A stretch of 64,000 nucleotides of DNA. Origin: Magnetococcales bacterium WMHbinv6. Lineage in GTDB: Bacteria; Pseudomonadota; Magnetococcia; Magnetococcales; Magnetaquicoccaceae. The stretch is taken from positions 1-64,000 of the forward strand of contig PDZV01000021.1 of assembly GCA_002753135.1 (NCBI GenBank), read 5' to 3'. A model generated the notes under the pieces. It was not told where the DNA came from. It saw only the letters and a program-made list of their open reading frames with translations, and ran no database searches. Position numbers and translations under genes: made by a program. Below are positions 1 through 64,000 of this stretch, in pieces (positions within the stretch are counted from its first letter, which is position 1; each line of letters starts with the position of its first letter).

Positions 1-1
1 G

Positions 2-178
2 GACGTTACCGGTGTGTTGAGCCTGCCGGAAGGAACGGAGATGGTCATGCCCGGCGACAATGTGTCGATGAGCGTGGAACTGATTGCGCCGATTGCCATG
101 GAAAAAGGGTTGCGGTTTGCCATTCGAGAAGGTGGCCGCACCGTCGGGGCAGGTGTTGTTTCGGAAATTATTGCGTAA
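2..178 (+). CDS. tuf: Elongation factor Tu, C-terminal end (partial)
   Basis: The first 58 codons in the window are the end of EF-Tu domain 3: the stretch [20 protein letters not shown] followed by [17 protein letters not shown] is diagnostic of the family. EF-Tu carries aminoacyl-tRNA to the ribosome. The 5' part lies outside the window. It directly precedes rpsJ (75 bp gap), so the str operon runs into the S10 operon, a common bacterial arrangement. Confidence 0.97.
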
Positions 179-252
179 CCTGGGTTACGCGTTTGATGTT
201 GAATACTCGGTCTGACGGTAGCAAGATCGGTAGAACGCTGGGGCGAATCTGA

Positions 253-561
253 ATGGAAAACCAGAAAATACGTATTCGGTTAAGGGCCTTTGATCACCGG
301 ATTTTGGATCAATCGACGGGAGAGATTGTCCAAACGGCCCGTCGGACAGGAGCCGAGATTCGAGGTCCAATACCCTTGCCGACCAAAATCAGTCGGTGGA
401 CCGTTCTTAAATCTCCTCACGTGGATAAAAAATCCCGTGAGCAATTTGAGATTCGGACCCATAAGCGGGTGATTGATATTATCAACCCCACGCCGCAGAC
501 GGTCGATGCGCTGATGAAGCTGGACTTGGCCGCTGGGGTTAATGTTGAGATTAAGCTGTAG
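253..561 (+). CDS. rpsJ: 30S ribosomal protein S10
   Basis: 102 residues, the normal S10 length. S10 sits in the head of the 30S subunit and, as NusE, also takes part in transcription antitermination. The sequence shows the typical core ([15 protein letters not shown] near the N-terminus and [16 protein letters not shown] in the middle). First gene of the S10 operon proper; the next gene is rplC after 87 bp. Confidence 0.97.
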
Positions 562-648
562 CGGATACCGGTTACGTGGCGACGGAAAGCTTGTAACAGA
601 AGCTGACGACGAAAACGGACAGGAAATTGCGAAAAGAGAGGATCTGGA

Positions 649-1293
649 ATGGGTGCGGGATTGATAGGCCGGAAGCTGGGGATGACCCGTATATTTAGCG
701 ACGAAGGCAAAAGCTGGCCGGTAACGGTATTGCAAGCTGGCCCGTGTCACGTTGTGGGGATCAAGAGTGCAGAAACCCACGGCTACAATGCGATTCAATT
801 GGGTTTTGAAGAGATGAAACCTTCACGCGGCAAAAAGCCGGTGAAGGGAGTCTATGCGAAAGCCAATGTGACTCCGAAGAGGGTCATGCGTGAATTCCGG
901 GTGGAAGACAGTTCGCAATATGAGATCGGACAGGCGTTGACGGTTGATTTGTTTCCGGTCAATAAGCAGGTAGATGTGACAGGGCAGAGTGTCGGTAAGG
1001 GGTTTGCCGGGGTGATGAAACGGTGGGGTTTTCATGGTGGACGTGCAACACATGGTACCCATTTGACCCATCGTTCACCGGGCTCTATCGGCCAATGTCA
1101 AACGCCTGGTCGGGTTTTCAAAAACAAAAAAATGGCCGGACATATGGGGGATGCCCGGATTACCGTGCAGAACCTGGTGGTGACGGTTGCCGATCCAGAG
1201 CGGAATTTATTGGTTGTCAAGGGCAGTGTTCCCGGTGCTAAGGGGTCAGTGGTATTGATCCGGGATGCCGTCAAAGGTGCAGTTAAATCCTGA
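649..1293 (+). CDS. rplC: 50S ribosomal protein L3
   Basis: 214 residues. L3 binds 23S rRNA near the peptidyl-transferase centre and is an early assembly protein. The N-terminal LIGRKLGMTRIF and the central loop around KRWGFHGGRATHGTHLTHRS with GSIGQCQTPGRVFK are the family hallmarks. An AGAGAGG Shine-Dalgarno lies just upstream of the ATG. Part of the S10 operon. Confidence 0.97.
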   Translation: MGAGLIGRKLGMTRIFSDEGKSWPVTVLQAGPCHVVGIKSAETHGYNAIQLGFEEMKPSRGKKPVKGVYAKANVTPKRVMREFRVEDSSQYEIGQALTVDLFPVNKQVDVTGQSVGKGFAGVMKRWGFHGGRATHGTHLTHRSPGSIGQCQTPGRVFKNKKMAGHMGDARITVQNLVVTVADPERNLLVVKGSVPGAKGSVVLIRDAVKGAVKS

Positions 1294-1308
1294 TAGGGTT
1301 CTGGGAAC

Positions 1309-1932
1309 ATGATTGAGATACCTGTAGTAGATGCAAGCAACCAGGAGTTGCGCCGGGTAGAGGTGCAGGAGACGATTTTCGGACAAGAGATCCGCAAGGA
1401 TATCGTGGCACGCATGGTCAATTATCAATTGGCCGCTCGTCGAGGTGGCAATGCTTCGACCAAGCGTCGTTCGGAAGTTTCTGGTGGTGGCAAAAAACCG
1501 TATCGGCAAAAGGGTACGGGTAATGCACGTCAGGGAACAGCGCGTGCGCCGCAGTTTCGCACCGGTGGTATTGTCTTTGGTCCGTTGCCGCACAGTTATG
1601 AGCAGAAATTGCCAAAAAAGGTGCGCCGCATGGCGTTGCAAGTGGCATTGACGGCAAAATTGCAGGCCGGTGAGTTGATTATCGTAGAGAGCTTTGGTTT
1701 GACAGAGATCAAGACCAAAGCGGCCAAGATGATCATTGAGGCGTTGGGTGTAGAACGCTCTGGACTGATTGTTCTGCCCGAGTCGGATCAAGTGTTGGAA
1801 TTGTCGATCCGCAATTTGCCTGGCATTGATGTGATGCGCGTGGAAGGTGTCAACGTCTATGATTTGCTGGCACATGAAAAAGTGGTAATGACGGCGGAGG
1901 CCCTGAACCGGCTTCAGGAGAGATTGGCATGA
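1309..1932 (+). CDS. rplD: 50S ribosomal protein L4
   Basis: 207 residues, typical for bacterial L4, which lines the peptide exit tunnel and in some bacteria autoregulates the S10 operon. The glycine-rich extended loop (KKPYRQKGTGNARQG, then RAPQFRTGGIVFGP) is clearly visible. Its stop overlaps the start of rplW (ATGA), so the two are translationally coupled. I did not see a recognisable L4-binding leader upstream of rpsJ. Confidence 0.97.
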   Translation: MIEIPVVDASNQELRRVEVQETIFGQEIRKDIVARMVNYQLAARRGGNASTKRRSEVSGGGKKPYRQKGTGNARQGTARAPQFRTGGIVFGPLPHSYEQKLPKKVRRMALQVALTAKLQAGELIIVESFGLTEIKTKAAKMIIEALGVERSGLIVLPESDQVLELSIRNLPGIDVMRVEGVNVYDLLAHEKVVMTAEALNRLQERLA

Positions 1933-2228
1933 GCGATCTGGGTGGGCTGTTTCAGGTGTTGCAATCGCCCTGGGTGACAGAAAAAGCAACCTTCTGTCAG
2001 GGTCAGGGCAATCAGGTGACCTTCAAGGTTGCTACGTCAGCCAATAAATGGCAGATCAAGGCAGCGGTAGAAAAAATGTTCAACGTGGATGTACTCGAAG
2101 TACAGACCATGAACAGACAAGGCAAGCAAAAGCGTTTGGGTCGGACAATCGGTCAACGGAAAGATTGGAAGAAGGCGATTGTACGTCTGAAGGCAGGACA
2201 GACCATTGACTTTTTTGAGAAGTCTTAA
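1929..2228 (+). CDS. rplW: 50S ribosomal protein L23
   Basis: 99 residues. L23 lies at the tunnel exit, where trigger factor and SRP dock. The VTEKAT motif near the N-terminus and the region TFKVATSANKWQIKAAVEKM are family-typical. It starts inside the rplD stop codon. The N-terminus is a few residues longer than in many bacteria (MSDLGGLFQVLQSPWVTEKA). Confidence 0.96.
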   Translation: MSDLGGLFQVLQSPWVTEKATFCQGQGNQVTFKVATSANKWQIKAAVEKMFNVDVLEVQTMNRQGKQKRLGRTIGQRKDWKKAIVRLKAGQTIDFFEKS

Positions 2229-2298
2229 TCGCAGATCGCAATAAAAACTGCTGAGAAGCAGAGTCAGCGAAGCAGCGAATAGGGCCGGAGTGGTATCC

Positions 2299-3123
2299 AT
2301 GGCATTGAAAAAATATCAGCCCACGTCAAATGGCAAGAGGGCACAAGTATCCGTCGATTACCGGGGGCTCTCCAAAGAGGGTCCGGAAGGGTCGCTGGTC
2401 GTTGGTACCGATAAAAGTGGTGGACGGAACAGCTATGGCCGGATGACCGTGCGTCATCGTGGTGGAGGTCATAAGCGACGCTATCGTTTGATCGATTTTC
2501 GCCGCAACAAAATCGACATACCGGCAAAAGTAGCCAGCCTGGAATATGATCCCAACCGGACGGCTTTTATCGCGCTGTTGAATTATGCCGATGGGGAAAA
2601 ACGCTACATTCTGGCTCCACAACGTGTGCAAGTTGGCGATGAATTGGTGGCCGGAAAAAATGTGGAAATCAAGCCGGGAAATGCTTTGCCTTTGCGCAAT
2701 ATTCCGGTAGGTACGATTGTCCACAACGTGGAAATGAAGCCGGAGAAGGGTGGGCAAATGGCCCGTTCTGCTGGCAGTCAGGCGCAGTTGATGGGCAAAG
2801 AGGGCAAATATGCGCAGTTGAAGCTCCCTTCGGGTGAAATGCGTTTGGTGCTGTTGGATTGCATGGCAACGATCGGTTTGGTTTCAAACCCTGATCATGG
2901 CAATGTGAAGATCGGTAAAGCGGGACGCAAGCGTTGGATGGGTTGGCGTCCAAGTGTTCGTGGTGTGGCGATGAACCCGGTTGATCATCCGCACGGTGGT
3001 GGTGAAGGTCGTACTTCGGGTGGTCGTCATCCGGTAACACCATGGGGCGTACCGACCAAGGGTAAGAAGACTCGTGATGCGGATAAACCGTCATCGCGGT
3101 TGATTATGCGTCGTCGTGGATAA
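2299..3123 (+). CDS. rplB: 50S ribosomal protein L2
   Basis: 274 residues from the ATG at 2299 ([14 protein letters not shown]); an in-frame GTG at 2290 would add three residues and is less likely. L2 is required for subunit association and peptidyl-transferase activity. The C-terminal [19 protein letters not shown] contains the universally conserved histidine region. Followed closely by rpsS. Confidence 0.97.
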
Positions 3124-3144
3124 TTAAGAGGCAAGAGGTGAAGC

Positions 3145-3420
3145 GTGGCGAGATCCATTAAGAAAGGCCCGTTTTTTGATGATTTTCTGTTAAAGCGGGT
3201 CGAGAAGTTGCGGACGGCGGGACGGAAGGAATTGGTCAAAACGTGGTCACGCCGTTCAACCATCATTCCGGATTTTGTTGGGTTCACCTTTGGTGTTCAT
3301 AACGGCAAAAAGTTTATTCCGGTCTTGGTGACGGAGAATATGGTCGGGCATAAATTTGGCGAATTTTCGCCAACCCGAACATTCCATGGTCATGGTGGCG
3401 ACAAGAAGTCGCACCGGTAG
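3145..3420 (+). CDS. rpsS: 30S ribosomal protein S19
   Basis: 91 residues, GTG start preceded by an AAGAGGTGA ribosome-binding site. S19 forms a complex with S13 in the 30S head. The N-terminal ARSIKKGPF and C-terminal [10 protein letters not shown]-like segment (here [18 protein letters not shown]) are conserved. Part of the S10 operon. Confidence 0.97.
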
Positions 3421-3435
3421 CTGAGGTGATTTAAA

Positions 3436-3774
3436 ATGGAAGAAGCGGTAGCCAGACTGCAGAACATGCGGGGCTCTCCCGATAAGGTTCGTTTATTATT
3501 GGACCAGATTCGCGGGCAGAATGTTGATGCTGCGTTAGGCATCCTATTGTATTCAAAAAAGCGGATGGCCCATGCAGTACGGGAGACGCTGAAATCGGCG
3601 ATTGCAAATGCTGAGAATAATTTGAGTCTGGATGTCGATACGTTGTACGTATCAAAGGCGTATGCGGATAAAGGAACTGTCTTTAAGCGGTTTCGTCCAC
3701 GTGCGCGGGGTCGGGCGAATCGGATCGTGAAGTGGGGTTCCCACGTCACGGTTGCGGTGCGGTCCAAGGATTAG
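3436..3774 (+). CDS. rplV: 50S ribosomal protein L22
   Basis: 112 residues. L22 extends a beta hairpin into the exit tunnel and is a known macrolide-resistance site. Conserved parts are SPDKVRLLLDQIRG near the N-terminus and the C-terminal hairpin FRPRARGRANRIVKW. Start at ATG 3436 is supported by GAGGTGA upstream. Confidence 0.97.
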   Translation: MEEAVARLQNMRGSPDKVRLLLDQIRGQNVDAALGILLYSKKRMAHAVRETLKSAIANAENNLSLDVDTLYVSKAYADKGTVFKRFRPRARGRANRIVKWGSHVTVAVRSKD

Positions 3775-3831
3775 CCCAGCCGCGGTGGCTTGGCCAAGGT
3801 TCGGTGAGCATAAAGGGTGGAGTTGTAGCCA

Positions 3832-4479
3832 ATGGGGCATAAGGTACATCCGGCTGGATTTCGTTTAGGGATTTCCAGGACGTGGGATACACGGTGGTAT
3901 GCGGACAAAGCATTTGCATCCTTGTTGTTGGAGGATGTCAAGCTACGCGAGTGGATCAAAAAGCGTTTGGAGCATGCGAGTGTATCGAAGGTAGTGATTG
4001 AGCGGCCTGCCAAGAAAGCTCGGATCAATATCCACTCAGCAAGACCCGGTATTATCATTGGTAAGAAGGGTGCTGATATTGAAAAGTTGAAGCAGGACTT
4101 GGCAAAGGTTGCCAGTACTGAGGTGCAGATCAATATCATTGAGGTACGCAAGCCGGAAGCAGAAGCGCAGTTGATTGCGGAGAATGTGGCGCAGCAGTTG
4201 GTACGCCGTGTGGCGTTTCGTCGTGCCATGAAACGCGCCGTGACTTCGGCCATGCGACTGGGAGTACAAGGTATTCGGATCAACTGTGCAGGACGTTTGG
4301 GCGGTGGTGAAATTGCCCGGACCGAGTGGTATCGTGAAGGACGGGTACCGTTGCACACGTTGCGTGCGGATATTGAATATGGGTTTGCCGATGCGCTGAC
4401 CACCTATGGCATTATTGGTGTCAAGGTCTGGGTGTTCAAGGGTGAGGTGAATGAGCGGGAAGAGAAGCGGGCCGGATAA
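3832..4479 (+). CDS. rpsC: 30S ribosomal protein S3
   Basis: 215 residues. S3 forms part of the mRNA entry pore. [14 protein letters not shown] at the N-terminus, the KH-domain motif [12 protein letters not shown] and the C-terminal [17 protein letters not shown] are unmistakable. Length is at the short end for the family, lacking a long basic tail. Confidence 0.97.
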
Positions 4480-4519
4480 TAACCCGTCGTGCCATTGAAA
4501 GAGATAAGGTTGATTTGAT

Positions 4520-4939
4520 ATGTTGCTGCAACCCAAGAAGACCAAGTTTCGCAAGGCCCATAAGGGTCGGATCCATGGATTGGCCACCAGCGGTGCCGAA
4601 TTAAGTTTCGGGCACTTTGGTTTGAAGGCCATGCGTGCTGGTCGCATCACCGCACGTCAAATTGAAGCGGCACGTCGTGCGATGACGCGGCATATCAAGC
4701 GTGGTGGACGGATTTGGATACGGATGTTTCCCAACGTGCCGGTATCGTCCAAGCCAGCGGAAGTCCGTCAGGGCAAGGGTAAAGGTAACCCTGAGTTCTG
4801 GATTGCCCGCGTCAAAGCTGGACGGATTCTCTATGAGATGGAAGGTGTCTCGGAAGCGTTGGCCAGAGAAGCGATGCAATTAGCCAGTGCCAAGTTGCCG
4901 ATTCCGACCAAGTTTGTAGAGCAGGTCCGTGAGGCGTGA
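4520..4939 (+). CDS. rplP: 50S ribosomal protein L16
   Basis: 139 residues. L16 organises the A-site region of the 50S subunit. [17 protein letters not shown] at the start and the central segment [20 protein letters not shown] with [17 protein letters not shown] are conserved. Followed after 10 bp by rpmC. Confidence 0.97.
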
Positions 4940-4949
4940 GGATTGAACC

Positions 4950-5153
4950 ATGAAAAATGCTGAGATCAGGGAAATGACCGAAGAAGCCGCCGGTGAGCGG
5001 TTGAAGGAACTGTACCAGGAGTCGTTCAATTTGCGGTTTCGCAATGCGACTTCACAATTGGAGAACACAGCGCGCATTCGTCAGGTGCGTCGCGAGATTG
5101 CTCGCATCAAGACGATTATTGGGTCGCGTTCGCAACAGCAGGTGGGAGCGTAG
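4950..5153 (+). CDS. rpmC: 50S ribosomal protein L29
   Basis: 67 residues forming a two-helix hairpin protein beside L23 at the tunnel exit. Family signature: [20 protein letters not shown] and the C-terminal [11 protein letters not shown]. It sits in the normal slot between rplP and rpsQ. Confidence 0.95.
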
Positions 5154-5155
5154 CC

Positions 5156-5395
5156 ATGCCACAACGTGTTTTGCAGGGTATCGTTGTCAGTGACAAGATG
5201 GATAAGACCATTGTAGTAAAGGTGGAGCGCAAGGTGCAGCACCCACTCTATGGCAAGATTCTGACACGGTCAAAAAAATACAAGGCGCATGATGAGGAAA
5301 ATCGGCACCGTATAGGTGACGAGGTCCGGATTCGTGAATGTCCGCCGATCAGTAAAGATAAGCATTGGATGGTGGTCGGGGAGGATGTGGCATGA
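5156..5395 (+). CDS. rpsQ: 30S ribosomal protein S17
   Basis: 79 residues. S17 is a primary 16S rRNA-binding OB-fold protein. The core [19 protein letters not shown] and the C-terminal [13 protein letters not shown] are typical. The stop overlaps the rplN start (ATGA at 5392-5395). Confidence 0.96.
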
Positions 5396-5760
5396 TTCAG
5401 GTCGAAACTACGCTGGAAGTTGCAGACAACTCCGGGGCCAAAAAAGTCGAATGCATCAAGGTCTTGGGCGGTTCGAAGCGGCGCTATGCGCGTGTCGGAG
5501 ATGTGATCGCAGTATCTGTCAAAGTGGCGATACCGCGTGGTAAAGTGAAAAAGGGTGAGGTTGCACGGGCAGTCGTGGTCCGCACACGGAAGGAGACCAT
5601 CCGTGATGATGGGAGTTACATTCGTTTTGATACGAATGCTGCGGTTTTGATCAACAAAGCTGGAGAGCCGATTGGCACTCGCATCTTTGGACCGGTGACA
5701 CGTGAATTGCGTGCCCGGAACTATATGAAGATTATTTCCCTGGCTCCGGAAGTGCTGTAG
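5392..5760 (+). CDS. rplN: 50S ribosomal protein L14
   Basis: 122 residues from the ATG at 5392, the standard L14 length; an upstream in-frame start at 5365 would only add rpsQ-overlapping residues. L14 forms an intersubunit bridge with 16S r[22 protein letters not shown] and the C-terminal [20 protein letters not shown] are diagnostic. Confidence 0.97.
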
Positions 5761-5763
5761 GTG

Positions 5764-6099
5764 ATGATGATGAAGGATCTGATCAATACCAACCTGAAAA
5801 AGGGTGACCAAGTCGTTGTCATTACCGGCAAGGATAAAGGCAAACGCGGACGTATTTTGCAGGTATCTCTCAAAGAGGGTACCGTTTTGGTCGAGCGGGT
5901 CAACATGGTCAAGCGGCATACCAAACCGCAGCGTGGACAGCAAGGCGGCATAGTCGAGAAGGAAGCCCCGGTTCATATTTCCAATGTCATGTATTTTGAT
6001 ATGGCGTCTGGCAAGGGTGTGCGTCTTGGCAAAAAGCTGTTGGAAGATGGACGCAAAGTTCGGATCATGAGTGGCTCAGGGGAAGTCATTGATCGTTAA
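5764..6099 (+). CDS. rplX: 50S ribosomal protein L24
   Basis: About 111 residues. L24 starts 50S assembly. A KOW motif is visible at [21 protein letters not shown]. The start is ambiguous: GTG 5761 and ATG 5764, 5767 and 5770 are all in frame; a GGAAG box at 5747-5751 favours the upstream ones. It follows rplN directly. Confidence 0.95.
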
Positions 6100-6145
6100 G
6101 TCCGACGACGGACAATACATGATAGATAGCACCAAGGATTGAGAG

Positions 6146-6685
6146 ATGCCCAGGCTGAAACAGATATATGATCAGGAAATTGTAGCGAAGCTCAAGGAGG
6201 AGTTTGGCTATGAGAACTGCATGCAGGTGCCGAAGATTGTTAAGGTTGTGGTGAACATGGGTGTTGGTGAAGCTGTTGCCGACAAGAATGTTATGAACGG
6301 TGCGGTACATGATATGACCGCTATAGCCGGACAAAAACCGGTTGTCACCCGTGCCCGCCGATCAATCGCCAGCTTTAAGCTGCGTCAAGGTATGCAGATC
6401 GGTTGCCGTGTCACCCTGCGGCGTGAACGGATGTACGAATTTTTGGATCGTCTGATCAATATTGCCCTGCCGCGTGTGCGCGACTTTCGCGGCGTGTCTG
6501 GAAAGGCGTTTGATGGGCGTGGGAATTATTCGCTTGGTTTGAAAGAGCAGATTATTTTCCCCGAGATTGATTATGATAAAGTTGATGCCGTGCGTGGTAT
6601 GGATATTGTGATTGTTACCACGGCCAAGACCGATAAAGAGGCGAAGGCGTTGTTGCGGGGTTTCCGCATGCCGTTTATGAACTGA
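6146..6685 (+). CDS. rplE: 50S ribosomal protein L5
   Basis: 179 residues, the normal length. L5 binds 5S rRNA and contacts P-site t[19 protein letters not shown] near the N-terminus and the central [20 protein letters not shown] are family hallmarks. In the spc part of the super-operon, between rplX and rpsN. Confidence 0.97.
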
Positions 6686-6711
6686 GTGGAAGATAGGGGA
6701 CATTCTCCGAC

Positions 6712-6897
6712 ATGGCCAAAAAATCGTTGATTGCCAAGTGCAATCGTAAAGCAAAATTTTCCACCCGGGCTTATCATCGCTGTGAAAGATGTGCGAGACC
6801 AAGGGGGTATTTGCGAGACTTTCACCTGTGCCGCATTTGTGTGAGAACCTTGGCGTTGCGCGGTGAGATTCCGGGAATTGTCAAAGCATCCTGGTAA
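6712..6897 (+). CDS. rpsN: 30S ribosomal protein S14, zinc-binding short type
   Basis: 61 residues with two CXXC pairs (CERC at 23-26 and CRIC at 39-42), so this is the short zinc-binding form rather than the ~100-residue zinc-free form found in many Proteobacteria such as E. coli. S14 helps assemble the 30S head. Position between rplE and rpsH is the usual one. Confidence 0.96.
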
Positions 6898-6996
6898 TGA
6901 AGCCGGAGTGTGCGGCAGACAAGAGATTATCGAAAGAGTCTGCAGTTAGACTGCATGGTGCAGTCAAGAAATAAGATATTTGGGAGTCAAGTTGAA

Positions 6997-7395
6997 ATGG
7001 GAATGACGGACCCGATCAGTGATATGTTGACACGCATTCGTAATGCGCAGGCGGTGCGGAAAGATTATGTGGATATACCGGCCTCTAAAATCAAAATGCG
7101 CATTGCCGAGATCCTGATGGAAGAGGGATATGTATCCGGGGTCGAAGAGTTGCCCAGTGAGACTGCTCAGCACTATTTTCGTGTGACACTGAAATATCAT
7201 GCGGGACGCGCCGTTATTGAGGAAATCAAGCGCAGTTCCAAACCCGGACGCCGGGTTTATGTGGGTTGGGATGAGATTCCACGGGTCTATCAAGGGCTGG
7301 GAATCTGCATTCTGTCTACCAACAAAGGGTTGCTGTCTAACCGCCATGCCCGCAAAATGGGTGTTGGTGGTGAATTGATCTGCACCGTATTCTGA
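6997..7395 (+). CDS. rpsH: 30S ribosomal protein S8
   Basis: 132 residues from ATG 6997 ([18 protein letters not shown]), supported by GGAG at 6982-6985; a longer in-frame start at 6910 lacks homology. S8 is a primary binder of 16S rRNA and in E. coli represses the spc operon. The C-terminal [20 protein letters not shown] is highly conserved. Confidence 0.97.
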
Positions 7396-7415
7396 TTCTT
7401 AGGGATTGGTAGAAA

Positions 7416-7946
7416 ATGTCCAGGATAGGAAAAAAGGTCGTTGCCGTTCCGGAAGGAGTGCAAGTGACCATAGAAGATCAGACAGTGACGGTTAAGGGTA
7501 AGTTGGGTAGCTTGACCCGTGAATTTCACCCCGGCATCAAGATTGATCGTGAAGAGAATAACTTGGTCGTTGCGATCAAGAACAGAGACGGTAATAATGC
7601 GTTGTGGGGATTGACTCGCTCCTTACTGAACAACATGGTTGTCGGTGTTTCCAAGGGATTTTCAAGAGTGTTGGAAATTCAAGGGGTCGGTTATCGTGCT
7701 GCGGCGAATGATACCGTTTTGCAACTGAATTTGGGGTATTCGCACCCGATTGACTATGCTTTGCCTCCTGGGGTAGCAGCACAGGTGGAAAAGAATGTCG
7801 TGGTAACGCTGTCTGGAATGGATCCTGAGAGGATTGGGCAGGCGTGTGCGGATATTCGTCGTTTTCGTCCACCGGAGCCCTATAAGGGTAAGGGAATTCG
7901 TAATGCCGGAGAGACGATTTTGCGTAAAGTAGGCAAGAAGAAGTAA
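7416..7946 (+). CDS. rplF: 50S ribosomal protein L6
   Basis: 176 residues with the duplicated L6 fold. MSRIGKKVVAVPEGVQV at the start and the C-terminal RRFRPPEPYKGKGIRNAGE are signatures. L6 sits near the factor-binding site of the 50S subunit. Normal spc-operon position. Confidence 0.97.
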   Translation: MSRIGKKVVAVPEGVQVTIEDQTVTVKGKLGSLTREFHPGIKIDREENNLVVAIKNRDGNNALWGLTRSLLNNMVVGVSKGFSRVLEIQGVGYRAAANDTVLQLNLGYSHPIDYALPPGVAAQVEKNVVVTLSGMDPERIGQACADIRRFRPPEPYKGKGIRNAGETILRKVGKKK

Positions 7947-7968
7947 CTTGATCTAAGGGGAAATTTGG

Positions 7969-8334
7969 ATGGCAAAGAATCGGCACGCGGCCAGGCGTAT
8001 CCGGAGTGAGCGAGTCCGTTATCAGTTGTCGCGGACTTGTGGGGATCGTCTCAGATTGTCCGTATTTCGGAGTGTTAGTCATATCTATGCTCAGATAATA
8101 GATGACCGTCAGGGGCGTACAATAGTAGCCGCTTCCACCTTGGAAGAGAGCATTCGCACGCAGATCAAGAGTGGCGGAAACAAAGAGGCAGCCGTTGTTG
8201 TCGGTCGTTTTATAGCAGAACGAGCGCTCAAGGCAAACATCCGGCAGGTCGTGTTTGACCGGGGTGGTTGCATCTTTCATGGTCGAGTCAAGGCTTTAGC
8301 GGATTCAGCACGCGAAGGCGGGCTGGAGTTTTAG
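7969..8334 (+). CDS. rplR: 50S ribosomal protein L18
   Basis: 121 residues. L18 binds 5S rRNA with L5. Core features: [17 protein letters not shown] in the first half and [21 protein letters not shown] at the C-terminus. An AAGGGGA box precedes the ATG. Confidence 0.97.
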
Positions 8335-8386
8335 CGGGCAGGCTTGCAAAGAGAATTGACGTTAAGCAGGCGGACGGGGAGCAGGA

Positions 8387-8926
8387 ATGTCGAAATCACG
8401 TCGTGGTGTGCCCGAAGAGAGGGCCGAGACTTGGCAAAGCGATGATATGATCGAACGGCTGGTGACCATCAAACGGACTGCGAAAGTGGTCAAGGGTGGT
8501 AGCCGCTTCAGTTTTTCAGCGATTGTCGTGGTTGGCAACGGGCAGGGTGAAGTGGGATATGGCTTGGGTAAAGCCAAAGAGGTGCCGGAGAGCATTCGCA
8601 AGGCAACCGAAAAGGCACGCAAGAGCTTGGTTCCGGTGCCGATCCGTGATGGGCGGACCTTGTTCCATGAAATTGTCGGGCATTATGGTGCAGGCAGCGT
8701 GGTGATGCGTCCGGCAGCAGAGGGTACCGGCATTATTGCTGGCGGATCGATGCGACCCATTTTTGAGGCACTGGGTGTACGAGATGTGTTGGCCAAATCG
8801 ACAGGTACTTCCAATCCGCACAACCTGATCAAGGCAACTTTTTTGGCATTGCAATCCATTCGTTCGCCCAAGGATGTGGCTGAAAAACGTTCGTTGGCAC
8901 CGGATGCTTTGGGTGGAAAGGCGTAA
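8387..8926 (+). CDS. rpsE: 30S ribosomal protein S5
   Basis: 179 residues. S5 contributes to decoding accuracy and the mRNA entry helicase. The double-stranded-RNA-binding segment ([20 protein letters not shown], then [14 protein letters not shown]) and the C-terminal [16 protein letters not shown] are conserved. It carries about 20 extra N-terminal residues, common in the family. Confidence 0.97.
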
Positions 8927-8931
8927 AAAAG

Positions 8932-9111
8932 ATGGCAAACACCCTTAAAGTAAAACAGATTCGTTCAGTTGCCGGACGCCCCGAAAAGCACAAGGTAATT
9001 GTGCAGGGATTGGGGTTGCGTCGCATGCAACAGGTGCGAGAACTGCAGGATACGCCCAGTATTCGTGGCATGATCCGCAAAGTGCAGCATTTGGTACAGA
9101 TTGTCGAATAA
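8932..9111 (+). CDS. rpmD: 50S ribosomal protein L30
   Basis: 59 residues read directly from the sequence (ATG 8932, TAA 9109-9111). Translation begins MANTLKVKQIRSVAGRPEKH and contains the L30 motif GLGLRRMQQVRELQDTPSIR (family: TL..LGLR...HTV.R.DTP.IRGM). It fills the expected slot between rpsE and rplO. Confidence 0.95.
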   Translation: MANTLKVKQIRSVAGRPEKHKVIVQGLGLRRMQQVRELQDTPSIRGMIRKVQHLVQIVE

Positions 9112-9179
9112 TAGCACGGCATGCGTTGCAAACGCTGAATAACTTGCCGATTGAAAATGCCAGAGAGGTTTTGGAAGAG

Positions 9180-9632
9180 ATGAAACTGAATCAATTGCCT
9201 GAGTGCCCAGCTGGACGCATAGCAGCCAAAAGAAAAGGGCAGGGAATTGGAAGTGGCAATGGAAAAACTGCCGGTCGTGGAACAAAAGGTCAGACGGCAC
9301 GCTCAGGCGGATTTCATAAAGTCGGTTTTGAAGGCGGGCAGATGCCGTTGCAGCGCCGTTTGCCAAAACGCGGTTTCAGAAGCCCGTTCAAAGAGTATTA
9401 TGCGCTGATTCAGGTGGAAGATCTGGATATTTTTGAAACTGGCAGCGAAATCAATCTGCAGGGTCTGCGTGAGAAGGGGCTGATCGGCCGTCTGAAAGAT
9501 GGTGTCAAACTTCTGGGTAATGGTGAGATTACGAAGGCGCTCACGGTTCATGTCGACAAAGTCAGTCGTTCCGCGCAAGAAAAAATTGAAGCGGCTGGAG
9601 GTAAGGTTATCTTAAGCGGTGCTTCGGCTTAA
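9180..9632 (+). CDS. rplO: 50S ribosomal protein L15
   Basis: 150 residues from ATG 9180 ([18 protein letters not shown]); a longer in-frame start at 9126 exists but adds unconserved residues. L15 is a late 50S assembly protein. The glycine-rich N-terminal segment [19 protein letters not shown] and [18 protein letters not shown] are diagnostic. secY follows after 11 bp. Confidence 0.96.
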
Positions 9633-9643
9633 GGAAGAGGTGC

Positions 9644-10975
9644 ATGTCTGCTATTGATACACAGTCACCTTTTGCCGGTTTAGCCAATCTGGGGCAAATT
9701 CCTGAGCTGCGCAGCCGACTGCTGTTTACACTTGGCATGTTGATTGTCTACCGGATTGGTGCGCATGTACCCACACCGGGAATTGATCCGCAGGCCTTGG
9801 CTACCTTTTTTGCGCAACAACAGGGAACATTGTTAGGAATGTTCAACATGTTCAGCGGGGGAGCCCTCTCTCGCTTAACTGTTTTTGCGCTGGGTATTAT
9901 GCCCTACATTTCGGCGTCGATTATTTTGCAGTTGATGACGGCAGTTGTTCCTCAGTTGGAGGCGATCAAAAAAGAGGGAGAACTGGGGCGTCGTAAAATT
10001 AATCAATATACCCGTTATGGAACGGTGGTTTTGTCGATTTTTCAGGGTTTCGGCATTGCTTATGGTCTGGAGTCGATGCAGGCTGGCGGGATGAATGTTG
10101 TTATTGACCCGGGCTGGCATTTTCGTTTGATGACTGTTTTGACCTTAACCAGTGGTACCGCCTTTATAATGTGGGTGGGTGAGCAGATCACGGCACGAGG
10201 AATCGGTAACGGCATTTCATTGATTATTTATGCGGGTATTGTTGCCAATTTGCCCGTTGCTTTGGTGAGAACCTTACAGTTGGCCCGCACAGGTGACTTG
10301 CAACCGCTGTTTGTCTTGTTGTTGTTGGTTATTTCGGTTGGTGTTACCGCCTTCATCATTTACATGGAGCGGGCGCAACGGCGTATTTTGGTGCAGTATG
10401 CCAAGCGGCAGGTAAGCGGTCGGAGAATGGTTGGTGGTGAGAGTACCCATTTGCCGTTGAAAATTAATACGGCTGGGGTTATTCCTCCCATTTTTGCCAG
10501 CTCGATTATTTTGTTTCCGGTAACGATTGCCAATTTTGCACCTTGGGATGCGCTAAAGAGTTTTGCGGCCTATTTGTCACCAGGTAATTTGATGTATATG
10601 GTGGTGTATGCGCTGGCAATCATCTTTTTCTGTTATTTTTACACGGCGATTGTCTTCAACCCGGAAGAGACTGCAGACAATTTGCGTAAGTATGGTGGAT
10701 TTATTCCTGGCATACGACCTGGTTTTCGCACGGCGGAATATCTGGATACGATTTTGACACGGTTGACATTGGTTGGTGCGGTGTATGTGGCTGGAGTTTG
10801 TCTATTGCCAGAGATACTGATTGCCAGTTATAATGTACCGTTTTATTTCGGCGGCACCTCGATGTTGATTGTCGTGGGTGTGACCATGGATACGGCGTCG
10901 CAGATTCAGTCGTTTTTGATCAGCCGTCAGTATGAAGGGTTGATGCAGCGGGCCAAAATCCGTGGACGGCGTTAA
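9644..10975 (+). CDS. secY: Protein translocase subunit SecY
   Basis: 443 residues, ten predicted membrane segments. SecY is the channel of the Sec translocon. Conserved parts include [13 protein letters not shown] at the first segment, the [13 protein letters not shown] segment, the [20 protein letters not shown] loop used by ribosomes and SecA, and [17 protein letters not shown]. The next gene is rpmJ, not adk as in most Alphaproteobacteria. Confidence 0.97.
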
Positions 10976-10996
10976 GTTACCGTTGGAGGGCAATCG

Positions 10997-11113
10997 ATGA
11001 AAGTGCGTGCGTCGGTAAAGACGATTTGTAAGGATTGCAAGACGATTAAGCGCAAGGGAATTGTCAGGGTGATCTGCATCAAGCATCCCAAGCATAAACA
11101 GAAACAGGGCTGA
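10997..11113 (+). CDS. rpmJ: 50S ribosomal protein L36, zinc-binding type
   Basis: 38 residues (ATG 10997, TGA 11111-11113), preceded by GGAGGG. The translation starts [20 protein letters not shown] and has the zinc ligands C11, C14, C27 and H33 of the C-type L36. It lies between secY and rpsM, as in E. coli. Confidence 0.96.
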
Positions 11114-11190
11114 TACTTACCGTCCAAGACGGGGCACTGGCTGGCTGTACTGTATCGGGCAGAACTCAGAAAGGTTGTGGAGGTTGTAAA

Positions 11191-11556
11191 GTGGCGCGAA
11201 TTGCCGGGGTGAATATTCCCATCAATAAACGACTGGCCGTTGGTTTGACCTATATTTTTGGGATAGGCAGACATTCGGCTGCCAATATTCTTAAGGCGGC
11301 GGACATTTCTCCGGAAACCCGTGGACGAGATCTATCCGAGGCGGATATTGCCAGAATTCGTTCCATCATCGACAGTGAATATCAAGTTGAGGGTGATTTG
11401 CGGCGTCAGGTAGCCATGAACACCAAGCGGTTGATGGATTTAGGGTGTTATCGTGGTTTGCGCCATCGCCGTGGTTTGCCAGTGCGTGGTCAGCGTACCC
11501 ATACCAATGGACGTACCCGTAAGGGACCACGTCGGTCGATTCCAGGTAAAGGTTGA
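11191..11556 (+). CDS. rpsM: 30S ribosomal protein S13
   Basis: 121 residues, GTG start with a GGAGG box nine bases upstream. S13 bridges to the 50S subunit and contacts P-site t[23 protein letters not shown] and the C-terminal [19 protein letters not shown] are typical. First gene of the alpha segment. Confidence 0.97.
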
Positions 11557-11612
11557 TAGGCAGGCTTATGTGATCGGTCGGCAGTAAACCGGCCTGCAGA
11601 TGAGGAGATGAG

Positions 11613-12008
11613 ATGGCGAAGGTCCAGAAGGTCACACGGGGGAAAAAGAAGGAACGTAAAAGTATTGCGAGTGGTGTTGCGCATATCCACTCAACGTTCA
11701 ACAATACGCTGGTTACGATTACCGATACCTCAGGCAATGTTGTATCGTGGGCATCGGCGGGGGCACAGGGGTTTAAAGGTTCGCGCAAGTCCACCCCTTT
11801 TGCAGCGCAGATGGCCGCAGAGGATGCTGGTCGCAAAGCGATGGAGCATGGCATGCGGAATATAGATGTACGCCTGAAAGGTCCGGGGTCCGGACGTGAG
11901 TCTGCCCTACGGGCTTTAGCGGGAATTGGTTTCAATATCGCGTTTGTGCAGGATGTGACGCCCATTCCCCATAATGGTTGCCGTCCGCCCAAACGTCGTC
12001 GAGTTTGA
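11613..12008 (+). CDS. rpsK: 30S ribosomal protein S11
   Basis: 131 residues. S11 forms the platform of the 30S subunit beside the Shine-Dalgarno helix. Conserved: [20 protein letters not shown], and [15 protein letters not shown] at the C-terminus. Its end overlaps no gene; rpsD starts 37 bp later. Confidence 0.97.
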
Positions 12009-12045
12009 CCTTTTATATCTGCTTATTGCGAGGGACGCAGGAACA

Positions 12046-12672
12046 ATGGCCCGTTATTTTGGATCCAAATGCCGAATTTGTCGGCGCGAATCCACCAAGC
12101 TCTTTTTGAAAGGTGAAAAGTGCTATACCGATAAGTGTGGAATTGAACGTCGGAACACAGCACCTGGCCTGCACGGCCAACGCCGCCGCAAGGTTTCGGA
12201 TTATGGCCTGCATTTGCGTGAAAAGCAGAAGATCAAAAAGACCTATGGTTTGCTGGAGAGACAGTTCCGCAACTATTTTGAGAAGGCGGAACGGATGGGT
12301 GGAATTACCGGTGAGAACTTGTTGATTCTGCTCGAGCGCAGATTGGACAATGTGGTTTTCCGCATGGGATTTGCCGCATCGCGTAGCGAGGCCCACCAAA
12401 TTGTCAGTCACCGGCAAGTGATGGTCAACGATCAGTTGGTCAATATCGGGTCGTATTTGGTCAAGGCCGGTGATAAAGTCGCGATTGTTGCTGGGGCGCG
12501 TGGTCACCTGCGCATCAAAGCAGCGGTAGAGATTGCGGCAAAAAGGGGTTTTCCAGGCTGGGTGGATGTGGATGCAGTAAATATGTCAGGTGTATTTCGT
12601 GCGTTGCCGGATCGTGCTGATTTGCCAGCTGATTATAATGAAAACCTGATTGTTGAGCTGTACTCCAAGTAG
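12046..12672 (+). CDS. rpsD: 30S ribosomal protein S4, zinc-binding type
   Basis: 208 residues from ATG 12046 ([20 protein letters not shown]). S4 nucleates 30S assembly and in E. coli autoregulates the alpha operon. The N-terminal domain carries four cysteines (CRIC near 9-12, then CYTDKC near 26-31), the zinc form. An S4 RNA-binding domain follows ([20 protein letters not shown]). The in-frame start at 11974 overlaps rpsK and is rejected. Confidence 0.97.
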
Positions 12673-12698
12673 ACGTGAGACCAGGTTAGGGGATACGG

Positions 12699-13721
12699 AT
12701 GTACAGAAACTGGACCGAATTAATTAAACCCCAAAAAGTTGAAATTCTCGAACAAGGGAATTCACAATATAAAGCGACTTTGATCGCTGAGCCGCTGGAA
12801 CGTGGATTTGGAACAACGTTGGGCAATGCGTTACGCCGGGTGTTGTTGTCTTCGTTGCAAGGCGCGGCCATATCCTCCGTGCAGATAGAAGGTGTACTGC
12901 ATGAGTTTTCCAGTGTTCCTGGTGTGTTGGAAGATGTTACAGATATAATTCTCAACCTGAAAGGCTTGTCGATTCGTGTCAAGTCCGGTATCGGACCCAA
13001 GCACGTGGTGTTAAAAGCTGAAGGGGAGGGTGTGGTCACGGCAGCTGCCATTGAGTGTGGTTCGGACGTCGAAATTTTAAACCAGGATCATCACATTGCC
13101 ACCTTGAATAAAAGTGGCAAATTGGAAATGCGTCTGGCGATTACCACCGGCAAAGGCTATGTGCCGGCAGTGCAAAAATCGGATGATGAGTCGGCCACTA
13201 TTGGTGAAATTTTTCTGGATTGCAGCTACAACCCGGTGAAACGGGTTGCTTACAAGGTGGAAAATGCCCGCGTGGGGCAACAGACCGACTACGATAAGCT
13301 GATCATGGAGATCGAGACCAATGGTGTCGTCTCTCCGGAAGATGCTTTGGCTCTGGCTGCCAAAATTTTGCAGGATCAGTTAAGTCTGTTTATTAATTTT
13401 GATGATGTGCCGATGGGCGATGTACTCGAAGAGTTGTCGCAGCCGAAATGGAATCCCAATTTGTTCCGCAAGGTGGATGAGTTGGAGTTGTCTGTTCGGT
13501 CGGCCAACTGTCTGAAGAATGATGAGATTGTCTATATCGGTGATTTGGTACAAAAAACCGAGGCTGAAATGTTGAAAACACCCAACTTCGGGCGCAAATC
13601 CCTGAATGAAATCAAGGAAGTGCTTGAGGAGATGGATCTTAGTCTGGGTATGGTGTTGGAAGGTTGGCCACCGGAAAACATAGATGAGTTGGCCAAGCAG
13701 TTTGAAGACGAGCATTTCTAA
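12699..13721 (+). CDS. rpoA: RNA polymerase subunit alpha
   Basis: 340 residues with the N-terminal assembly domain (residues about 1-235; [20 protein letters not shown]) and the C-terminal UP-element/activator-binding domain (about 255-325; [17 protein letters not shown] and [19 protein letters not shown]). Located between rpsD and rplQ as in most bacteria. Confidence 0.98.
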
Positions 13722-13732
13722 GGAGCCGCAGC

Positions 13733-14098
13733 ATGAGACATCAAAGACATGGACGCAAAATGGGCCGGAGTAGCAGCCATTTTGAGGCAATGATCAGCAA
13801 CATGCTGGTGAGCTTGTTCCGCTACGAACGGATTGAAACGACGACACCGAAAGCAAAAGAGTTGCGCAGTATTGCTGACCAAATGGTTTCGTTGGGTAAA
13901 CGAGGTGATTTGCATGCCCGTCGCCAGGCTTTGGGTAAGCTGCAGGATAAAGAGATTGTCCATAAACTGTTCACCGATATTGCCGAACGCAATCGCAACC
14001 GTCCAGGCGGTTATACGCGGGTGTTAAAAACACGCGATCGTTATGGTGACTGTGCGCCCATGTCGATGATTGAGTTGGTGGAAAGAGTAGAAAAATAA
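13733..14098 (+). CDS. rplQ: 50S ribosomal protein L17
   Basis: 121 residues; last gene of the ribosomal super-operon. MRHQRHGRKMGRSSSHFEAM at the start and the C-terminal PGGYTRVLKTRDRYGDCAPM are the family markers. An AAGGAG box lies just upstream. A strong terminator follows. Confidence 0.97.
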   Translation: MRHQRHGRKMGRSSSHFEAMISNMLVSLFRYERIETTTPKAKELRSIADQMVSLGKRGDLHARRQALGKLQDKEIVHKLFTDIAERNRNRPGGYTRVLKTRDRYGDCAPMSMIELVERVEK

Positions 14099-14127
14099 AT
14101 ATCGCATTTCCTGGTATGGCAATTGCT

Positions 14128-14183
14128 AGCCGGAGTTGGTGTCGGAAGATGTAACTTTCCGAACCGACTTCGGCTTTTTTTTT
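14128..14183 (+). terminator. Rho-independent terminator after rplQ
   Basis: An inverted repeat of about 20 bp (AGCCGGAGTTGGT on the left against ACCGACTTCGGCT on the right, with a few G-U pairs and one bulge) is followed directly by nine T residues. It closes the tuf/S10/spc/alpha transcript. Confidence 0.93.
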
Positions 14184-14213
14184 GTTTTTTACTTTTTGTG
14201 TAAGGTCAGATTG

Positions 14214-15551
14214 ATGCGTTGCCATTCTGCTCGATACTCTTCGTCAACCGTTCTGGGCCGTTTATTGACAGGATTGTTGATTGCGTTTTCTCTCCATAGT
14301 GCTGAAAAAAGTGAGGCAGCTGCTTGGCAGGATGCAGCGGATGGTTCCAATCAATCGGTGATTTCTCATCAACCCGTCGTGACGCCACCGCCTGCTCAAG
14401 AAAATAAAAGCGAACAAAAAAATGATCAGCCTGCAAAGGTTTCCAAGCCGGTGCTGCGACCTGTTGTGCCGCGCAATGAAGGATTGCGTTTGCATGGGGA
14501 AGAGTTGTTAAGCACGGTCAGTTATGGAGAAGTTCCGTGGCGTCGTCGTTGGTATCCCTATGCGGTCAACGATGAAGTGATGGGTCCTGGAGAAATGCGT
14601 TATATGGCCAATAATAGCGATACGCTGATAGATTTGGCCCGCATTTTTGGTGTTGGCTTCAATGAATTGCGTGATGCGAATCCTGATGTCAATGTTTGGG
14701 TTCCGGAACCGGGATCAGTGATTAAAGTGCCCTATCGTCGAGTTATTCCCCGCTCAGCGGCACGCATTATCGTCAATTTGCCGGAGATGCGAGTCTATCA
14801 TAAAAGACGCGATGGTTGGTTGGATACCTACCCGATTGGTATTGGGCAAGAGGGTTTGTTGACGCCGCAAGGATCGGCGCATGTAACGCGCAAGGCTGCC
14901 TATCCCTCCTGGTATGTTCCAGAGTCTATTCTTAAGAAAAAACCGCATTTGCCGAAGGTTATTCCCTCTGGTCCCGATAATCCTCTGGGCACGCATGCGG
15001 TATATTTATCCATACCCAGCTATTTGATACACGGAACGCAAAAACCGTATGGCGTTGGCCGGCGGGTCAGCCATGGTTGTATGCGTTTGTATCCCGAAGA
15101 TATTGTACGTTTCTATGAGGAAGTTGTCGTCAATGATAGCGTAGAAATTGTCAACCAACCGATCAAAGCGGGTTGGCATGGGGAAGAGTTGTATTTACAA
15201 GTGCATGATGTGTTGTCATACAAGGAGCGGCCAACTGTCAAATCCATGGCCAGCAAAATTGTCAGCCAGGCGTTGCAGCGGCGCTCTTTTTCTGAGCATG
15301 AGGTGGTGATCGATTGGAAACGGATGCAGGAGACCATCGAACAAGCCAAGGGTGTGCCGCAAGTGATTGGTCGAGTGTGGCATCCGCCAGAATTGGAACA
15401 TTTGGGCTCTGGCTGGGCATGGGAGCATCGGATCCGTTTGCCACATCATAAAAAGGCCAAGGTTATGGCACCCGTTACACCCGCAGCGTCGTCGTCGTCG
15501 CCGCAACAGCTGGAAATTTTACCAGAGAGTGCACCACCCATGCGGCAATAG
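14214..15551 (+). CDS. L,D-transpeptidase (YkuD) with LysM domain
   Basis: 445 residues from ATG 14214; a longer frame from 14136 would run through the terminator and is rejected. A hydrophobic N-terminal segment (LGRLLTGLLIAFSLHSA) looks like a signal peptide. A LysM-like domain (about 129-172) precedes a YkuD domain (about 181-315) with the catalytic motif SHGCMRLY and the upstream histidine in IHGTQKPYG. Members make 3-3 cross-links in peptidoglycan or attach proteins to it in the periplasm. The C-terminal ~130 residues are unassigned. Confidence 0.9.
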   Translation: MRCHSARYSSSTVLGRLLTGLLIAFSLHSAEKSEAAAWQDAADGSNQSVISHQPVVTPPPAQENKSEQKNDQPAKVSKPVLRPVVPRNEGLRLHGEELLSTVSYGEVPWRRRWYPYAVNDEVMGPGEMRYMANNSDTLIDLARIFGVGFNELRDANPDVNVWVPEPGSVIKVPYRRVIPRSAARIIVNLPEMRVYHKRRDGWLDTYPIGIGQEGLLTPQGSAHVTRKAAYPSWYVPESILKKKPHLPKVIPSGPDNPLGTHAVYLSIPSYLIHGTQKPYGVGRRVSHGCMRLYPEDIVRFYEEVVVNDSVEIVNQPIKAGWHGEELYLQVHDVLSYKERPTVKSMASKIVSQALQRRSFSEHEVVIDWKRMQETIEQAKGVPQVIGRVWHPPELEHLGSGWAWEHRIRLPHHKKAKVMAPVTPAASSSSPQQLEILPESAPPMRQ

Positions 15552-15962
15552 GGTAAACCAGGATGTCTGCGACTGAGTGGGGGATTTGTTCACCCCTTGC
15601 ACTGATCGATGGTTGTTTGTCGATGAGGCAGTACTCTGTTTGCGAAGTAAACTCGGATTTTTCTGTCAACGGAGACTTGCCCCACACAACCCGTCATATG
15701 CCATCGCAATCATCTATTCTGCTCCATGCCGCTGACGTTTGATTGCGGCTTGCGATGACCTGTTTTTGCAAAGGGTCGTTGCGGCGAGTGCTGTGCTGCG
15801 GAGAACGATCTGCTTGTTTGCTCAACGATACGGGCAGGCAACACTGTTGTGCTTTGCTTGGAATTGCTGAAGGGTGAGGCAGTTTTTGAAAGTCACTACC
15901 GGGACACCGAGGGGAGGAGTCCCCCCCAGTGTCCCGATCGTTTGTCGGCGCGTGCCGAATAA
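15552..15962. other. Intergenic region without recognised gene
   Basis: 411 bp between the L,D-transpeptidase and the convergent lipoprotein gene. I see no convincing gene. It contains one strong hairpin (15900-15936). A 59-codon open frame at 15563-15742 lacks a good ribosome-binding site and recognisable features. Confidence 0.6.
15900..15936. terminator. Hairpin between convergent genes
   Basis: Arms CGGGACAC and GTGTCCCG are perfectly complementary, with an inner GGGG/CCCC pairing. It sits between the stop codons of two converging genes, 27 bp beyond the lipoprotein stop. A clear T-tract is missing on both sides, so termination is likely but not certain. Confidence 0.5.
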
Positions 15963-16217
15963 TTACTTCTTGAGGCCTTTGCGGAAAGACTTCTTTGCGC
16001 GAGAAGATTCTTCTTTGAGACGATCGACTTCTTTGCGCAGGGCATCGGCTTCGGCTTTCGATTTGTCAGCGGCAGCTTGAGCGGCCTTGCGATCGGCTTC
16101 GGCTTTGGCGAGTTGCTCTTGCAGGTTGGCTTCGGGTTTGGCCGGGGGTTGAGATGCACAACCGCTCAGCACGCCCAACAGGCTGGAGAGAACGATAACG
16201 GGGACAATTTTCGACAT
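15963..16217 (-). CDS. Small Lpp-like coiled-coil lipoprotein
   Basis: 84 residues. The N-terminus MSKIVPVIVLSSLLGVLSGC has a signal-peptide hydrophobic core and a lipobox (LSGC, modified Cys at 20). The rest is an Ala/Lys/Glu-rich helix with heptad character (LAKAEADRKAAQAAADKSK), ending in a very basic tail (FRKGLKK). It resembles outer-membrane Lpp-type lipoproteins in size and layout; the C-terminal Lys could be linked to peptidoglycan, which would fit the L,D-transpeptidase encoded next to it. GGAG lies upstream of the ATG. Confidence 0.8.
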   Translation of the reverse strand: MSKIVPVIVLSSLLGVLSGCASQPPAKPEANLQEQLAKAEADRKAAQAAADKSKAEADALRKEVDRLKEESSRAKKSFRKGLKK

Positions 16218-16286
16218 GGATTGAGTCTCCTGAAATGAAAAAGTTTCCTTTAGCTCACAGCATTTGCTTAAGCTTTCAAACCCGGG

Positions 16287-16316
16287 ATCATAGCAGATAA
16301 ACCGGTTCGACTTCTA
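16287..16316 (-). promoter_or_regulatory. Possible extended -10 promoter of the lipoprotein gene
   Basis: On the minus strand the sequence TGCTATGAT matches an extended -10 element (TG-N-TATGAT) about 70 bp upstream of the lipoprotein start, with a weak -35 (TAGAAG) 18 bp further upstream. The surrounding 260 bp are AT-rich, unlike the coding regions nearby. Confidence 0.35.
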
Positions 16317-16484
16317 TTAAAAAAGCTCTGCTGTAGCCATTTTATGCAGTTTTTTGGTTCGCAAATCATGTACCAGTTTATTGACGGTTGCAAGGGAAAA
16401 GTGTAGCCAGTCGATGGAATTTTATCTATTTATTTGAAATAAATTAAAATTTTTTTCTGGATTCTCTCCTGTAAGTGGCAATAA

Positions 16485-17012
16485 TCAGCCAAAAAGCCCG
16501 AGCAGGTTACGGCGGCTGATGCTTTTGTTCAGATGATCGGCCACCGATTGGTTGGCTCGAGAGGTTGCCTTTTTGCCGGAAACGACGGCGATTGCCTCTT
16601 CAAAGCTGTCCAAGTCGCGGGTAGAATTCATTAATATTTCAATGAAATGGTGTCCGACTTCCGGTTCCCAGGCGGTCAATACCGGAACCAGACGGTTTGG
16701 ATACTCCAGCAGTACCCCTTGGCCGGCAGCGACACGCCCGTCAGGATCTGCTGTCAAAGGCATGGCATGTCGAATTGGCGGTTCGGGTCGGCTCATGTCA
16801 TGCCAAAAAACCCGCTCCACCGCCCATGGGGTAACCAGCAGGGCGGGGATGGGGGCGTTAGGGAAGCTGTTTTCCATTTGCACACGAATATTCATGCGCC
16901 GATTGAGGGTAGGGTCGTCGGCTGGTCGACTCTGCAGAATCCGTTCGCAAGCGACCTTCAGGCCGACCGGATCGGGCCAGCGGCACTCCCAGCGGGGCGA
17001 ATCATTATTCAT
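16485..17012 (-). CDS. HybE-like protein (putative hydrogenase assembly chaperone)
   Basis: 175 residues. The central [14 protein letters not shown] aligns with the GxxITPW motif of HybE/HupJ-type [NiFe]-hydrogenase chaperones, and the C-terminus RRNLLGLFG resembles the RRALLFG end of HybE. HybE assists maturation of the hydrogenase large subunit, including Tat-dependent proofreading. No hydrogenase gene is in the window. Its start overlaps the thiSG stop (ATGA), so it is co-translated with a thiamine gene, which is unexpected. The family call rests on these short matches only. Confidence 0.45.
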
Positions 17013-18004
17013 GAGAAGAACATTCCATCCAAAGGGCTGGAGGCAGTGGCATAAAGTTTTTTCGGGATACGCCCGGCAAGATAGGCGTCGCGACCGGCTT
17101 CGACCGCCTTTTTCATCGCTCTCGCCATGCGTATGGGATCTTTGGCTCCGGCGATGGCGGTATTCATCAGCACGCCATCGCAGCCCAACTCCATGGCGAT
17201 GGCCGCATCGGAGGCGGTACCGACACCGGCATCGACCAGAACGGGTATGTTGGCCTGTTCAATGATGATGCGCAGGGTATAGGGGTTGCGGATACCGAGA
17301 CCGGAGCCGATCGGCGCTGCCAAGGGCATGACGGCGACACAGCCCATCTCTTCAAACAGTTTACACAGGTAGGGGTCATCGGTGGTATAGACCATCACCT
17401 GAAACCCCTCTTTGATCAGCAGTTCGGCTGCTTTGATGGTTTCCGGATTGTTGGGCCAGAGATATTTGGCGTCGGAGAGGACTTCCAGTTTGACCATATC
17501 CCAACCGCCTGCTTCGCGGGCCAGGCGCAGGGTGCGTACCGCCTCCTCGGCGTTGTAGCATCCGGCGGTGTTGGGCAGGTAGGTATATTTTTTTGGATCG
17601 ACAAAATCGGTGAGCATGGCGGCGCTGCGGTCACTGACGTTGACCCGTCGCACGGCGACTGTCACGATCTCGGCACCCGAGGCTTCAATGGCGCGGGCGG
17701 TCTCCTCAAAATCTTTGTATTTGCCGGTACCCACCAGCAGGCGACTGTTGAACCGTTTGCCAGCGATGATCAACGGATCGTCGTTTTCGTTTGCCGAACC
17801 GCCGCCAATAAAGTGGACCACTTCAATCTGATCCCCTTCACACAACTCGATGGCACTGAACTGACTGCGCGGCGCAACTTGCAGGTTGCGTTCCACGGCC
17901 ACTTTGTTGGCATCCAGTTGCATCGCATCCAGCAACTGTTGGATGGTGCTGTGGCGAGCGATGGACTGCTCTTCGCCGTTGAGGGTGATATGCATCGCGT
18001 TCAT
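17009..18004 (-). CDS. thiSG: Fused sulfur carrier ThiS - thiazole synthase ThiG
   Basis: 331 residues from ATG 18004, chosen because AGGAG lies 5 bp upstream. Residues 1-69 are ThiS, ending in the GGG that normally forms the thiocarboxylated C-terminus; ThiG follows without a stop or internal start. ThiG features: [14 protein letters not shown], the Schiff-base lysine in [10 protein letters not shown] (K172), [11 protein letters not shown] and [15 protein letters not shown]. ThiG makes the thiazole ring of thiamine from deoxyxylulose phosphate, dehydroglycine and the ThiS sulfur. In the fused state the ThiS di-glycine is internal, so the chain must be cut or the sulfur must be delivered another way. 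Confidence 0.93.
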
Positions 18005-18234
18005 GGTGGCTCCTGGCACACTGCTGCAGTAGGTGAAAGGGTGCGTTGCCCGGGCAACTCCGTGCGACGTACCCCGCATCGCCTGTTATTTTATCGATCT
18101 GTGGCGCTTGATCAATGAGAGAAAATGACCTGGCGTTGAAAAGGTGCTACAGTGGGGCTTCTTTTGCGCATTTTCCGTCCGGTGACATTCTGCCGTTCGG
18201 TGGGTAACAGGCTTTAACAGGGAGTCGCAGCCGT

Positions 18235-19362
18235 ATGATCAAGCGATTGTACATTTCCGGTTACAAGACGCTCGTTGACTTTGAGTTGCATCTGGATCGG
18301 ATGACCCTGCTGTTGGGACCAAATGGTTCCGGCAAGTCGGCGGTCATGGAGTGTTTGCTGCTGTTGAGGGAGTTTATTGTATCGGGGAAGAGTATTAAGG
18401 AGTTGATGCCGGATGTAGTCAGACCCTGTTTTGTTCGTGAGTCTGATTGGTTCCAAAAGATAGAGTTGGAAATTTATGGTAATGATGGATTATATTGTTA
18501 TCGAATGATTACTGAAGATGATTGGATGGGCTCTGTTGATATAAAAGAAGAAAGTCTATCGTTTAACAATAAACTTCAGTTTGAATACAAAGAGTATAAA
18601 CTTCACTATTATAATGATGGGAAACAAGATGGTGAGCCGTTGCCAAAGGACAATGAGCATTCCGTTTTCCAAATGCCGGTTGAAAAATTTCGTGTTACTC
18701 GTTTTCAATCTATTATAAAACGTATGGTTATTGTCCAACCTCAACCAAAAATAATGGAAGGTGTTAGCAGAAGACGGGAACTCTACCTGCAATCCAACGG
18801 CAGCAATTTTGCCTCCTGGTGGCACCACTTGATGATGACTGAAACGGGTTTGGTCATGGAGGTTTCCCAGAGATTGCAGGAGGTGTTTCCCGGATTTCAA
18901 TTCATGCAGATGAAGGTGATCGGTGAAAATGTCTTCAGTCTGATGGTGGTCTTTTCCATCCAGAAAAAGCGCATTGAAATTCCCTTTACCCAGCTCTCTG
19001 ATGGGCAAAAATGTTTGATTTTGTTGTATGCGCTGCTGGCGGCAATGCAACATGGCAAAGTGCCGATTCTGTTCATCGATGAACCGGAAAATTTTTTGGC
19101 CTTGCCGGAGATCATGCCCTGGCTCAATCAGCTGTTAAGCCAGTCGGAGGAGGAGCAGGCGCAAGGACAGTGTCTGCTGATTTCCCATCATCCCAAAATG
19201 ATCAACTTTCTCGCCTCGGCGTGGGGGCGTTGGCTTGAACGGGATCCGCTTAGCGGCGCTTCCAAAGCCTATCCGATTGCTGGCACCGCAGAGGAGGAGA
19301 AAGAAGGCGGCTTGCCGCTCTCCCGTCTGGTAGAGCGTGGTTGGATCATGGATGATGTGTAA
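18235..19362 (+). CDS. AAA ATPase, OLD/SMC-like (candidate defence ATPase)
   Basis: 375 residues. Walker A GPNGSGKS near residue 30, an ABC-type signature FTQLSDGQKCLILLYALLAA near 245-264, Walker B ILFIDEPEN and a switch histidine LISHHPKM. This is the layout of AAA_15/AAA_21 ATPases that power OLD, RloA, Septu and Gabija-like systems. The middle (about 60-185) is poor in hydrophobic conservation and AT-richer than its neighbours (18420-18750), which hints at recent acquisition. The next gene overlaps its end, suggesting a two-protein system. Confidence 0.8.
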   Translation: MIKRLYISGYKTLVDFELHLDRMTLLLGPNGSGKSAVMECLLLLREFIVSGKSIKELMPDVVRPCFVRESDWFQKIELEIYGNDGLYCYRMITEDDWMGSVDIKEESLSFNNKLQFEYKEYKLHYYNDGKQDGEPLPKDNEHSVFQMPVEKFRVTRFQSIIKRMVIVQPQPKIMEGVSRRRELYLQSNGSNFASWWHHLMMTETGLVMEVSQRLQEVFPGFQFMQMKVIGENVFSLMVVFSIQKKRIEIPFTQLSDGQKCLILLYALLAAMQHGKVPILFIDEPENFLALPEIMPWLNQLLSQSEEEQAQGQCLLISHHPKMINFLASAWGRWLERDPLSGASKAYPIAGTAEEEKEGGLPLSRLVERGWIMDDV

Positions 19363-19909
19363 CGCATGGGATCTGTCCGCTTATCAGGCGACCATCCTCT
19401 GTGAAGACCAAACACAGTATCGTCTGGCCAGAGAATTTTTGAAGCTGGGTAAAGTATCGGAGCGCAAAATTTATGATCGGATTGCCCCGCCTGGTTCGGG
19501 GAGTGGCAAGGCATGGGTGTTGAAACATGTGGCGCAAGAGGTCACTGAGTTGCGGAGGCGTGCTTCACGAACCTTGTTATTGATTGTGATCGATGCCGAT
19601 GAACAGGAGACAGAAGCGGCCTGCCGGGAAATTCGTTGTCGGTACGAGGCACTGCAACTGCCGGAACATAATCCGGTGATTGCCATTGTGCCCAAACGCA
19701 ACGTGGAGAGTTGGCTGCATTTTTTGCTGCGCGGTGAGATCGATGAAGAGCGGAGTTTTAAACGGCTCTATATGAAACAGCTCTCCTATAGAGATCAAGC
19801 AGCCAAATTGGTGCAGGTCGTGCGGTCTGTTGCGCAGGATGATCTTCCTCCCTCTCTGGCCATGGCCCGGCAGGCGTGGTTGCAGAGCGGACTATTTTCC
19901 CATCACTAA
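19352..19909 (+). CDS. Small TOPRIM-like partner of the AAA ATPase
   Basis: 185 residues from ATG 19352, which overlaps the ATPase stop by 11 bp (GTG 19337 and ATG 19355 are alternatives). An acidic residue in [17 protein letters not shown], a GSGSGKAW segment and the motif [12 protein letters not shown] resemble the Glu plus DxD metal-binding pattern of TOPRIM nucleases. A conserved-looking [13 protein letters not shown] follows. I do not recognise a named family; ATPase plus TOPRIM-like protein is the split form of the OLD nuclease architecture. Nuclease function is inference. Confidence 0.6.
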
Positions 19910-19923
19910 GAGAGCAAAAAACC

Positions 19924-20877
19924 ATGGGGCAATTGAGTGAGCGGCGGGTGTTGGTGACCGGTGGGGCCGGTTTTTTGGGGACACATTTGTGTGAGCGCTT
20001 GTTGCGTGATGGCTGTGATGTATTGTGTGTCGATAATTTTTTTTCCGCAACCAAGGGTAATGTGTTGCATCTGTTGGACAATCCCCGTTTTGAGTTGCTG
20101 CGCCACGATGTGACCTTTCCGCTGTTTGTTGAGGTGGATGAAATATTCAATCTGGCCTGTCCGGCCTCCCCGATTCATTACCAGGTGGATCCGGTGCAGA
20201 CCACCAAAACCAGCGTGCATGGCGCGATCAATATGCTGGGTTTGGCCAAACGGGTGAAGGCCAAAATTTTTCAGGCTTCGACCAGCGAGGTCTACGGCGA
20301 TCCGCAAGAGCATCCGCAACCGGAAAGCTATTGGGGCAACGTCAACCCCATCGGTCCGCGATCCTGTTATGACGAAGGCAAACGGTGTGCGGAGACCCTC
20401 TTTTTTGACTATCACCGCCAACACAAACTGCGCATCAAAGTGGCGCGTATTTTTAATACCTATGGGCCATACATGCACCGCAATGATGGTCGGGTGGTCT
20501 CCAATTTTATTGTCCAGGCCCTGCGCAATGAGCCGATTACCGTCTATGGCAGCGGCAAGCAGACGCGCTCCTTTTGTTATGTCGATGATTTGATCGAAGG
20601 CATCGTCCGTTTGATGCATTCGTCCGATGCGGTGACCGGACCGCTCAATCTGGGCAATACAGCCGAATATCCGGTGCTGATGTTGGCGGAAAAAATCATT
20701 GAACTGACCGGTTCCCGTTCCCAAATTGTTCTGCATCCACTGCCGGTCGATGATCCGCAACAGAGGCGTCCCGATATTACACAGGCAGAAAAACTGCTCG
20801 ATTGGCGCCCACAAATTGCCCTGGAAGAGGGGTTGCGAAGGACCATCGCCTATTTTGCACAAATTTTGTCAGCATAA
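19924..20877 (+). CDS. UDP-glucuronate decarboxylase (UDP-xylose synthase)
   Basis: 317 residues from ATG 19924. An extended short-chain dehydrogenase with the NAD-binding motif [10 protein letters not shown], the YxxxK pair in [21 protein letters not shown] and [11 protein letters not shown], all typical of UXS enzymes that convert UDP-glucuronate into UDP-xylose. The product feeds polysaccharide or lipopolysaccharide synthesis. It follows the ATPase/TOPRIM pair by 14 bp but probably has nothing to do with it functionally. Confidence 0.88.
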
Positions 20878-20978
20878 TTTTACCCTCTCCCCTTGCGCCG
20901 GGCGGTTGTGGTGCCCATATAAGCGGGTTGAGTGGTGTTCTATCGTTTTTGTAACTTTGGCGGAGGTGGGTGGTAACC

Positions 20979-22916
20979 ATGAGTGAGGCGGCACAGAAAG
21001 AGACCTTGTCATTTCAGGCAGAGGTTCGGCAACTGTTGGATCTGATGATTCACTCGTTGTACAGCAATAAAGAGATTTTTCTGCGCGAATTGATCTCCAA
21101 TGCCTCGGATGCGGCGGACAAACTGCGCTTTGAGGCCCTGGCCAACGATGCACTGTATGAGGGTGATCCCAATTTGCTGATTCAGATCACCTACGACAAA
21201 GAGAACAAGAGAGTGACGATTGCCGACAATGGTATCGGCATGAATCGCGACGAGGTGATGAGCAATATTGGCACGATTGCCAGATCGGGTACCAAAGAGT
21301 TTCTCAAATCGTTGACCGGTGAACAGGCCAAGGATGCCCATCTGATCGGACAGTTTGGGGTGGGTTTTTATTCGGCCTTTGTCGTGGCCGACAAGGTGAC
21401 GCTGCTTACCCGGCGGGCCGGTGATGGGGCGGAGCAGGGGGTCAAGTGGGAATCGGCAGGTGATGGAGAATATACCCTGGAACCGGTGGTCAAAGAGGGG
21501 CACGGTACCGAGGTGACCCTGCACCTGCGCGAGGGTGAGGATGAATTTCTCGATGATTGGCGTTTGCGTTCGGTCATTCGCAAATTTTCCGATCATGTCT
21601 CCTGGCCGATCATGATGAAGGGGCGTGCCGATACTGATGAAGAGGCGGCAGAGGAGGAGGTAAAGGAAGAGGTAAAGGAAGAGGGAGAGGAGCCGAAAGT
21701 CAAAGAGGTGCCCTGGGAACAGGTGAACAAAGCCTCCGCTTTGTGGACCCGCGCCAAGAGCGAAATCAGCGCCGAAGAGTACAACGAATTCTACAAACAC
21801 ATTGCCCACGATTTTGAAGAGCCTTTAAGCCATGTGCATGTCCGGCTGGAAGGCAAGTATGAATATACGCTGCTGTTGTATTTGCCAAAGCGGGCACCGT
21901 TTGATTTGTGGGATCGGGAACGCAAACATGGTGTCAAGCTCTATGTGCGGCGGGTCTTCATCATGGAGGGCGCGGAAGAGTTGATGCCGCGCTATCTGCG
22001 CTTTGTGCGTGGCTTGATTGACACCGCAGATTTGCCGCTCAATGTATCACGCGAAATTTTGCAGAAAAATCATGTCGTCGAAGCAATCCGCAAAGGCGCT
22101 GTCGGCAAGGTGTTCACTCTGTTGGAAGAGTTGGCCGAGAAGGAGCCGGAAAAATATCAGACCTTCTGGAAAATTTTCGGCAAGGTGTTGAAAGAAGGCA
22201 TTATTGAAGATTTCAGCAACAAGGAACGGATTGCCAAACTGTTGCGTTTTGCCACCACCCATAGCGATTCAGAGGTGCAGGATGTTTCTCTGGCGGACTA
22301 TATCGCCCGCATGAAACCGGAACAGGAAAAAATTTACTATATCACCGGCGAAACCTATGTGGCGGCGAAAAAAAGCCCGCACCTGGAAATTTTCCGCAAG
22401 AAGGGCATTGAGGTGTTGTTGCTTTCCGACCGAGTGGACGAATGGTTTGTTTCCCACCTGCATGAATTTGAAGGCAAATCTTTGCAGGCGGTCACCAAGG
22501 GAGATTTGGATCTCGGCAAGTTGGATGACGAAGAGCAGAAAAAAGATCGGGAAGATGCAGAAAATCGCTTCAAGGATCTGGTGACACGGATCAAGACCGC
22601 ATTGGGTGATGGGGTAAAAGAGGTGAGAACCACCCATCGTTTGGTCGATTCTCCCTCCTGCCTGGTGGGTGGTGAGTATGACATGAGTGCCACCATGGAA
22701 CGTATTCTCAAGGATGCGGGGCAGGATATTCCGGGGGCCAAGCGTATTCTGGAGATCAACCCGGAGCATTCCCTGGTGCAACGCTTGCAGGCTGAGGGCA
22801 GCGAAGATCGCTTTGATGATTTGTGCCACATCCTGTACAACCAGGCCTTGTTATGCGAAGGTGGTCAGATTGAGGATCCGGTGGATTTTGTTCGTCGTCT
22901 GAACAATCTGCTGTAA
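20979..22916 (+). CDS. htpG: Chaperone HtpG (Hsp90)
   Basis: 645 residues from ATG 20979, with GGAGGT at 20962-20967. N-terminal GHKL ATPase motifs: [24 protein letters not shown] and [11 protein letters not shown]. Middle-domain catalytic Arg lies in [12 protein letters not shown] Glu/Lys-rich stretch (codons at 21637-21710, [15 protein letters not shown]) sits at the N/middle junction, longer than the short linker usual in bacterial HtpG and reminiscent of the charged linker of eukaryotic Hsp90. Confidence 0.96.
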
Positions 22917-22922
22917 AATTTT

Positions 22923-22985
22923 CGGCAGTCGGCCTCTTCAGGCTCCACTGCGGTTGGGCTGTGGAGCCTGGACGACCGGCTGCCG
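22923..22985. repeat. Two-tier hairpin upstream of gapR
   Basis: Outer arms CGGCAGTCGG (22923-22932) and CCGGCTGCCG (22976-22985) pair with one G-T; inner arms AGGCTCCAC (22940-22948) and GTGGAGCCT (22961-22969) pair perfectly. It lies between the htpG stop and gapR. It could be the htpG terminator, though only a weak T-run follows, or a structured gapR leader. Confidence 0.6.
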
Positions 22986-23017
22986 TTTGTGAGGCAACCC
23001 GATAGAGGTGGTAGACG

Positions 23018-23281
23018 ATGGCACCGTTGCAGGTTGTGGAGGATGGGGAAGATATCGAAGGCGAACAGTTGCGCAATTTGATCGAACGGATTGAACGACT
23101 GGAAGAGGAAAAGGCGGTATTGGCCGACCATGTGCGTTCGGTGTATGCTGAAGCAAAATCGGCAGGTTTTGATCCAAAAATTATTCGCAAGGTCGTTCGT
23201 TTGCGCAAAATGGATCCCAGGGATGTAGATGAAGAAGAGACATTGATTCACATGTATAAACGGGCACTTGGTATGGAGTAG
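23018..23281 (+). CDS. gapR: Nucleoid-associated protein GapR (DUF2312)
   Basis: 87 residues. The segment LIERIERLEEEKAVLADHVR, then VYAEAKSAGFDPKIIRKVVR and LRKMDPRDVDEEE, matches the DUF2312/GapR family, a coiled-coil DNA-clamp that binds overtwisted AT-rich DNA ahead of forks and polymerases in Caulobacter. The family is largely alphaproteobacterial, which helps to place the genome. The start has GAGGTGG upstream; the 3' end overlaps the next gene by 14 bp. Confidence 0.92.
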   Translation: MAPLQVVEDGEDIEGEQLRNLIERIERLEEEKAVLADHVRSVYAEAKSAGFDPKIIRKVVRLRKMDPRDVDEEETLIHMYKRALGME

Positions 23282-24767
23282 CCTGGCATTGTTGCTGAGC
23301 AATCCTCTAACTTTCATGTTGTTTTTTCCCCTGTTGGGGGCGGTTGTCATTGGCCTGCTGCCGGTGCGGTTTGCGGGCCAAAGCCGTCGGATTGCTCTCT
23401 TTTGTTCTGGTGTGGTCTGGTTGTTGGCGTGGTCTCTTTTTGCTGTTTATGATTCTGCTTCGCCTACGGTTCAATGTCTGGAACGTCAACCTTGGGCCAC
23501 CCAGAGTGGTGGCACCTTTCTGCTGGGAATTGATGGTTTTTCTTTTCCGATGGTGTTGTTGGCCACCTCTCTGGCGGTGGTGGCCTTGCTGGCTTCGCAC
23601 GTCATTCGGGACCAATTGAAGGGCTATTACCTGTTCATGCTGTTGTTGGAAATGGGCATGTTGGGTGTGTTTATGGCGCAGGATTGGTCTCTTTTCTATA
23701 TTTTCTGGGAATTTACCCTGATTCCTTTGTTTTTTTTGATCAATCGCTGGGGTGGAGCGCGTCGTCAGCATGCGGCGTTGAATTTTGTGCTTTACACCAT
23801 GGGGGGGTCGGTTTTTCTGTTGATCGGCTTGTTGCTCGGTTTTGATGCGGCAGGTGCCGACTCTTTTGCCATGGAGGCGATGGCTGCAGGGTTGAAACAG
23901 GTGTCCCCGCAAACACAGTTGCTGATTTTTATGGGTTTTTTCTTGGGCTTTGGCGTCAAGATGCCGGTTTTTCCCATCCACGGTTGGCTGCCTCTGGCTC
24001 ATGTGGAGGCACCCAGTCCGGTCAGTATTCTGTTGTCCGGAGTGTTGTTGAAAATGGGTTCGTATGGTTTGCTGCGGGCGGCGGCGATGTTGCCTTTGGC
24101 CATGGTTGCCCTGCAAGGGGTGTTGCTGACCCTGGCGATGATTTCGCTGATCTATGGGGCGCTGTTGGCCTGGCGTCAGACCGATCTCAAGGCGATGGTC
24201 GCCTATTCATCGGTCAGCCACATGGGGGTGGTGTTGCTGGGGGTGGCAACGCTTAACAGTGCCGGTTTGTTGGGTGCGGTGACACAAATGGTTGCCCATG
24301 GCCTGGCGGCGGCGGCGATGTTTTTATTGGTTGGGCTGCTCTATCAGCGGACCCATAGCCGTGAAATTCGTGACTATGGTTCTTTGTTGACACAGGCACC
24401 ACGCTTTACCGTTTTTATTGCCATGGCTTTTGTTGCCGCCGTCGGTATGCCGGGCACGGTCGGCTTTATTGCTGAATGGCATGTGTTATTGGGTGGTTTT
24501 CAACAGTGGGGTGGTTGGGTGGTGCTGATCAGTATCGGGATGATGATCAGTGCGGCCTATTCGCTGCGCACGGTGAACCAATTGTGTAGCGGACCCGCCG
24601 CACCGCGCATGGCGAACGTGATGGATTTGACTTGGCCGGAGACGATTACCGCTGGCTTTTTAATGTTCTGGATTGTTTTATTGGGTTGTCTGGCAGCCCC
24701 TTTATTGCAACTCTCCGTGGCTTCGGTCGAACAATTTGTCCGCCTGTTTGCGGGGGCAGGGGCATGA
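23268..24767 (+). CDS. NuoM-like proton-channel membrane subunit (DAB cluster, subunit 1)
   Basis: 499 residues, about 14 membrane segments, Proton_antipo_M family. It keeps the key charged residues of complex-I antiporter subunits: Glu in IFWEFTLIPLFF (TM5), Lys in GFGVKMPVFPIHGWLP (TM7), Lys in LLKMGSYGLLR (TM8) and Glu in TVGFIAEWH (TM12). The start is uncertain: TTG 23268 overlaps gapR, and no better ATG exists before 23316. Its stop overlaps the dabA start (ATGA). No NADH- or quinone-module genes are nearby, so it should serve the DabA complex rather than complex I. Confidence 0.88.
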   Translation: MVWSSLALLLSNPLTFMLFFPLLGAVVIGLLPVRFAGQSRRIALFCSGVVWLLAWSLFAVYDSASPTVQCLERQPWATQSGGTFLLGIDGFSFPMVLLATSLAVVALLASHVIRDQLKGYYLFMLLLEMGMLGVFMAQDWSLFYIFWEFTLIPLFFLINRWGGARRQHAALNFVLYTMGGSVFLLIGLLLGFDAAGADSFAMEAMAAGLKQVSPQTQLLIFMGFFLGFGVKMPVFPIHGWLPLAHVEAPSPVSILLSGVLLKMGSYGLLRAAAMLPLAMVALQGVLLTLAMISLIYGALLAWRQTDLKAMVAYSSVSHMGVVLLGVATLNSAGLLGAVTQMVAHGLAAAAMFLLVGLLYQRTHSREIRDYGSLLTQAPRFTVFIAMAFVAAVGMPGTVGFIAEWHVLLGGFQQWGGWVVLISIGMMISAAYSLRTVNQLCSGPAAPRMANVMDLTWPETITAGFLMFWIVLLGCLAAPLLQLSVASVEQFVRLFAGAGA

Positions 24768-27700
24768 GTCATCCATCCTCTGCCTCCTCGGATCCACGTC
24801 TGCAGCACCTCAAAGAGTGGTTGCACCATTTGCCACACCATTTGCCTGGTCAGGCACCGATTCGTGATTTTATTCATCACAATACCTTGCATGGTTTTCA
24901 ACACCTTGCTTTCCCGGAGGCGCTGCGGCAGGCGGAACGGATTACCGGCATTCACGGTTATTGGCCGGGTGAGCAGTTTCGTGCCGCCTATCGTCAGGGG
25001 CGCATCAAGCGAGCCGATCTGGAGGCCGAGTTGTTGGCTGCCGCAGATCTGCAGGCAGAGCAGGTGATTGTCCCATCGGTTCAGGGGGGGATCCGTCGTT
25101 TGGATCTCTATCGTGAGGCCATGCTGCACGATGTGCGCTCCCTGCAGGCCAGCCAATTGCGCTGGCAAAAAGAGGAACAGCAGGCATTATCGCGACTGCA
25201 GGCGGATTTGTCGCCAGAAATGCGGCAGTTCTGGTTGCGTTGCGGCACAGAGGAGTCGGTGGTCTCCGGCCTGTGGCAGGCCTGCTTGCGACGTCTGAAG
25301 GTTGCGGAGAGCGAAACAGACCCGGAAGAACAATTAGAGGATTTGCTGACCTTTTTTGCCCCGGGATCAATGGCGGAAGAGGAGTTGGATCTGCGTCTTT
25401 TCGCTACCCTGGTGCGGGAAGAGGCAGAGATGGTGCTGGAAAAATTGCTAAAGAATCTGGGGGTCGAATCGACGTTCAGCGGCCTGCTGGCGCTGCTGAC
25501 CAGCGAAGATCCTTTTGACCATGTGCGACCTCTATTGCTGCGGCATGTGGCGGCCTATTTGGACCAGGGAGTGGCGGGCTGGAGCTATCCAGAGCGGGAG
25601 AACGGTTTTTGGTCGGCCTGGTGCCAGCAAGCGGGCAAGGATTGGTCCTTTTTGCCAGAAGAGTTGTCCGAGTGGAGCAGCGAACTGGAGGGGTTGTCGG
25701 AGGATGCCACAGAGAGTGTCATGATCTTGTTGACCCGCCTGGGCTTGCCGGAAAAACGCTGGACTGATTATCTGGAGCGGTTGGCGTTGCGCTTGCCGGG
25801 TTGGTCAGGCATGGTCATGTGGCGACAGCAACATCCCGGATATGAAGGCATCAGCCCGCAGCGGGTTGAGATGATGGATTATCTGGCGGTCAGCTTGATG
25901 CTGGAGCGGCTCTACTCTCTGCGCCTGTGTCGGAACGGTTGGCAGATTGATGCCCGGATTGAGTCGTTGCGGGAACATTTTCGCCAGCACAGCGCCGAAT
26001 TTCTCGTCCGCTGGTCGTTGTACAACGAGCCGTTGCCGGAGTATCTCGCCGAGCAGGCCGGGCGTATGCTGGCGCAATCGGCAGCCGATCCATTGAGCGA
26101 ACGACAATGGTATGCCCTGGCGCGCATGTTACGCATTGGCCATCAGGCACCGGGCAGAGACAAGCGTATGACGGCGCATGGTGATGTTTGGCCGTTGTTT
26201 CTTATGCTTCAGCATCTCGGGATGTCAGCAGATGCGCTGCTTGCCTTGACTGACCAGCAATGGACGATGTGGCAGGAGAGTTTGGCCCGGTTGACAGTGG
26301 ATCGTTGTGGTTATCTGTGGTTGCAAGCCTACGAACGCCATTATCGCAATCAGATTTTTAATGCGTTGCAGCAGAATCATGGCCGAGGGCGCTGGGCAAC
26401 CCGGCCCCATCGCCCCTCTGGCCAGTTGATTTTTTGCATGGATGAGCGGGAGGAGGGGTTTCGCCGCCATTTGGAAGAGGTGGCCCCGGAGCTGGAAACT
26501 TTGGGCGCTGCCGGTTTTTTTGGTGTGCCGATCTATTGGCAAGGATTGGATGATCACCGCTTTTCTGCCCTTTGTCCGGTGGTGGTGACCCCTGTCCATC
26601 AAATTCGCGAGTTGCCAGCAGAGGGGGCGGAAGCCGATCATGCGCTCTATCTCCGGCAACGGCGGCAGCGCTTGCGGTGGCAAGAGCAGCTGCATCAAGG
26701 AAGCCGCCTGGGATTGATCAGACCGTTGCTGGCCACGCTGTTGGCGGCACCGGGTGCGCTGCTGTTGTTGTTGGGTAAAATGGTCTCTCCTTTGGCAACA
26801 AGTCGTTTTTTGCAATGGTTGCAGCAGTTGCTGACCCAGCCCGTTGCGACCCGATTGTATTTGACCGCTCCGGTTGATGCGCCGGTGGCATCGACAGAAC
26901 AGCCCCGTTTGGGGTTGACTGATCATGAACAGGCGGGTCGGGTGGAGGGGTTTTTGCGCACCATCGGGCTGACCAACCAGTTTGCTCCGTTGGTCGTTTT
27001 GGTCGGACATGGTTCAATCAGCCAAAACAATCCCCATTTGGGAGCCTATGATTGTGGTGCCTGCAGTGGTCGTCATGGCGGGCCGAATGCGCGGGTTTTT
27101 GCCAGCATGGCCAATCGGCCTGTTGTGCGTCAATTGCTGCAGGCGCGGGGTATTACGATTCCGCAGGGGTGTTGGTTTATCGGTTTGGAGCATAACACGG
27201 CCAGCGAGGCGCTGGCATGGTATGATCTGGCAGGGGTGCCGGAGCCTTTGCGTCCGGCGTTGCAGCAGGTGCAAGAGGCCATGGCACAGGCCTGTGCCGC
27301 CTCGGCCCATGAACGGAGTCGGCGTTTGGCCTCGGCACCTCGCCATCCGACGCCGGGGCTGGCGCTGGCGCATGTGGCCGGACGAAGTGTGGATTTCAGC
27401 CAAGCCAGGCCGGAGTTGGGCCATGTAACCAATGCGGTGGCCTTGATCGGGCGTCGTGCGGTGGCGCAAGGGCTCTTTTTTGATCGCCGCATGTTTTTGA
27501 TCTCCTATGATCCAACCCAGGATCCGGGTGGTACCATTGTCGAAAACATTTTGCTGGCAGCAGGACCGGTGGGGGCAGGGATCAGTTTGGAGTACTATTT
27601 TTCCACGGTCAACAATGAGCGGTATGGCTGCGGTTCAAAAATTACCCACAATGTGACCGGACTGTTGGGGGTGATGGAAGGGGCTTTCTCCGATTTGCGT

Positions 27701-28030
27701 ACCGGTTTGCCCAAGCAGATGATTGAAATTCACGAGGCGATGCGTCTGTTGGTGATCGTCGAGCAGGATCCGGATGTGCTGACGGCAATTCATGGACGCC
27801 AGGCCCCGATACGCGAGTTGGTGGATAACGGGTGGATTGTCTTGGCAGCCAAAGAGCCGGAGAGTGAACATATTCATCTGTTTCGTCCGGGCCACGGCTG
27901 GCAACTGTGGAACGAGCCGTTGCAACCGTTGCCGACGGTTGCCCGTTCACAGGATTGGTATGCCGGTCGCGATGGACCGTTGCCGCCGGTTTTTGTTGCC
28001 CAAGCAGCGCCGAGTCACGCCCATGATTGA
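24764..28030 (+). CDS. dabA: Inorganic carbon transporter subunit DabA (DUF2309)
   Basis: 1088 residues from ATG 24764, coupled to the preceding gene. DabA is a cytoplasmic, membrane-attached, carbonic-anhydrase-like zinc protein that hydrates CO2 to bicarbonate in an energy-coupled way. The N-terminal IRDFIHHNTLHGF is typical. Zinc/catalytic residues: C558 and D560 in IFCMDERE, H749 in LVGHGSISQNN and C764 in YDCGACSGRHGGPNAR; the 15-residue H-C spacing equals that of Halothiobacillus DabA. The protein is longer than the Halothiobacillus protein, with about 200 additional residues before the first Cys. Confidence 0.95.
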   Translation: MSHPSSASSDPRLQHLKEWLHHLPHHLPGQAPIRDFIHHNTLHGFQHLAFPEALRQAERITGIHGYWPGEQFRAAYRQGRIKRADLEAELLAAADLQAEQVIVPSVQGGIRRLDLYREAMLHDVRSLQASQLRWQKEEQQALSRLQADLSPEMRQFWLRCGTEESVVSGLWQACLRRLKVAESETDPEEQLEDLLTFFAPGSMAEEELDLRLFATLVREEAEMVLEKLLKNLGVESTFSGLLALLTSEDPFDHVRPLLLRHVAAYLDQGVAGWSYPERENGFWSAWCQQAGKDWSFLPEELSEWSSELEGLSEDATESVMILLTRLGLPEKRWTDYLERLALRLPGWSGMVMWRQQHPGYEGISPQRVEMMDYLAVSLMLERLYSLRLCRNGWQIDARIESLREHFRQHSAEFLVRWSLYNEPLPEYLAEQAGRMLAQSAADPLSERQWYALARMLRIGHQAPGRDKRMTAHGDVWPLFLMLQHLGMSADALLALTDQQWTMWQESLARLTVDRCGYLWLQAYERHYRNQIFNALQQNHGRGRWATRPHRPSGQLIFCMDEREEGFRRHLEEVAPELETLGAAGFFGVPIYWQGLDDHRFSALCPVVVTPVHQIRELPAEGAEADHALYLRQRRQRLRWQEQLHQGSRLGLIRPLLATLLAAPGALLLLLGKMVSPLATSRFLQWLQQLLTQPVATRLYLTAPVDAPVASTEQPRLGLTDHEQAGRVEGFLRTIGLTNQFAPLVVLVGHGSISQNNPHLGAYDCGACSGRHGGPNARVFASMANRPVVRQLLQARGITIPQGCWFIGLEHNTASEALAWYDLAGVPEPLRPALQQVQEAMAQACAASAHERSRRLASAPRHPTPGLALAHVAGRSVDFSQARPELGHVTNAVALIGRRAVAQGLFFDRRMFLISYDPTQDPGGTIVENILLAAGPVGAGISLEYYFSTVNNERYGCGSKITHNVTGLLGVMEGAFSDLRTGLPKQMIEIHEAMRLLVIVEQDPDVLTAIHGRQAPIRELVDNGWIVLAAKEPESEHIHLFRPGHGWQLWNEPLQPLPTVARSQDWYAGRDGPLPPVFVAQAAPSHAHD

Positions 28031-29549
28031 AAAAGGTCTGCTCCTGGTCTCTCTTTTGCCGGCCATGGCAGCGGCCTGGATCGGCTTGGCACTGTTGTTG
28101 GGCTGGAGCCGTGGCGAGAGCGCGGAACGGCGGACGGCTTTTCTGGCCTCGTTGGCCAGCGGCCTGTCGTTGTTGCTGCTGCTGGGGATCGACCTGCAGG
28201 TGGCACTGCATGGTGGCACCCCCTATCCGCTGCCGGGGATTCCCTGGATGGAGAGCGTGGGGTATCGGGTGATGATCCAGTTTACGGTGGATCGGCTCAG
28301 TCTGTCGATGGCCACACTGGCCGCTTTGTTGGGCTGGTTGACCATCCGTTTTTCGGTCAACTATCTGCACCGTGAGGTTGGTTTTCATCGCTTTTTTGCT
28401 TTGTTGTCATTGTTTGTGGCCGCCTTGTTGCATTTTTTGCTGGCAGGCAATGCCGTCATGGCCTTTATCGGTTGGGAGATGATGGGGGTGACCTCCTATC
28501 TGTTGATCGGTTATGCCTTGGAACGCAGCCAGGCCAGCCAGAGTGCCACGCGGGTGATGGTAACCAATCGGGTCGGTGATGCCGGATTTACCGTCGCCAT
28601 TTTACTGGCCTTTGCCTGGTTGGGTGGCTCGGAGTGGCCTGTGCTGGCGCAGGCCTGGAGCCTGTTGAACTCCTGGCAGTTGGGCATTTTGTCGGCTGGT
28701 TTTTTGTTGGCCGCCCTGGTCAAATCGGCGCAGTTGCCCTTTGCCGCCTGGATTGGCCGGGCCTTGGAGGGTCCGACCCCATCGAGTGCCATTTTTTATG
28801 GATCGTTGATGGTTCATGCCGGCGTCTATTTGCTGCTGCGTCTGCAGGAGATGCTGCGCCATTCCCCCTTTTTGCTGACCCTGCTGGTCATTCTGGGTGG
28901 GCTGACGGCACTCTATGGTGTTTTGCTCGGCTTGGTGCAGACCGATGTCAAGAACGGCTTGATCGCTGCCACGCAAACCCAGGTGGGGTTGATGTTTTTG
29001 GCCTGTGGTCTGGGATGGTTTGATTGGGTGGCCTGGCATATGGCCGCGCATGCCGCCTGGCGGGCCTATCAATGGTTGAGCGCCCCCTCCTATATGCATA
29101 ACATGGTTGGGCCCACGTCGCCGACCTGGCAGGGGTTGCACCGTTTTCCCTCCCTTTATGCAGCGGCCTTGGCCCGCTTCTGGTTGGATCCGTTGACCGA
29201 CCAATTGCTGGTTCGTCCGACCCACTCCCTGGCCAAAGACCTGCAAAGTCTGGATGATCGCTTCATCAACCCTCTGTTGGGAAACGCTCCCTTGGAACGT
29301 CAGATATTGAGCCATGGCGGTCGCGTGGAGCAGTCATCGGTCAGTGGCATCGGTTTGCCTGGTCGGATTCTGCAACAAGTGGCCGAGTGGGCGCAGTGGG
29401 TGGAGGATCGTATTCTGAGTGTTGGCGGAGAAGGGATGGTCCAGACGGTGGGCAATCTGGGCCGCCATTTGGCGCGTATCGATCAACTGTTTAGTGAGCC
29501 GCGCTATTTGGTGTTGATGATCATATTGACCTTTGTTGCGATATTGTAG
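28023..29549 (+). CDS. dabB: NuoL-like membrane subunit, DabB (DAB cluster, subunit 2)
   Basis: 508 residues from ATG 28023 (MIEKGLLLVSLLPAM), overlapping the dabA end by 8 bp. Antiporter-type segments with Glu in AFIGWEMMGVTSYLLIGY and Lys in ALVKSAQLPFAAWIGRALEG, then VHAGVYLLLR. After about residue 340 the protein lacks the last bundle of NuoL helices and has a hydrophilic stretch with one C-terminal membrane segment, the pattern of DabB. In the described two-gene system DabB is thought to couple ion flow to DabA. Confidence 0.9.
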   Translation: MIEKGLLLVSLLPAMAAAWIGLALLLGWSRGESAERRTAFLASLASGLSLLLLLGIDLQVALHGGTPYPLPGIPWMESVGYRVMIQFTVDRLSLSMATLAALLGWLTIRFSVNYLHREVGFHRFFALLSLFVAALLHFLLAGNAVMAFIGWEMMGVTSYLLIGYALERSQASQSATRVMVTNRVGDAGFTVAILLAFAWLGGSEWPVLAQAWSLLNSWQLGILSAGFLLAALVKSAQLPFAAWIGRALEGPTPSSAIFYGSLMVHAGVYLLLRLQEMLRHSPFLLTLLVILGGLTALYGVLLGLVQTDVKNGLIAATQTQVGLMFLACGLGWFDWVAWHMAAHAAWRAYQWLSAPSYMHNMVGPTSPTWQGLHRFPSLYAAALARFWLDPLTDQLLVRPTHSLAKDLQSLDDRFINPLLGNAPLERQILSHGGRVEQSSVSGIGLPGRILQQVAEWAQWVEDRILSVGGEGMVQTVGNLGRHLARIDQLFSEPRYLVLMIILTFVAIL

Positions 29550-29555
29550 CCACCG

Positions 29556-31094
29556 ATGATGACGGAAATTGCCTGGAGTGAACAGAGCCGTTGGCCGATT
29601 TTGGCGGTATTGCAGTGTTTTCCCTTGTTGGCGGCACTGTTGCTTTCCCGTGTGCGCAACGATTGGCAGGCCTTCTGCTTGGGCATCGTGCTGGCGGTGA
29701 TCGAGCTGTTTGGAGCGATACAACTGTATCAGCAGTATGATCCGCAACAGGCGGCCTGGCAGTTGGCCGAACGGCTGACCATTTTGGGACCTTTTGCCTA
29801 CCATGCGGCAGCAGATGGCATGAGCGTGTTGTTTATTCTGCTGACCACCTTTTTGACCTGCATGGCCATTCCTTACGGCTGGGTCAGACCGTTTCGCCCG
29901 CAACCCCATTTTTTGACCATTCTGTTTTGTGCTGAGGCGGTTTTGATCAGTCAATTCGCCACGGTCGATTTGTTCTGGTTTCTGATCTGTTCGGTGCTGC
30001 AGATCGCTTTGGTTGGTCATTTGATGCAGCGCTGGTCTGCGTCGGCGGATGAGAGGCTTTCCCTGAACCGTTTTTTTCAATTCATGGGTATTGGCCTGTC
30101 CATGCTGCTGGCGGGCACGCTGATTTTGGGATGGTCCCATTTTGATCAGACCGGTCGCTGGAGTTTTGATTTGCTGGATCTGTTGGCCAATCCGTTGCAT
30201 TCTTTTTTAAACGTTAGTGTCTTTTTCTTGTTGTTTTATGGTTTGGGCATTCGCGTTCCGTTGTTTCCGTTGCACGGTTGGTTGCCGTTGGTTGCCGAGC
30301 GGGGCACCGTGGTGTTGGCACTGGTTATTCTGTTGGGGGTCAAAACCGGTTTTTACGGCATGCTGCGTTTCATGATGCCGTTGCTGCCGGCATCGGTCTA
30401 TCGTTGGCAATGGGAGGTGGTCATGATTGCCACCATCGGCATTTTTTATGCGGCCTGGCTGGCAACCATGCAACAAAATTTGCGGCGCATGATGGCCTAT
30501 GCCGTGATCAGTCATACGGATATCATCGTCATCGGCCTGTTTACCACCCATGCCCACGCCCTGCAGGGATCGTTGCTGCTGATCGGTAACGTCGGTTTGG
30601 CGGCGGCCACCCTCTTTTTTATGATCGGTCTGATCAATCGGCGCACCAAGACGGTCATGTTGGCGCAGCTTGGCGGGTTGTTTGGCCGTATTCCACTGAT
30701 TGGCATTGCTTTTTTTGTTGCTGGTCTGTCGGTGATCGGCATGCCGGGAACGCCGGGGTTTGATGCGACGCACCTGTTGATGGAGGCTGCCATGCACCAA
30801 TTCGGTGCGTTGATTACCATTGCCGCCGCCTTGGGCAATGTGGCCTCGGCAGCCTTTTTGTTGTGGTCTTTTCAACGCGTCTTTCTGGCATCTCCCGGCC
30901 AACGTCCTGTGCCCGTCGAGACAGACAGTCAAACCAAATGGATGGAGTCAGTGTTGGCCGTCATTCTGATTGTGGTCCAGTTGACAGCCGGTTTTTATGC
31001 CGAGCCCTGGTTAAAGCTGGTGGACAAAACGGCCCACAGCATGGCCTCGCCCTATGTCTACCAGGCAAATGAGGCGACCGAGAGGCGGAATTGA
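29556..31094 (+). CDS. Divergent NuoM/N-like membrane subunit (DAB cluster, subunit 3)
   Basis: 512 residues, many membrane segments, antiporter family. It differs from its neighbours in the channel: the TM5 Glu is missing (FWFLICSVLQIALVG in place of FWE), the TM7 Lys is Arg (GIRVPLFPLHGWLPLV), the TM8 Lys remains (GVKTGFYGMLRF) and the TM12 acid is Asp (TPGFDATHLL). This suggests a structural or altered-coupling role. ATG 29556 or 29559; it overlaps the next start (TGATG). Confidence 0.85.
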   Translation: MMTEIAWSEQSRWPILAVLQCFPLLAALLLSRVRNDWQAFCLGIVLAVIELFGAIQLYQQYDPQQAAWQLAERLTILGPFAYHAAADGMSVLFILLTTFLTCMAIPYGWVRPFRPQPHFLTILFCAEAVLISQFATVDLFWFLICSVLQIALVGHLMQRWSASADERLSLNRFFQFMGIGLSMLLAGTLILGWSHFDQTGRWSFDLLDLLANPLHSFLNVSVFFLLFYGLGIRVPLFPLHGWLPLVAERGTVVLALVILLGVKTGFYGMLRFMMPLLPASVYRWQWEVVMIATIGIFYAAWLATMQQNLRRMMAYAVISHTDIIVIGLFTTHAHALQGSLLLIGNVGLAAATLFFMIGLINRRTKTVMLAQLGGLFGRIPLIGIAFFVAGLSVIGMPGTPGFDATHLLMEAAMHQFGALITIAAALGNVASAAFLLWSFQRVFLASPGQRPVPVETDSQTKWMESVLAVILIVVQLTAGFYAEPWLKLVDKTAHSMASPYVYQANEATERRN

Positions 31095-32611
31095 TGGATG
31101 CGATTGCCATAACCATGGCCCCCTTTCCTTTGTTGAGCCTGTTGATCGGCCTGCCCTTTGTGGTGGCGCTCCTGCTGTGGTTGTTGCCGGTGCAGCAGGC
31201 GCGTGCGGCGGCGGTTCTGACGGCTCTGCTGCAAAACGGCCTCTCTCTTCTCCTGGTCTGGGGTTTTGATGCGGAACAAAACGGTTTTCAATGGGTGGAG
31301 CGGGCCGAGTGGCTGCCATCGGTCAACGTACACTATTTTGTGGGTGTGGATGGCCTTGCCCTGTTGTTTGTGCCACTGACGGCGCTGTTGTTTCTGGGAT
31401 TGCTGCTCTCTTCCCGTCCCTCCCGGATGCCCAGACTCTATTATGCCTTGATGCTTGCCCTGTCCGGCATCAGCATTGCTATTTTTTCGGCGTTGGATCT
31501 GGTGCTGTTTTTTCTCTTTTGGGAATTGACCCTGATTCCGATCTATTTTTTGGTCAGTTATTGGGGAGTCGGACCGCAACGACGTTTTGCCGCAACCCAG
31601 TACACGCTGTGGATGCTGGCAGGTGGCGCGATGATTTTGTTTGCGTTTGTGTTGCTGGCGGTGGGCCAGCAGGCGCAGGCAGCGGGGACAATCCTGGAAA
31701 TTGCCAAAAAGCTGCCGATTTTTTCCTTGCCCACCTTGTTGAGCAACCCTCTGGCTGTGGATCGGCAAGTGCCGGTTTTTCTGTTGTTGGTGCTGGGCTT
31801 TGCCATCAAAACCCCGGTGGTGCCGCTGCACGTCTGGTTGCCGGTGATGGCGATGGAGGGGCCGGTGGCGTTGCTGGCCATGATGACCGGTTTAAAATTG
31901 GGAGCCTATGGACTGCTCCGTTTTGCCATGCCGTTGGCTCCCCAGGCGGCGCTGCAATGGTCCTGGCTGCTGGCCGGGTTTGCGGTTGTCGGCATCTACT
32001 ATGGGGCGTTGATGGCTTTCAATCAGAGCAATTTGCGCCGTATGCTGGCCTATTCCAGTATCAGCCATGTCGGTTTGGTGTTGCTGGGCATTTCGACCAT
32101 GACGGTGCAGGGTATGCAGGGGGCGCTGCTGCAACTGTTCAACTTTACCCTCATTGCCAGCGGGCTTTTTCTTTTGTCCGGCTATATCCATCGCCGCACC
32201 GACTCGTGTGAGTGGTTGCATTTGGGTGGTTTGGTCCGTTCCATGCCGTTTGCCACCGCGCTGTTTCTCTTTTTTGGCCTGGCGGCCATGGGGTTGCCGT
32301 TGACCTCCGGTTTTCCGGCTGAACAATTGATTTTATTGGGAACCATCTCCCTGCACAAGGGGGCGGCATTGGCGGCGGTGGGGGGGCAAATTTTGGGTGC
32401 TGCCTATTTTCTGCTCTTTTATCGGCGGGCCTTTTTGGGGCCGGTTGTCCACCGTGTTGTGGCCGAGGCAACCGATCTGCAGGGGGCGGAGCGTTGGAGT
32501 TTGTTGTTGCTGGCCTTGCCTGTGCTGGTTTTTGGTCTGTTTCCGGGGTGGCTGGTCCACTTCAGCCAATTTCCGGCGCTTGATTGGGTGGCCCGTTTTA
32601 CCATTCCCTGA
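31094..32611 (+). CDS. NuoM-like proton-channel membrane subunit (DAB cluster, subunit 4)
   Basis: 505 residues from ATG 31094. Complete set of channel residues: Glu in LFWELTLIPIYFLVSYW, Lys in GFAIKTPVVPLHVWLP, Lys in GLKLGAYGLLRF and Glu in FPAEQLILLG. It is closest in layout to NuoM and to subunit 1 of the cluster, from which it may have arisen by duplication. Last gene of the operon; its stop lies 5 bp from the stop of a convergent gene. Confidence 0.88.
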   Translation: MDAIAITMAPFPLLSLLIGLPFVVALLLWLLPVQQARAAAVLTALLQNGLSLLLVWGFDAEQNGFQWVERAEWLPSVNVHYFVGVDGLALLFVPLTALLFLGLLLSSRPSRMPRLYYALMLALSGISIAIFSALDLVLFFLFWELTLIPIYFLVSYWGVGPQRRFAATQYTLWMLAGGAMILFAFVLLAVGQQAQAAGTILEIAKKLPIFSLPTLLSNPLAVDRQVPVFLLLVLGFAIKTPVVPLHVWLPVMAMEGPVALLAMMTGLKLGAYGLLRFAMPLAPQAALQWSWLLAGFAVVGIYYGALMAFNQSNLRRMLAYSSISHVGLVLLGISTMTVQGMQGALLQLFNFTLIASGLFLLSGYIHRRTDSCEWLHLGGLVRSMPFATALFLFFGLAAMGLPLTSGFPAEQLILLGTISLHKGAALAAVGGQILGAAYFLLFYRRAFLGPVVHRVVAEATDLQGAERWSLLLLALPVLVFGLFPGWLVHFSQFPALDWVARFTIP

Positions 32612-32616
32612 GACCA

Positions 32617-33234
32617 TCACGGAGAACCGGTGCGCAGAGCGCCTTCTGCCACGGCAAACCAGTCAACCTGCATCTCTTCAATGCGGCTGTCGGATCGACT
32701 TTCAAACAGCAGGGTAAAGCCATGGCGGTCGATCTCTTCGGCGCGGGCTTGCAGACGCAATTTTTCGCCTGGCAGTTCCAGCAGGGTAATGCCGAGCATG
32801 ATTTTTGGTGGTTGGGCAAACGGTTGGGTAAAGGTGATCCGCTGGCGAAATTGTCGTTGACGGGCAAAAATATCGGTCAATTTCCAGTTGTTATCCCCCT
32901 TTTTGGCGATAAGCGAGCCGTTTTCTGTCTGTAGGCTTGCAGGCGGCGAGGCGGCAAGGGTTGCCAGTTTGCTTTCCGTGGCCTGCAGACGTTCGGCAAG
33001 CGCATTGCCCTGGGTGATCGTTTGTTGCAGCTGTTCTTCCACGATGGTGAGTCGTTGCAGGACGGCTGGGAGCCGCTCATCGTGCAGCCAGGTGCGCCAG
33101 CCAGCGCCAGCGTTGCCGGAGGCAGGGGCGTTGGCCGCCGTGGTCGGGGCAAGGGAGGGGGGTACCCCCAATGTCATAAGCAACAGGAGGGCAAGCACAA
33201 GGATGGTCAGAAAAAGTAACGCCGCTTTGATCAT
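32617..33234 (-). CDS. Membrane-anchored protein with H-type lectin domain
   Basis: 205 residues from ATG 33234, which overlaps the upstream gene's stop (ATGA). One N-terminal membrane segment (IKAALLFLTILVLALLLLM), a helical, probably coiled-coil stretch (about 60-105) and a C-terminal beta-rich domain with ITFTQPFAQPPKIMLGIT and MQVDWFAVAEG. This fits the H-type lectin family (F..PF..PP.V.., then ..V.W.A), which trimerises and binds N-acetylgalactosamine in snail agglutinin. The ligand here is unknown. Confidence 0.65.
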   Translation of the reverse strand: MIKAALLFLTILVLALLLLMTLGVPPSLAPTTAANAPASGNAGAGWRTWLHDERLPAVLQRLTIVEEQLQQTITQGNALAERLQATESKLATLAASPPASLQTENGSLIAKKGDNNWKLTDIFARQRQFRQRITFTQPFAQPPKIMLGITLLELPGEKLRLQARAEEIDRHGFTLLFESRSDSRIEEMQVDWFAVAEGALRTGSP

Positions 33235-34073
33235 GCGCGATAATCTCGCCAAAATTGCTGAATACGTTCCAGCCACGGCAAGCGGGCTGTCGGTTGTACG
33301 GCTGTCATGCGTTGCAGAAAGTCATCAAAGAGAAGAGGGGGTTGATGATCCTTCCACTCTTCCGCCTTGTGCCGTAACCGCGCGCTGTTCTGTTCCGTAA
33401 TCGGCTGGCGACAGCAAAAAATAATTTCGTTACGGGAAGGGGCTGCCACCGGCAAGCGGGTGATCACTGCAGAGAAGCGGTGACTGATTTGCTCACTCAC
33501 CCGACGATGGTGACTGGTTTCAGCGCGATTGAGGTTGAAGGCCACGACCCCATTTTCTGTGAGTAGCCTTTGCAATGCAACAAGAAAAGAGTCCGCGTAG
33601 ATGGAAGGAGACATGCCGTCATGATCAAAGGCATCGATCAGGATCAGATCAAACTGTCGCTTTTGGGTGGCGAGTGTCAGAATCATCTCGGCACCGTCGG
33701 CGCAGTGCATGGTCAGGCGGGGATCGGACGGAAGAAAAAAAAGGTGTTGGGCAATGGCGGGTATGAGCGGATTGGCGTCGATGGCATCGATACGACAGGA
33801 GGGAAAAGCGTGCAGCAAAAATTTGGCCAACGAACCGCCACCCAGACCGATCATCAAAACCTGCTGTGGCTGCGGATTATACAACAGAGCCGCCAACATG
33901 TGGCGCGTATAGGGCAAAATCAGCCACAGGGGATGCTGCAGATCCATGCGACTTTGCGTCAGATGATTATCAAAGTAGAGAGAACGATAGCCCGCTTCAT
34001 CGATAACCAGCAACTGACGATCCTGCCAGGTTTTGCGAAGAACGATATTGTAACCATCTGATTTATCAGTCAT
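33231..34073 (-). CDS. Spermidine-synthase-like methyltransferase-fold protein
   Basis: 280 residues from ATG 34073. The nucleotide-binding motif VLMIGLGGGSLAKFLLHAFP, the acidic loop IDAIDANPLI and FDLILIDAFDHDGMSP place it in the spermine/spermidine synthase (SpeE) superfamily, but it lacks the polyamine-specific gate around Y-Q/GGG-D seen in true SpeE and is better called SpeE-like. Coupled to the lectin-domain gene. Substrate unknown. Confidence 0.75.
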   Translation of the reverse strand: MTDKSDGYNIVLRKTWQDRQLLVIDEAGYRSLYFDNHLTQSRMDLQHPLWLILPYTRHMLAALLYNPQPQQVLMIGLGGGSLAKFLLHAFPSCRIDAIDANPLIPAIAQHLFFLPSDPRLTMHCADGAEMILTLATQKRQFDLILIDAFDHDGMSPSIYADSFLVALQRLLTENGVVAFNLNRAETSHHRRVSEQISHRFSAVITRLPVAAPSRNEIIFCCRQPITEQNSARLRHKAEEWKDHQPPLLFDDFLQRMTAVQPTARLPWLERIQQFWRDYRA

Positions 34074-34211
34074 TGCTTCTCGTTTGTGCAGGGTTGGTGG
34101 CTGGAATTTGCACTGCGGCAAGGTATTTATCGACTTTTTTGACAAATGGGATTATGATGCTCGGTTTGTGGGTGAAGAGTTCACATTCAGCTCTCAACTG
34201 CGGAGTAAATT

Positions 34212-34697
34212 ATGGCAAGTAAAGAGCATAAAGAGAATAAAGAAAATCAGAAAGAGGGAAAACAAGCCATGAAGCAAAAAGAGAAAAAAGCCAAGGCTGC
34301 AGAAAAGGGTGCCAAAAAGAGCGTCAAGGCGGCAGAAGATAGCCAGGCACAGCGCGTTGATGCTCTGGAAGGCCAGATCAAACTGCTGCGCAAACGTATC
34401 GACATGCAGTTGCAGCAACTGTCCGACCGCAATGCGGCGCTTTTACGTCGTACCAACGAGTATATGCGCATTTCATCCGATCGTTACACTTCACTGATTC
34501 AACGCACGGAAAATCAGATGAAACAGCTTTCGGACCGTAATGCCTCTTTGCTGAAGAAAACGGACAACCAGTTGCGCCAACTCTCTGATCGCAACGCCAC
34601 CCTGTTGCGCAAAACCAGTGAGCAGTTGGAACAGTTGTCGGACCGCAATGCGGCCTTGTTACGGAAGGTCAATAAATCGACGGAAAGCAAGCCCTGA
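34212..34697 (+). CDS. Coiled-coil protein with five 18-residue repeats
   Basis: 161 residues; GGAG precedes the ATG. Residues 1-45 are extremely Lys/Glu-rich (about half charged). Residues 66-155 consist of five tandem 18-residue units with the core SDRNAxLLRKT; the SDR starts fall exactly at 71, 89, 107, 125 and 143 (the second unit is divergent, SDRYTSL). Eighteen residues equal five helical turns, giving a nearly straight helix. No enzyme motif, signal peptide or membrane segment. I do not recognise a family; a structural, filament-like or phasin/nucleoid-like role is possible. Confidence 0.8.
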   Translation: MASKEHKENKENQKEGKQAMKQKEKKAKAAEKGAKKSVKAAEDSQAQRVDALEGQIKLLRKRIDMQLQQLSDRNAALLRRTNEYMRISSDRYTSLIQRTENQMKQLSDRNASLLKKTDNQLRQLSDRNATLLRKTSEQLEQLSDRNAALLRKVNKSTESKP

Positions 34698-35060
34698 AGT
34701 CGGTTTGTCTTGACCTGACACCGGCTAGACGGTCTTTCTGGCCTGCAGCAGGAGGCATGGGATGGCCTTGATTATCCGATAAAACAGTGACCCGGGCTTG
34801 GCCTGGGAGGCGATGTTGAGTACAAACGGATAATCAAGGCTGCATTGGGTGCCTGTTTGTCGGTTGTGTTGCCGATTGGTGGCGTGTTGTGGTGGTATTT
34901 TTTAACAAATAACAATCGTGCAAAACCAGTTTTTTTACAAAACATTTGCGCTGTTTGTTGTGGAGTAAGGTGTGTTATCTGTGTTTTCTGGTCAGGTTCA
35001 GGCTGCTGGCAGCGCAGGTGATGAGTGGATTTTTGGCATAAAGAGAAGGTTGTTCAAGGA
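34698..35060. other. Intergenic region with long inverted repeat
   Basis: 363 bp with no recognised gene, apart from the inverted repeat at 34765-34840. The second half (34860-34980) is AT-richer and may carry the promoter of the CBS-domain gene, but I could not define -35/-10 boxes with confidence. Confidence 0.6.
34765..34840. repeat. 14-bp perfect inverted repeat with inner hairpin
   Basis: GCCTTGATTATCCG (34765-34778) is exactly repeated in inverse as CGGATAATCAAGGC (34827-34840), with a 48 bp spacer that holds a smaller CCCGGGC/GCCTGGG hairpin. The arms are AT-richer than the surrounding DNA. It could be an operator, an RNA structure or the remains of a miniature transposable element. 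Confidence 0.75.
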
Positions 35061-35567
35061 ATGCGCTGCAGAATTACTCAGTTGATCGAACGCAATGTGG
35101 TAACCATCGACCAGCATCGTACCGTTTCCGAGAGTGTCGGCATTATGGCAGATCGCGGGGTGGGGTCGATTGTGGTCACCGGAAAGGGGAGGGTGGTCGG
35201 TTATTTTACCGAGCGGGATTTGTTGATACGGGTGGTTGGCAGAAAGCGCAATCCGGAGACCACCTTGATCCAGGATGTGATGACCACCGATTTGGTCAAA
35301 GTGGCGCACGACGCCTCTTGTCGATACTGCCTGGAACTGATGCAACAGCATGCCATTCGCCATTTATTGGTTTACCGGGATAATTTGTTTATTGGTGTCA
35401 TCTCCTTGCGCACCCTGGCAGAGGCGATGAACCATGGTTCGAGTGGCAAGGATTGGATGGTCAATGTGGTGGGAGGTGTGGTGTTTCTTGTCGTGATGGC
35501 AGTGATTGGTTTGTTGATTTATTTGATTCCCGATATGGTGGCGATAGCCAAGCGGTTATCGCCGTAG
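35061..35567 (+). CDS. CBS-pair protein with C-terminal membrane anchor
   Basis: 168 residues from ATG 35061, with GAGAAGG upstream; an in-frame GTG at 35025 is an alternative. Two CBS domains (about 5-60 and 70-125; TVSESVGIMADRGVGSIVVT and CLELMQQHAIRHLLVYRDN) followed by one strong membrane segment (VVFLVVMAVIGLLIYLIP). CBS pairs sense adenine nucleotides or SAM; a membrane-tethered free-standing pair probably regulates a membrane partner. Confidence 0.88.
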   Translation: MRCRITQLIERNVVTIDQHRTVSESVGIMADRGVGSIVVTGKGRVVGYFTERDLLIRVVGRKRNPETTLIQDVMTTDLVKVAHDASCRYCLELMQQHAIRHLLVYRDNLFIGVISLRTLAEAMNHGSSGKDWMVNVVGGVVFLVVMAVIGLLIYLIPDMVAIAKRLSP

Positions 35568-35593
35568 CCATACCGGCGTGCAGCACTCCGTAT

Positions 35594-36064
35594 TCAACAT
35601 TGCACCCAGGGAAGTCCGCGAAAGCGCCAACCGTTGACGCTGCTGCGGTGGTGCTGTTCATCCCGATCTCCTTCAAACCCTTCCAGGACGTGATAGACGT
35701 CGTGAAATCCGGCTTCGATCAGCGTATTGCCGGCATCGATGGAGCGATGCCCGGAGCGACAGATCAGAATGACGGGTTGATCCTTTTTGGCAACGTGAAA
35801 AATTTCTTTAATAAAATTAGGGTTTAATTCAAAATCCGGCGCATCTTGCCAGGGGATGTTGATCGCTCCTTTGGGATTGCCGACAAAGAAAAATTCCATT
35901 TCGGAACGAATATCGATAAAGGCCACCGTTTGTTCCTGGATCATGGCGAAGGCCTCATCCGGCAGGAGCTGTTTCAGTTTCGGGTGCATCGGGCTGTGTG
36001 GTGCCGAGGGAAGCACGGTGGGGGGGTGTTGATTCAGGGTTGCATCGGACGAGTTCTGTGTCAT
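35594..36064 (-). CDS. Rhodanese-like sulfurtransferase
   Basis: 156 residues from ATG 36064 with AGGAG upstream. Single rhodanese domain: FIDIRSEMEFFFVGNPKGAINIPW, then the active-site loop VILICRSGHRSIDAG with the catalytic Cys in CRSGHRS. No signal peptide, so probably cytoplasmic. Such proteins carry persulfide sulfur; the exact acceptor is not shown by context. Confidence 0.9.
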   Translation of the reverse strand: MTQNSSDATLNQHPPTVLPSAPHSPMHPKLKQLLPDEAFAMIQEQTVAFIDIRSEMEFFFVGNPKGAINIPWQDAPDFELNPNFIKEIFHVAKKDQPVILICRSGHRSIDAGNTLIEAGFHDVYHVLEGFEGDRDEQHHRSSVNGWRFRGLPWVQC

Positions 36065-36209
36065 TTTTACTCCTGGGATGTTATGCTGTGTCAGAATGGG
36101 GGTAGAGGGGAAAAGCGAACCATGTTGCACTGCACACTACTCTACTCTAACGGATGGGGTTTCGTTAAGAGTTTTTGATCATCGCAACGGGCAGGATGTG
36201 TAATTAACG

Positions 36210-36881
36210 ATGAAAGGCTGGAAATCGGCGCAGACGGGGCACCGTTTTTTGCCACGGGCGGTCACGGACTGGTGGCGGCGCAAAAAGAGAGCGCAACAGG
36301 CACAGGAGGCGTCTGGACGTTGGCGAGGACGCGGACACTCGCTCAGCCAAAAGCTGGAAGGGCATCTGACGGCGATGGGCAAACGTCGGAGTGCGCCTGA
36401 GGCGGTTGCTTCGCGGCGTGCTGGCGGCGAATCTCGGCGTGGTATTCGCGGGCGGGAGTGGTTGGCTGTATTGACGGAGCGGGTGTTGCTTTGGTTGTTG
36501 ACTGGCATCGTTTTATTGAAAAACATTGTTGATTTTTGGATAGATGTCTGGTTGATCAGCCGGGAATGGCTGTTGCGTCGCCTGCTCTATCCACCATTTG
36601 CCTTTGATACTTTTGCCAGCGAGGTGCAGGTGGGACGCTTGCATGCCGGCAGTCAGTCGGTGGCACGGCGGCGCGAGCCGGGTTGGCAGGCAGAAGATAC
36701 AGAACCGGTTGTGGCGCGGGCCGCGTTGCCGACGGTTGAGGGGCGCGAGGAGGCTGAACGGGCCAAAATATTTGGTTTGGATGTGGAGGAGGAGGAGTTA
36801 AGCGACGATGAGTTGACCGATCAGGCCTGGGCGTTGCGCACCAGGTTGGCGGCAAGTTCCCGGGAGGATCTGCCCCGATGA
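36210..36881 (+). CDS. Basic membrane protein upstream of the kinase
   Basis: 223 residues, no recognised family. The first ~85 residues are very rich in Arg/Lys, then one or two hydrophobic segments (LAVLTERVLLWLLTGIVLLK, IVDFWIDVWLI), then an acidic tail (FGLDVEEEELSDDELTDQA). The stop overlaps the start of the kinase gene (ATGA), so the two proteins are made together; it may be a substrate or membrane anchor of the kinase. Confidence 0.65.
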   Translation: MKGWKSAQTGHRFLPRAVTDWWRRKKRAQQAQEASGRWRGRGHSLSQKLEGHLTAMGKRRSAPEAVASRRAGGESRRGIRGREWLAVLTERVLLWLLTGIVLLKNIVDFWIDVWLISREWLLRRLLYPPFAFDTFASEVQVGRLHAGSQSVARRREPGWQAEDTEPVVARAALPTVEGREEAERAKIFGLDVEEEELSDDELTDQAWALRTRLAASSREDLPR

Positions 36882-38929
36882 GTAGTGATGGTTATACCGA
36901 TGCCCTGGCCCCTGGCACCCGACTGTTGTGGTTTGAGATTGTCAAAGTGTTGGGCAAAGGGGGGTTTGGCATCACCTATTTGGGGCGGGACACCCAGCAG
37001 GAACAGTGGGTGGCGATCAAGGAATATTTGCCATCGGCTTATGCTTCGCGCCTCAATGAGATGGAGGTGGTTGCCAATTCGCCTTCCGATCAGCGAACCT
37101 TTGAGTGGGGGTTGGATCGTTTTTTGCGCGAGGCGCAGATTGTGGCGCAGTTTCGTCATCCCAGTATTGTCCGGGTGATCAATTTTTTTCGCAGCGGCAA
37201 TACCGCCTACATGGTCATGGAGTATGTGGAAGGCGAAGGTTTGGATCGCATTTTGCGGCGCAGCAAAACAGTGGATGAGGTCAACCTGAAGCGGATGCTG
37301 GTACCGCTTTTGGAGGGGTTGGAGGTGTTGCACAAAGCAGACTATATCCATCGGGATTTGAAGCCACCCAACATTTTTATCCGCAAAGAGAACGGTTTGC
37401 CGGTAATCCTGGACTTTGGTTCTGCCCGGCAGGCTGTGGCGGGGCGTGGCGAAAAAATGACCAGCCTGTTGAGCATGGGTTATTCCCCTTACGAGCAGTA
37501 CGATTCCACCGGCAACCGTCAAGGGCCGTGGTCGGATCTCTATGCCATGGGGGGTGTATTGTATCGTGCAATTACCGGCCAGCGCCCTCTGGAGGCCAGT
37601 ATTCGCATTGCCGCCCGTTTGCGCAACGCTCCCGATCCATTGCCGTCGGCGGAGGAGATGGGGCGGGGGCGCTATTCGCTGGAATTTTTGCGGGCAGTGG
37701 ATTGGGCGTTGCGCATTTTGGAGACGGAGCGTCCGCAGTCGGTGGCCAGTTGGCGCTCCGCCTTGTTGGGCAATCAGGGGCAGGAGGCCACCGCACCGCT
37801 CTCTGCCGGTGCGCGGTGCGCAGATGGCCTGGAGCGGGTCAATTTCAGCTCTTGGCAGGGGTTGATCGCTTCGTTGCAAACACTGACGGGCGCGGTGGCC
37901 GATCAGGAGCCTCTGGCAGCCACTTTGGTCCGCCTGATCAACCCGGAGGTCGTGGCACTGCCCCGCTTGAGGCCGGAAGCAACGGAGACGGTGTCCCAGA
38001 CCTTGGCGCAGAGTACAAGCCAAAACCTGCGTGATGAAACCGGTCTGCTTTCGGCGGGCGAAGTCGAGCAAAAAATAGCCCTGGTACGGGAAAAATATGT
38101 GCGTCGTACCCCGGATGAAATTCCTTCGGCGGAACGATGTGCCGGGATGATCTGGGAGGAGCCGACCATCAAAATGGCCTTTGTCTGGGTTCCGGCGGGC
38201 AAGTTTACCATGGGTGCCTCGTTGGCAGAGGCCTACCGGGAGGATGAAGGGCCGGAACATGAGGTGCAACTGGATGGTTTCTGGTTGGGTAAATATCCAC
38301 TTACCTGGGGACGTTGGCGGCGGGTGATGGGGGATTATCCTTCCGGGTTGTTTATGAATTCCAAGGCCAACCATCCGGTGGAGCGGGTTACCTGGCGGGA
38401 TGTGCAGCAGTTCATGCAGCGGTTGGGTGGTTTGATCGGCAAGCCGGAAATGTTTCGTTTGCCGACGGAGGCCGAATGGGAGTATGCCGCCCGCGCCGGG
38501 GCGACTCCCTTGCCGCTGTTGAACAAGTCAACGCTGCAGTTTGGTGCGGAAAAACTGGCTGATTATGCCTGGTTTCGCCACAATGCCAAGGGACAGACCC
38601 ACCCGGTTGGAGAAAAAACCCCCAATGCCTGGGGGTTGCATGACATGCTGGGCAATGTCTGGGAGTGGGTCAACGATCGCTACCAGGCGGACTATTATTG
38701 GCGTTCCCCGCGTTTGAATCCGCAGGGACCGGCTGCGGCGGAGGTGCGGGCCCAGCAACCGGCCCCTTCGGCCAATCGTTTGAACAAGTCGGCCCCCCGA
38801 GAGTTTCGCGTTGCCCGTGGTGGTGGTTTCAACAGTCTGCCGCAGGAGTGTTGGCCGACCACCCGTTTGCGCATGGCGGAAAACGCTTCGGCGGTCACCT
38901 TGGGCTTTCGCCTGGTGCGGCAGGAGTGA
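36878..38929 (+). CDS. Ser/Thr protein kinase fused to FGE/SUMF-type domain
   Basis: 683 residues. Kinase domain about 15-280: glycine loop LGKGGFGITYLG, VAIKEYLP lysine, catalytic YIHRDLKPPNI, LDFGSARQ. C-terminal formylglycine-generating-enzyme-like domain about 425-683: WVPAGKFTMGAS, FRLPTEAEWEYAARAG, GNVWEWVNDRY, RVARGGGFN and TLGFRLVR. Only one of the two FGE catalytic cysteines seems present (GGGFNSLPQEC), so formylglycine formation is doubtful; the domain may be a ligand-binding C-lectin fold. No transmembrane segment seen in this protein itself. Confidence 0.92.
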   Translation: MSSDGYTDALAPGTRLLWFEIVKVLGKGGFGITYLGRDTQQEQWVAIKEYLPSAYASRLNEMEVVANSPSDQRTFEWGLDRFLREAQIVAQFRHPSIVRVINFFRSGNTAYMVMEYVEGEGLDRILRRSKTVDEVNLKRMLVPLLEGLEVLHKADYIHRDLKPPNIFIRKENGLPVILDFGSARQAVAGRGEKMTSLLSMGYSPYEQYDSTGNRQGPWSDLYAMGGVLYRAITGQRPLEASIRIAARLRNAPDPLPSAEEMGRGRYSLEFLRAVDWALRILETERPQSVASWRSALLGNQGQEATAPLSAGARCADGLERVNFSSWQGLIASLQTLTGAVADQEPLAATLVRLINPEVVALPRLRPEATETVSQTLAQSTSQNLRDETGLLSAGEVEQKIALVREKYVRRTPDEIPSAERCAGMIWEEPTIKMAFVWVPAGKFTMGASLAEAYREDEGPEHEVQLDGFWLGKYPLTWGRWRRVMGDYPSGLFMNSKANHPVERVTWRDVQQFMQRLGGLIGKPEMFRLPTEAEWEYAARAGATPLPLLNKSTLQFGAEKLADYAWFRHNAKGQTHPVGEKTPNAWGLHDMLGNVWEWVNDRYQADYYWRSPRLNPQGPAAAEVRAQQPAPSANRLNKSAPREFRVARGGGFNSLPQECWPTTRLRMAENASAVTLGFRLVRQE

Positions 38930-38966
38930 TGGTGATGGTTTTAGCGGGCTGTAGAGGTGTCTGGCA

Positions 38967-40127
38967 GTGACGGTGCTGGTGATGATCGATGGTTTGCCGC
39001 CGGCGGCAGAGCAACCGGCTGTGTCGTATGAATGGGACCGCCTGGGGGCGGTTGGCATAGGCGGTCGTATGCGTTGCGCGGCAGCGCCCTGGTTTACCTG
39101 GTTTGGCCAAGAGGCGCTGTTGGCCCATTGTCAGGGCAGAGATTTGCCGTTGGGCTATCTGGCCGCTCTGGCTTGTCTGGCGGAGCCGGTGGATCCGGCG
39201 CGGATATGGTGTTGTGTGGGGTTTACCCATCTCTATCAAAAGCAGCAGGATCTGCTTTTTCTCTCGCCGGAACGGACCGGACAGCGTGTTGAAGAGTGTT
39301 GGGCGCTGGCAGAATCCCTGGCCCCGGAGTGGGCTGCCTCGGGTTGGCAGCTGCATCGACCGGCGCTGTGTGACGCCTCGGCTGCGGGCTGGCCTGGCTA
39401 TTTTTTGCTGTCGCGTGCCCCGGGTTCATCGGGAGAGTCGTGGGCGGTGGCCAGCACACCACTCTCCGAGCTGGAAGGCACCTCCTTGCGGGCGCGGATG
39501 CCGGGCGGGCCGCAAGCGGCGCTGCTCATGCGCACTCTGACCGACGGGCAACTGCTTCTGGCGCGTCATCCGCTGAATCTGCAACGGCGACAGGCCGGGC
39601 GCATGCTGCTGAATACCCCCTGGTTGTGGGGCTTTGGCTCTGGCCAGGAGGTGGCCCGCCCGCCCTCCGGATCGCCAGGGCTTTTTTGTACCGCCGACCC
39701 GGTGCTGGCCGGTCTGGCCCGCACGGCAGGATGGCAGACGGCCTGGCTGGACGAACAGGCCGACTGGCAGAACCTTTTGGCGGTGATTGGGCAGTCGTTG
39801 CAGGCAGGTTTGCTGGTGATCCATTGTTCGCTGCCTGCCTTGTTGGCCCGCCATCAGGCCGAGGCCGCCTGGTTGGAGAGTCTGCAAAAAATTGATCAGC
39901 AGTTGCTCAAACCTTTGCTGGCATTGTGTGGTCAAACAGAACAGAGGGTGGTGATCAGTTCGTTCCATCCGGCAAAGCAGGGTGGCAGTGCAGAGAGTTG
40001 GGAGGTGCCCTGGGTGATGGCTCAGGGGCGTGCGTTGCAGAAAAAACGCCGTTTCTGGCATCGCGGCCAATTCGGTCGGGGGGAGATTCAGGCGCAGTCG
40101 GTCTTGCAGGCGGAGTGGAAACGGTGA
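38967..40127 (+). CDS. Degenerate phosphoglycerate-mutase-like protein next to recJ
   Basis: 386 residues from GTG 38967 (GAGGTG upstream). Segments such as FLSPERTGQRVEE, GWQLHRPALCD, the LLARHPLNLQRRQAGRM stretch and LNTPWLWGFGSG match a family annotated as apgM-like phosphoglycerate mutase that often lies beside recJ. The metal ligands of true cofactor-independent mutases look largely lost, so enzyme activity is doubtful. Its stop overlaps the recJ start (TGATG). Confidence 0.6.
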   Translation: MTVLVMIDGLPPAAEQPAVSYEWDRLGAVGIGGRMRCAAAPWFTWFGQEALLAHCQGRDLPLGYLAALACLAEPVDPARIWCCVGFTHLYQKQQDLLFLSPERTGQRVEECWALAESLAPEWAASGWQLHRPALCDASAAGWPGYFLLSRAPGSSGESWAVASTPLSELEGTSLRARMPGGPQAALLMRTLTDGQLLLARHPLNLQRRQAGRMLLNTPWLWGFGSGQEVARPPSGSPGLFCTADPVLAGLARTAGWQTAWLDEQADWQNLLAVIGQSLQAGLLVIHCSLPALLARHQAEAAWLESLQKIDQQLLKPLLALCGQTEQRVVISSFHPAKQGGSAESWEVPWVMAQGRALQKKRRFWHRGQFGRGEIQAQSVLQAEWKR

Positions 40128-41881
40128 TGGGGCAAGAGCGTTTGTCGTTATCTGGCAAATTGTGGCGATTGCGCCGTGAGGCGAGCGAACATCATCGCCG
40201 CTTGACGGCAGAGAGCGGCCTGCATCCCTGTTTTGCCGGCATTATTGCCGACCGGGGTTTGCAGGATGTTCAGGCGGTGCAATCTTTTTTGCAACCGCGC
40301 CTGAACCATTTGCCTGATCCTTCGCTGCTGTTGGATATGGACAAGGCGGTTGCGCGTCTGTTGCGGGTGGTGCAACAGGGAGAGTCGCTGGCGGTCTTTG
40401 GTGATTATGATGTGGACGGGGTGACCTCTTCTGCCCTGTTGGTGCGTTATTTTCGCGCCTTGGGTTTGTGGGTGCGGGTCTATATTCCGGATCGGTTGCG
40501 CGAGGGGTATGGCCCGAACCCGGAGGCCATGCGGCAGTTGGCGGCAGAAGGTATTCAGGTGGTGATCACCGTCGATTGTGGTGCCACCGCCTACGAAGCC
40601 TTGGCAGCCGCCCGGCAGGCTGGTCTGGATGTGATTGTCACCGACCATCATCAAATGCGGCAAGAGTTGCCAGAAGCCTGTGCGCTGATCAACCCCAATC
40701 GCCCGGATGAGCGCTTTCCTTACAAAAATCTGGCCGGGGTGGGGGTGGCCTTTTATTTGTTGATGGCCCTGAACCGGGCCTTGCGCCGCAGCGGTTGGTT
40801 TCAGGGTGCGCTCTGTGAGCCGGATTTGAAGCAGTGGATGGATCTGGTGGCCATCGGTACCATTGCCGATGTGGCCGGGTTGACCGGTATCAACCGTATT
40901 CTGGTGGCACACGGCTTGCGCGTGGCGGCAGAACCGGTCCATCTGGGCTTGCGGGTGTTAAAACAGGTGGCCCATCTGGGCAACAGCTTGCGCGCCGGTC
41001 AGGTGGCCTTTCAGTTGGGCCCACGTCTTAATGCCGGGGGACGTTTGCACCGGGGCATGATGGGGGTAGAGTTGCTGGTGACCGAGGATGAAGAGCAGGC
41101 CAAGCAGTTGGCAGAAGAGCTGGAAGGCTACAACCGGGAGCGGCAGGAGATTGAAAACCGCATGTTGCGCCAGGCCTTGGCACTGATCGAGGCAGAGGGA
41201 GGGGTTGGCGACCGGCACGGGCTGGTGGTGGCAGAGAAAGGGTGGCATCCGGGGGTGATCGGTATTGTTGCTTCTCGTCTGGCAGAACGTCTCTATCGCC
41301 CGGTGATTGTGATTGCCCTGGATGAGGAGGGCAAAGGCAAAGGTTCTGGCCGTTCCATTCCGGGGATTGATCTGCTGGCGGCAATTGAGGCAGCCTCTTC
41401 TTTGTTGGTCACCTATGGTGGTCATCGCGCTGCTGCCGGGTTGAGTCTGCAAGTGGCCCAGCTGGCATCGTTTGTCCAGCAGTTTGAAATGGCGGTCAGG
41501 GCCCAATACCGGCCAGGTATTTTTGATCCGGTGTTGCATTATGATGAGGTGCTGCCGGTGGCAGAGGTCGACCGGATGCTGGCGCAACGTCTGGAGCGGT
41601 TGCAGCCTTTTGGCCAGGGCAATCCGGAGCCGGTATGGGTGCTGCAGAATGTGCGCGTGCTGGAGGCTCGCCTGCTCAAGGAGCGCCATGTCAAATGTCT
41701 GTTGGCCGATCAGCAAGGTCATCTGCTCGATGCCATCGCTTTTTCGGTCTGGCCAGGTGCCTTGGGCGAGGGGCTGCTGGCTGGTGCCAGCCGCATGGAT
41801 GTGGCCGGTACCTGTACGATCAACACCTTTCGCGATCAGGAAAAGGTGCAAATGGTTCTCAAGGATGCACGCCCGGTGTGA
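40127..41881 (+). CDS. recJ: Single-stranded-DNA-specific exonuclease RecJ
   Basis: 584 residues from ATG 40127; GTG 40124 is possible. DHH-family motifs: AVFGDYDVDGVTSSALLVRY, VTVDCGATAYE, VTDHHQMRQELP and, in the DHHA1 part, GPRLNAGGRLHRGMMG and YGGHRAAAGLSL. RecJ is the 5'-3' exonuclease of RecF-type recombination, base excision and mismatch repair. Length is normal. Confidence 0.97.
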   Translation: MGQERLSLSGKLWRLRREASEHHRRLTAESGLHPCFAGIIADRGLQDVQAVQSFLQPRLNHLPDPSLLLDMDKAVARLLRVVQQGESLAVFGDYDVDGVTSSALLVRYFRALGLWVRVYIPDRLREGYGPNPEAMRQLAAEGIQVVITVDCGATAYEALAAARQAGLDVIVTDHHQMRQELPEACALINPNRPDERFPYKNLAGVGVAFYLLMALNRALRRSGWFQGALCEPDLKQWMDLVAIGTIADVAGLTGINRILVAHGLRVAAEPVHLGLRVLKQVAHLGNSLRAGQVAFQLGPRLNAGGRLHRGMMGVELLVTEDEEQAKQLAEELEGYNRERQEIENRMLRQALALIEAEGGVGDRHGLVVAEKGWHPGVIGIVASRLAERLYRPVIVIALDEEGKGKGSGRSIPGIDLLAAIEAASSLLVTYGGHRAAAGLSLQVAQLASFVQQFEMAVRAQYRPGIFDPVLHYDEVLPVAEVDRMLAQRLERLQPFGQGNPEPVWVLQNVRVLEARLLKERHVKCLLADQQGHLLDAIAFSVWPGALGEGLLAGASRMDVAGTCTINTFRDQEKVQMVLKDARPV

Positions 41882-41927
41882 AGCAGGGGTGCCGGGATTG
41901 CTTTTTCCAGAGAGGAAAGGAAAAACG

Positions 41928-42359
41928 ATGCGGGAATGTCCAGATCATTTTTACCAACAGTCGGCGGTGATCCCGGTGCGCTATCAGGGCGATCAACTGC
42001 AGGTGATGCTGATCAGCTCACGCAAAGGTAAACGGTGGGTCGTGCCCAAAGGGGTCATCGAACCGGCGTTGACGGCAGAGGCGTCGGCTGGCAAAGAGGC
42101 GTTGGAAGAGGCTGGTATTCGCGGGGTGATTCTGCCGCAGCTGCTGGGTCGTTTTCAGTATGAAAAATGGGGAGACACCTGTACCGTGCAGGTGTTTGTC
42201 ATGCAGGTGACCGAGGTGATGGAGCGCTGGTTGGAAGATTTTCGCAGCCGAATCTGGCTGGATGTGGCCTCGGCTGCCAAACGGATGGAAGAACCGGCCT
42301 TGCGCGAGATGATGACCAGCCGTTTGCCGGAGATGCTGGCCGCGCAAGGTGTGGCATGA
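41928..42359 (+). CDS. Nudix hydrolase
   Basis: 143 residues from ATG 41928, preceded by AGAGGAAAGG. The Nudix box reads G-x5-E-x7-KEALEEAG (GVIEPALTAEASAGKEALEE), with Lys in place of the usual Arg. WVVPKGVIEP is typical of diadenosine/diphosphoinositol polyphosphate hydrolase-type Nudix enzymes. Substrate not defined. Stop overlaps the MurL start (ATGA). Confidence 0.85.
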   Translation: MRECPDHFYQQSAVIPVRYQGDQLQVMLISSRKGKRWVVPKGVIEPALTAEASAGKEALEEAGIRGVILPQLLGRFQYEKWGDTCTVQVFVMQVTEVMERWLEDFRSRIWLDVASAAKRMEEPALREMMTSRLPEMLAAQGVA

Positions 42360-43720
42360 GCAAGTTGGCCAGCCATTATCAGCGGTTTGAATTTTTGCAT
42401 TTTGCAACCCGCGACCATACGACACGCTTTTATTATCGCCTCTCTGGCGATCGGGTGGATCCGATCGATTTTGAGGAGCGGGTCACCTGGCCTGCCGCCT
42501 TGCCCGCCCCGGATCCGCTGCAGCCGGCAATTTATCAGGCTTTGTGCAACGTGCATCGCATGTTGGGTATCTCCTATTACAAATCCTGTTGTCCGCCAGA
42601 AATTATCCTGCATGGTGATCCGCTGAGTGGCGAGGAGGCCTCCTTTTGGAACCAGGTCTACACGGCGGGGTTGGGCGAGTTTTATTATCGCAACCAGCTG
42701 GATCCACGCGGCAGAGTCCGTTTTCCCTATCAGGAGGGAGTGCGCCCGTCACCGCAGCCCTGCCGGGAGGCTGCTCAGGAGAAGGTGCTGCTCTTGATTG
42801 GCGGTGGCAAAGATTCGGCTGTCTCGCATGAAATCATTCGCGAGGCGGGGGTGGAGGTGACCCTCTACTCGCTGGGCACCGCTCCCTGGATCAAACGGCT
42901 GGCAGCGGCTTTTGGTGCGCCGCACCTGGTGGTTGGCCGCCAACTGGATGCCAAACTGTTTGCTTTGAATGGTGCCGGAGCCTACAACGGGCATATTCCC
43001 ATTTCCGCCTGCATCGCCTTCGTCGGTATGGTTGTGGCCCTGTTGGGCGGCTATCGGGCGGTGATTGCCTCCAATGAAAAAACGGCATCTTACGGCAATC
43101 TGTTTTGGCAGGAGATGGAGATCAACCACCAATGGAGCAAAGGGTTGGCCTTTGAGCAGGCGTTTCAGGGGCTGCACCGTCTGCTCTATCAACAGGCACC
43201 GGATTATTTCAGTCTGTTGCGTTCGTTGAGTGAGTTGGCCATTTGTGGTTTGTTTGCCCGCCGTTTGCGCTATTTTAACAGTTTTACCTCCTGCAACGCC
43301 AACTTTCAGCTGCAAGATACCTCCGAGAAGCCGCGCTGGTGCGGGCGTTGTCCCAAGTGTCTGTTTGTCTATCTGATGATGGCCCCCCATTTAAACGACG
43401 CCCGCTTGCAGGCCATTTTTGCCGGTAATTTTTTGCTCGACGCCGCCAATATGCCCCTGCTCGAGGAATTGGCCGGTTTGCGTGGCCATAAACCGTTTGA
43501 GTGTGTGGGTACCCCGGATGAGGTGCTGGCAGCACTCTCTCACCTGGCCATGCAGGGGCGGTTGCAGGGCACGCCGCTGCACCATTTCTATGAGAGTCAG
43601 TTGCACAGCAAGGTCAGCGACCCGCAGGCCTTGTGGCAGGAGCAGATGACAGCGGGTGGGGAATCCACCTTGAGCCCACTCTGGCAGAGGCGGTTGGATG
43701 CGTATTTGCGATCTCATTGA
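42356..43720 (+). CDS. murL: UDP-MurNAc-L-Ala-L-Glu epimerase MurL
   Basis: 454 residues from ATG 42356. A PP-loop-like ATP motif (VLLLIGGGKDSAVSHEII) and a cysteine-rich segment near the C-terminal third (RWCGRCPKCLFVYLMM). Length, motifs and, above all, direct linkage with a MurD-type ligase match MurL described in Xanthomonas, which epimerises the terminal L-Glu of UDP-MurNAc-L-Ala-L-Glu to D-Glu with ATP. It overlaps the murD2 start by 23 bp. Confidence 0.82.
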   Translation: MSKLASHYQRFEFLHFATRDHTTRFYYRLSGDRVDPIDFEERVTWPAALPAPDPLQPAIYQALCNVHRMLGISYYKSCCPPEIILHGDPLSGEEASFWNQVYTAGLGEFYYRNQLDPRGRVRFPYQEGVRPSPQPCREAAQEKVLLLIGGGKDSAVSHEIIREAGVEVTLYSLGTAPWIKRLAAAFGAPHLVVGRQLDAKLFALNGAGAYNGHIPISACIAFVGMVVALLGGYRAVIASNEKTASYGNLFWQEMEINHQWSKGLAFEQAFQGLHRLLYQQAPDYFSLLRSLSELAICGLFARRLRYFNSFTSCNANFQLQDTSEKPRWCGRCPKCLFVYLMMAPHLNDARLQAIFAGNFLLDAANMPLLEELAGLRGHKPFECVGTPDEVLAALSHLAMQGRLQGTPLHHFYESQLHSKVSDPQALWQEQMTAGGESTLSPLWQRRLDAYLRSH

Positions 43721-45065
43721 ACATCGAGTGGCCATCCTCGGTTTGGGGGTGGAAGGACAGGCGACCATTCGGGCCTTGCGTCGGGCGGGTTTGAGCGCAC
43801 CCATTGTGTTGTTGGTGGAAAAACCGTTCGCGCTGCAAGATACCTGGGGGGAGGTGCGTCTCTGTCAGGGGCAGGAGGCGTTGTCTGCCTTGGCAGAGGT
43901 GGATCTGTTGATTCGTTCACCCGGTTTTGCCCCCTCCCATCCGCTGCGCCTGGAGGCGGACCGCTTGGGTCTGTTGCAGACCACCGCGACCAATCTTTTT
44001 CTGGCCGAGGTGCGCCAGGCTGGCTTGCCGGTGATCGGGATCACCGGCAGCAAAGGGAAAAGCACCACCAGCACCTTGCTCTACGAAAGCCTGCGGGCGG
44101 CAGGGTTGCCGGTGCAGCTGTTGGGCAATATCGGGGTGGCCGCCTTGGACCAATTGCCGGAGGTGCTTGCCGGAGGCATGCTGACCGTGTTGGAGATGTC
44201 CAGTTATCAGTGTGCCGATCTGCTGTTGGGGCCGTCGATTGCGTTGGTGTTGAATCTGTTTCCCGAACATATGGACTGGCACGGCTCAATCGAGGCCTAT
44301 TATCAGGCCAAAATGCGTATCGGCTCGCCCCAGTTGCCGGGCGATACCTTGCGCATTGATCGGCGGGCTGTCTCCTGGATGCAGGCGCTGCGTCCGGTGG
44401 CCCGTGCGGAGTTGATCCAGGATCCGGCGGGCTATCATTTTGCCGATGGTTGGTTTCGCCGGGGGGAGGAGCCTCTGTTTGCGGGCAGTGCCATGCGCCT
44501 GCCGGGCCTGCACAATCGGGAAAACGGCTGCGCCGTGTTGGCGGCGGCAGAGCTGGTCGGGGTTGGGGCGGCGGTGGTGCAGCAGGTGATGGGCCGTTTT
44601 AACGGTTTGCCCTACCGCATGAGCGATCTGGGGGTGCATGGCGGCGTGCGCTGGATCAATGATGCCATCTCGACGGCACCCGAGGCCACGGTGGCCGCCT
44701 TGCAGGCCTTTTTGCCACAGGTGGCGACCCTGATTGTCGGCGGCAAGGATCGGGGCTATGACTACAGCCCGCTGCTTGCCCTGTTGCCGGACTCTGCCGT
44801 GCGCACCTTGATTGTGTTGCCGGACAGTGGCAGTCGGGTGGCCGCGATGATGCAGCAACAGCAACTGGCTGGCTGTCGGGTGGTGGAGGCGGCTGATTTG
44901 TCGGCGGCGGTGGCCTGGGCCAAGAGGCTGACCCCCAAGGGGTGGAGCTGTCTTTTTTCGCCGGGGGCACCCAGTTACAACCAGTTTGCCAATTTCAGCG
45001 AACGGGGCCAGGCTTTTATGAGCCTGGTCACGGCGGAACAGGGGGGGGCGGATGGCGGCAGTTGA
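43698..45065 (+). CDS. murD2: MurD-type ligase, probably MurD2 (adds L-Glu)
   Basis: 455 residues. Mur ligase layout: N-terminal Rossmann part (VAILGLGVEGQATIRAL), central ATP-binding GITGSKGKSTTSTLLYE, LVLNLFPEHMDWHGS and C-terminal INDAISTAPEATVAAL with VGGKDRGYDYSPL. Coupled to murL, so it probably adds L-Glu (not D-Glu) to UDP-MurNAc-L-Ala. A canonical murD may exist elsewhere in the genome; specificity cannot be read from sequence alone. Confidence 0.83.
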   Translation: MRICDLIEHRVAILGLGVEGQATIRALRRAGLSAPIVLLVEKPFALQDTWGEVRLCQGQEALSALAEVDLLIRSPGFAPSHPLRLEADRLGLLQTTATNLFLAEVRQAGLPVIGITGSKGKSTTSTLLYESLRAAGLPVQLLGNIGVAALDQLPEVLAGGMLTVLEMSSYQCADLLLGPSIALVLNLFPEHMDWHGSIEAYYQAKMRIGSPQLPGDTLRIDRRAVSWMQALRPVARAELIQDPAGYHFADGWFRRGEEPLFAGSAMRLPGLHNRENGCAVLAAAELVGVGAAVVQQVMGRFNGLPYRMSDLGVHGGVRWINDAISTAPEATVAALQAFLPQVATLIVGGKDRGYDYSPLLALLPDSAVRTLIVLPDSGSRVAAMMQQQQLAGCRVVEAADLSAAVAWAKRLTPKGWSCLFSPGAPSYNQFANFSERGQAFMSLVTAEQGGADGGS

Positions 45066-45222
45066 ACCAGCAAGCACGGCACCTGCCCTGCCGTCGCGGC
45101 CCCCGATGCCCGGCTCTCCCTTTGCGTGGGGATTGCGGCAACGTTTGGCGGTGGCGCTCGGTTTGATTGTGATGCTCTGGTTGGTGGTGGACTGGGCTTT
45201 GGATGGGGTGTTGTTGGGATGA
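45052..45222 (+). CDS. 56-residue single-span membrane protein
   Basis: ATG 45052 lies inside the murD2 end and TGA 45220-45222 overlaps the next ATG (ATGA at 45219). The translation has a Pro-rich N-terminal part (APALPSRPPMPGSP), then a hydrophobic segment (LAVALGLIVMLWLVVDWALD). The double overlap argues that it is real. Unknown family; it may be a small accessory subunit of the metal ABC transporter that follows. Confidence 0.6.
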   Translation: MAAVEPASTAPALPSRPPMPGSPFAWGLRQRLAVALGLIVMLWLVVDWALDGVLLG

Positions 45223-45962
45223 AAGCGGCCATCGAATGTCGCAATGTCACCTTGGGTTATGATCACCATCCTGCCGTGCATCATCTGAGTGGTTCCTTTG
45301 CCGTGGGGTCGCTCACTGCGGTGACTGGTCCAAACGGGGCGGGCAAAAGCACCCTGCTCAAGGGTATTTTGGGCCTCTTGCCCCCTTTGGGTGGTGAAAT
45401 TTACATCGATGAATCTTTGCGCCACGCTTGTTCCTATCTGCCGCAGCAGACCGATCTGGAGCCGGATTTTCCCATTACCGTCTGGGATGCGGTGTTGATG
45501 GGCCATTGGCGACGGGTGCGAGCCTGGCAGTCGATGGGCGAGCAGCTGCAACAGCAGGCCTGGGAGGCGTTGGGCCGGGTTGGCTTGCAGGGGTTTGAGC
45601 GGCGCACGGTGGGCAGTTTAAGCGGTGGCCAGCGGCAACGGGTATTGTTTGCCCGTCTGTTGGTGGAGGATGCCGCTTTGCTTTTGCTGGATGAACCTTT
45701 TGCCGCCATCGACCAGCGGACGGTCAACGATCTGCTGGCCATCATGCACGATTGGCATGCCCAGGGGCGCACCATTGTGGCAGTTTTGCACGATCCGCAG
45801 CAGATTCGACAACATTTTCCCCACACCTTGTATCTGGTTCGCCATGCCTTGGCCTGGGGCGAGACGGCGCAAGTTTTGACGCCGGAAATTATCGCCCATG
45901 GGCGGGTGATGAGCGAATCCTGGGATGAGGAGGCACCCTATTGTCTGGTGCAACCGTCATGA
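45219..45962 (+). CDS. Zinc/manganese-type ABC transporter ATPase (ZnuC-like)
   Basis: 247 residues from ATG 45219. Walker A GPNGAGKSTLLKGI, Q-loop YLPQQTDLEPDFP, signature GSLSGGQRQRVLFARLL, Walker B LLLLDEPFAAID and the switch His in VAVLHDPQ. The YLPQQ and WDAVLMGHW segments are typical of the metal (ZnuC/MntB) branch. Overlaps the permease start by 4 bp. Confidence 0.88.
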   Translation: MKAAIECRNVTLGYDHHPAVHHLSGSFAVGSLTAVTGPNGAGKSTLLKGILGLLPPLGGEIYIDESLRHACSYLPQQTDLEPDFPITVWDAVLMGHWRRVRAWQSMGEQLQQQAWEALGRVGLQGFERRTVGSLSGGQRQRVLFARLLVEDAALLLLDEPFAAIDQRTVNDLLAIMHDWHAQGRTIVAVLHDPQQIRQHFPHTLYLVRHALAWGETAQVLTPEIIAHGRVMSESWDEEAPYCLVQPS

Positions 45963-46834
45963 CTTTGTATGAATACACCATCGCCCCTTTCAGCGAATTT
46001 GCCTTTATGCGCCGGGCCTTGGCGGCCTGTCTGGCCTTGTCTTTGGGGTGTGGTCCGATTGGTGTTTTTTTGATGTTGCGGCGCATGAGTCTGATGGGAG
46101 ATGCCTTGTCGCATGCGCTGTTGCCGGGGGTGGCGGTTGGTTTTTTGCTGGCCGGTTTTTCTTTGCCGGCGATGACGGCGGGTGGTTTTGTCGCCGGTTT
46201 GGGGGTGGCCTTGTTGGCCGGTACGGCATCCCGTTTGACTGTGTTGCGCGAGGATGCCAGCTTTGCCGCCTTTCAGTTGATCTCCATGGCTTTGGGGGTG
46301 TTGCTGGTCTCCACCCGGGGTGGCAACGTCAATTTGTTGCATATTTTGTTTGGTTCGGTGCTGGCGGTCGATGACCAGGCGCTGCTGTTGACCGCCTCCA
46401 TTGCCTCGCTCTCTCTCGAATTGTTGGCGCTGTTGTACCGTCCTTTGCTTATAGACAGCTTTGATCCGGGCTATCTGCCGCGTCACGACAGCAGCAGTGG
46501 AGGTTGGCAGATGCTTTTTCTGGCCCTCGTCTCCATGGATCTGGTGGCCGGTTTTCAGTCGATGGGTGCCCTGATGGCGGTAGGCATAATGATGCTGCCC
46601 GCCATCGCCGCCCGTTTTTGGGCCAGGGAGGTGTGGAGTTTGATGGCCGTCGGCATTCTGCTGGCGCTGCTCTCTGGAGTAACCGGCCTGCTGCTCTCCT
46701 ACCACCACCGCCTCCCTTCCGGCCCGGCCATCATTCTCACCGCCGGTGCGCTGCATCTTTTTTCGCTGCTGTTTGGCAGGTTTGGCCTCTTTCCTGCCCG
46801 GTTTCGCGGGCGGGGGCGTCATCGCAGGGGATAG
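45959..46834 (+). CDS. Metal ABC transporter permease (ZnuB-like)
   Basis: 291 residues from ATG 45959. ABC-3 family with about eight membrane segments; FMRRALAACLALSLGCGPIG and LMLRRMSLMGDALSHALLPG are the conserved N-terminal features that contact the ATPase. No substrate-binding protein (ZnuA type) follows, so the binding protein must be encoded elsewhere. The C-terminus is Arg-rich (FRGRGRHRRG). Confidence 0.9.
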   Translation: MTLYEYTIAPFSEFAFMRRALAACLALSLGCGPIGVFLMLRRMSLMGDALSHALLPGVAVGFLLAGFSLPAMTAGGFVAGLGVALLAGTASRLTVLREDASFAAFQLISMALGVLLVSTRGGNVNLLHILFGSVLAVDDQALLLTASIASLSLELLALLYRPLLIDSFDPGYLPRHDSSSGGWQMLFLALVSMDLVAGFQSMGALMAVGIMMLPAIAARFWAREVWSLMAVGILLALLSGVTGLLLSYHHRLPSGPAIILTAGALHLFSLLFGRFGLFPARFRGRGRHRRG

Positions 46835-47116
46835 TCGCCCGTGGTGAGAGTGCCCCTGTTTTTTTGAGGCGGATGATACCCTGGCCGAACTCATTCTGGC
46901 TATTGGGGCGGTGAGCGACTCTGAGCAGCAGGGAGTCCTGGAAAAGATAGGTGGCAAACCTCGCCCATGAACGTGCGATATTTACAGTGTCTGTGCGTGG
47001 TAAACAGGTGCCAGAAATCGTTGCCCGCCATTGCAAGGCGGTGACCTCTCTGTTACTGTCCTGGCGTTGTCTGTTGTCGGACGATACTTGCAGGAGATGA
47101 TTCGGATAGTTGACGG
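46835..47116. other. Intergenic region, nothing recognised
   Basis: 282 bp between the permease and the Sel1-repeat gene. I see no gene, repeat or strong hairpin. An AGGAG box just before 47117 belongs to the next gene. Confidence 0.5.
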
Positions 47117-47701
47117 ATGAACACTGAAGAATTTGTTACCCTTTTCCCCCGTTGGGGTACACTCTTTTCTGCCGATTTGCATGCCCACTTTTGGCCGATG
47201 CCGGAAGAGATCAGCCGTTTTTTGGCCAGCGAGGCGGTGGTTGAAAACGCGCAAGGGCCGGTGCCTGCCGTAAGCGCGCCAGCAGAAACAAGCGAGACCG
47301 TGTCAGCAGAAGAGGCCGCAGCGGATGAGTTGAGCCGCTTGAAGGCGGCTGCAGCTGCCGGGCAGCCGAAAGCGCAGCACTATCTGGCGGCACTCTATTC
47401 CACTGGCACGGGGGGGGTGGAGCAGAACTGGCCGGAGGCCATCGCGCTCTATCACAAGGCCGCAACACAGGGGTTGGCCATCGCCCAGAACAATCTGGGC
47501 TTTCTCTATGCTACCGGTCAGGGGGTGGCGGTCGATCCGATGCAATCGTTTATGTGGTTTCAATTGGCCTATCAGGGGGGCTACCAGGAGGCTGGTCCCA
47601 ACCTGGAGCTGCTGGCCAAACATTTGACCGATGAACAACGCCAGCAGGCGGAGACGATGGCCATGCAGCAGTTGGCCCGTCAACAGGCGGCCATCAAATA
47701 A
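47117..47701 (+). CDS. Sel1-repeat protein
   Basis: 194 residues. The second half has Sel1-type TPR units (KAQHYLAALYSTGTGGVEQN, AIALYHKAATQGLAIAQNNL, GFLYATGQGVAVDP). The N-terminal third is unlike known domains and contains an Ala/Glu-rich linker. No signal peptide visible. Its end overlaps the convergent histidine-kinase gene by 22 bp. Sel1 proteins act as interaction scaffolds; partner unknown. Confidence 0.85.
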   Translation: MNTEEFVTLFPRWGTLFSADLHAHFWPMPEEISRFLASEAVVENAQGPVPAVSAPAETSETVSAEEAAADELSRLKAAAAAGQPKAQHYLAALYSTGTGGVEQNWPEAIALYHKAATQGLAIAQNNLGFLYATGQGVAVDPMQSFMWFQLAYQGGYQEAGPNLELLAKHLTDEQRQQAETMAMQQLARQQAAIK

Positions 47702-49035
47702 CGTTCGGCAAAATGCAGGGTCACCTGCAAGCCACCCAACTCCGCCGAAGCGGCCAGCTGCAACTCTCCCTCATAGAGCAAAACAATCTCCTGTACCAAG
47801 GTCAAGCCGATGCCGTGGCCCGGTTTGTCCGGGTCGACGCGCCCGCCCCGATCCAGTATGTGGCTGAAAGAGTCGGCGGCACAGCCGGGACCATCATCGG
47901 CGATGCGAATCCACAGCCCCTCCTGCTGCCACACCGTGCAGTGAACGGTGCCGGCGGCCCATTTGCAGGCGTTATCCAGCAGATTGCCGATCAATTCCAA
48001 CATATCTTCCCGATCCATGCGCACACTGAGTTGGCCCGGTGCCTGCAGCTGAATGGTGATCGAACGCTGTTGATACATTTGCCGCATCAGATGGACCAGC
48101 GTGCGCAACTCTTCCGGCAGATCGAGCCAGCTGGTGGTGGAGGTGGTGCCGGCAAAGCGGGACCGTTTGAGAACCCGATCAGTCCAGGCGCGGATGGCTT
48201 CAATCTGCTGCTGCATGTTGCGGCGCAACTCGGGATGGTGGGTCAGTTCGCTGCTGGCGGTCCACTGCAGCAAAATGGCCAGGGGGGTTTTGATCGCGTG
48301 GGCCAAATTGCCGCCTGCCTCGCGGGAGCGGCGCAATCGTTGTTCAAGAGTCTGAAGCAATAAATTGATTTCGTTGACAAAAGGATAAATTTCCACCGGT
48401 ACGGCGTCGGTGGAAAGGGCCTGGATTTGCCCCTGTTCCAGCAGATGAATCTCCTCTTTGGCCTGCGACAACGGGGCCAAAGCCCGTTTGACCACCTCTC
48501 GTTGCAGCAGCAAAAGCAGTGCCAAGGCCAGCAAAGAGAGCAGGCCATACCATAACCGGGTGGTTGCCAACATCTCCTGACCGTGTTGAACCTCTTCGGC
48601 TACCAACAGGGTGACGGCATAACCGCGCTGCTTGAAATGGCGGGTGATGCTGAGCAGAGGCTGCTGTTGTGGTCCCTGCAAAGTTTGCACCTGTTCCTCT
48701 CCCTCCTGAAAGGGGGGCAGTGGCAGATCGGCATCCCACAAAGAGCGGGAGCGGTAGGAGGTGTCGTCGATGCGGATATGATAATAGTGCCCTGACCAGG
48801 GCCGCTGATAGATGGGATCGATATGGCCGGTTGCCAGATAGGGCAGACTCTCCCCCTGTTTGGCATAGCGGATGGCGGCCAGCAGGGCATCGGCATCGTG
48901 TTGCAGGCGGGAGACGATGGTGTCGGTATAAATTTGTCGGCTGGTGATGCTCAACAGCAGCCACAGTCCGAGCAGGACCGGCACCAGAACAGTGGCCAAA
49001 CCCAGGGCCAGGCGGCGTTGCAGCGAAGGGTTCAC
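47680..49035 (-). CDS. Two-component sensor histidine kinase
   Basis: 451 residues, GTG start overlapping the regulator's stop (GTGA). N-terminal membrane segment (LGLATVLVPVLLGLWLLLS), periplasmic sensor region about 35-155, second segment (LLSLLALALLLLL), phospho-accepting His in NLAHAIKTPLAILL, ATP-binding ELIGNLLDNACKWA, ADDGPGC and GHGIGLTLVQEI. PhoQ/QseC-like layout. It is divergent from the cytochrome operon at 49844, which it probably controls. Confidence 0.92.
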   Translation of the reverse strand: MNPSLQRRLALGLATVLVPVLLGLWLLLSITSRQIYTDTIVSRLQHDADALLAAIRYAKQGESLPYLATGHIDPIYQRPWSGHYYHIRIDDTSYRSRSLWDADLPLPPFQEGEEQVQTLQGPQQQPLLSITRHFKQRGYAVTLLVAEEVQHGQEMLATTRLWYGLLSLLALALLLLLQREVVKRALAPLSQAKEEIHLLEQGQIQALSTDAVPVEIYPFVNEINLLLQTLEQRLRRSREAGGNLAHAIKTPLAILLQWTASSELTHHPELRRNMQQQIEAIRAWTDRVLKRSRFAGTTSTTSWLDLPEELRTLVHLMRQMYQQRSITIQLQAPGQLSVRMDREDMLELIGNLLDNACKWAAGTVHCTVWQQEGLWIRIADDGPGCAADSFSHILDRGGRVDPDKPGHGIGLTLVQEIVLLYEGELQLAASAELGGLQVTLHFAERYLMAAC

Positions 49036-49694
49036 CGTTTGCTCCGAAAAAGATACCCCTGTCCGCGACGGGTTTCAATCCGCTCGGTGCCGATCAGTTG
49101 GCGCAGACGTTTGACGTAGACTTCAATCACGTTGCTCTCTTTATCGCCGTCATACTCGTAGACATGTTCGCTCAAGCGGGTTTTGGAGAGGGGTTTGTCC
49201 GGGTGCAGCATGAAATAGCGCAACAGGCGAAACTCGGTGCCGGTTAAATTTTTTTGTTCACCATCAGGCAGAATGGCACATTGTTGCTCTTCGTTGAGGG
49301 TGATGCCATCGACGTGCAGGGCTTGTTGGGGTCGATCCTGGCTGCGCCGAATCAAGGCGTTGAGGCGGGCCAGCAGCTCTTCAAGATGGAACGGTTTGCC
49401 CAGATAGTCGTCGGCACCGGCCTTGAAACCATCCACCCGTTCATGCCAGGCATCCCAGGCGGTCAGAATCAGCACGGGGACATTATTGTTTTTTTTGCGC
49501 CAATTTTTCAGCACTTCCAGGCCATGTCTGCCCGGCAGCCCCAGATCGAGGATCACCACGTCGTAGGGCTCTTCGTCACCCAGATATTCGCCCTCGATGC
49601 CGTCGGCGGCACAATCGACGGCAAAGCCAGCCCGGTTCAGGTTTTGTTGCAGGGTGGTGGCGAGGGTTTGATCGTCTTCTACCAGCAGCAGGCG
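49032..49694 (-). CDS. OmpR-family response regulator
   Basis: 220 residues from GTG 49694, chosen because AAGGAG lies 8 bases upstream; a longer frame exists. Receiver domain with acidic pocket LLVEDD, phospho-acceptor Asp in YDVVILDLGLPGRHG and Lys in YLGKPFHLEEL; C-terminal winged helix with LTGTEFRLLRYFMLHPDK and IEVYVKRLRQLIG. Coupled to the kinase gene; 149 bp intergenic region to the divergent cytochrome b gene. Confidence 0.92.
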   Translation of the reverse strand, partial: RLLLVEDDQTLATTLQQNLNRAGFAVDCAADGIEGEYLGDEEPYDVVILDLGLPGRHGLEVLKNWRKKNNNVPVLILTAWDAWHERVDGFKAGADDYLGKPFHLEELLARLNALIRRSQDRPQQALHVDGITLNEEQQCAILPDGEQKNLTGTEFRLLRYFMLHPDKPLSKTRLSEHVYEYDGDKESNVIEVYVKRLRQLIGTERIETRRGQGYLFRSKR

Positions 49695-49843
49695 CACAAA
49701 AAAAACTCCTTGCTGAAAAAAAATGGATGGATCCGCCACTTTTCAGATTCGATTCATCTTGCTCTGTCATACTCCCTCCGCATCAGGTATCGGCAGATCG
49801 TTGTGGCGTTGGCCGAGGCCGATTTTGACCAGGAGAGAATGGG

Positions 49844-50473
49844 ATGATTTATGATCGAATGACACGTGTGCTGCATCTGGGTATTGCGCTTGGCGGTGTG
49901 TTGCAACTGTTGAGTGCCACCGTGATGGTCCACCCCAAACCGGGGCGAGCCGGTGATGCCATCTATGCCATGCACGAGGCAGGTGGTCAAGTGCTGTTGG
50001 CAATTTTGATTATCCATTGGTTGTGGTGCCTGCTGCGGCGGGGAGAGGTACCGTTTGTGGCACTTTGGCCATGGTTTGCGCCCTCCTGCTATCCGGGTTT
50101 GCTGGCCGATGCCCGCCTATATTTCGGCCATGCCCTGCACGGCAAATTGCCGGATATCCAGGGGTTCAGCCCCTTGGTGGTTGCCGTGCAGGGGATCGGT
50201 TTGCTGCTGGCCACCCTGCTGGGTATCAGTGGCGTGCTTTTGTCACTGGCAACGGGAGATGGAGCGGCCATGGTCGGTTGGTTGCACGATGTCAAGGAGG
50301 GGCACGAGGTGCTGGGCGGCTTGATGTGGGCTTATCTGCTGCTGCATGCCGGTATGGCCATGCTGCACCACTGGGCCGGTCATGACACCTTGCGGATGAT
50401 GCTGCGGATTTGGCAAAAGCCTGCGCCCGCCGCACAGGATCAGCACAACCACACAACACTGACCGGCAGCTGA
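49844..50473 (+). CDS. Cytochrome b561-type membrane protein
   Basis: 209 residues with four membrane segments. Haem-ligand histidines: H12 region (RMTRVLHLGIAL), AMHEAGGQVLLAILIIHWLW, GWLHDVKEGHEVLGGLMWAYLLLHAGMAMLHHW. Such cytochromes b pass electrons from quinol to periplasmic cytochromes. The next two genes encode SHP- and DHC-type cytochromes c, so this is the membrane electron entry of a SHP operon. Confidence 0.88.
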   Translation: MIYDRMTRVLHLGIALGGVLQLLSATVMVHPKPGRAGDAIYAMHEAGGQVLLAILIIHWLWCLLRRGEVPFVALWPWFAPSCYPGLLADARLYFGHALHGKLPDIQGFSPLVVAVQGIGLLLATLLGISGVLLSLATGDGAAMVGWLHDVKEGHEVLGGLMWAYLLLHAGMAMLHHWAGHDTLRMMLRIWQKPAPAAQDQHNHTTLTGS

Positions 50474-50491
50474 ATCGGCAGGGAGGAGAGG

Positions 50492-50899
50492 ATGCAGAGA
50501 TATTCGTGGATTTTGTGTCTGTTGGCGATCGGTTTGCTGCCCGTTGCTGCCCGGGCGGGGGTGGTTGCCGACCTGCAGGCTGGTTATCAGCAACAAGGGG
50601 CGGGAATGTTTCGCGCCGAACAAGGGGAACGCCTGTTCCGCCAGCGGGTTGCAGCCAGTGGGGCAGCCGAGGGGGGCAGTTGCAGCGATTGTCATGGTGC
50701 CGACCCCAGCCAGCCAGGCAAACATCTGCGCACTGGCAAAGCAATCGCGCCGTTATCTCCCTGGCGGGATCCAGCACGGTTGCAGGATGCCGCCAAGGTG
50801 GAAAAATGGTTTTTGCGCAACTGCAAAGGGACCTTGGGACGGGAATGTACGCCACAAGAGAAAGGCGATTTTCTCAGTTACTTGACATCAGTACGTTGA
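50492..50899 (+). CDS. SHP-type monohaem cytochrome c (DUF1924)
   Basis: 135 residues; signal peptide (LCLLAIGLLPVAARA), then one CXXCH haem site (CSDCHGADP) and PLSPWRDPARLQDAAKVEKW with NCKGTLGRECTPQEKGDFL, the pattern of DUF1924/sphaeroides haem protein. SHP binds O2 or NO through a loosely held ligand opposite the haem His. Periplasmic. Two further Cys (NCKG, ECTP) may form the disulfide known in SHP. Confidence 0.85.
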   Translation: MQRYSWILCLLAIGLLPVAARAGVVADLQAGYQQQGAGMFRAEQGERLFRQRVAASGAAEGGSCSDCHGADPSQPGKHLRTGKAIAPLSPWRDPARLQDAAKVEKWFLRNCKGTLGRECTPQEKGDFLSYLTSVR

Positions 50900-50913
50900 A
50901 GGGAGATAGAACG

Positions 50914-51447
50914 ATGCGTACAGCACTTTTTTGCAGCCTGTTGCTGATCATCCTGTTGGGCTTGTATGGCATGGGCAACTCCTCTGAGCATGCCCGCAAG
51001 CAGGATGTGGCGGCGGTGGCAAACGCCCAATACCGCGCCGAATGTGGTTCCTGCCATTTGGCTTATCCGCCCGGTTTGCTGCCCGGTCGTTCCTGGGAAA
51101 AACTGTTGCAGCAGTTGGCAGACCATTTTGGTGAAAATGCCGAGGTGCAAGAGGAGGTGCGTCAGGCGTTGCAGAGTTATCTGCAGAACAATGCTGCTGA
51201 TCGGGTGGATTACCAAAAGTCACGAAAAATGGTTGCCTCCATTCCGGCAGGGCAGACACCGCTGCGGATCAGCGAAATACCCTATTTTCGTCACGAACAT
51301 GGCGAGAACAAGGAGGTCAAGGTGTATGGTTCAGGAGAAAAGCTCTCTTTGGCCCGTTGTGAACAGTGTCATCCGTTGGCCGAGCAGGGATCCTTCCATG
51401 AACATGAACTGCGTCTGCCTGGCAAGGGAGCCGCAAACAGGCCATAA
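50914..51447 (+). CDS. Dihaem cytochrome c (DHC type)
   Basis: 177 residues from ATG 50914 (GGGAGA upstream). N-terminal signal/anchor (TALFCSLLLIILLGLYG), haem sites CGSCH near residue 44 and CEQCH near 147, with LAYPPGLLPGRSWEKLLQQL between them, matching the DHC family that reduces SHP. Order cytochrome b - SHP - DHC mirrors known SHP operons. Confidence 0.88.
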   Translation: MRTALFCSLLLIILLGLYGMGNSSEHARKQDVAAVANAQYRAECGSCHLAYPPGLLPGRSWEKLLQQLADHFGENAEVQEEVRQALQSYLQNNAADRVDYQKSRKMVASIPAGQTPLRISEIPYFRHEHGENKEVKVYGSGEKLSLARCEQCHPLAEQGSFHEHELRLPGKGAANRP

Positions 51448-51482
51448 GCGGCAGTGAAAAACAACAGCAAGGAGAGAGGATC

Positions 51483-51842
51483 ATGGTGGCAGAGGGCAAG
51501 GAGGCAAAGCGCAGGGGTGGCACGCTGTGGTCCGTTGGCTTGTTTTTGACAGTAATAATGGCATCCACCTGGGTTTGCGCAGACAGAGAGAAAAGAGAAG
51601 ATCACGACCGGGCGCGGCATTTGCGGCAAGCGGGGACCATTTTGCCACTGGAACGGATTGTGGAAAAAATTTCCCAGGGGGGCAAAGGACGTTTGTTGAA
51701 GGTTGAGCTGGAACAGCGTCATGGGGTATGGATTTATGAAATAAAGCGGTTGGACGAGCAGGGACGCTTGCTGGAACTGGAATTTGATGCCGAAACGGGC
51801 GATCTGTTGCGTTCCAGGGAGGATCGAGGGGAAGATGAGTGA
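51483..51842 (+). CDS. PepSY-domain protein
   Basis: 119 residues. A signal segment (LWSVGLFLTVIMASTWVCA) is followed by a PepSY domain (ILPLERIVEKISQGGKGRLL, KVELEQRHGVWIYEIKRLDE, LELEFDAETGDLLRSRED). Probably periplasmic. Lies 35 bp after the DHC gene; PepSY proteins often accompany cytochrome b/two-component clusters and may regulate the sensor kinase. Confidence 0.88.
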   Translation: MVAEGKEAKRRGGTLWSVGLFLTVIMASTWVCADREKREDHDRARHLRQAGTILPLERIVEKISQGGKGRLLKVELEQRHGVWIYEIKRLDEQGRLLELEFDAETGDLLRSREDRGEDE

Positions 51843-51901
51843 ATGGTTCACAAGCAGACAGGGAATCGAATCAATCATAGTAGGCAAGGGAGCGGCAGAT
51901 C

Positions 51902-53182
51902 ATGTCAGGCGTAGAGATCAGTAAAAAGGATGCGCACTATGCAGAGGCCAAACGGGTAACGCAGGTTGGAACGGCTGGCGATACCCTGTTGACTTTTGGC
52001 AAGTTGATTATCGGTTATTGGACCGGGTCGGCGGCGTTGATCGCCGAGGGGTTTCATTCGGGTGCCGATCTGTTGTTTGATCTGGTGGTGCTGGTCGGGA
52101 TGAAAATTGCGCGCAAAAAGCCCGATGAGGACCATCCCTATGGGCATGGCAAATATGAAGGTTTGATCAGTCTGCTGCTGGCGGCGATTCTTCTGATGGT
52201 GGCAGTCGGGGTGGTGGTGGATGCCGTGCAGCGGATGAAAACGGGCGATTTGCAGGCCCCAGGACAAATGGCCTTCTGGGCCGCCCTGATCTCCATCGTC
52301 ACCAAAGAGGCATTGTTCCATTACACGGTACGGGTTGGCAGAAAGCTGAAATCCAACATCATCATGGCCAACGCCTGGCACCACCGGGCCGACTCCATCT
52401 CTTCGCTGGCCGCTTTGTTGGGTATCGGTGGGGCGTTGATGGGCTATCCGGTGTTGGATCCGATTGCGGCCATTGCCGTGGCCTTTTTTGTCAGCAAAGT
52501 GGGCTTTGAGATCGGGCGCGATGCCATCAAAGAGTTGACCGATGCCAGCGATGCGGTGGACGAAGAGATTCAATTGCGGATCAAAGAGCTGATTCATGAA
52601 ATTCCTGAGGTATTATCGGCCCATTTTGTCACCCCTCGGCAGTTGGGGCCGGATATTATCGTCGATGTCCATGTGGAGGTGCCCCTGTCCCTGTCGGTTT
52701 CCGAGGGACATCAGGTGGCCGAACTGGTGCGGCGCAATCTGTTGCAGCATGTCGATGCCATCACCGAGGTGGTGGTGCATGTGGATACGGAAGATGACAT
52801 GGAACAGAGTGTTTTGATCCATGCCGGGCGCAAAAAATTAAAAAGCTGGGTGCGCAAGCTGCTGTTGCCAGAACAGGGGGTGGTGGAGTTGGTCCATTTG
52901 CAACCACACTATTCCCGCGAAGGGATCCATCTGGATCTGGTTTTTGCGGTGGACAACGCACGCAACTGGCAGGAGATTCAGGCAGAGATGGAGCGGATCT
53001 GTCAACAGTTGCTGGAATCGGAGCATAATATTGCCGAAGTGCGCTCCTCGGTGGCGATGGCGGAAAAACATCGTCCCGGTTTGCATGTGCGGGTGGCCGG
53101 GCATCGGCAAGAGGCGAAAAAGAGCCTGGAACATACCCCAACACCCGCGCACGGCACAGAGTTGCTCGGTCACGTCGCCTGA
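51902..53182 (+). CDS. Cation diffusion facilitator with extra C-terminal domain
   Basis: 426 residues. CDF transporter with six membrane segments; the metal site is seen as HSGADLLFD (TM2) and HHRADSISS (TM5). After the usual cytoplasmic dimerisation domain (about 215-300; VLSAHFVTPRQLGPDIIVDV) there is a second, similar region (about 315-390; VVELVHLQPHYSREGIHLDL) and a His-containing tail, so the protein is ~100 residues longer than typical CDFs. Exports divalent metals such as Zn, Fe, Co or Ni; substrate not defined. It converges on a CnrX-like/ECF operon. Confidence 0.88.
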   Translation: MSGVEISKKDAHYAEAKRVTQVGTAGDTLLTFGKLIIGYWTGSAALIAEGFHSGADLLFDLVVLVGMKIARKKPDEDHPYGHGKYEGLISLLLAAILLMVAVGVVVDAVQRMKTGDLQAPGQMAFWAALISIVTKEALFHYTVRVGRKLKSNIIMANAWHHRADSISSLAALLGIGGALMGYPVLDPIAAIAVAFFVSKVGFEIGRDAIKELTDASDAVDEEIQLRIKELIHEIPEVLSAHFVTPRQLGPDIIVDVHVEVPLSLSVSEGHQVAELVRRNLLQHVDAITEVVVHVDTEDDMEQSVLIHAGRKKLKSWVRKLLLPEQGVVELVHLQPHYSREGIHLDLVFAVDNARNWQEIQAEMERICQQLLESEHNIAEVRSSVAMAEKHRPGLHVRVAGHRQEAKKSLEHTPTPAHGTELLGHVA

Positions 53183-53202
53183 AGGCAAAGGCCTTTTGCT
53201 GG

Positions 53203-53688
53203 TCAGGGAGCCCTCTCCGGGGCATGTCTGCCCATGCCCCGGCCCATGCCAAAACGCAGGGCAGGCATGGCCAGTTGTGCCCGTTGTGGGGCGGGCAGCA
53301 GCGCCGCACTCTCCAGCAGCAGCTGATGCCACTCAGTTTGGGCGGCGGTCATCTGCAGTCGCAGCTCGGCCAGCGCCTGTTCCAGGCGGTTTGCCTCCCA
53401 GGTTTCGGCCTGGAGCAGTTGTCGCACTTGTTGTTGCGCCGTATGCAGGCTTTGCATGTGTTGGCGTATGCTCGCTTCTCTTTTTTGCCATACCGGCCGC
53501 AATTGTTCCGAGTGCAGCCACGCCTGGTGCATTGCCCGGTTGCCCATTGGTTGCGACTGTGTGGGGGTGAAGGGGGGTGTGGCTGGTTGCGCTGCCGGAC
53601 GACTGAGCCACAGGCTGAGGGTGAAAAGGTTGGCTGAGAGCGAGATCAACAAAACAATCGGCAACAGATATGGTCTGATTCCATTCAT
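53203..53688 (-). CDS. CnrX/ZraP-like periplasmic metal-sensor protein
   Basis: 161 residues from ATG 53688 (GAGGAGGAG upstream). N-terminal membrane anchor (LLPIVLLISLSANLFTLSLW), then helical region with MHQAWLHSEQLRPVWQKREA and ELRLQMTAAQTEWHQLL, the layout of heavy-metal-resistance (CnrX/CpxP-like) proteins. The Met/His/Gly-rich end (RFGMGRGMGRHAPERAP) may bind metal. Last gene of the ECF operon; in cnrYXH such proteins relay metal stress to the anti-sigma factor. Confidence 0.75.
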   Translation of the reverse strand: MNGIRPYLLPIVLLISLSANLFTLSLWLSRPAAQPATPPFTPTQSQPMGNRAMHQAWLHSEQLRPVWQKREASIRQHMQSLHTAQQQVRQLLQAETWEANRLEQALAELRLQMTAAQTEWHQLLLESAALLPAPQRAQLAMPALRFGMGRGMGRHAPERAP

Positions 53689-53690
53689 GG

Positions 53691-53996
53691 TTACTCCTCC
53701 TCTCCAGGTCCGAACAGGATAAAACCGATCTCCTCCCCAGTCGCCAGCGGCCAAGGCTCCGCCGCGCTGTCGTATAAAAGGCCAACACCCATACCCAGCA
53801 GGAGAGAACAGGCCAGGACGGCTGCCGGTTGCCATAATGGTCCGAAAGGCCACCAGCTCTGGCCTCTGCTGACAGGTGGCGCATCGACAAAAGCCAGCAG
53901 CTGTCGGCGCAGAGCCGGGGAGAGGGGCTCATCCGGCAAGGAGGCCAGCAGCTGGTCGAGCTGCTGATCCGACAAAGGGGGGCGTTCAGGAGACAT
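53691..53996 (-). CDS. Putative membrane anti-sigma factor
   Basis: 101 residues with an N-terminal helical part (SDQQLDQLLASLPDEPLSPA) and one membrane segment (PAAVLACSLLLGMGVGLLY). No zinc motif. Its place, 3 bp after an ECF sigma gene and 2 bp before the CnrX-like gene, together with size and topology, points to an anti-sigma factor. Primary sequence alone does not assign a family. Confidence 0.65.
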   Translation of the reverse strand: MSPERPPLSDQQLDQLLASLPDEPLSPALRRQLLAFVDAPPVSRGQSWWPFGPLWQPAAVLACSLLLGMGVGLLYDSAAEPWPLATGEEIGFILFGPGEEE

Positions 53997-53999
53997 GGC

Positions 54000-54599
54000 T
54001 CAATTTCCCGCAGAAGAATGGTAGAATGGGGATAACAGCAGGCGCAGTTTGGCGCGTCCCCGTGCCAGCAGGGAGGCGGTTGCCGTTTCGCTCAACTGCA
54101 GAACGGAGGCGGCCTCCCTAACCGACAAGTCCAGGCGATGCACCAACAGCAAGGCAACACGCTGTCGCGTGGGTAAGGCATGCAGAGCGGCCTGCAGCCA
54201 GCGTTGCTCTTCGGCCTGTTCCAGCTTGGCCAACGGCGAATCCAATGTTGGCATGAGGGGCAGAGAACTCTCTTCCTGCTCATCGAGCGGTTCCTCGTGC
54301 GCCTGCTGTCGTTGCCGCAGACGATCGATGGCCAAACGATAGGCGACCCGATAGAGCCAGGTGGCGATACGAGCCTGCGCTTGCCAACGGGGTGCCTGTT
54401 GCCAGAGGCGCAGAAAGGACTCCTGCGTTACATCTTCTGCCTCCTGCTGGTCATGCAGCATCCGTTTGACCAGCAGTACCACCCGTGCCAGCTGTTGATC
54501 CAACAGATCTTTCCAGGCAGTGCCATCGCCTGCGGCAATGCGTTGCATCAAGCGGGCATCTGCCTGGATCATCTCTGGCTGGGTCGTTTCTGCTGCCAT
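54000..54599 (-). CDS. ECF RNA polymerase sigma factor
   Basis: 199 residues. Region 2 (RIAAGDGTAWKDLLDQQLAR, EDVTQESFLRLWQQAPRW, RIATWLYRVAYRLAIDRLRQ) and region 4 (ALHALPTRQRVALLLVHRLD, REAASVLQLSETATASLLAR) are clear. It probably directs transcription of its own operon and metal-stress genes. A Glu-rich linker joins the two regions. Forms an operon with the EF-hand, anti-sigma and CnrX-like genes. Confidence 0.93.
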   Translation of the reverse strand: MAAETTQPEMIQADARLMQRIAAGDGTAWKDLLDQQLARVVLLVKRMLHDQQEAEDVTQESFLRLWQQAPRWQAQARIATWLYRVAYRLAIDRLRQRQQAHEEPLDEQEESSLPLMPTLDSPLAKLEQAEEQRWLQAALHALPTRQRVALLLVHRLDLSVREAASVLQLSETATASLLARGRAKLRLLLSPFYHSSAGN

Positions 54600-54644
54600 A
54601 TCACCTCCGCAGGCAAGCTTTCTGCCGGTTTGTTGCCACTATTG

Positions 54645-55043
54645 TTACCAGCCTGGTCCCCAGCCTCTCTGCCAGCCTGCTCCCCTGCCCGGTCCCCAGC
54701 CCGGTCCCCCGCCCGATTGCCAACCGCCTCCCCGCCCCTGGTTGCCACAGCGCGGGTTGCCATTGCCGTTTAGGCCTTTCATAAACTCATTTTGGCTGAT
54801 TTGTCCATCATGATTGCTGTCCAGATTGACCAGCATGGGACAAGGGCCACTGTTTGCCTGGGCACAAGGCATTTGTGCCAGTTCCGCACCGCTGAGCTGT
54901 CCATCCTGGTTGCGGTCCAGGGCAGCAAAACGGGCAGTGCGACGTTCAGTCATGGTTTGGGGTAACACCTCTCCGGGCCAGTTCGCCAAAAGCAGTGTGG
55001 CGGCCAGCAGCAGAAGTGTGCCAGTTCCATTCCGGTTGTGCAT
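54645..55043 (-). CDS. Secreted EF-hand protein with Gly/Trp-rich tail
   Basis: 132 residues from ATG 55043 (AGGAGA upstream). Signal peptide (TLLLLAATLLLANWPGEVLP), two EF-hand loops DRNQDGQLSGAE and DSNHDGQISQNE, and a low-complexity tail rich in Gly, Trp, Pro and Arg (GGGPGWGPGRGAGWQRGWG). Probably periplasmic and Ca-binding. Leads the ECF sigma operon 45 bp upstream of the sigma gene, so it may be the most strongly expressed target. Confidence 0.82.
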   Translation of the reverse strand: MHNRNGTGTLLLLAATLLLANWPGEVLPQTMTERRTARFAALDRNQDGQLSGAELAQMPCAQANSGPCPMLVNLDSNHDGQISQNEFMKGLNGNGNPRCGNQGRGGGWQSGGGPGWGPGRGAGWQRGWGPGW

Positions 55044-55165
55044 GGTTTTTCTCCTGGATGGTGTGGGTGGAAAATTTTTCCCTCTTGTCTGTTTAAACGC
55101 AACGGCGGGCAAAATCGGTCGCGGCCAAAAAAATATATTTGCAACGTTGGCTCATAATTTTTTCA

Positions 55166-55194
55166 TTGCGCTTTTTGCAAAATTAGGAAATAAT
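55166..55194 (+). promoter_or_regulatory. Possible promoter of the ankyrin-repeat gene
   Basis: TTGCGC (55166-55171), a 17 bp spacer and AATAAT (55189-55194) form a plausible sigma-70 promoter about 100 bp before the ankyrin gene. A CAACGTTG palindrome lies just upstream at 55142-55149, midway in the divergent intergenic region, and may be an operator. Confidence 0.35.
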
Positions 55195-55292
55195 GCAATC
55201 AACATCCTCAGACAAGGGAGTCGAGGGTGGTTTTGACAGGACAAAGCGCAAGACCGAAGCAGAATTTCTGGGGTATCAAGAGGAGAACAACG

Positions 55293-56258
55293 ATGAACGG
55301 GATCAAGATCGGAGTCGCCCTGACCGCATTGGCAGCCGCAACGGCCATGGCGGGCATGACGGGGGGAAGGGACGCTGCGACCGGTAAGGCAATATCCATT
55401 GCGGCGATGGACGGGGACGTGGCAACGGTACAACGCCTGCTGGCCAGCGGGGTAAGCACGGAAGCGCATGGCAAGTTGGCCATTTCGCCGTTACTGTGGG
55501 CGGCAGAAAACGGACAAACGGCTGTGGTAGAGATGTTGCTGCAAGCGGGTGCCGATGTTCATGCCGTTGATCAGGCCGGTTTTACGCCATTGCACTTGGC
55601 GGTACAGTGGAACTATCGCCCCATCGTTGATTTACTCTTGAGCCGCGGAGCCGATGTCAATCGGCGCACAAATGGCGGTCAGACACCTTTGGCCTTGGCA
55701 GCCCGTTATGGTTTACCGGAGATGGTGGCCCTGTTGTTGGGGCAAGGAGTAGAGGTCAACACGGCGGATCGGGATGGTAACAGTCCGATCATTCATGCGG
55801 CGCGGATGGGTAATGAGCCGATCATGACCGCCCTGTTGGCGGCTGGTGCATCGCCCAATGTCCAGAACAAGCAGGGCTACACGCCGCTGCTGCTGGCCTC
55901 CGAAAGGGGGCATGAGTGGGTGGTGGCCGCCTTGCTCGAGCAGGGAGCCAGACAGGATTTGCGCCATAAATGTGGTTGTACGGCCATGCTGGCAGCTGCC
56001 GAAAAAGGGTACACGAACATTGTCCGCTTGTTGTTGGACCATGGAGCGGATGTCAATGCCGTTAACCATATGGGCATTTCTGCTTTGATGTTTGCCGCCC
56101 GTTACAATCATCTGGATACCGCCCAGTTGTTGTTGACAAGGGGCATTCAAGTCACCTTAATCGACAAGGAGGGACACTCAGCACGGGATTATCTTCGCAA
56201 ACAGGGACGGAGCGACGGATTGGGCAAGCTGTTGACGGGTATGGAACACACCGGATAG
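55293..56258 (+). CDS. Periplasmic ankyrin-repeat protein
   Basis: 321 residues from ATG 55293 (AAGAGGAGAA upstream). The N-terminus (GVALTALAAATAMAGM) looks like a signal peptide. About eight ankyrin units follow from residue 35 to 310, with repeats such as GFTPLHLAVQWNYRPIVDLL, GGQTPLALAARYGLPEMVAL and MGISALMFAARYNHLDTAQL. Ankyrin proteins bind other proteins; bacterial periplasmic members often help catalases or toxins. Partner unknown. Confidence 0.92.
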   Translation: MNGIKIGVALTALAAATAMAGMTGGRDAATGKAISIAAMDGDVATVQRLLASGVSTEAHGKLAISPLLWAAENGQTAVVEMLLQAGADVHAVDQAGFTPLHLAVQWNYRPIVDLLLSRGADVNRRTNGGQTPLALAARYGLPEMVALLLGQGVEVNTADRDGNSPIIHAARMGNEPIMTALLAAGASPNVQNKQGYTPLLLASERGHEWVVAALLEQGARQDLRHKCGCTAMLAAAEKGYTNIVRLLLDHGADVNAVNHMGISALMFAARYNHLDTAQLLLTRGIQVTLIDKEGHSARDYLRKQGRSDGLGKLLTGMEHTG

Positions 56259-56295
56259 CAGGCAGTTGATCCCTGCCTGACGGACAAAAGTCCGC

Positions 56296-56329
56296 AAGGG
56301 GCGTGGCCGATCATTCGGTCACGCCCCTT
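56296..56329. terminator. Strong hairpin after the ankyrin gene
   Basis: AAGGGGCGTG (56296-56305) pairs perfectly with CACGCCCCTT (56320-56329), extended inward by CCG/CGG. It lies 37 bp after the ankyrin stop and at the edge of the IS630 remnant. No long T-tract follows on the plus strand; on the minus strand GCGGACTTTTG follows. Probably a bidirectional terminator. Confidence 0.6.
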
Positions 56330-56800
56330 GGTGTTGTGCGCGCCCGGCAGGGCGCATCCTTTTGGCGGTATTGTAATGAATCTCAAGGCGATCCAGTAAA
56401 CGTCTGGCTTCCTTTGGCTCAAACGCCTGATACAGCGATGCTGGCTTGTGGGTGTTCAGGTTGTCCATAACGGGGACAACTTTCTCCGCATCAGGGTATT
56501 GATCATCAACAATTTCCCGAAGAAGTTCTGCAAAATCAATTGCCGTTCGGCGATCTGTAACCTTGATACTCCTCTGTCCAACCTGGGGTTCAGAGTTTAT
56601 GAAGATGTGTGCCGTCTGGGTGATTTTCTGCACCGATCCTTGGCCGGTCTGCTGAACTGGCTGATCATCTTCCAGGAAAACAACGATGGATGGCAGTTGA
56701 TCCGGCGTTTCTTGGATGGCCGGAACACCCCATGAGGAGGAAATCTCCACCTGTGACAGGCATTTCCGAAGCCGGGAGAGGATCAGTGGGGCCAGCATTA
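56319..56800 (-). pseudogene. IS630-family transposase remnant
   Basis: The minus strand encodes a frame with VPVMDNLNTHKPASLYQAF, then EPKEARRLLDRLEIHYN and upstream DRRTAIDFAELLREIVDDQY, the central DDE region of IS630/DDE_3 transposases. The expected continuation after EIHY (a TPKHGSWLN-like segment with the last acidic residue) is missing, and the N-terminal helix-turn-helix part is absent, so it is a non-functional fragment. No inverted terminal repeats were found. Confidence 0.8.
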
Positions 56801-56879
56801 AATAGTTGTGCATCGCGCAACATCAAAAAGTAGAATATGAGTAATGACTTGTGCCAACGGACCTGATATTCTTGGCCCC

Positions 56880-57842
56880 ATGAACGAAATCTTCCAACCT
56901 CATGATCTCCTCTTCAAGACTCTCATGTCGCATCCAGAGACTGCTGGAGGCTTCCTGCAGGAGCATTTGCCGCCAGAGCTATCCCGGCTGCTCGCACCGG
57001 AACCGCCACAACCGGTGGAAGGGACTTTTGTCGAAGAGCATCTGCGGCCCTACTATTCAGATCGCCTGTTCGAAGCCAAAACCATCACCGGCAAGCCGGT
57101 GTCGCTCTATTTTCTGATCGAGCACAAGAGCTTTGAAGACAACAGGGCAGCTTGGCAGCTCTTCCAGAGCATGTATGCTTTCATGAAGCAGAAAACCCGC
57201 GAAAACAAAAAATGGCAGAAACTGCCAGCCATGGTACCGTTACTGCTCTACCATGGGGAAAAGGAGTGGCGGTTCCCGAACGAATTCCTGGCCTTAATCG
57301 ATGCAGACGAAGCCATTACACCATGGCTGCTGAATTTTCGCTTCCCGGTGGTTGACCTGAGCGTGATCCCAAACCAGCGTCTTGCCCAAGAATCTCGATT
57401 GTACGCTGGATTTTTGGCCTTAAAATATGGTACCCGTGATCCAAAAGAACAGATGGAGGTCCTGGAGGAACTCATCCTCGCTATGGTAAACGCGCCAGAT
57501 CTGTTTGTATCGATGGTCCTTTACCTTTTGACAACTTTCCCGTATTTACGGGAAGAGCACGTGCGGCAGATTGTCAGCCGCGTCAAACCTCAGGAGGAAG
57601 CCGAAATGATGTCACAGTTCGCGCAGGAAATTTTGGCCAAGAACAAACCGGAATGGCTTTCTGTGGGCCGTCAGGAGGGAGAGGCAAAAATTCTGATTCG
57701 CCAACTCCAAAAACGCTTTGGCGACCTTCCGCCCTGGGCCAACCAGAAAGTTGCTGATGCCGACTCTGCCACCCTGGAAAACTGGAGCATTCGTCTTTTG
57801 GATGCCAAAAGCCTGGAAGAGGTATTCGCCGATCCGTCTTGA
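56880..57842 (+). CDS. Rpn/YhgA-family PD-(D/E)XK nuclease (transposase_31)
   Basis: 320 residues from ATG 56880 (MNEIFQPHDLLFKTLMSHPE); ATG 56844 is an alternative. The N-terminal PHD..FK segment, the Asp/Glu-rich core YYSDRLFEAKTITGKPVSLY and FLIEHKSFEDNRA (PD-(D/E)XK-like D...EHK) are typical of RpnA-type recombination-promoting nucleases. These are often multicopy, mobile-associated genes. It lies between an IS remnant and a phage-like fragment. Confidence 0.88.
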   Translation: MNEIFQPHDLLFKTLMSHPETAGGFLQEHLPPELSRLLAPEPPQPVEGTFVEEHLRPYYSDRLFEAKTITGKPVSLYFLIEHKSFEDNRAAWQLFQSMYAFMKQKTRENKKWQKLPAMVPLLLYHGEKEWRFPNEFLALIDADEAITPWLLNFRFPVVDLSVIPNQRLAQESRLYAGFLALKYGTRDPKEQMEVLEELILAMVNAPDLFVSMVLYLLTTFPYLREEHVRQIVSRVKPQEEAEMMSQFAQEILAKNKPEWLSVGRQEGEAKILIRQLQKRFGDLPPWANQKVADADSATLENWSIRLLDAKSLEEVFADPS

Positions 57843-57862
57843 TGCAGGTGGGTGATCACCCA

Positions 57863-58063
57863 TCACCCTCCCAAATATTTCTTGTGCCTGATCCACCGAC
57901 ACTGCTCTTCATCCCACCGCCAGTGGTTTTTGTCCTGCGGCATCGGCTCCGGCGGTTCCCAGGTGCAACTCTCCTCATTCAATAACCAGGATGGATACGG
58001 CTGCTCTTGAATGAAGGCATTCCAGATCCGGTCAATGGCCGTATGCTTGAATGACGTGCTACG
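57863..58063 (-). pseudogene. Phage-structural-protein-like C-terminal fragment
   Basis: An open frame of 66 codons on the minus strand without a credible start ends at TGA 57863-57865. The translation contains FIQEQPYPSWLLNEESCTWE, then PPEPMPQDKNHWRWDEEQCR, which resembles the repeated PYPSW.LNEE...W..P.P.P.....WDE pattern seen at the end of T4-like marine phage proteins. Probably a decayed phage or mobile-element piece; no other phage gene is present. Confidence 0.45.
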
Positions 58064-58086
58064 TCAATCGTAATCGTTACATTTTT

Positions 58087-58112
58087 CAGCCACCCGCTGT
58101 GGCGGGTGGCTG
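58087..58112. repeat. 11-bp perfect palindromic hairpin
   Basis: CAGCCACCCGC (58087-58097) and GCGGGTGGCTG (58102-58112) with a TGTG loop, 10 bp beyond the stop of the PilZ gene. Five T residues precede it on the plus strand, so on the minus strand it is followed by A residues; it is not a standard terminator. Could be a REP-like element. Confidence 0.7.
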
Positions 58113-58122
58113 TAGAAAAGGT

Positions 58123-59076
58123 TTAACGGACCCGATTGGCGCGGGCTTCCAGCTCGTTGGCGATGGTGTCCAGGTGCATGGATTGATAGAGTTCGGCCAG
58201 ATTTTCCGTTTCGTGGGGCGACATGTTGTGGCGGATGCGCAGATGAATCCGTTCGATGTGGGTAACCAGTTCACCGATGGTGCGGATGGCCTCATAATTG
58301 TCGGCATGAAATCCGGCATGGCCGATTACTTCCCCCTGACGATACTGCACTTTGAACATGGTGCCCTCTTGTACCAGCTCCTGGTCGTCACGCCACTGAA
58401 AAAAGAAGCGTACCTGGCTTCCTTCCTGAGGGGGCGACTGATCATGTGGCAAGAGAAAACGACAGCCCCCGACGCTGATATCCAGAATGACGGCATCATA
58501 GTGAACTCCCTCTGCATCGACGAGGCGCATTGAGACGCCACTGGCCGGTTGGTAGGGAATGCGGGCGGCGTCGCGGCGCAACGGTTTGCGCGTCATTTGT
58601 TCTGGAAAGCTCATGCGATGTGGCGGGGAGTGGTCGGCAGACAGCGTGGTGGCTGGTAAACGCATCGTTTTGAATTCATGCAGTTTTCCCCCTGACATAA
58701 AGGTGACCATTCCCATGCGTCCCAGTTGGATTTTTTCGTTGCCGTCCGCTGGATCGGTTCCTGCCAGCAGCAGATAGGAATGGTTGCGCAGATATTCGCT
58801 CGACAAGGCGCTGGCACCACCATGCACGTTTTCGTGGTCGGGCAAGAGGCGGGTTTTATATTCCAGCACCCGACTGCCGAAGGCAATATGCAGTTCGGTG
58901 TGGGCATCGCTTGCCTGCATCAGAATTTCTGCAATTTTTGTGGGTTGTCGAATCAACTCGTTTTGTGCCTGCCCAGCGCCATCTGGGCGCGCAGAGGCGG
59001 TGGGATGACGAGGTTGTTGCTGGCTGGTCAGGTGCGCCATGGCCTGACTAAACCGTTGCCATAGGGAGTTGCTCAT
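58123..59076 (-). CDS. PilZ-domain c-di-GMP-binding protein (YcgR-like)
   Basis: 317 residues. N-terminal YcgR-type region (about 40-165), then a PilZ domain (about 165-280) with the c-di-GMP motifs RKPLRRDAAR (RxxxR type) and LDISVGGCRF (D/NxSxxG). Such proteins slow flagellar motors or control other processes when c-di-GMP rises. Start overlaps the preceding response-regulator stop (ATGA), so the two are one unit. Confidence 0.88.
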   Translation of the reverse strand: MSNSLWQRFSQAMAHLTSQQQPRHPTASARPDGAGQAQNELIRQPTKIAEILMQASDAHTELHIAFGSRVLEYKTRLLPDHENVHGGASALSSEYLRNHSYLLLAGTDPADGNEKIQLGRMGMVTFMSGGKLHEFKTMRLPATTLSADHSPPHRMSFPEQMTRKPLRRDAARIPYQPASGVSMRLVDAEGVHYDAVILDISVGGCRFLLPHDQSPPQEGSQVRFFFQWRDDQELVQEGTMFKVQYRQGEVIGHAGFHADNYEAIRTIGELVTHIERIHLRIRHNMSPHETENLAELYQSMHLDTIANELEARANRVR

Positions 59077-59519
59077 GTGTTGTCTCCTGTTGATTGTGCG
59101 TTAACATGGAGAGGATGGGGTATTGCTCCAGGTTGACGTTGCAGAGCAGCGTGTTGCAAGGCTCGGTTGACGGCATCCTGAATGGTGTGAACGGCAAACG
59201 GTTTGGCAATTACCTCAAAAGCACCAAACATGCGGGCCATGCGCAGCGTCAACTCGGAATTCATCGCCCGATAACCGCCGGAGATGGCAAGCATCGGACA
59301 ATGCGGGAAATCTTTGTTCAACAAAGCCAGCAGGTCGATGCCATCCACATCCGGCATAAAAATATCGGAAATGATCAGATCGATGGTGTCGACAGCCATG
59401 ACTGCCAGTGCCTCCCGACCGCTATCGGCTACAGCGACCTCATGATTGCTTTGCTGCAGTATCTCTGCGACCAAGGCCAGAATATCCGGATCATCGTCTA
59501 CAACCAAAATGTTTGCCAT
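59073..59519 (-). CDS. Single-domain CheY-like response regulator
   Basis: 148 residues: a receiver domain only. Acidic pocket VVDDDPD, phospho-acceptor Asp in IDLIISDIFMPDVDG and Lys in EVIAKPFAV. About 25 residues beyond the domain form an unstructured tail. Operonic with the PilZ protein; probably a phospho-relay partner of an unlinked kinase. Confidence 0.92.
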   Translation of the reverse strand: MANILVVDDDPDILALVAEILQQSNHEVAVADSGREALAVMAVDTIDLIISDIFMPDVDGIDLLALLNKDFPHCPMLAISGGYRAMNSELTLRMARMFGAFEVIAKPFAVHTIQDAVNRALQHAALQRQPGAIPHPLHVNAQSTGDNT

Positions 59520-59555
59520 GACTAGGACTCCTCCTGTTGCAAGTCGACCCTTCTG

Positions 59556-60758
59556 TCAATTTTGCCGATTCGCTTTGAGAATGCGATAGCGTGACAGGGC
59601 GTGTCGGATGGAACGAACCAGCGTTTTACGGGTGACTTGTCCTTTCACCAGATAATCCTGCGCCCCCTCTTCGACCGATTGAATGGCCCTCTGATCATCG
59701 TCATGACCGGTAAAGACGATGATCGGTGTTTTCAGATCTTTTTGGTTCAAGCGCCCGAAGGTCTCCTCGTAACCGTGGCTGTCAGCCAGATTCAGATCGA
59801 GCAGAATCAGATCAAAATGTTGTTCGGCCAGTCGTTGTTCGGTTTCGTGAAAACTGGCGGCGTGGGTGAGGGTCAACGAAGGCATGCGCAAAGAGGAATC
59901 TTTGCTGCTGGAAGGATTTTTCAACCAACTGTCTATCAGGGCGACAAATTCTGGTTCATCCTCGACAATTAAAAAATGCAATCCCGGTTGCAGCAGATGG
60001 TGTGGGATTGGCGGGTTCTGTGCTCTGGCAGCTGTCTCTGGATGGGTTGGATACGTTGTTTGCTGACTGGCAGAGACCGCCTGTTGCAGAAAACCCATCC
60101 CCTCCATGGCATGCATAATGACCGAGGCGACCCGGTGTGGTTCAATGCGGTCCGAGTTGATCACCAGGTCATAATAGGTGCGCTGGTTGGGAAACCGTTT
60201 GTAGAGTCCTTTGAGAAAACGGCTCCGTTCCTTTTCGATACTGTTGATCTTCTCTTTCGCTTCCTCTGCGCTGATACCCTCCCGTTGTGCAACCCGTTTG
60301 ATACGAATATCCCGTGAACCTTCAATGCGTACCCGAAAAACATGCGGTTGATCGGCAAGAATCAGACGGGCACCCCGCCCCAGGATCACTCCTCCGATTT
60401 GTGCAATGCGATTGACCGCCTTGATCAGATTTTTATAATATCCGGCCACCGACTGTTCAGGTTCGATAAACAACGAGTAGAGAAAAGAGTCAATCGCCTT
60501 CGGCAACTTTTCATCCATCAGCGACATCAATTTATTGGTGGTATGATTGGTTTGCACCAGTTGGTCGATCATCGAATAGCCATAACACGGGATATGCAGT
60601 TGCTCGGCCAGCAATTCAGCAATCTTGCCACCATTGGAGCCAAATTCACGGGATACGGTGACGACTACCGGCTTGCTGGCACCCTGATGCGAATGGTCCG
60701 TTGCATCACTGAACAAGGTGGATTTGACCAGGCCGGAAATTGCAGGGCGATTATCCAT
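59556..60758 (-). CDS. Cytidylate-kinase-like domain fused to receiver domain
   Basis: 400 residues. Residues about 28-225 match the cytidylate-kinase-like family (VVTVSREFGSNGGKIAELLA, GGVILGRGARLILA, VFRVRIEGSRDIRIKRVAQR). After a linker, residues about 265-395 form a response-regulator receiver (LIVEDEPEFV, DLILLDLNLADSHGYE, IIVFTGHDDDQ, YLVKGQ). The kinase P-loop is GSNGGK. A nucleotide kinase governed by phosphorylation would be unusual; the role is unknown. Confidence 0.85.
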   Translation of the reverse strand: MDNRPAISGLVKSTLFSDATDHSHQGASKPVVVTVSREFGSNGGKIAELLAEQLHIPCYGYSMIDQLVQTNHTTNKLMSLMDEKLPKAIDSFLYSLFIEPEQSVAGYYKNLIKAVNRIAQIGGVILGRGARLILADQPHVFRVRIEGSRDIRIKRVAQREGISAEEAKEKINSIEKERSRFLKGLYKRFPNQRTYYDLVINSDRIEPHRVASVIMHAMEGMGFLQQAVSASQQTTYPTHPETAARAQNPPIPHHLLQPGLHFLIVEDEPEFVALIDSWLKNPSSSKDSSLRMPSLTLTHAASFHETEQRLAEQHFDLILLDLNLADSHGYEETFGRLNQKDLKTPIIVFTGHDDDQRAIQSVEEGAQDYLVKGQVTRKTLVRSIRHALSRYRILKANRQN

Positions 60759-60931
60759 GGTGATTGTACTCCATCGGGGGGTGAAAGTGGTCTGGTGAGC
60801 CTCTCGGCCTGGACAATCGGAAGGGGGTGTGCTGGCGGATAAAGAGGGATTCCGAGAGGGGTAGGTCTATTGTATTTCAATTTTTACATCGATTGCAAGA
60901 TTTTTTTTTGCCAACTATCACCAGCCAGCAC

Positions 60932-62116
60932 TCAAATAGACTGGGCAGCCACGTAGGCCGACGACCAGGCCCATTGCAGATTATAGCCACCCAGATGTCC
61001 GGTGACATCGACCACTTCACCGATAAAAAAAAGGCCGGGCATGGTCCGACACTCCAGTGTTTTGGCCGAGAGCGCGGTGGTTGCCACCCCCCCGGTGGTC
61101 ACTTCGGCCAGGCGATACCCTTCGTCCCCGCTGGGGGTGACCTGCCAGCGCTGCAGGGCGGTGGCCAAACGGTGCAGTGCCGCATCGCCGCATTCGGCCA
61201 GGCGGCAGGAGATGGCCAGCTGGTCGCAGACCGCTTGTGCCAGACGTTTGGGTAGCCAGTGCGCCAAAACGTTGCTGACCGTTTGGCGTCCGTGTTGCTG
61301 GCGCGCCTGACGCAGCAGGGTGTGCAGATCCTGATCGGGCAGCAGGTTGATCAGCAGGGGTTGGCCGGGTTGCCAGTAGGAGGAAATTTGCAGCACCGGC
61401 GGTCCGCTGATGCCGCGATGGGTAAAGAGGAGGGAGCCGGTAAAGTGGATTTTTGCATACTGCAAGCGGGCGGGCAGCGCAATACCGGCCAGGGCGGCGC
61501 TGCGAAAACCCTCGGTCGGCAGTTGCAAAGGAACCAGGCCGGGGCGTGTGGCCACAATCGGCAGATGCCATTGTCGCGCCAGCCGCAAACCCAGATCACT
61601 GGCCCCCAGTTTGGGGTAGGAGAGTCCGCCGCTGGCGACGACCAGTTTTTTGCCCCGGAACAGACCGGCCTGGCTATGGACCAGAAAGCCGGTGTCGAGC
61701 CGTTCCACCCGTTGTATCGGATTGCCGAGGGAAAAGGTCACCTGTGCTGCCAAGGCCTCACGGCACAGCCAGTCGACAATTTGTCGGGCCGGACCGCGAC
61801 AAAAATAGTGTCCGGAAGGACGCTCTTCGACAGCGATGGCCGCCTGACGCAGGCGGTTGAGAATGGCCAGGTTATCGAAACGGCGCAACGCGGACAGACA
61901 GAAGGCCGGTTGTTGCGACAGATAACAGCTCTGATCCAACTGACGATGGGTGATGTTGCCGTGGCCCCCGCCGGAGACGGCAACTTTTCTGCCAGGTTGC
62001 GGGCCATGATCGATCAGCAGCACCGAACGGCCACGCCGTCCGGCTTCGCTGGCGCAGAAAAGGCCGGAAGCACCGGCCCCCAAAACCAGCAGATCCCAGA
62101 CGGGAGGCGTTGCCAT
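60932..62116 (-). CDS. BaiN/HI0933-family FAD-dependent oxidoreductase
   Basis: 394 residues. FAD-binding motif DLLVLGAGASGLFCASEAGR near the N-terminus, GRKVAVSGGGHGNITH, the segment LVVASGGLSYPKLGASDLG and the C-terminal FFIGEVVDVTGHLGGYNLQW are typical of the NAD(P)/FAD family related to HI0933 and BaiN. Flavoprotein of unclear substrate, cytoplasmic. 12 bp downstream of the TatD fusion gene, so co-transcribed. Confidence 0.9.
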   Translation of the reverse strand: MATPPVWDLLVLGAGASGLFCASEAGRRGRSVLLIDHGPQPGRKVAVSGGGHGNITHRQLDQSCYLSQQPAFCLSALRRFDNLAILNRLRQAAIAVEERPSGHYFCRGPARQIVDWLCREALAAQVTFSLGNPIQRVERLDTGFLVHSQAGLFRGKKLVVASGGLSYPKLGASDLGLRLARQWHLPIVATRPGLVPLQLPTEGFRSAALAGIALPARLQYAKIHFTGSLLFTHRGISGPPVLQISSYWQPGQPLLINLLPDQDLHTLLRQARQQHGRQTVSNVLAHWLPKRLAQAVCDQLAISCRLAECGDAALHRLATALQRWQVTPSGDEGYRLAEVTTGGVATTALSAKTLECRTMPGLFFIGEVVDVTGHLGGYNLQWAWSSAYVAAQSI

Positions 62117-62128
62117 GGTGGCGGCGGA

Positions 62129-63589
62129 TCAACCAACCTGGCTGAGAATGCGTTTGCGGAAACGCACACCCAGTTGCTGGGCAATTTGTTCGCAGGCGGC
62201 GATATCGACCCCTTCCAGTCCGTCGATGGCGGTGGCGGTCACCGACGGAACATGGGCTTTGGCGGCCAACAGAAAGGCTTTGACTGCCTGGTAGGCCCCT
62301 GGGATGGTCGGTCGGCTGTGGCGGATATAGAGTTCTTCATTTTGCGCGTTGAGCGAAACGGAAACGGCATCGATCAGACCACGCAAACGGGGGGTGATGT
62401 CGGTACGATAGACCCGGTTGGCCAGCCCGTCGGTATTGATGCGGATGGGAATATTGCTCTGTTGCTTGATCGCCTGGGCCACTTCCAACAGCACCGGCAG
62501 ACGCAGGGTGGGTTCACCGTAGCCGCAAAAGACAATCTCCTGATAGGCGGAAAAATCCCCCAAGGCGGCCAGTACCTCGGCTGCGCTCGGATTGCGCGGC
62601 AAGCTCAGGTCATATTGATGGACGATGGGTGCCACCCATTTGGGGCAAAAGTGGCAGCGCAGGGTACACCCCTTGCTGATGTTCAGATACAAACCCTGGC
62701 CGATCGGATAGGCCAGGATAGGCTTGTGTGGGCTGGGCAGGGGCTGTGCCGTGGGTAATTGATTGTTTTCGTTTGGCCGGAACAGGCGTAAATAGTTGTC
62801 GGTGGTGATGGCGGCCATTTGTTCCACGCTCAGACCATGCAGATGGGCCAGCGTTTCGGCGATACGCACCACCATGGCCGGTTCGTTGCGCTGGCCCCGG
62901 TGGGGCATCGGGGCCAGATAGGGGGCGTCGGTTTCGATCAAAATGCGATCCAGGGGCAGTTGTTGGGCAATTTGCCGCAGAGGGTCACCATTTTTGAAGG
63001 TCAATACCCCGGAAAAAGAGATGTGCAGCCCCTGTTGAATACCCCATTCCGCCATCTCCGCCGAGCCGGTAAAGCAGTGAATGACCCCCCCTTTGTCGGG
63101 CACGCCCTCGCTTTCGACAATGCGGCGGCTGTCGGCTTCCGCTTCGCGGCTATGGATAATTATCGGCAGATCGAGAATTTTGGCCGCCTGGATATGGTTG
63201 CGAAAGGAGATTTCCTGCTGCGGGGCCGGGCTGTAGCGATAGTGATAATCCAATCCGGTCTCACCGACGGCAATGACGGCAGGATGGCTGCCAGCAGCGA
63301 CAATGGCCGCCACCGAGCAGTCGGGCTCTTCGGCGGCATAATGGGGGTGGATACCCACACTGGCGGCGACACCGGGAAATCGTTGGCAGATGGCCAGCAA
63401 CTCCGGAACCTTGCCCAGGCGGGTGGAGATGGTTGAGATCCACACCACACCCGCCTGCTGCGCCCGTTGCAGCACCGCATCCAGGTCGGCGGCAAAGTCA
63501 GGAAAGTCAAGGTGGGCATGGCTGTCGGCAAAGAGGGTGCCGGGCTGGATCGGTTTGACGGTGTGTGCTTTCGGATGGCTGCTGTTCAT
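62129..63589 (-). CDS. TatD nuclease fused to radical SAM domain
   Basis: 486 residues. Residues about 18-280 are TatD (metal ligands in DSHAHLDF, GETGLDYHY, IIIHSREA, VIHCFTGSAEM, LIETDAPYLAP). After a linker, residues about 295-486 form a radical SAM module with CTLRCHFC (CX3CX2C) and GYGEPTLR. The two activities are separate but neighbouring genes in several bacteria. Start overlaps the preceding stop (ATGA). Confidence 0.92.
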   Translation of the reverse strand: MNSSHPKAHTVKPIQPGTLFADSHAHLDFPDFAADLDAVLQRAQQAGVVWISTISTRLGKVPELLAICQRFPGVAASVGIHPHYAAEEPDCSVAAIVAAGSHPAVIAVGETGLDYHYRYSPAPQQEISFRNHIQAAKILDLPIIIHSREAEADSRRIVESEGVPDKGGVIHCFTGSAEMAEWGIQQGLHISFSGVLTFKNGDPLRQIAQQLPLDRILIETDAPYLAPMPHRGQRNEPAMVVRIAETLAHLHGLSVEQMAAITTDNYLRLFRPNENNQLPTAQPLPSPHKPILAYPIGQGLYLNISKGCTLRCHFCPKWVAPIVHQYDLSLPRNPSAAEVLAALGDFSAYQEIVFCGYGEPTLRLPVLLEVAQAIKQQSNIPIRINTDGLANRVYRTDITPRLRGLIDAVSVSLNAQNEELYIRHSRPTIPGAYQAVKAFLLAAKAHVPSVTATAIDGLEGVDIAACEQIAQQLGVRFRKRILSQVG

Positions 63590-63999
63590 ACGGTTTCCTT
63601 TGCTTCGGCGTTGCCTTGGCTGCGGCGGCGCCGACGGCGTTTGCGCGGATTGGGCTGACCGGGGAGCGGGGGGGGCTCTGTGGCGGCAGTGGCGGTCGGC
63701 AGACGATGGTCGCCAACCGGGGCCTGGTTTGTTGCCGTTTCAGTCGGAGGGGCAGCGGCTGGACGCTCACCGCGACCACGTTGCCGTTCCCGTTGGTTCT
63801 CTCGTCTGCCGCTGCTTGGACGGTTCTGTTCCTGTTTTGGTTCCATCGCTGTGACCGCAGCGGTGGGACGTTTGCGCGTGTTGCCTGGGGGCAGCCCCTC
63901 GCCGATTGACTCTTCCTCGGTCGTGGCCCCCGCATCCTCTTCCGGCAACTGCGCCAGCGGTTGGTTGAGGCACAGTTCGCAGCGGGCTACACAAACGCG
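63586..63999 (-). CDS. Unidentified protein, C-terminal part (runs off window)
   Basis: About 137 codons. The visible N-terminal piece (CVARCELCLNQPLAQLPEED) holds a CXXXCXXC-like cysteine cluster, possibly a metal site. The rest is low complexity: acidic, then Pro/Arg-rich, ending in PRKRRRRRRSQGN. The start lies beyond 64000. Its stop overlaps tatD. Such basic tails occur in several RNA-binding proteins, but I cannot name the family. Confidence 0.6.
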   Translation of the reverse strand, partial: RVCVARCELCLNQPLAQLPEEDAGATTEEESIGEGLPPGNTRKRPTAAVTAMEPKQEQNRPSSGRRENQRERQRGRGERPAAAPPTETATNQAPVGDHRLPTATAATEPPPLPGQPNPRKRRRRRRSQGNAEAKETV

Positions 64000-64000
64000 G

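Follow-up and report, generated by a model that had tools for sequence, protein, structure and literature searches.

Two overlapping genes of Magnetococcales bacterium WMHbinv6 encode an ABC-type ATPase and a small TOPRIM-like protein, and they belong to a broad, strictly paired family of patchy distribution. We consider it probable that the pair is a self-contained conflict module, with the ATPase as sensor and restrainer and a toxic metal-dependent RloB-like TOPRIM nuclease as effector. The window, meaning the whole stretch of 64,000 nucleotides analysed (contig PDZV01000021.1), contains the two genes in the following arrangement.

18235-19362, plus strand: ABC-type (OLD/RecF/Rad50-like) ATPase, 375 aa, assigned from Pfam, structural model and fold matches
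19352-19909, plus strand: small RloB/TOPRIM-like putative nuclease, 185 aa, assigned from conserved residues, model and profile alignment
19352-19362, plus strand: 11-nt gene overlap (ATGATGTGTAA), the first ATG of the small gene lying at 19352

The first-pass annotation described an ATPase gene overlapping that of a stand-alone TOPRIM-like nuclease, and the reading frames, motifs, conserved residues and model all agree with this. Most homologous pairs overlap also, by up to about 30 nt, and the overlap in the window makes it likely that the two genes are translationally coupled.

Scanning genome contigs with the ATPase alignment gave 377 relatives, and the 80 best were taken further. Loci were selected by similarity of the ATPase only, and 84 independent ones were left after removal of five that had been collected twice. 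In 80 of them a homologue of the small gene lies directly behind the ATPase gene; at the remaining four (L076, L078, L092 and L101) other genes occupy that position. A scan of the contigs with the small protein as a single query gave no match. When both proteins were searched for separately in 61 genomes they were found in the same nine, at ten places each and always adjacent. The pairwise distances of ATPase and nuclease co-vary (Mantel r = 0.84, equalled in 0 of 2000 permutations), with the shared ancestry of the hosts contributing to this correlation. We clustered five neighbors per side in a search for a third conserved component, and none was shared consistently across lineages.

The ATPase matches the Pfam family AAA_21 (1.2e-17). 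Its model has a pLDDT of 91, and the fold matches the heads of Rad50, PtuA and OLD with E values of about 1e-11 to 1e-12. TsOLD (6p74) is found in fold searches with both proteins of the pair. The nucleotide-binding elements are as follows.

18316-18339, plus strand: Walker A, GPNGSGKS (aa 28-35); G28, G31, G33 and K34 invariant in 85 homologues
18994-19008, plus strand: ABC signature, LSDGQ (aa 254-258); S255 and G257 invariant
19066-19092, plus strand: Walker B and catalytic Glu, ILFIDEPEN (aa 278-286); D282, E283 and P284 invariant
19183-19194, plus strand: H-switch, SHHP (aa 317-320); S317 and P320 invariant, H318 in at least 90%

An OLD/RloA-like ATPase with an LSDGQ signature had been noted, and the Walker A, Walker B and H-switch sequences are present in addition.

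The small protein has a set of conserved acidic residues.

19403-19405, plus strand: putative metal-binding Glu, E18; 77 of 78 sequences
19592-19600, plus strand: DAD motif (D81 and D83); 78 of 78 sequences
19706-19747, plus strand: E119xW121 and E132; E119 in 77 of 78 sequences, W121 and E132 in 78 of 78, the E.W aligning with the E.W of RloB

The Glu and DAD motifs noted in the original reading of this 185-residue protein are therefore essentially invariant, and since E18, D81 and D83 are kept in at least 77 of the 78 sequences, the LCED...VIDAD pattern is not due to chance. In the TOPRIM arrangement a glutamate follows strand 1 and a DxD motif follows strand 3 of a beta-alpha-beta-alpha-beta-alpha-beta core. 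The model of the small protein (pLDDT 92.5) has alternating strands and helices, with strands at residues 12-17, 40-44, 74-79 and 109-112. E18 lies just after strand 1 and D81xD83 just after strand 3, and thus the placement in the model is that of a TOPRIM domain.

Direct matches to known proteins are few. Neither Pfam nor NCBIfam contains a family that matches the small protein, and a sequence search against solved structures gave chance matches only. Comparing the model with solved structures by Foldseek gave a weak match to TsOLD (E = 0.09, TMq 0.39), with lumazine synthase ranked higher for its general topology; among viral models the best match was RloB-like (E = 0.14, TMq 0.43), with none below 1e-3. 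Profile alignment by hhalign to RloB from relatives covers 104 columns with p = 3.6e-4, an HH probability of 37% and about 16% identity, and it aligns motif for motif, CED with CEG, DAD with DRD and E.W with E.W; a reversed-profile control gave p = 0.17. The corresponding values were p = 2e-3 for DUF4435, the AriB type, and p = 1.5e-3 over 51 columns for one real HEC-01B. Taken together, sequence and model place the small protein as TOPRIM-like and apparently nearest to RloB, yet distant from all of these, in a distant relation rather than membership. The earlier reading, which did not recognise it as a named defence family, holds; its PADLOC matches are marginal. True RloB (PF13707) is common in the order to which the window belongs (13 genomes with a match; loci L199, L201, L203, L204, L206, L207, L209 and L210), and it is absent from the genome of the window.

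The central part of the ATPase gene differs in base composition from the remainder.

18412-18768, plus strand: AT-rich, probably replaced middle segment (aa 60-178), marked by a drop in both GC3 and identity

Moving along the gene, GC3 is about 0.7, falls to 0.1-0.5 over codons 60-178, and returns to about 0.65. Within the segment 33 of 119 codons end in G or C (0.28), compared with 168 of 256 (0.66) elsewhere in the ATPase (Fisher p = 6e-12). In 11 other genes of the window no stretch of 119 codons falls below a GC3 of 0.42, and the window ATPase is the extreme of the 85 homologues, with a difference of -0.39 against -0.12 for the next. Identity to its closest relative (L030, in genome G006) is 0.33 inside the segment and about 0.7-0.75 outside, with the same borders as the change in GC3. 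Only one of 300 pairs of similar flank identity has a lower identity in the middle. A path length of 2.69 separates the window ATPase from L030 over the middle, compared with 0.43 over the flanks.

Across the family generally no part of the ATPase varies more than the middle, and the middles of the window protein and L030 are still the best match of each other, at 32%. Fast evolution accounts for part of the drop in identity, but not for the base composition. Judged from composition and identity, the best account is that the segment was probably replaced through recombination with an AT-richer allele. A tree of the middle alone gave no supported partner for the window sequence that would indicate a donor. 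The AT-rich middle had been taken as a sign of gene transfer; the AT-richness is real and sharper than claimed, but it points to replacement of one segment and not to transfer of the whole gene. It is conceivable, if on balance doubtful, that aa ~60-178 of the ATPase form an exchangeable recognition lobe, which is recombined as a cassette within an unnamed, island-independent immune module. Swapping the lobe would then alter the signal that is recognised and leave the ATPase core and the nuclease as they are, in the manner of the exchanged specificity subunits of restriction systems. A fast-changing lobe in a conserved ATPase offers a testable guess for where such ATPases read their trigger.

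The pair has the following neighbors and features at its borders.

17012-18004, minus strand: ThiS/ThiG-like thiazole synthase, left neighbor, named by reading the sequence; orthologue in 15 of 18 family genomes
18087-18127, plus strand: promoter-like conserved box to the left of the cassette; 83-88% identity across ~40 nt among the genomes of the genus that were compared
19910-19923, plus strand: right junction of 14 nt from the nuclease stop to the downstream start codon, seen in the sequence; similar spacing in G006
19924-20877, plus strand: UDP-glucuronate-decarboxylase-like NAD-dependent epimerase, right neighbor, named by reading the sequence; orthologue in 16 of 18 family genomes

The pair is found between the ThiS/ThiG-like and epimerase-like genes in the window genome and in G006. 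In three genomes of the same genus (G005, G001 and G003) the site is empty, with only 205, 303 and 439 nt, respectively, between the flanking genes; G003 and G005 carry copies of the pair elsewhere. Since the box is kept on the left at the empty sites, the cassette is placed to the right of the box and before the start of the epimerase gene. Insertion of the pair at this site is the simpler reading, with loss in G001, G003 and G005 as the alternative. Between the window genome and G006 the pair is 54-57% identical and both flanking genes are 88-89% identical, and thus the pair evolves much faster. The ~40-nt box, ATTTTAT.GATCTG..TTGA.CAATGAGAGAAAATG, is also present between the ThiS/ThiG-like and epimerase-like genes at four other loci (L112, L113, L129 and L021); it is strongly conserved in the genus, and may be a promoter or regulatory element. 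Elsewhere in the window, 23268-32611 contains a 1132-aa DabA/DUF2309-like protein flanked by several NuoL/NuoM-like membrane subunits, read from the sequence as a possible inorganic-carbon uptake cluster, and 56319-57842 contains a minus-strand transposase-like fragment next to a transposase-like protein of the Rpn/PD-(D/E)XK type (332 aa), also by reading.

The distribution of the pair is patchy. It is present in 9 of 61 relatives, in 23 of 196 genomes of a cyanobacterial order and in 6 of 77 of the Chlorobium order. Among 398 genomes sampled from the phylum it occurs in seven, all within the window's own order. The ATPase tree requires 24 changes of phylum, against a least possible 13, and its supported branches mix phyla. 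Transfer between phyla is the simplest reading, although wrongly binned contigs could add some of the changes, and the pair has spread as one unit across at least a dozen bacterial phyla. A second copy in the window's own genome (L029, on contig C73, 8659-10280) falls in another clade, indicating separate acquisition. Two genomes (G541 and G596) contain remnants that lack an ATPase, indicative of decay of the module. Patchiness, the cross-phylum tree and the empty sites are all in accord with the mobility proposed for the pair, and we found neither a house-keeping family that the small protein matches nor a universal pair or a fixed house-keeping site.

A scan of viral contigs with the ATPase alignment, together with a phage search, gave no relative. 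A plasmid search gave no nuclease homologue and no pair, with two distant ATPases only. One distant ATPase (L197; CP070234.1, 71681-82652) lies on a conjugative Dolichospermum plasmid, adjoining a VapC toxin gene and apparently without a nuclease gene. The 146 nearest neighbors across the family are mainly house-keeping, with local synteny between the pair and its neighbors within cyanobacterial clades; the defence-like genes among them are one HEC-01A, one methyltransferase, one PsyrA and two SoFic. For comparison we took 120 proteins out of arbitrary stretches, a small control drawn from fewer genomes. It gave a comparable PADLOC scatter, mostly reverse transcriptases, and against it there was no enrichment of defence genes among the 146. 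Clustering of homologous pairs in defence islands, which had been put forward as a check, was thus not borne out. The family is not typically resident in such islands, and modest enrichment remains compatible with a control of this size. With neither defence-enriched neighbors nor a pair in phage or plasmids, a role in defence is argued from family resemblance and from the behavior of the pair as accessory genes. On that basis we regard an anti-phage role as likely.

We infer a cycle for the conflict module comprising a complex, its inhibition, a trigger, a substrate and a defensive outcome. The co-translated proteins would associate with each other, and the ATPase, when bound to ATP, would keep the nuclease inactive. 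Once a phage product acts on the ATPase, possibly on the variable middle lobe, the nuclease would be released or activated. It would then cut host nucleic acid, RNA (for example tRNA, as for AriB) being slightly likelier than DNA, and growth would stop before phage release. Strict pairing, co-varying divergence, residue conservation, the TOPRIM-like model, the RloB profile match, the resemblance of the ATPase to HEC-01A, AriA, AbiLi and mad3, patchiness, the changes of phylum on the tree, empty sites, decay, fast divergence and the precedent of AAA-neutralised toxins support a conflict module. This reading is weakened by the lack of defence enrichment, the house-keeping neighbors, the absence of a viral or plasmid pair and the weakness of the fold matches to the small protein.

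Three other explanations have to be weighed against this. In a genome-maintenance or repair pair the RecF/Rad50-like ATPase would load the TOPRIM nuclease onto DNA that has been damaged, and neither would serve in defence. Rad50 is among the best fold matches of the ATPase, the neighbors, which show local synteny in cyanobacteria, are house-keeping, and an OLD-family ATPase, archaeal Cran1, is reported to have a role in the cell cycle and apparently none in defence (PMC12796447). A repair function is nevertheless difficult to reconcile with a pair that is absent from most close relatives, lies at differing sites, transfers across phyla, decays in some genomes and diverges far faster than the genes beside it, and we think it unlikely. 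Fast divergence, mobility and the overlapping two-gene layout would equally be expected of a selfish toxin-antitoxin system, with a nuclease toxin and an ATPase antitoxin kept by post-segregational killing and not by phage defence. AAA ATPases do neutralise RloB-type and TOPRIM_OLD toxins in E. coli assays of AbiL and RloB-type pairs (PMC10440598), and layout alone cannot discriminate between the two functions. Yet we found only the two distant ATPases, and no pair, on plasmids, where addiction would pay most, and this explanation is rather less probable again.

The remaining explanation concerns identity rather than function, namely that the pair belongs to HEC-01, a candidate family of PADLOC in which the ATPase HEC-01A is joined by HEC-01B. 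The window ATPase resembles HEC-01A, AriA, AbiLi and mad3; HEC-01A is its best PADLOC match (5e-25, 86 bits), HEC-01A and PDC-M25A both outscoring AriA, and HEC-01B models are the sole matches of the small protein (1e-3 to 4e-3, 17 bits). However, a true HEC-01A among the family neighbors scores 2e-135, and the ATPases of the family score at about the same level against PDC-M25A, AriA, AbiLi and HEC-01A, with AbiLi models matching 70 of the 85 ATPases and AriA models 72 of 85. At most four of ten small proteins touch any one HEC-01B model, the best at 2e-4, and the alignment to a real HEC-01B is confined to its 51 columns. Membership of HEC-01 is improbable, and a conflict module distinct from it is the reading we prefer.

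The ATPase and TOPRIM functions are split between two chains here, as the first-pass annotation stated, but it overstated how unusual this is, since PARIS, AbiL/RloAB and other AAA and TOPRIM pairs are split too. OLD class 1 and Gabija GajA have the same type of ATPase and the same TOPRIM residues in a single chain, and in the window there is no GajB-type helicase beside the pair. OLD-ABC/TOPRIM dyads are also found beside BREX (PMC12839542). PARIS, a class 4 OLD system, is likewise a split pair of ABC ATPase and TOPRIM nuclease, AriA and AriB (PMC10568477), AriB being a two-metal nuclease that cleaves tRNA (PMC12409363). By comparison, the window small protein has no AriB/DUF4435 match, and AriA, at 464 aa, is longer than the ATPase by about 90 residues and is not its best match. 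HEC-01 provides the nearest PADLOC matches of both proteins, but both score far below true members and the similarity to HEC-01B is marginal.

RloA/RloB and AbiL, the latter comprising AbiLi and the RloB-type TOPRIM_OLD toxin AbiLii, likewise combine an ATPase with a small TOPRIM-type protein in two genes, and the motif order CE[D/G] ... DxD ... P..E.W is common to RloB and the window small protein. The Pfam RloB model nevertheless matches none of 10 members at E<=0.1, nor the window small protein at E<=1, and we saw no association of the window family with restriction-modification genes. Since the defining matches of PARIS, HEC-01 and Pfam RloB are lacking, we file the pair as an unnamed family. 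Current defence annotation would miss this broad family or scatter it over several labels, because it is not a typical resident of defence islands and its small protein is recognised by no model. We conclude that the pair is probably an unnamed relative of known anti-phage or toxin-antitoxin pairs of the RloAB/AbiL and PARIS type, and that it probably works like them.
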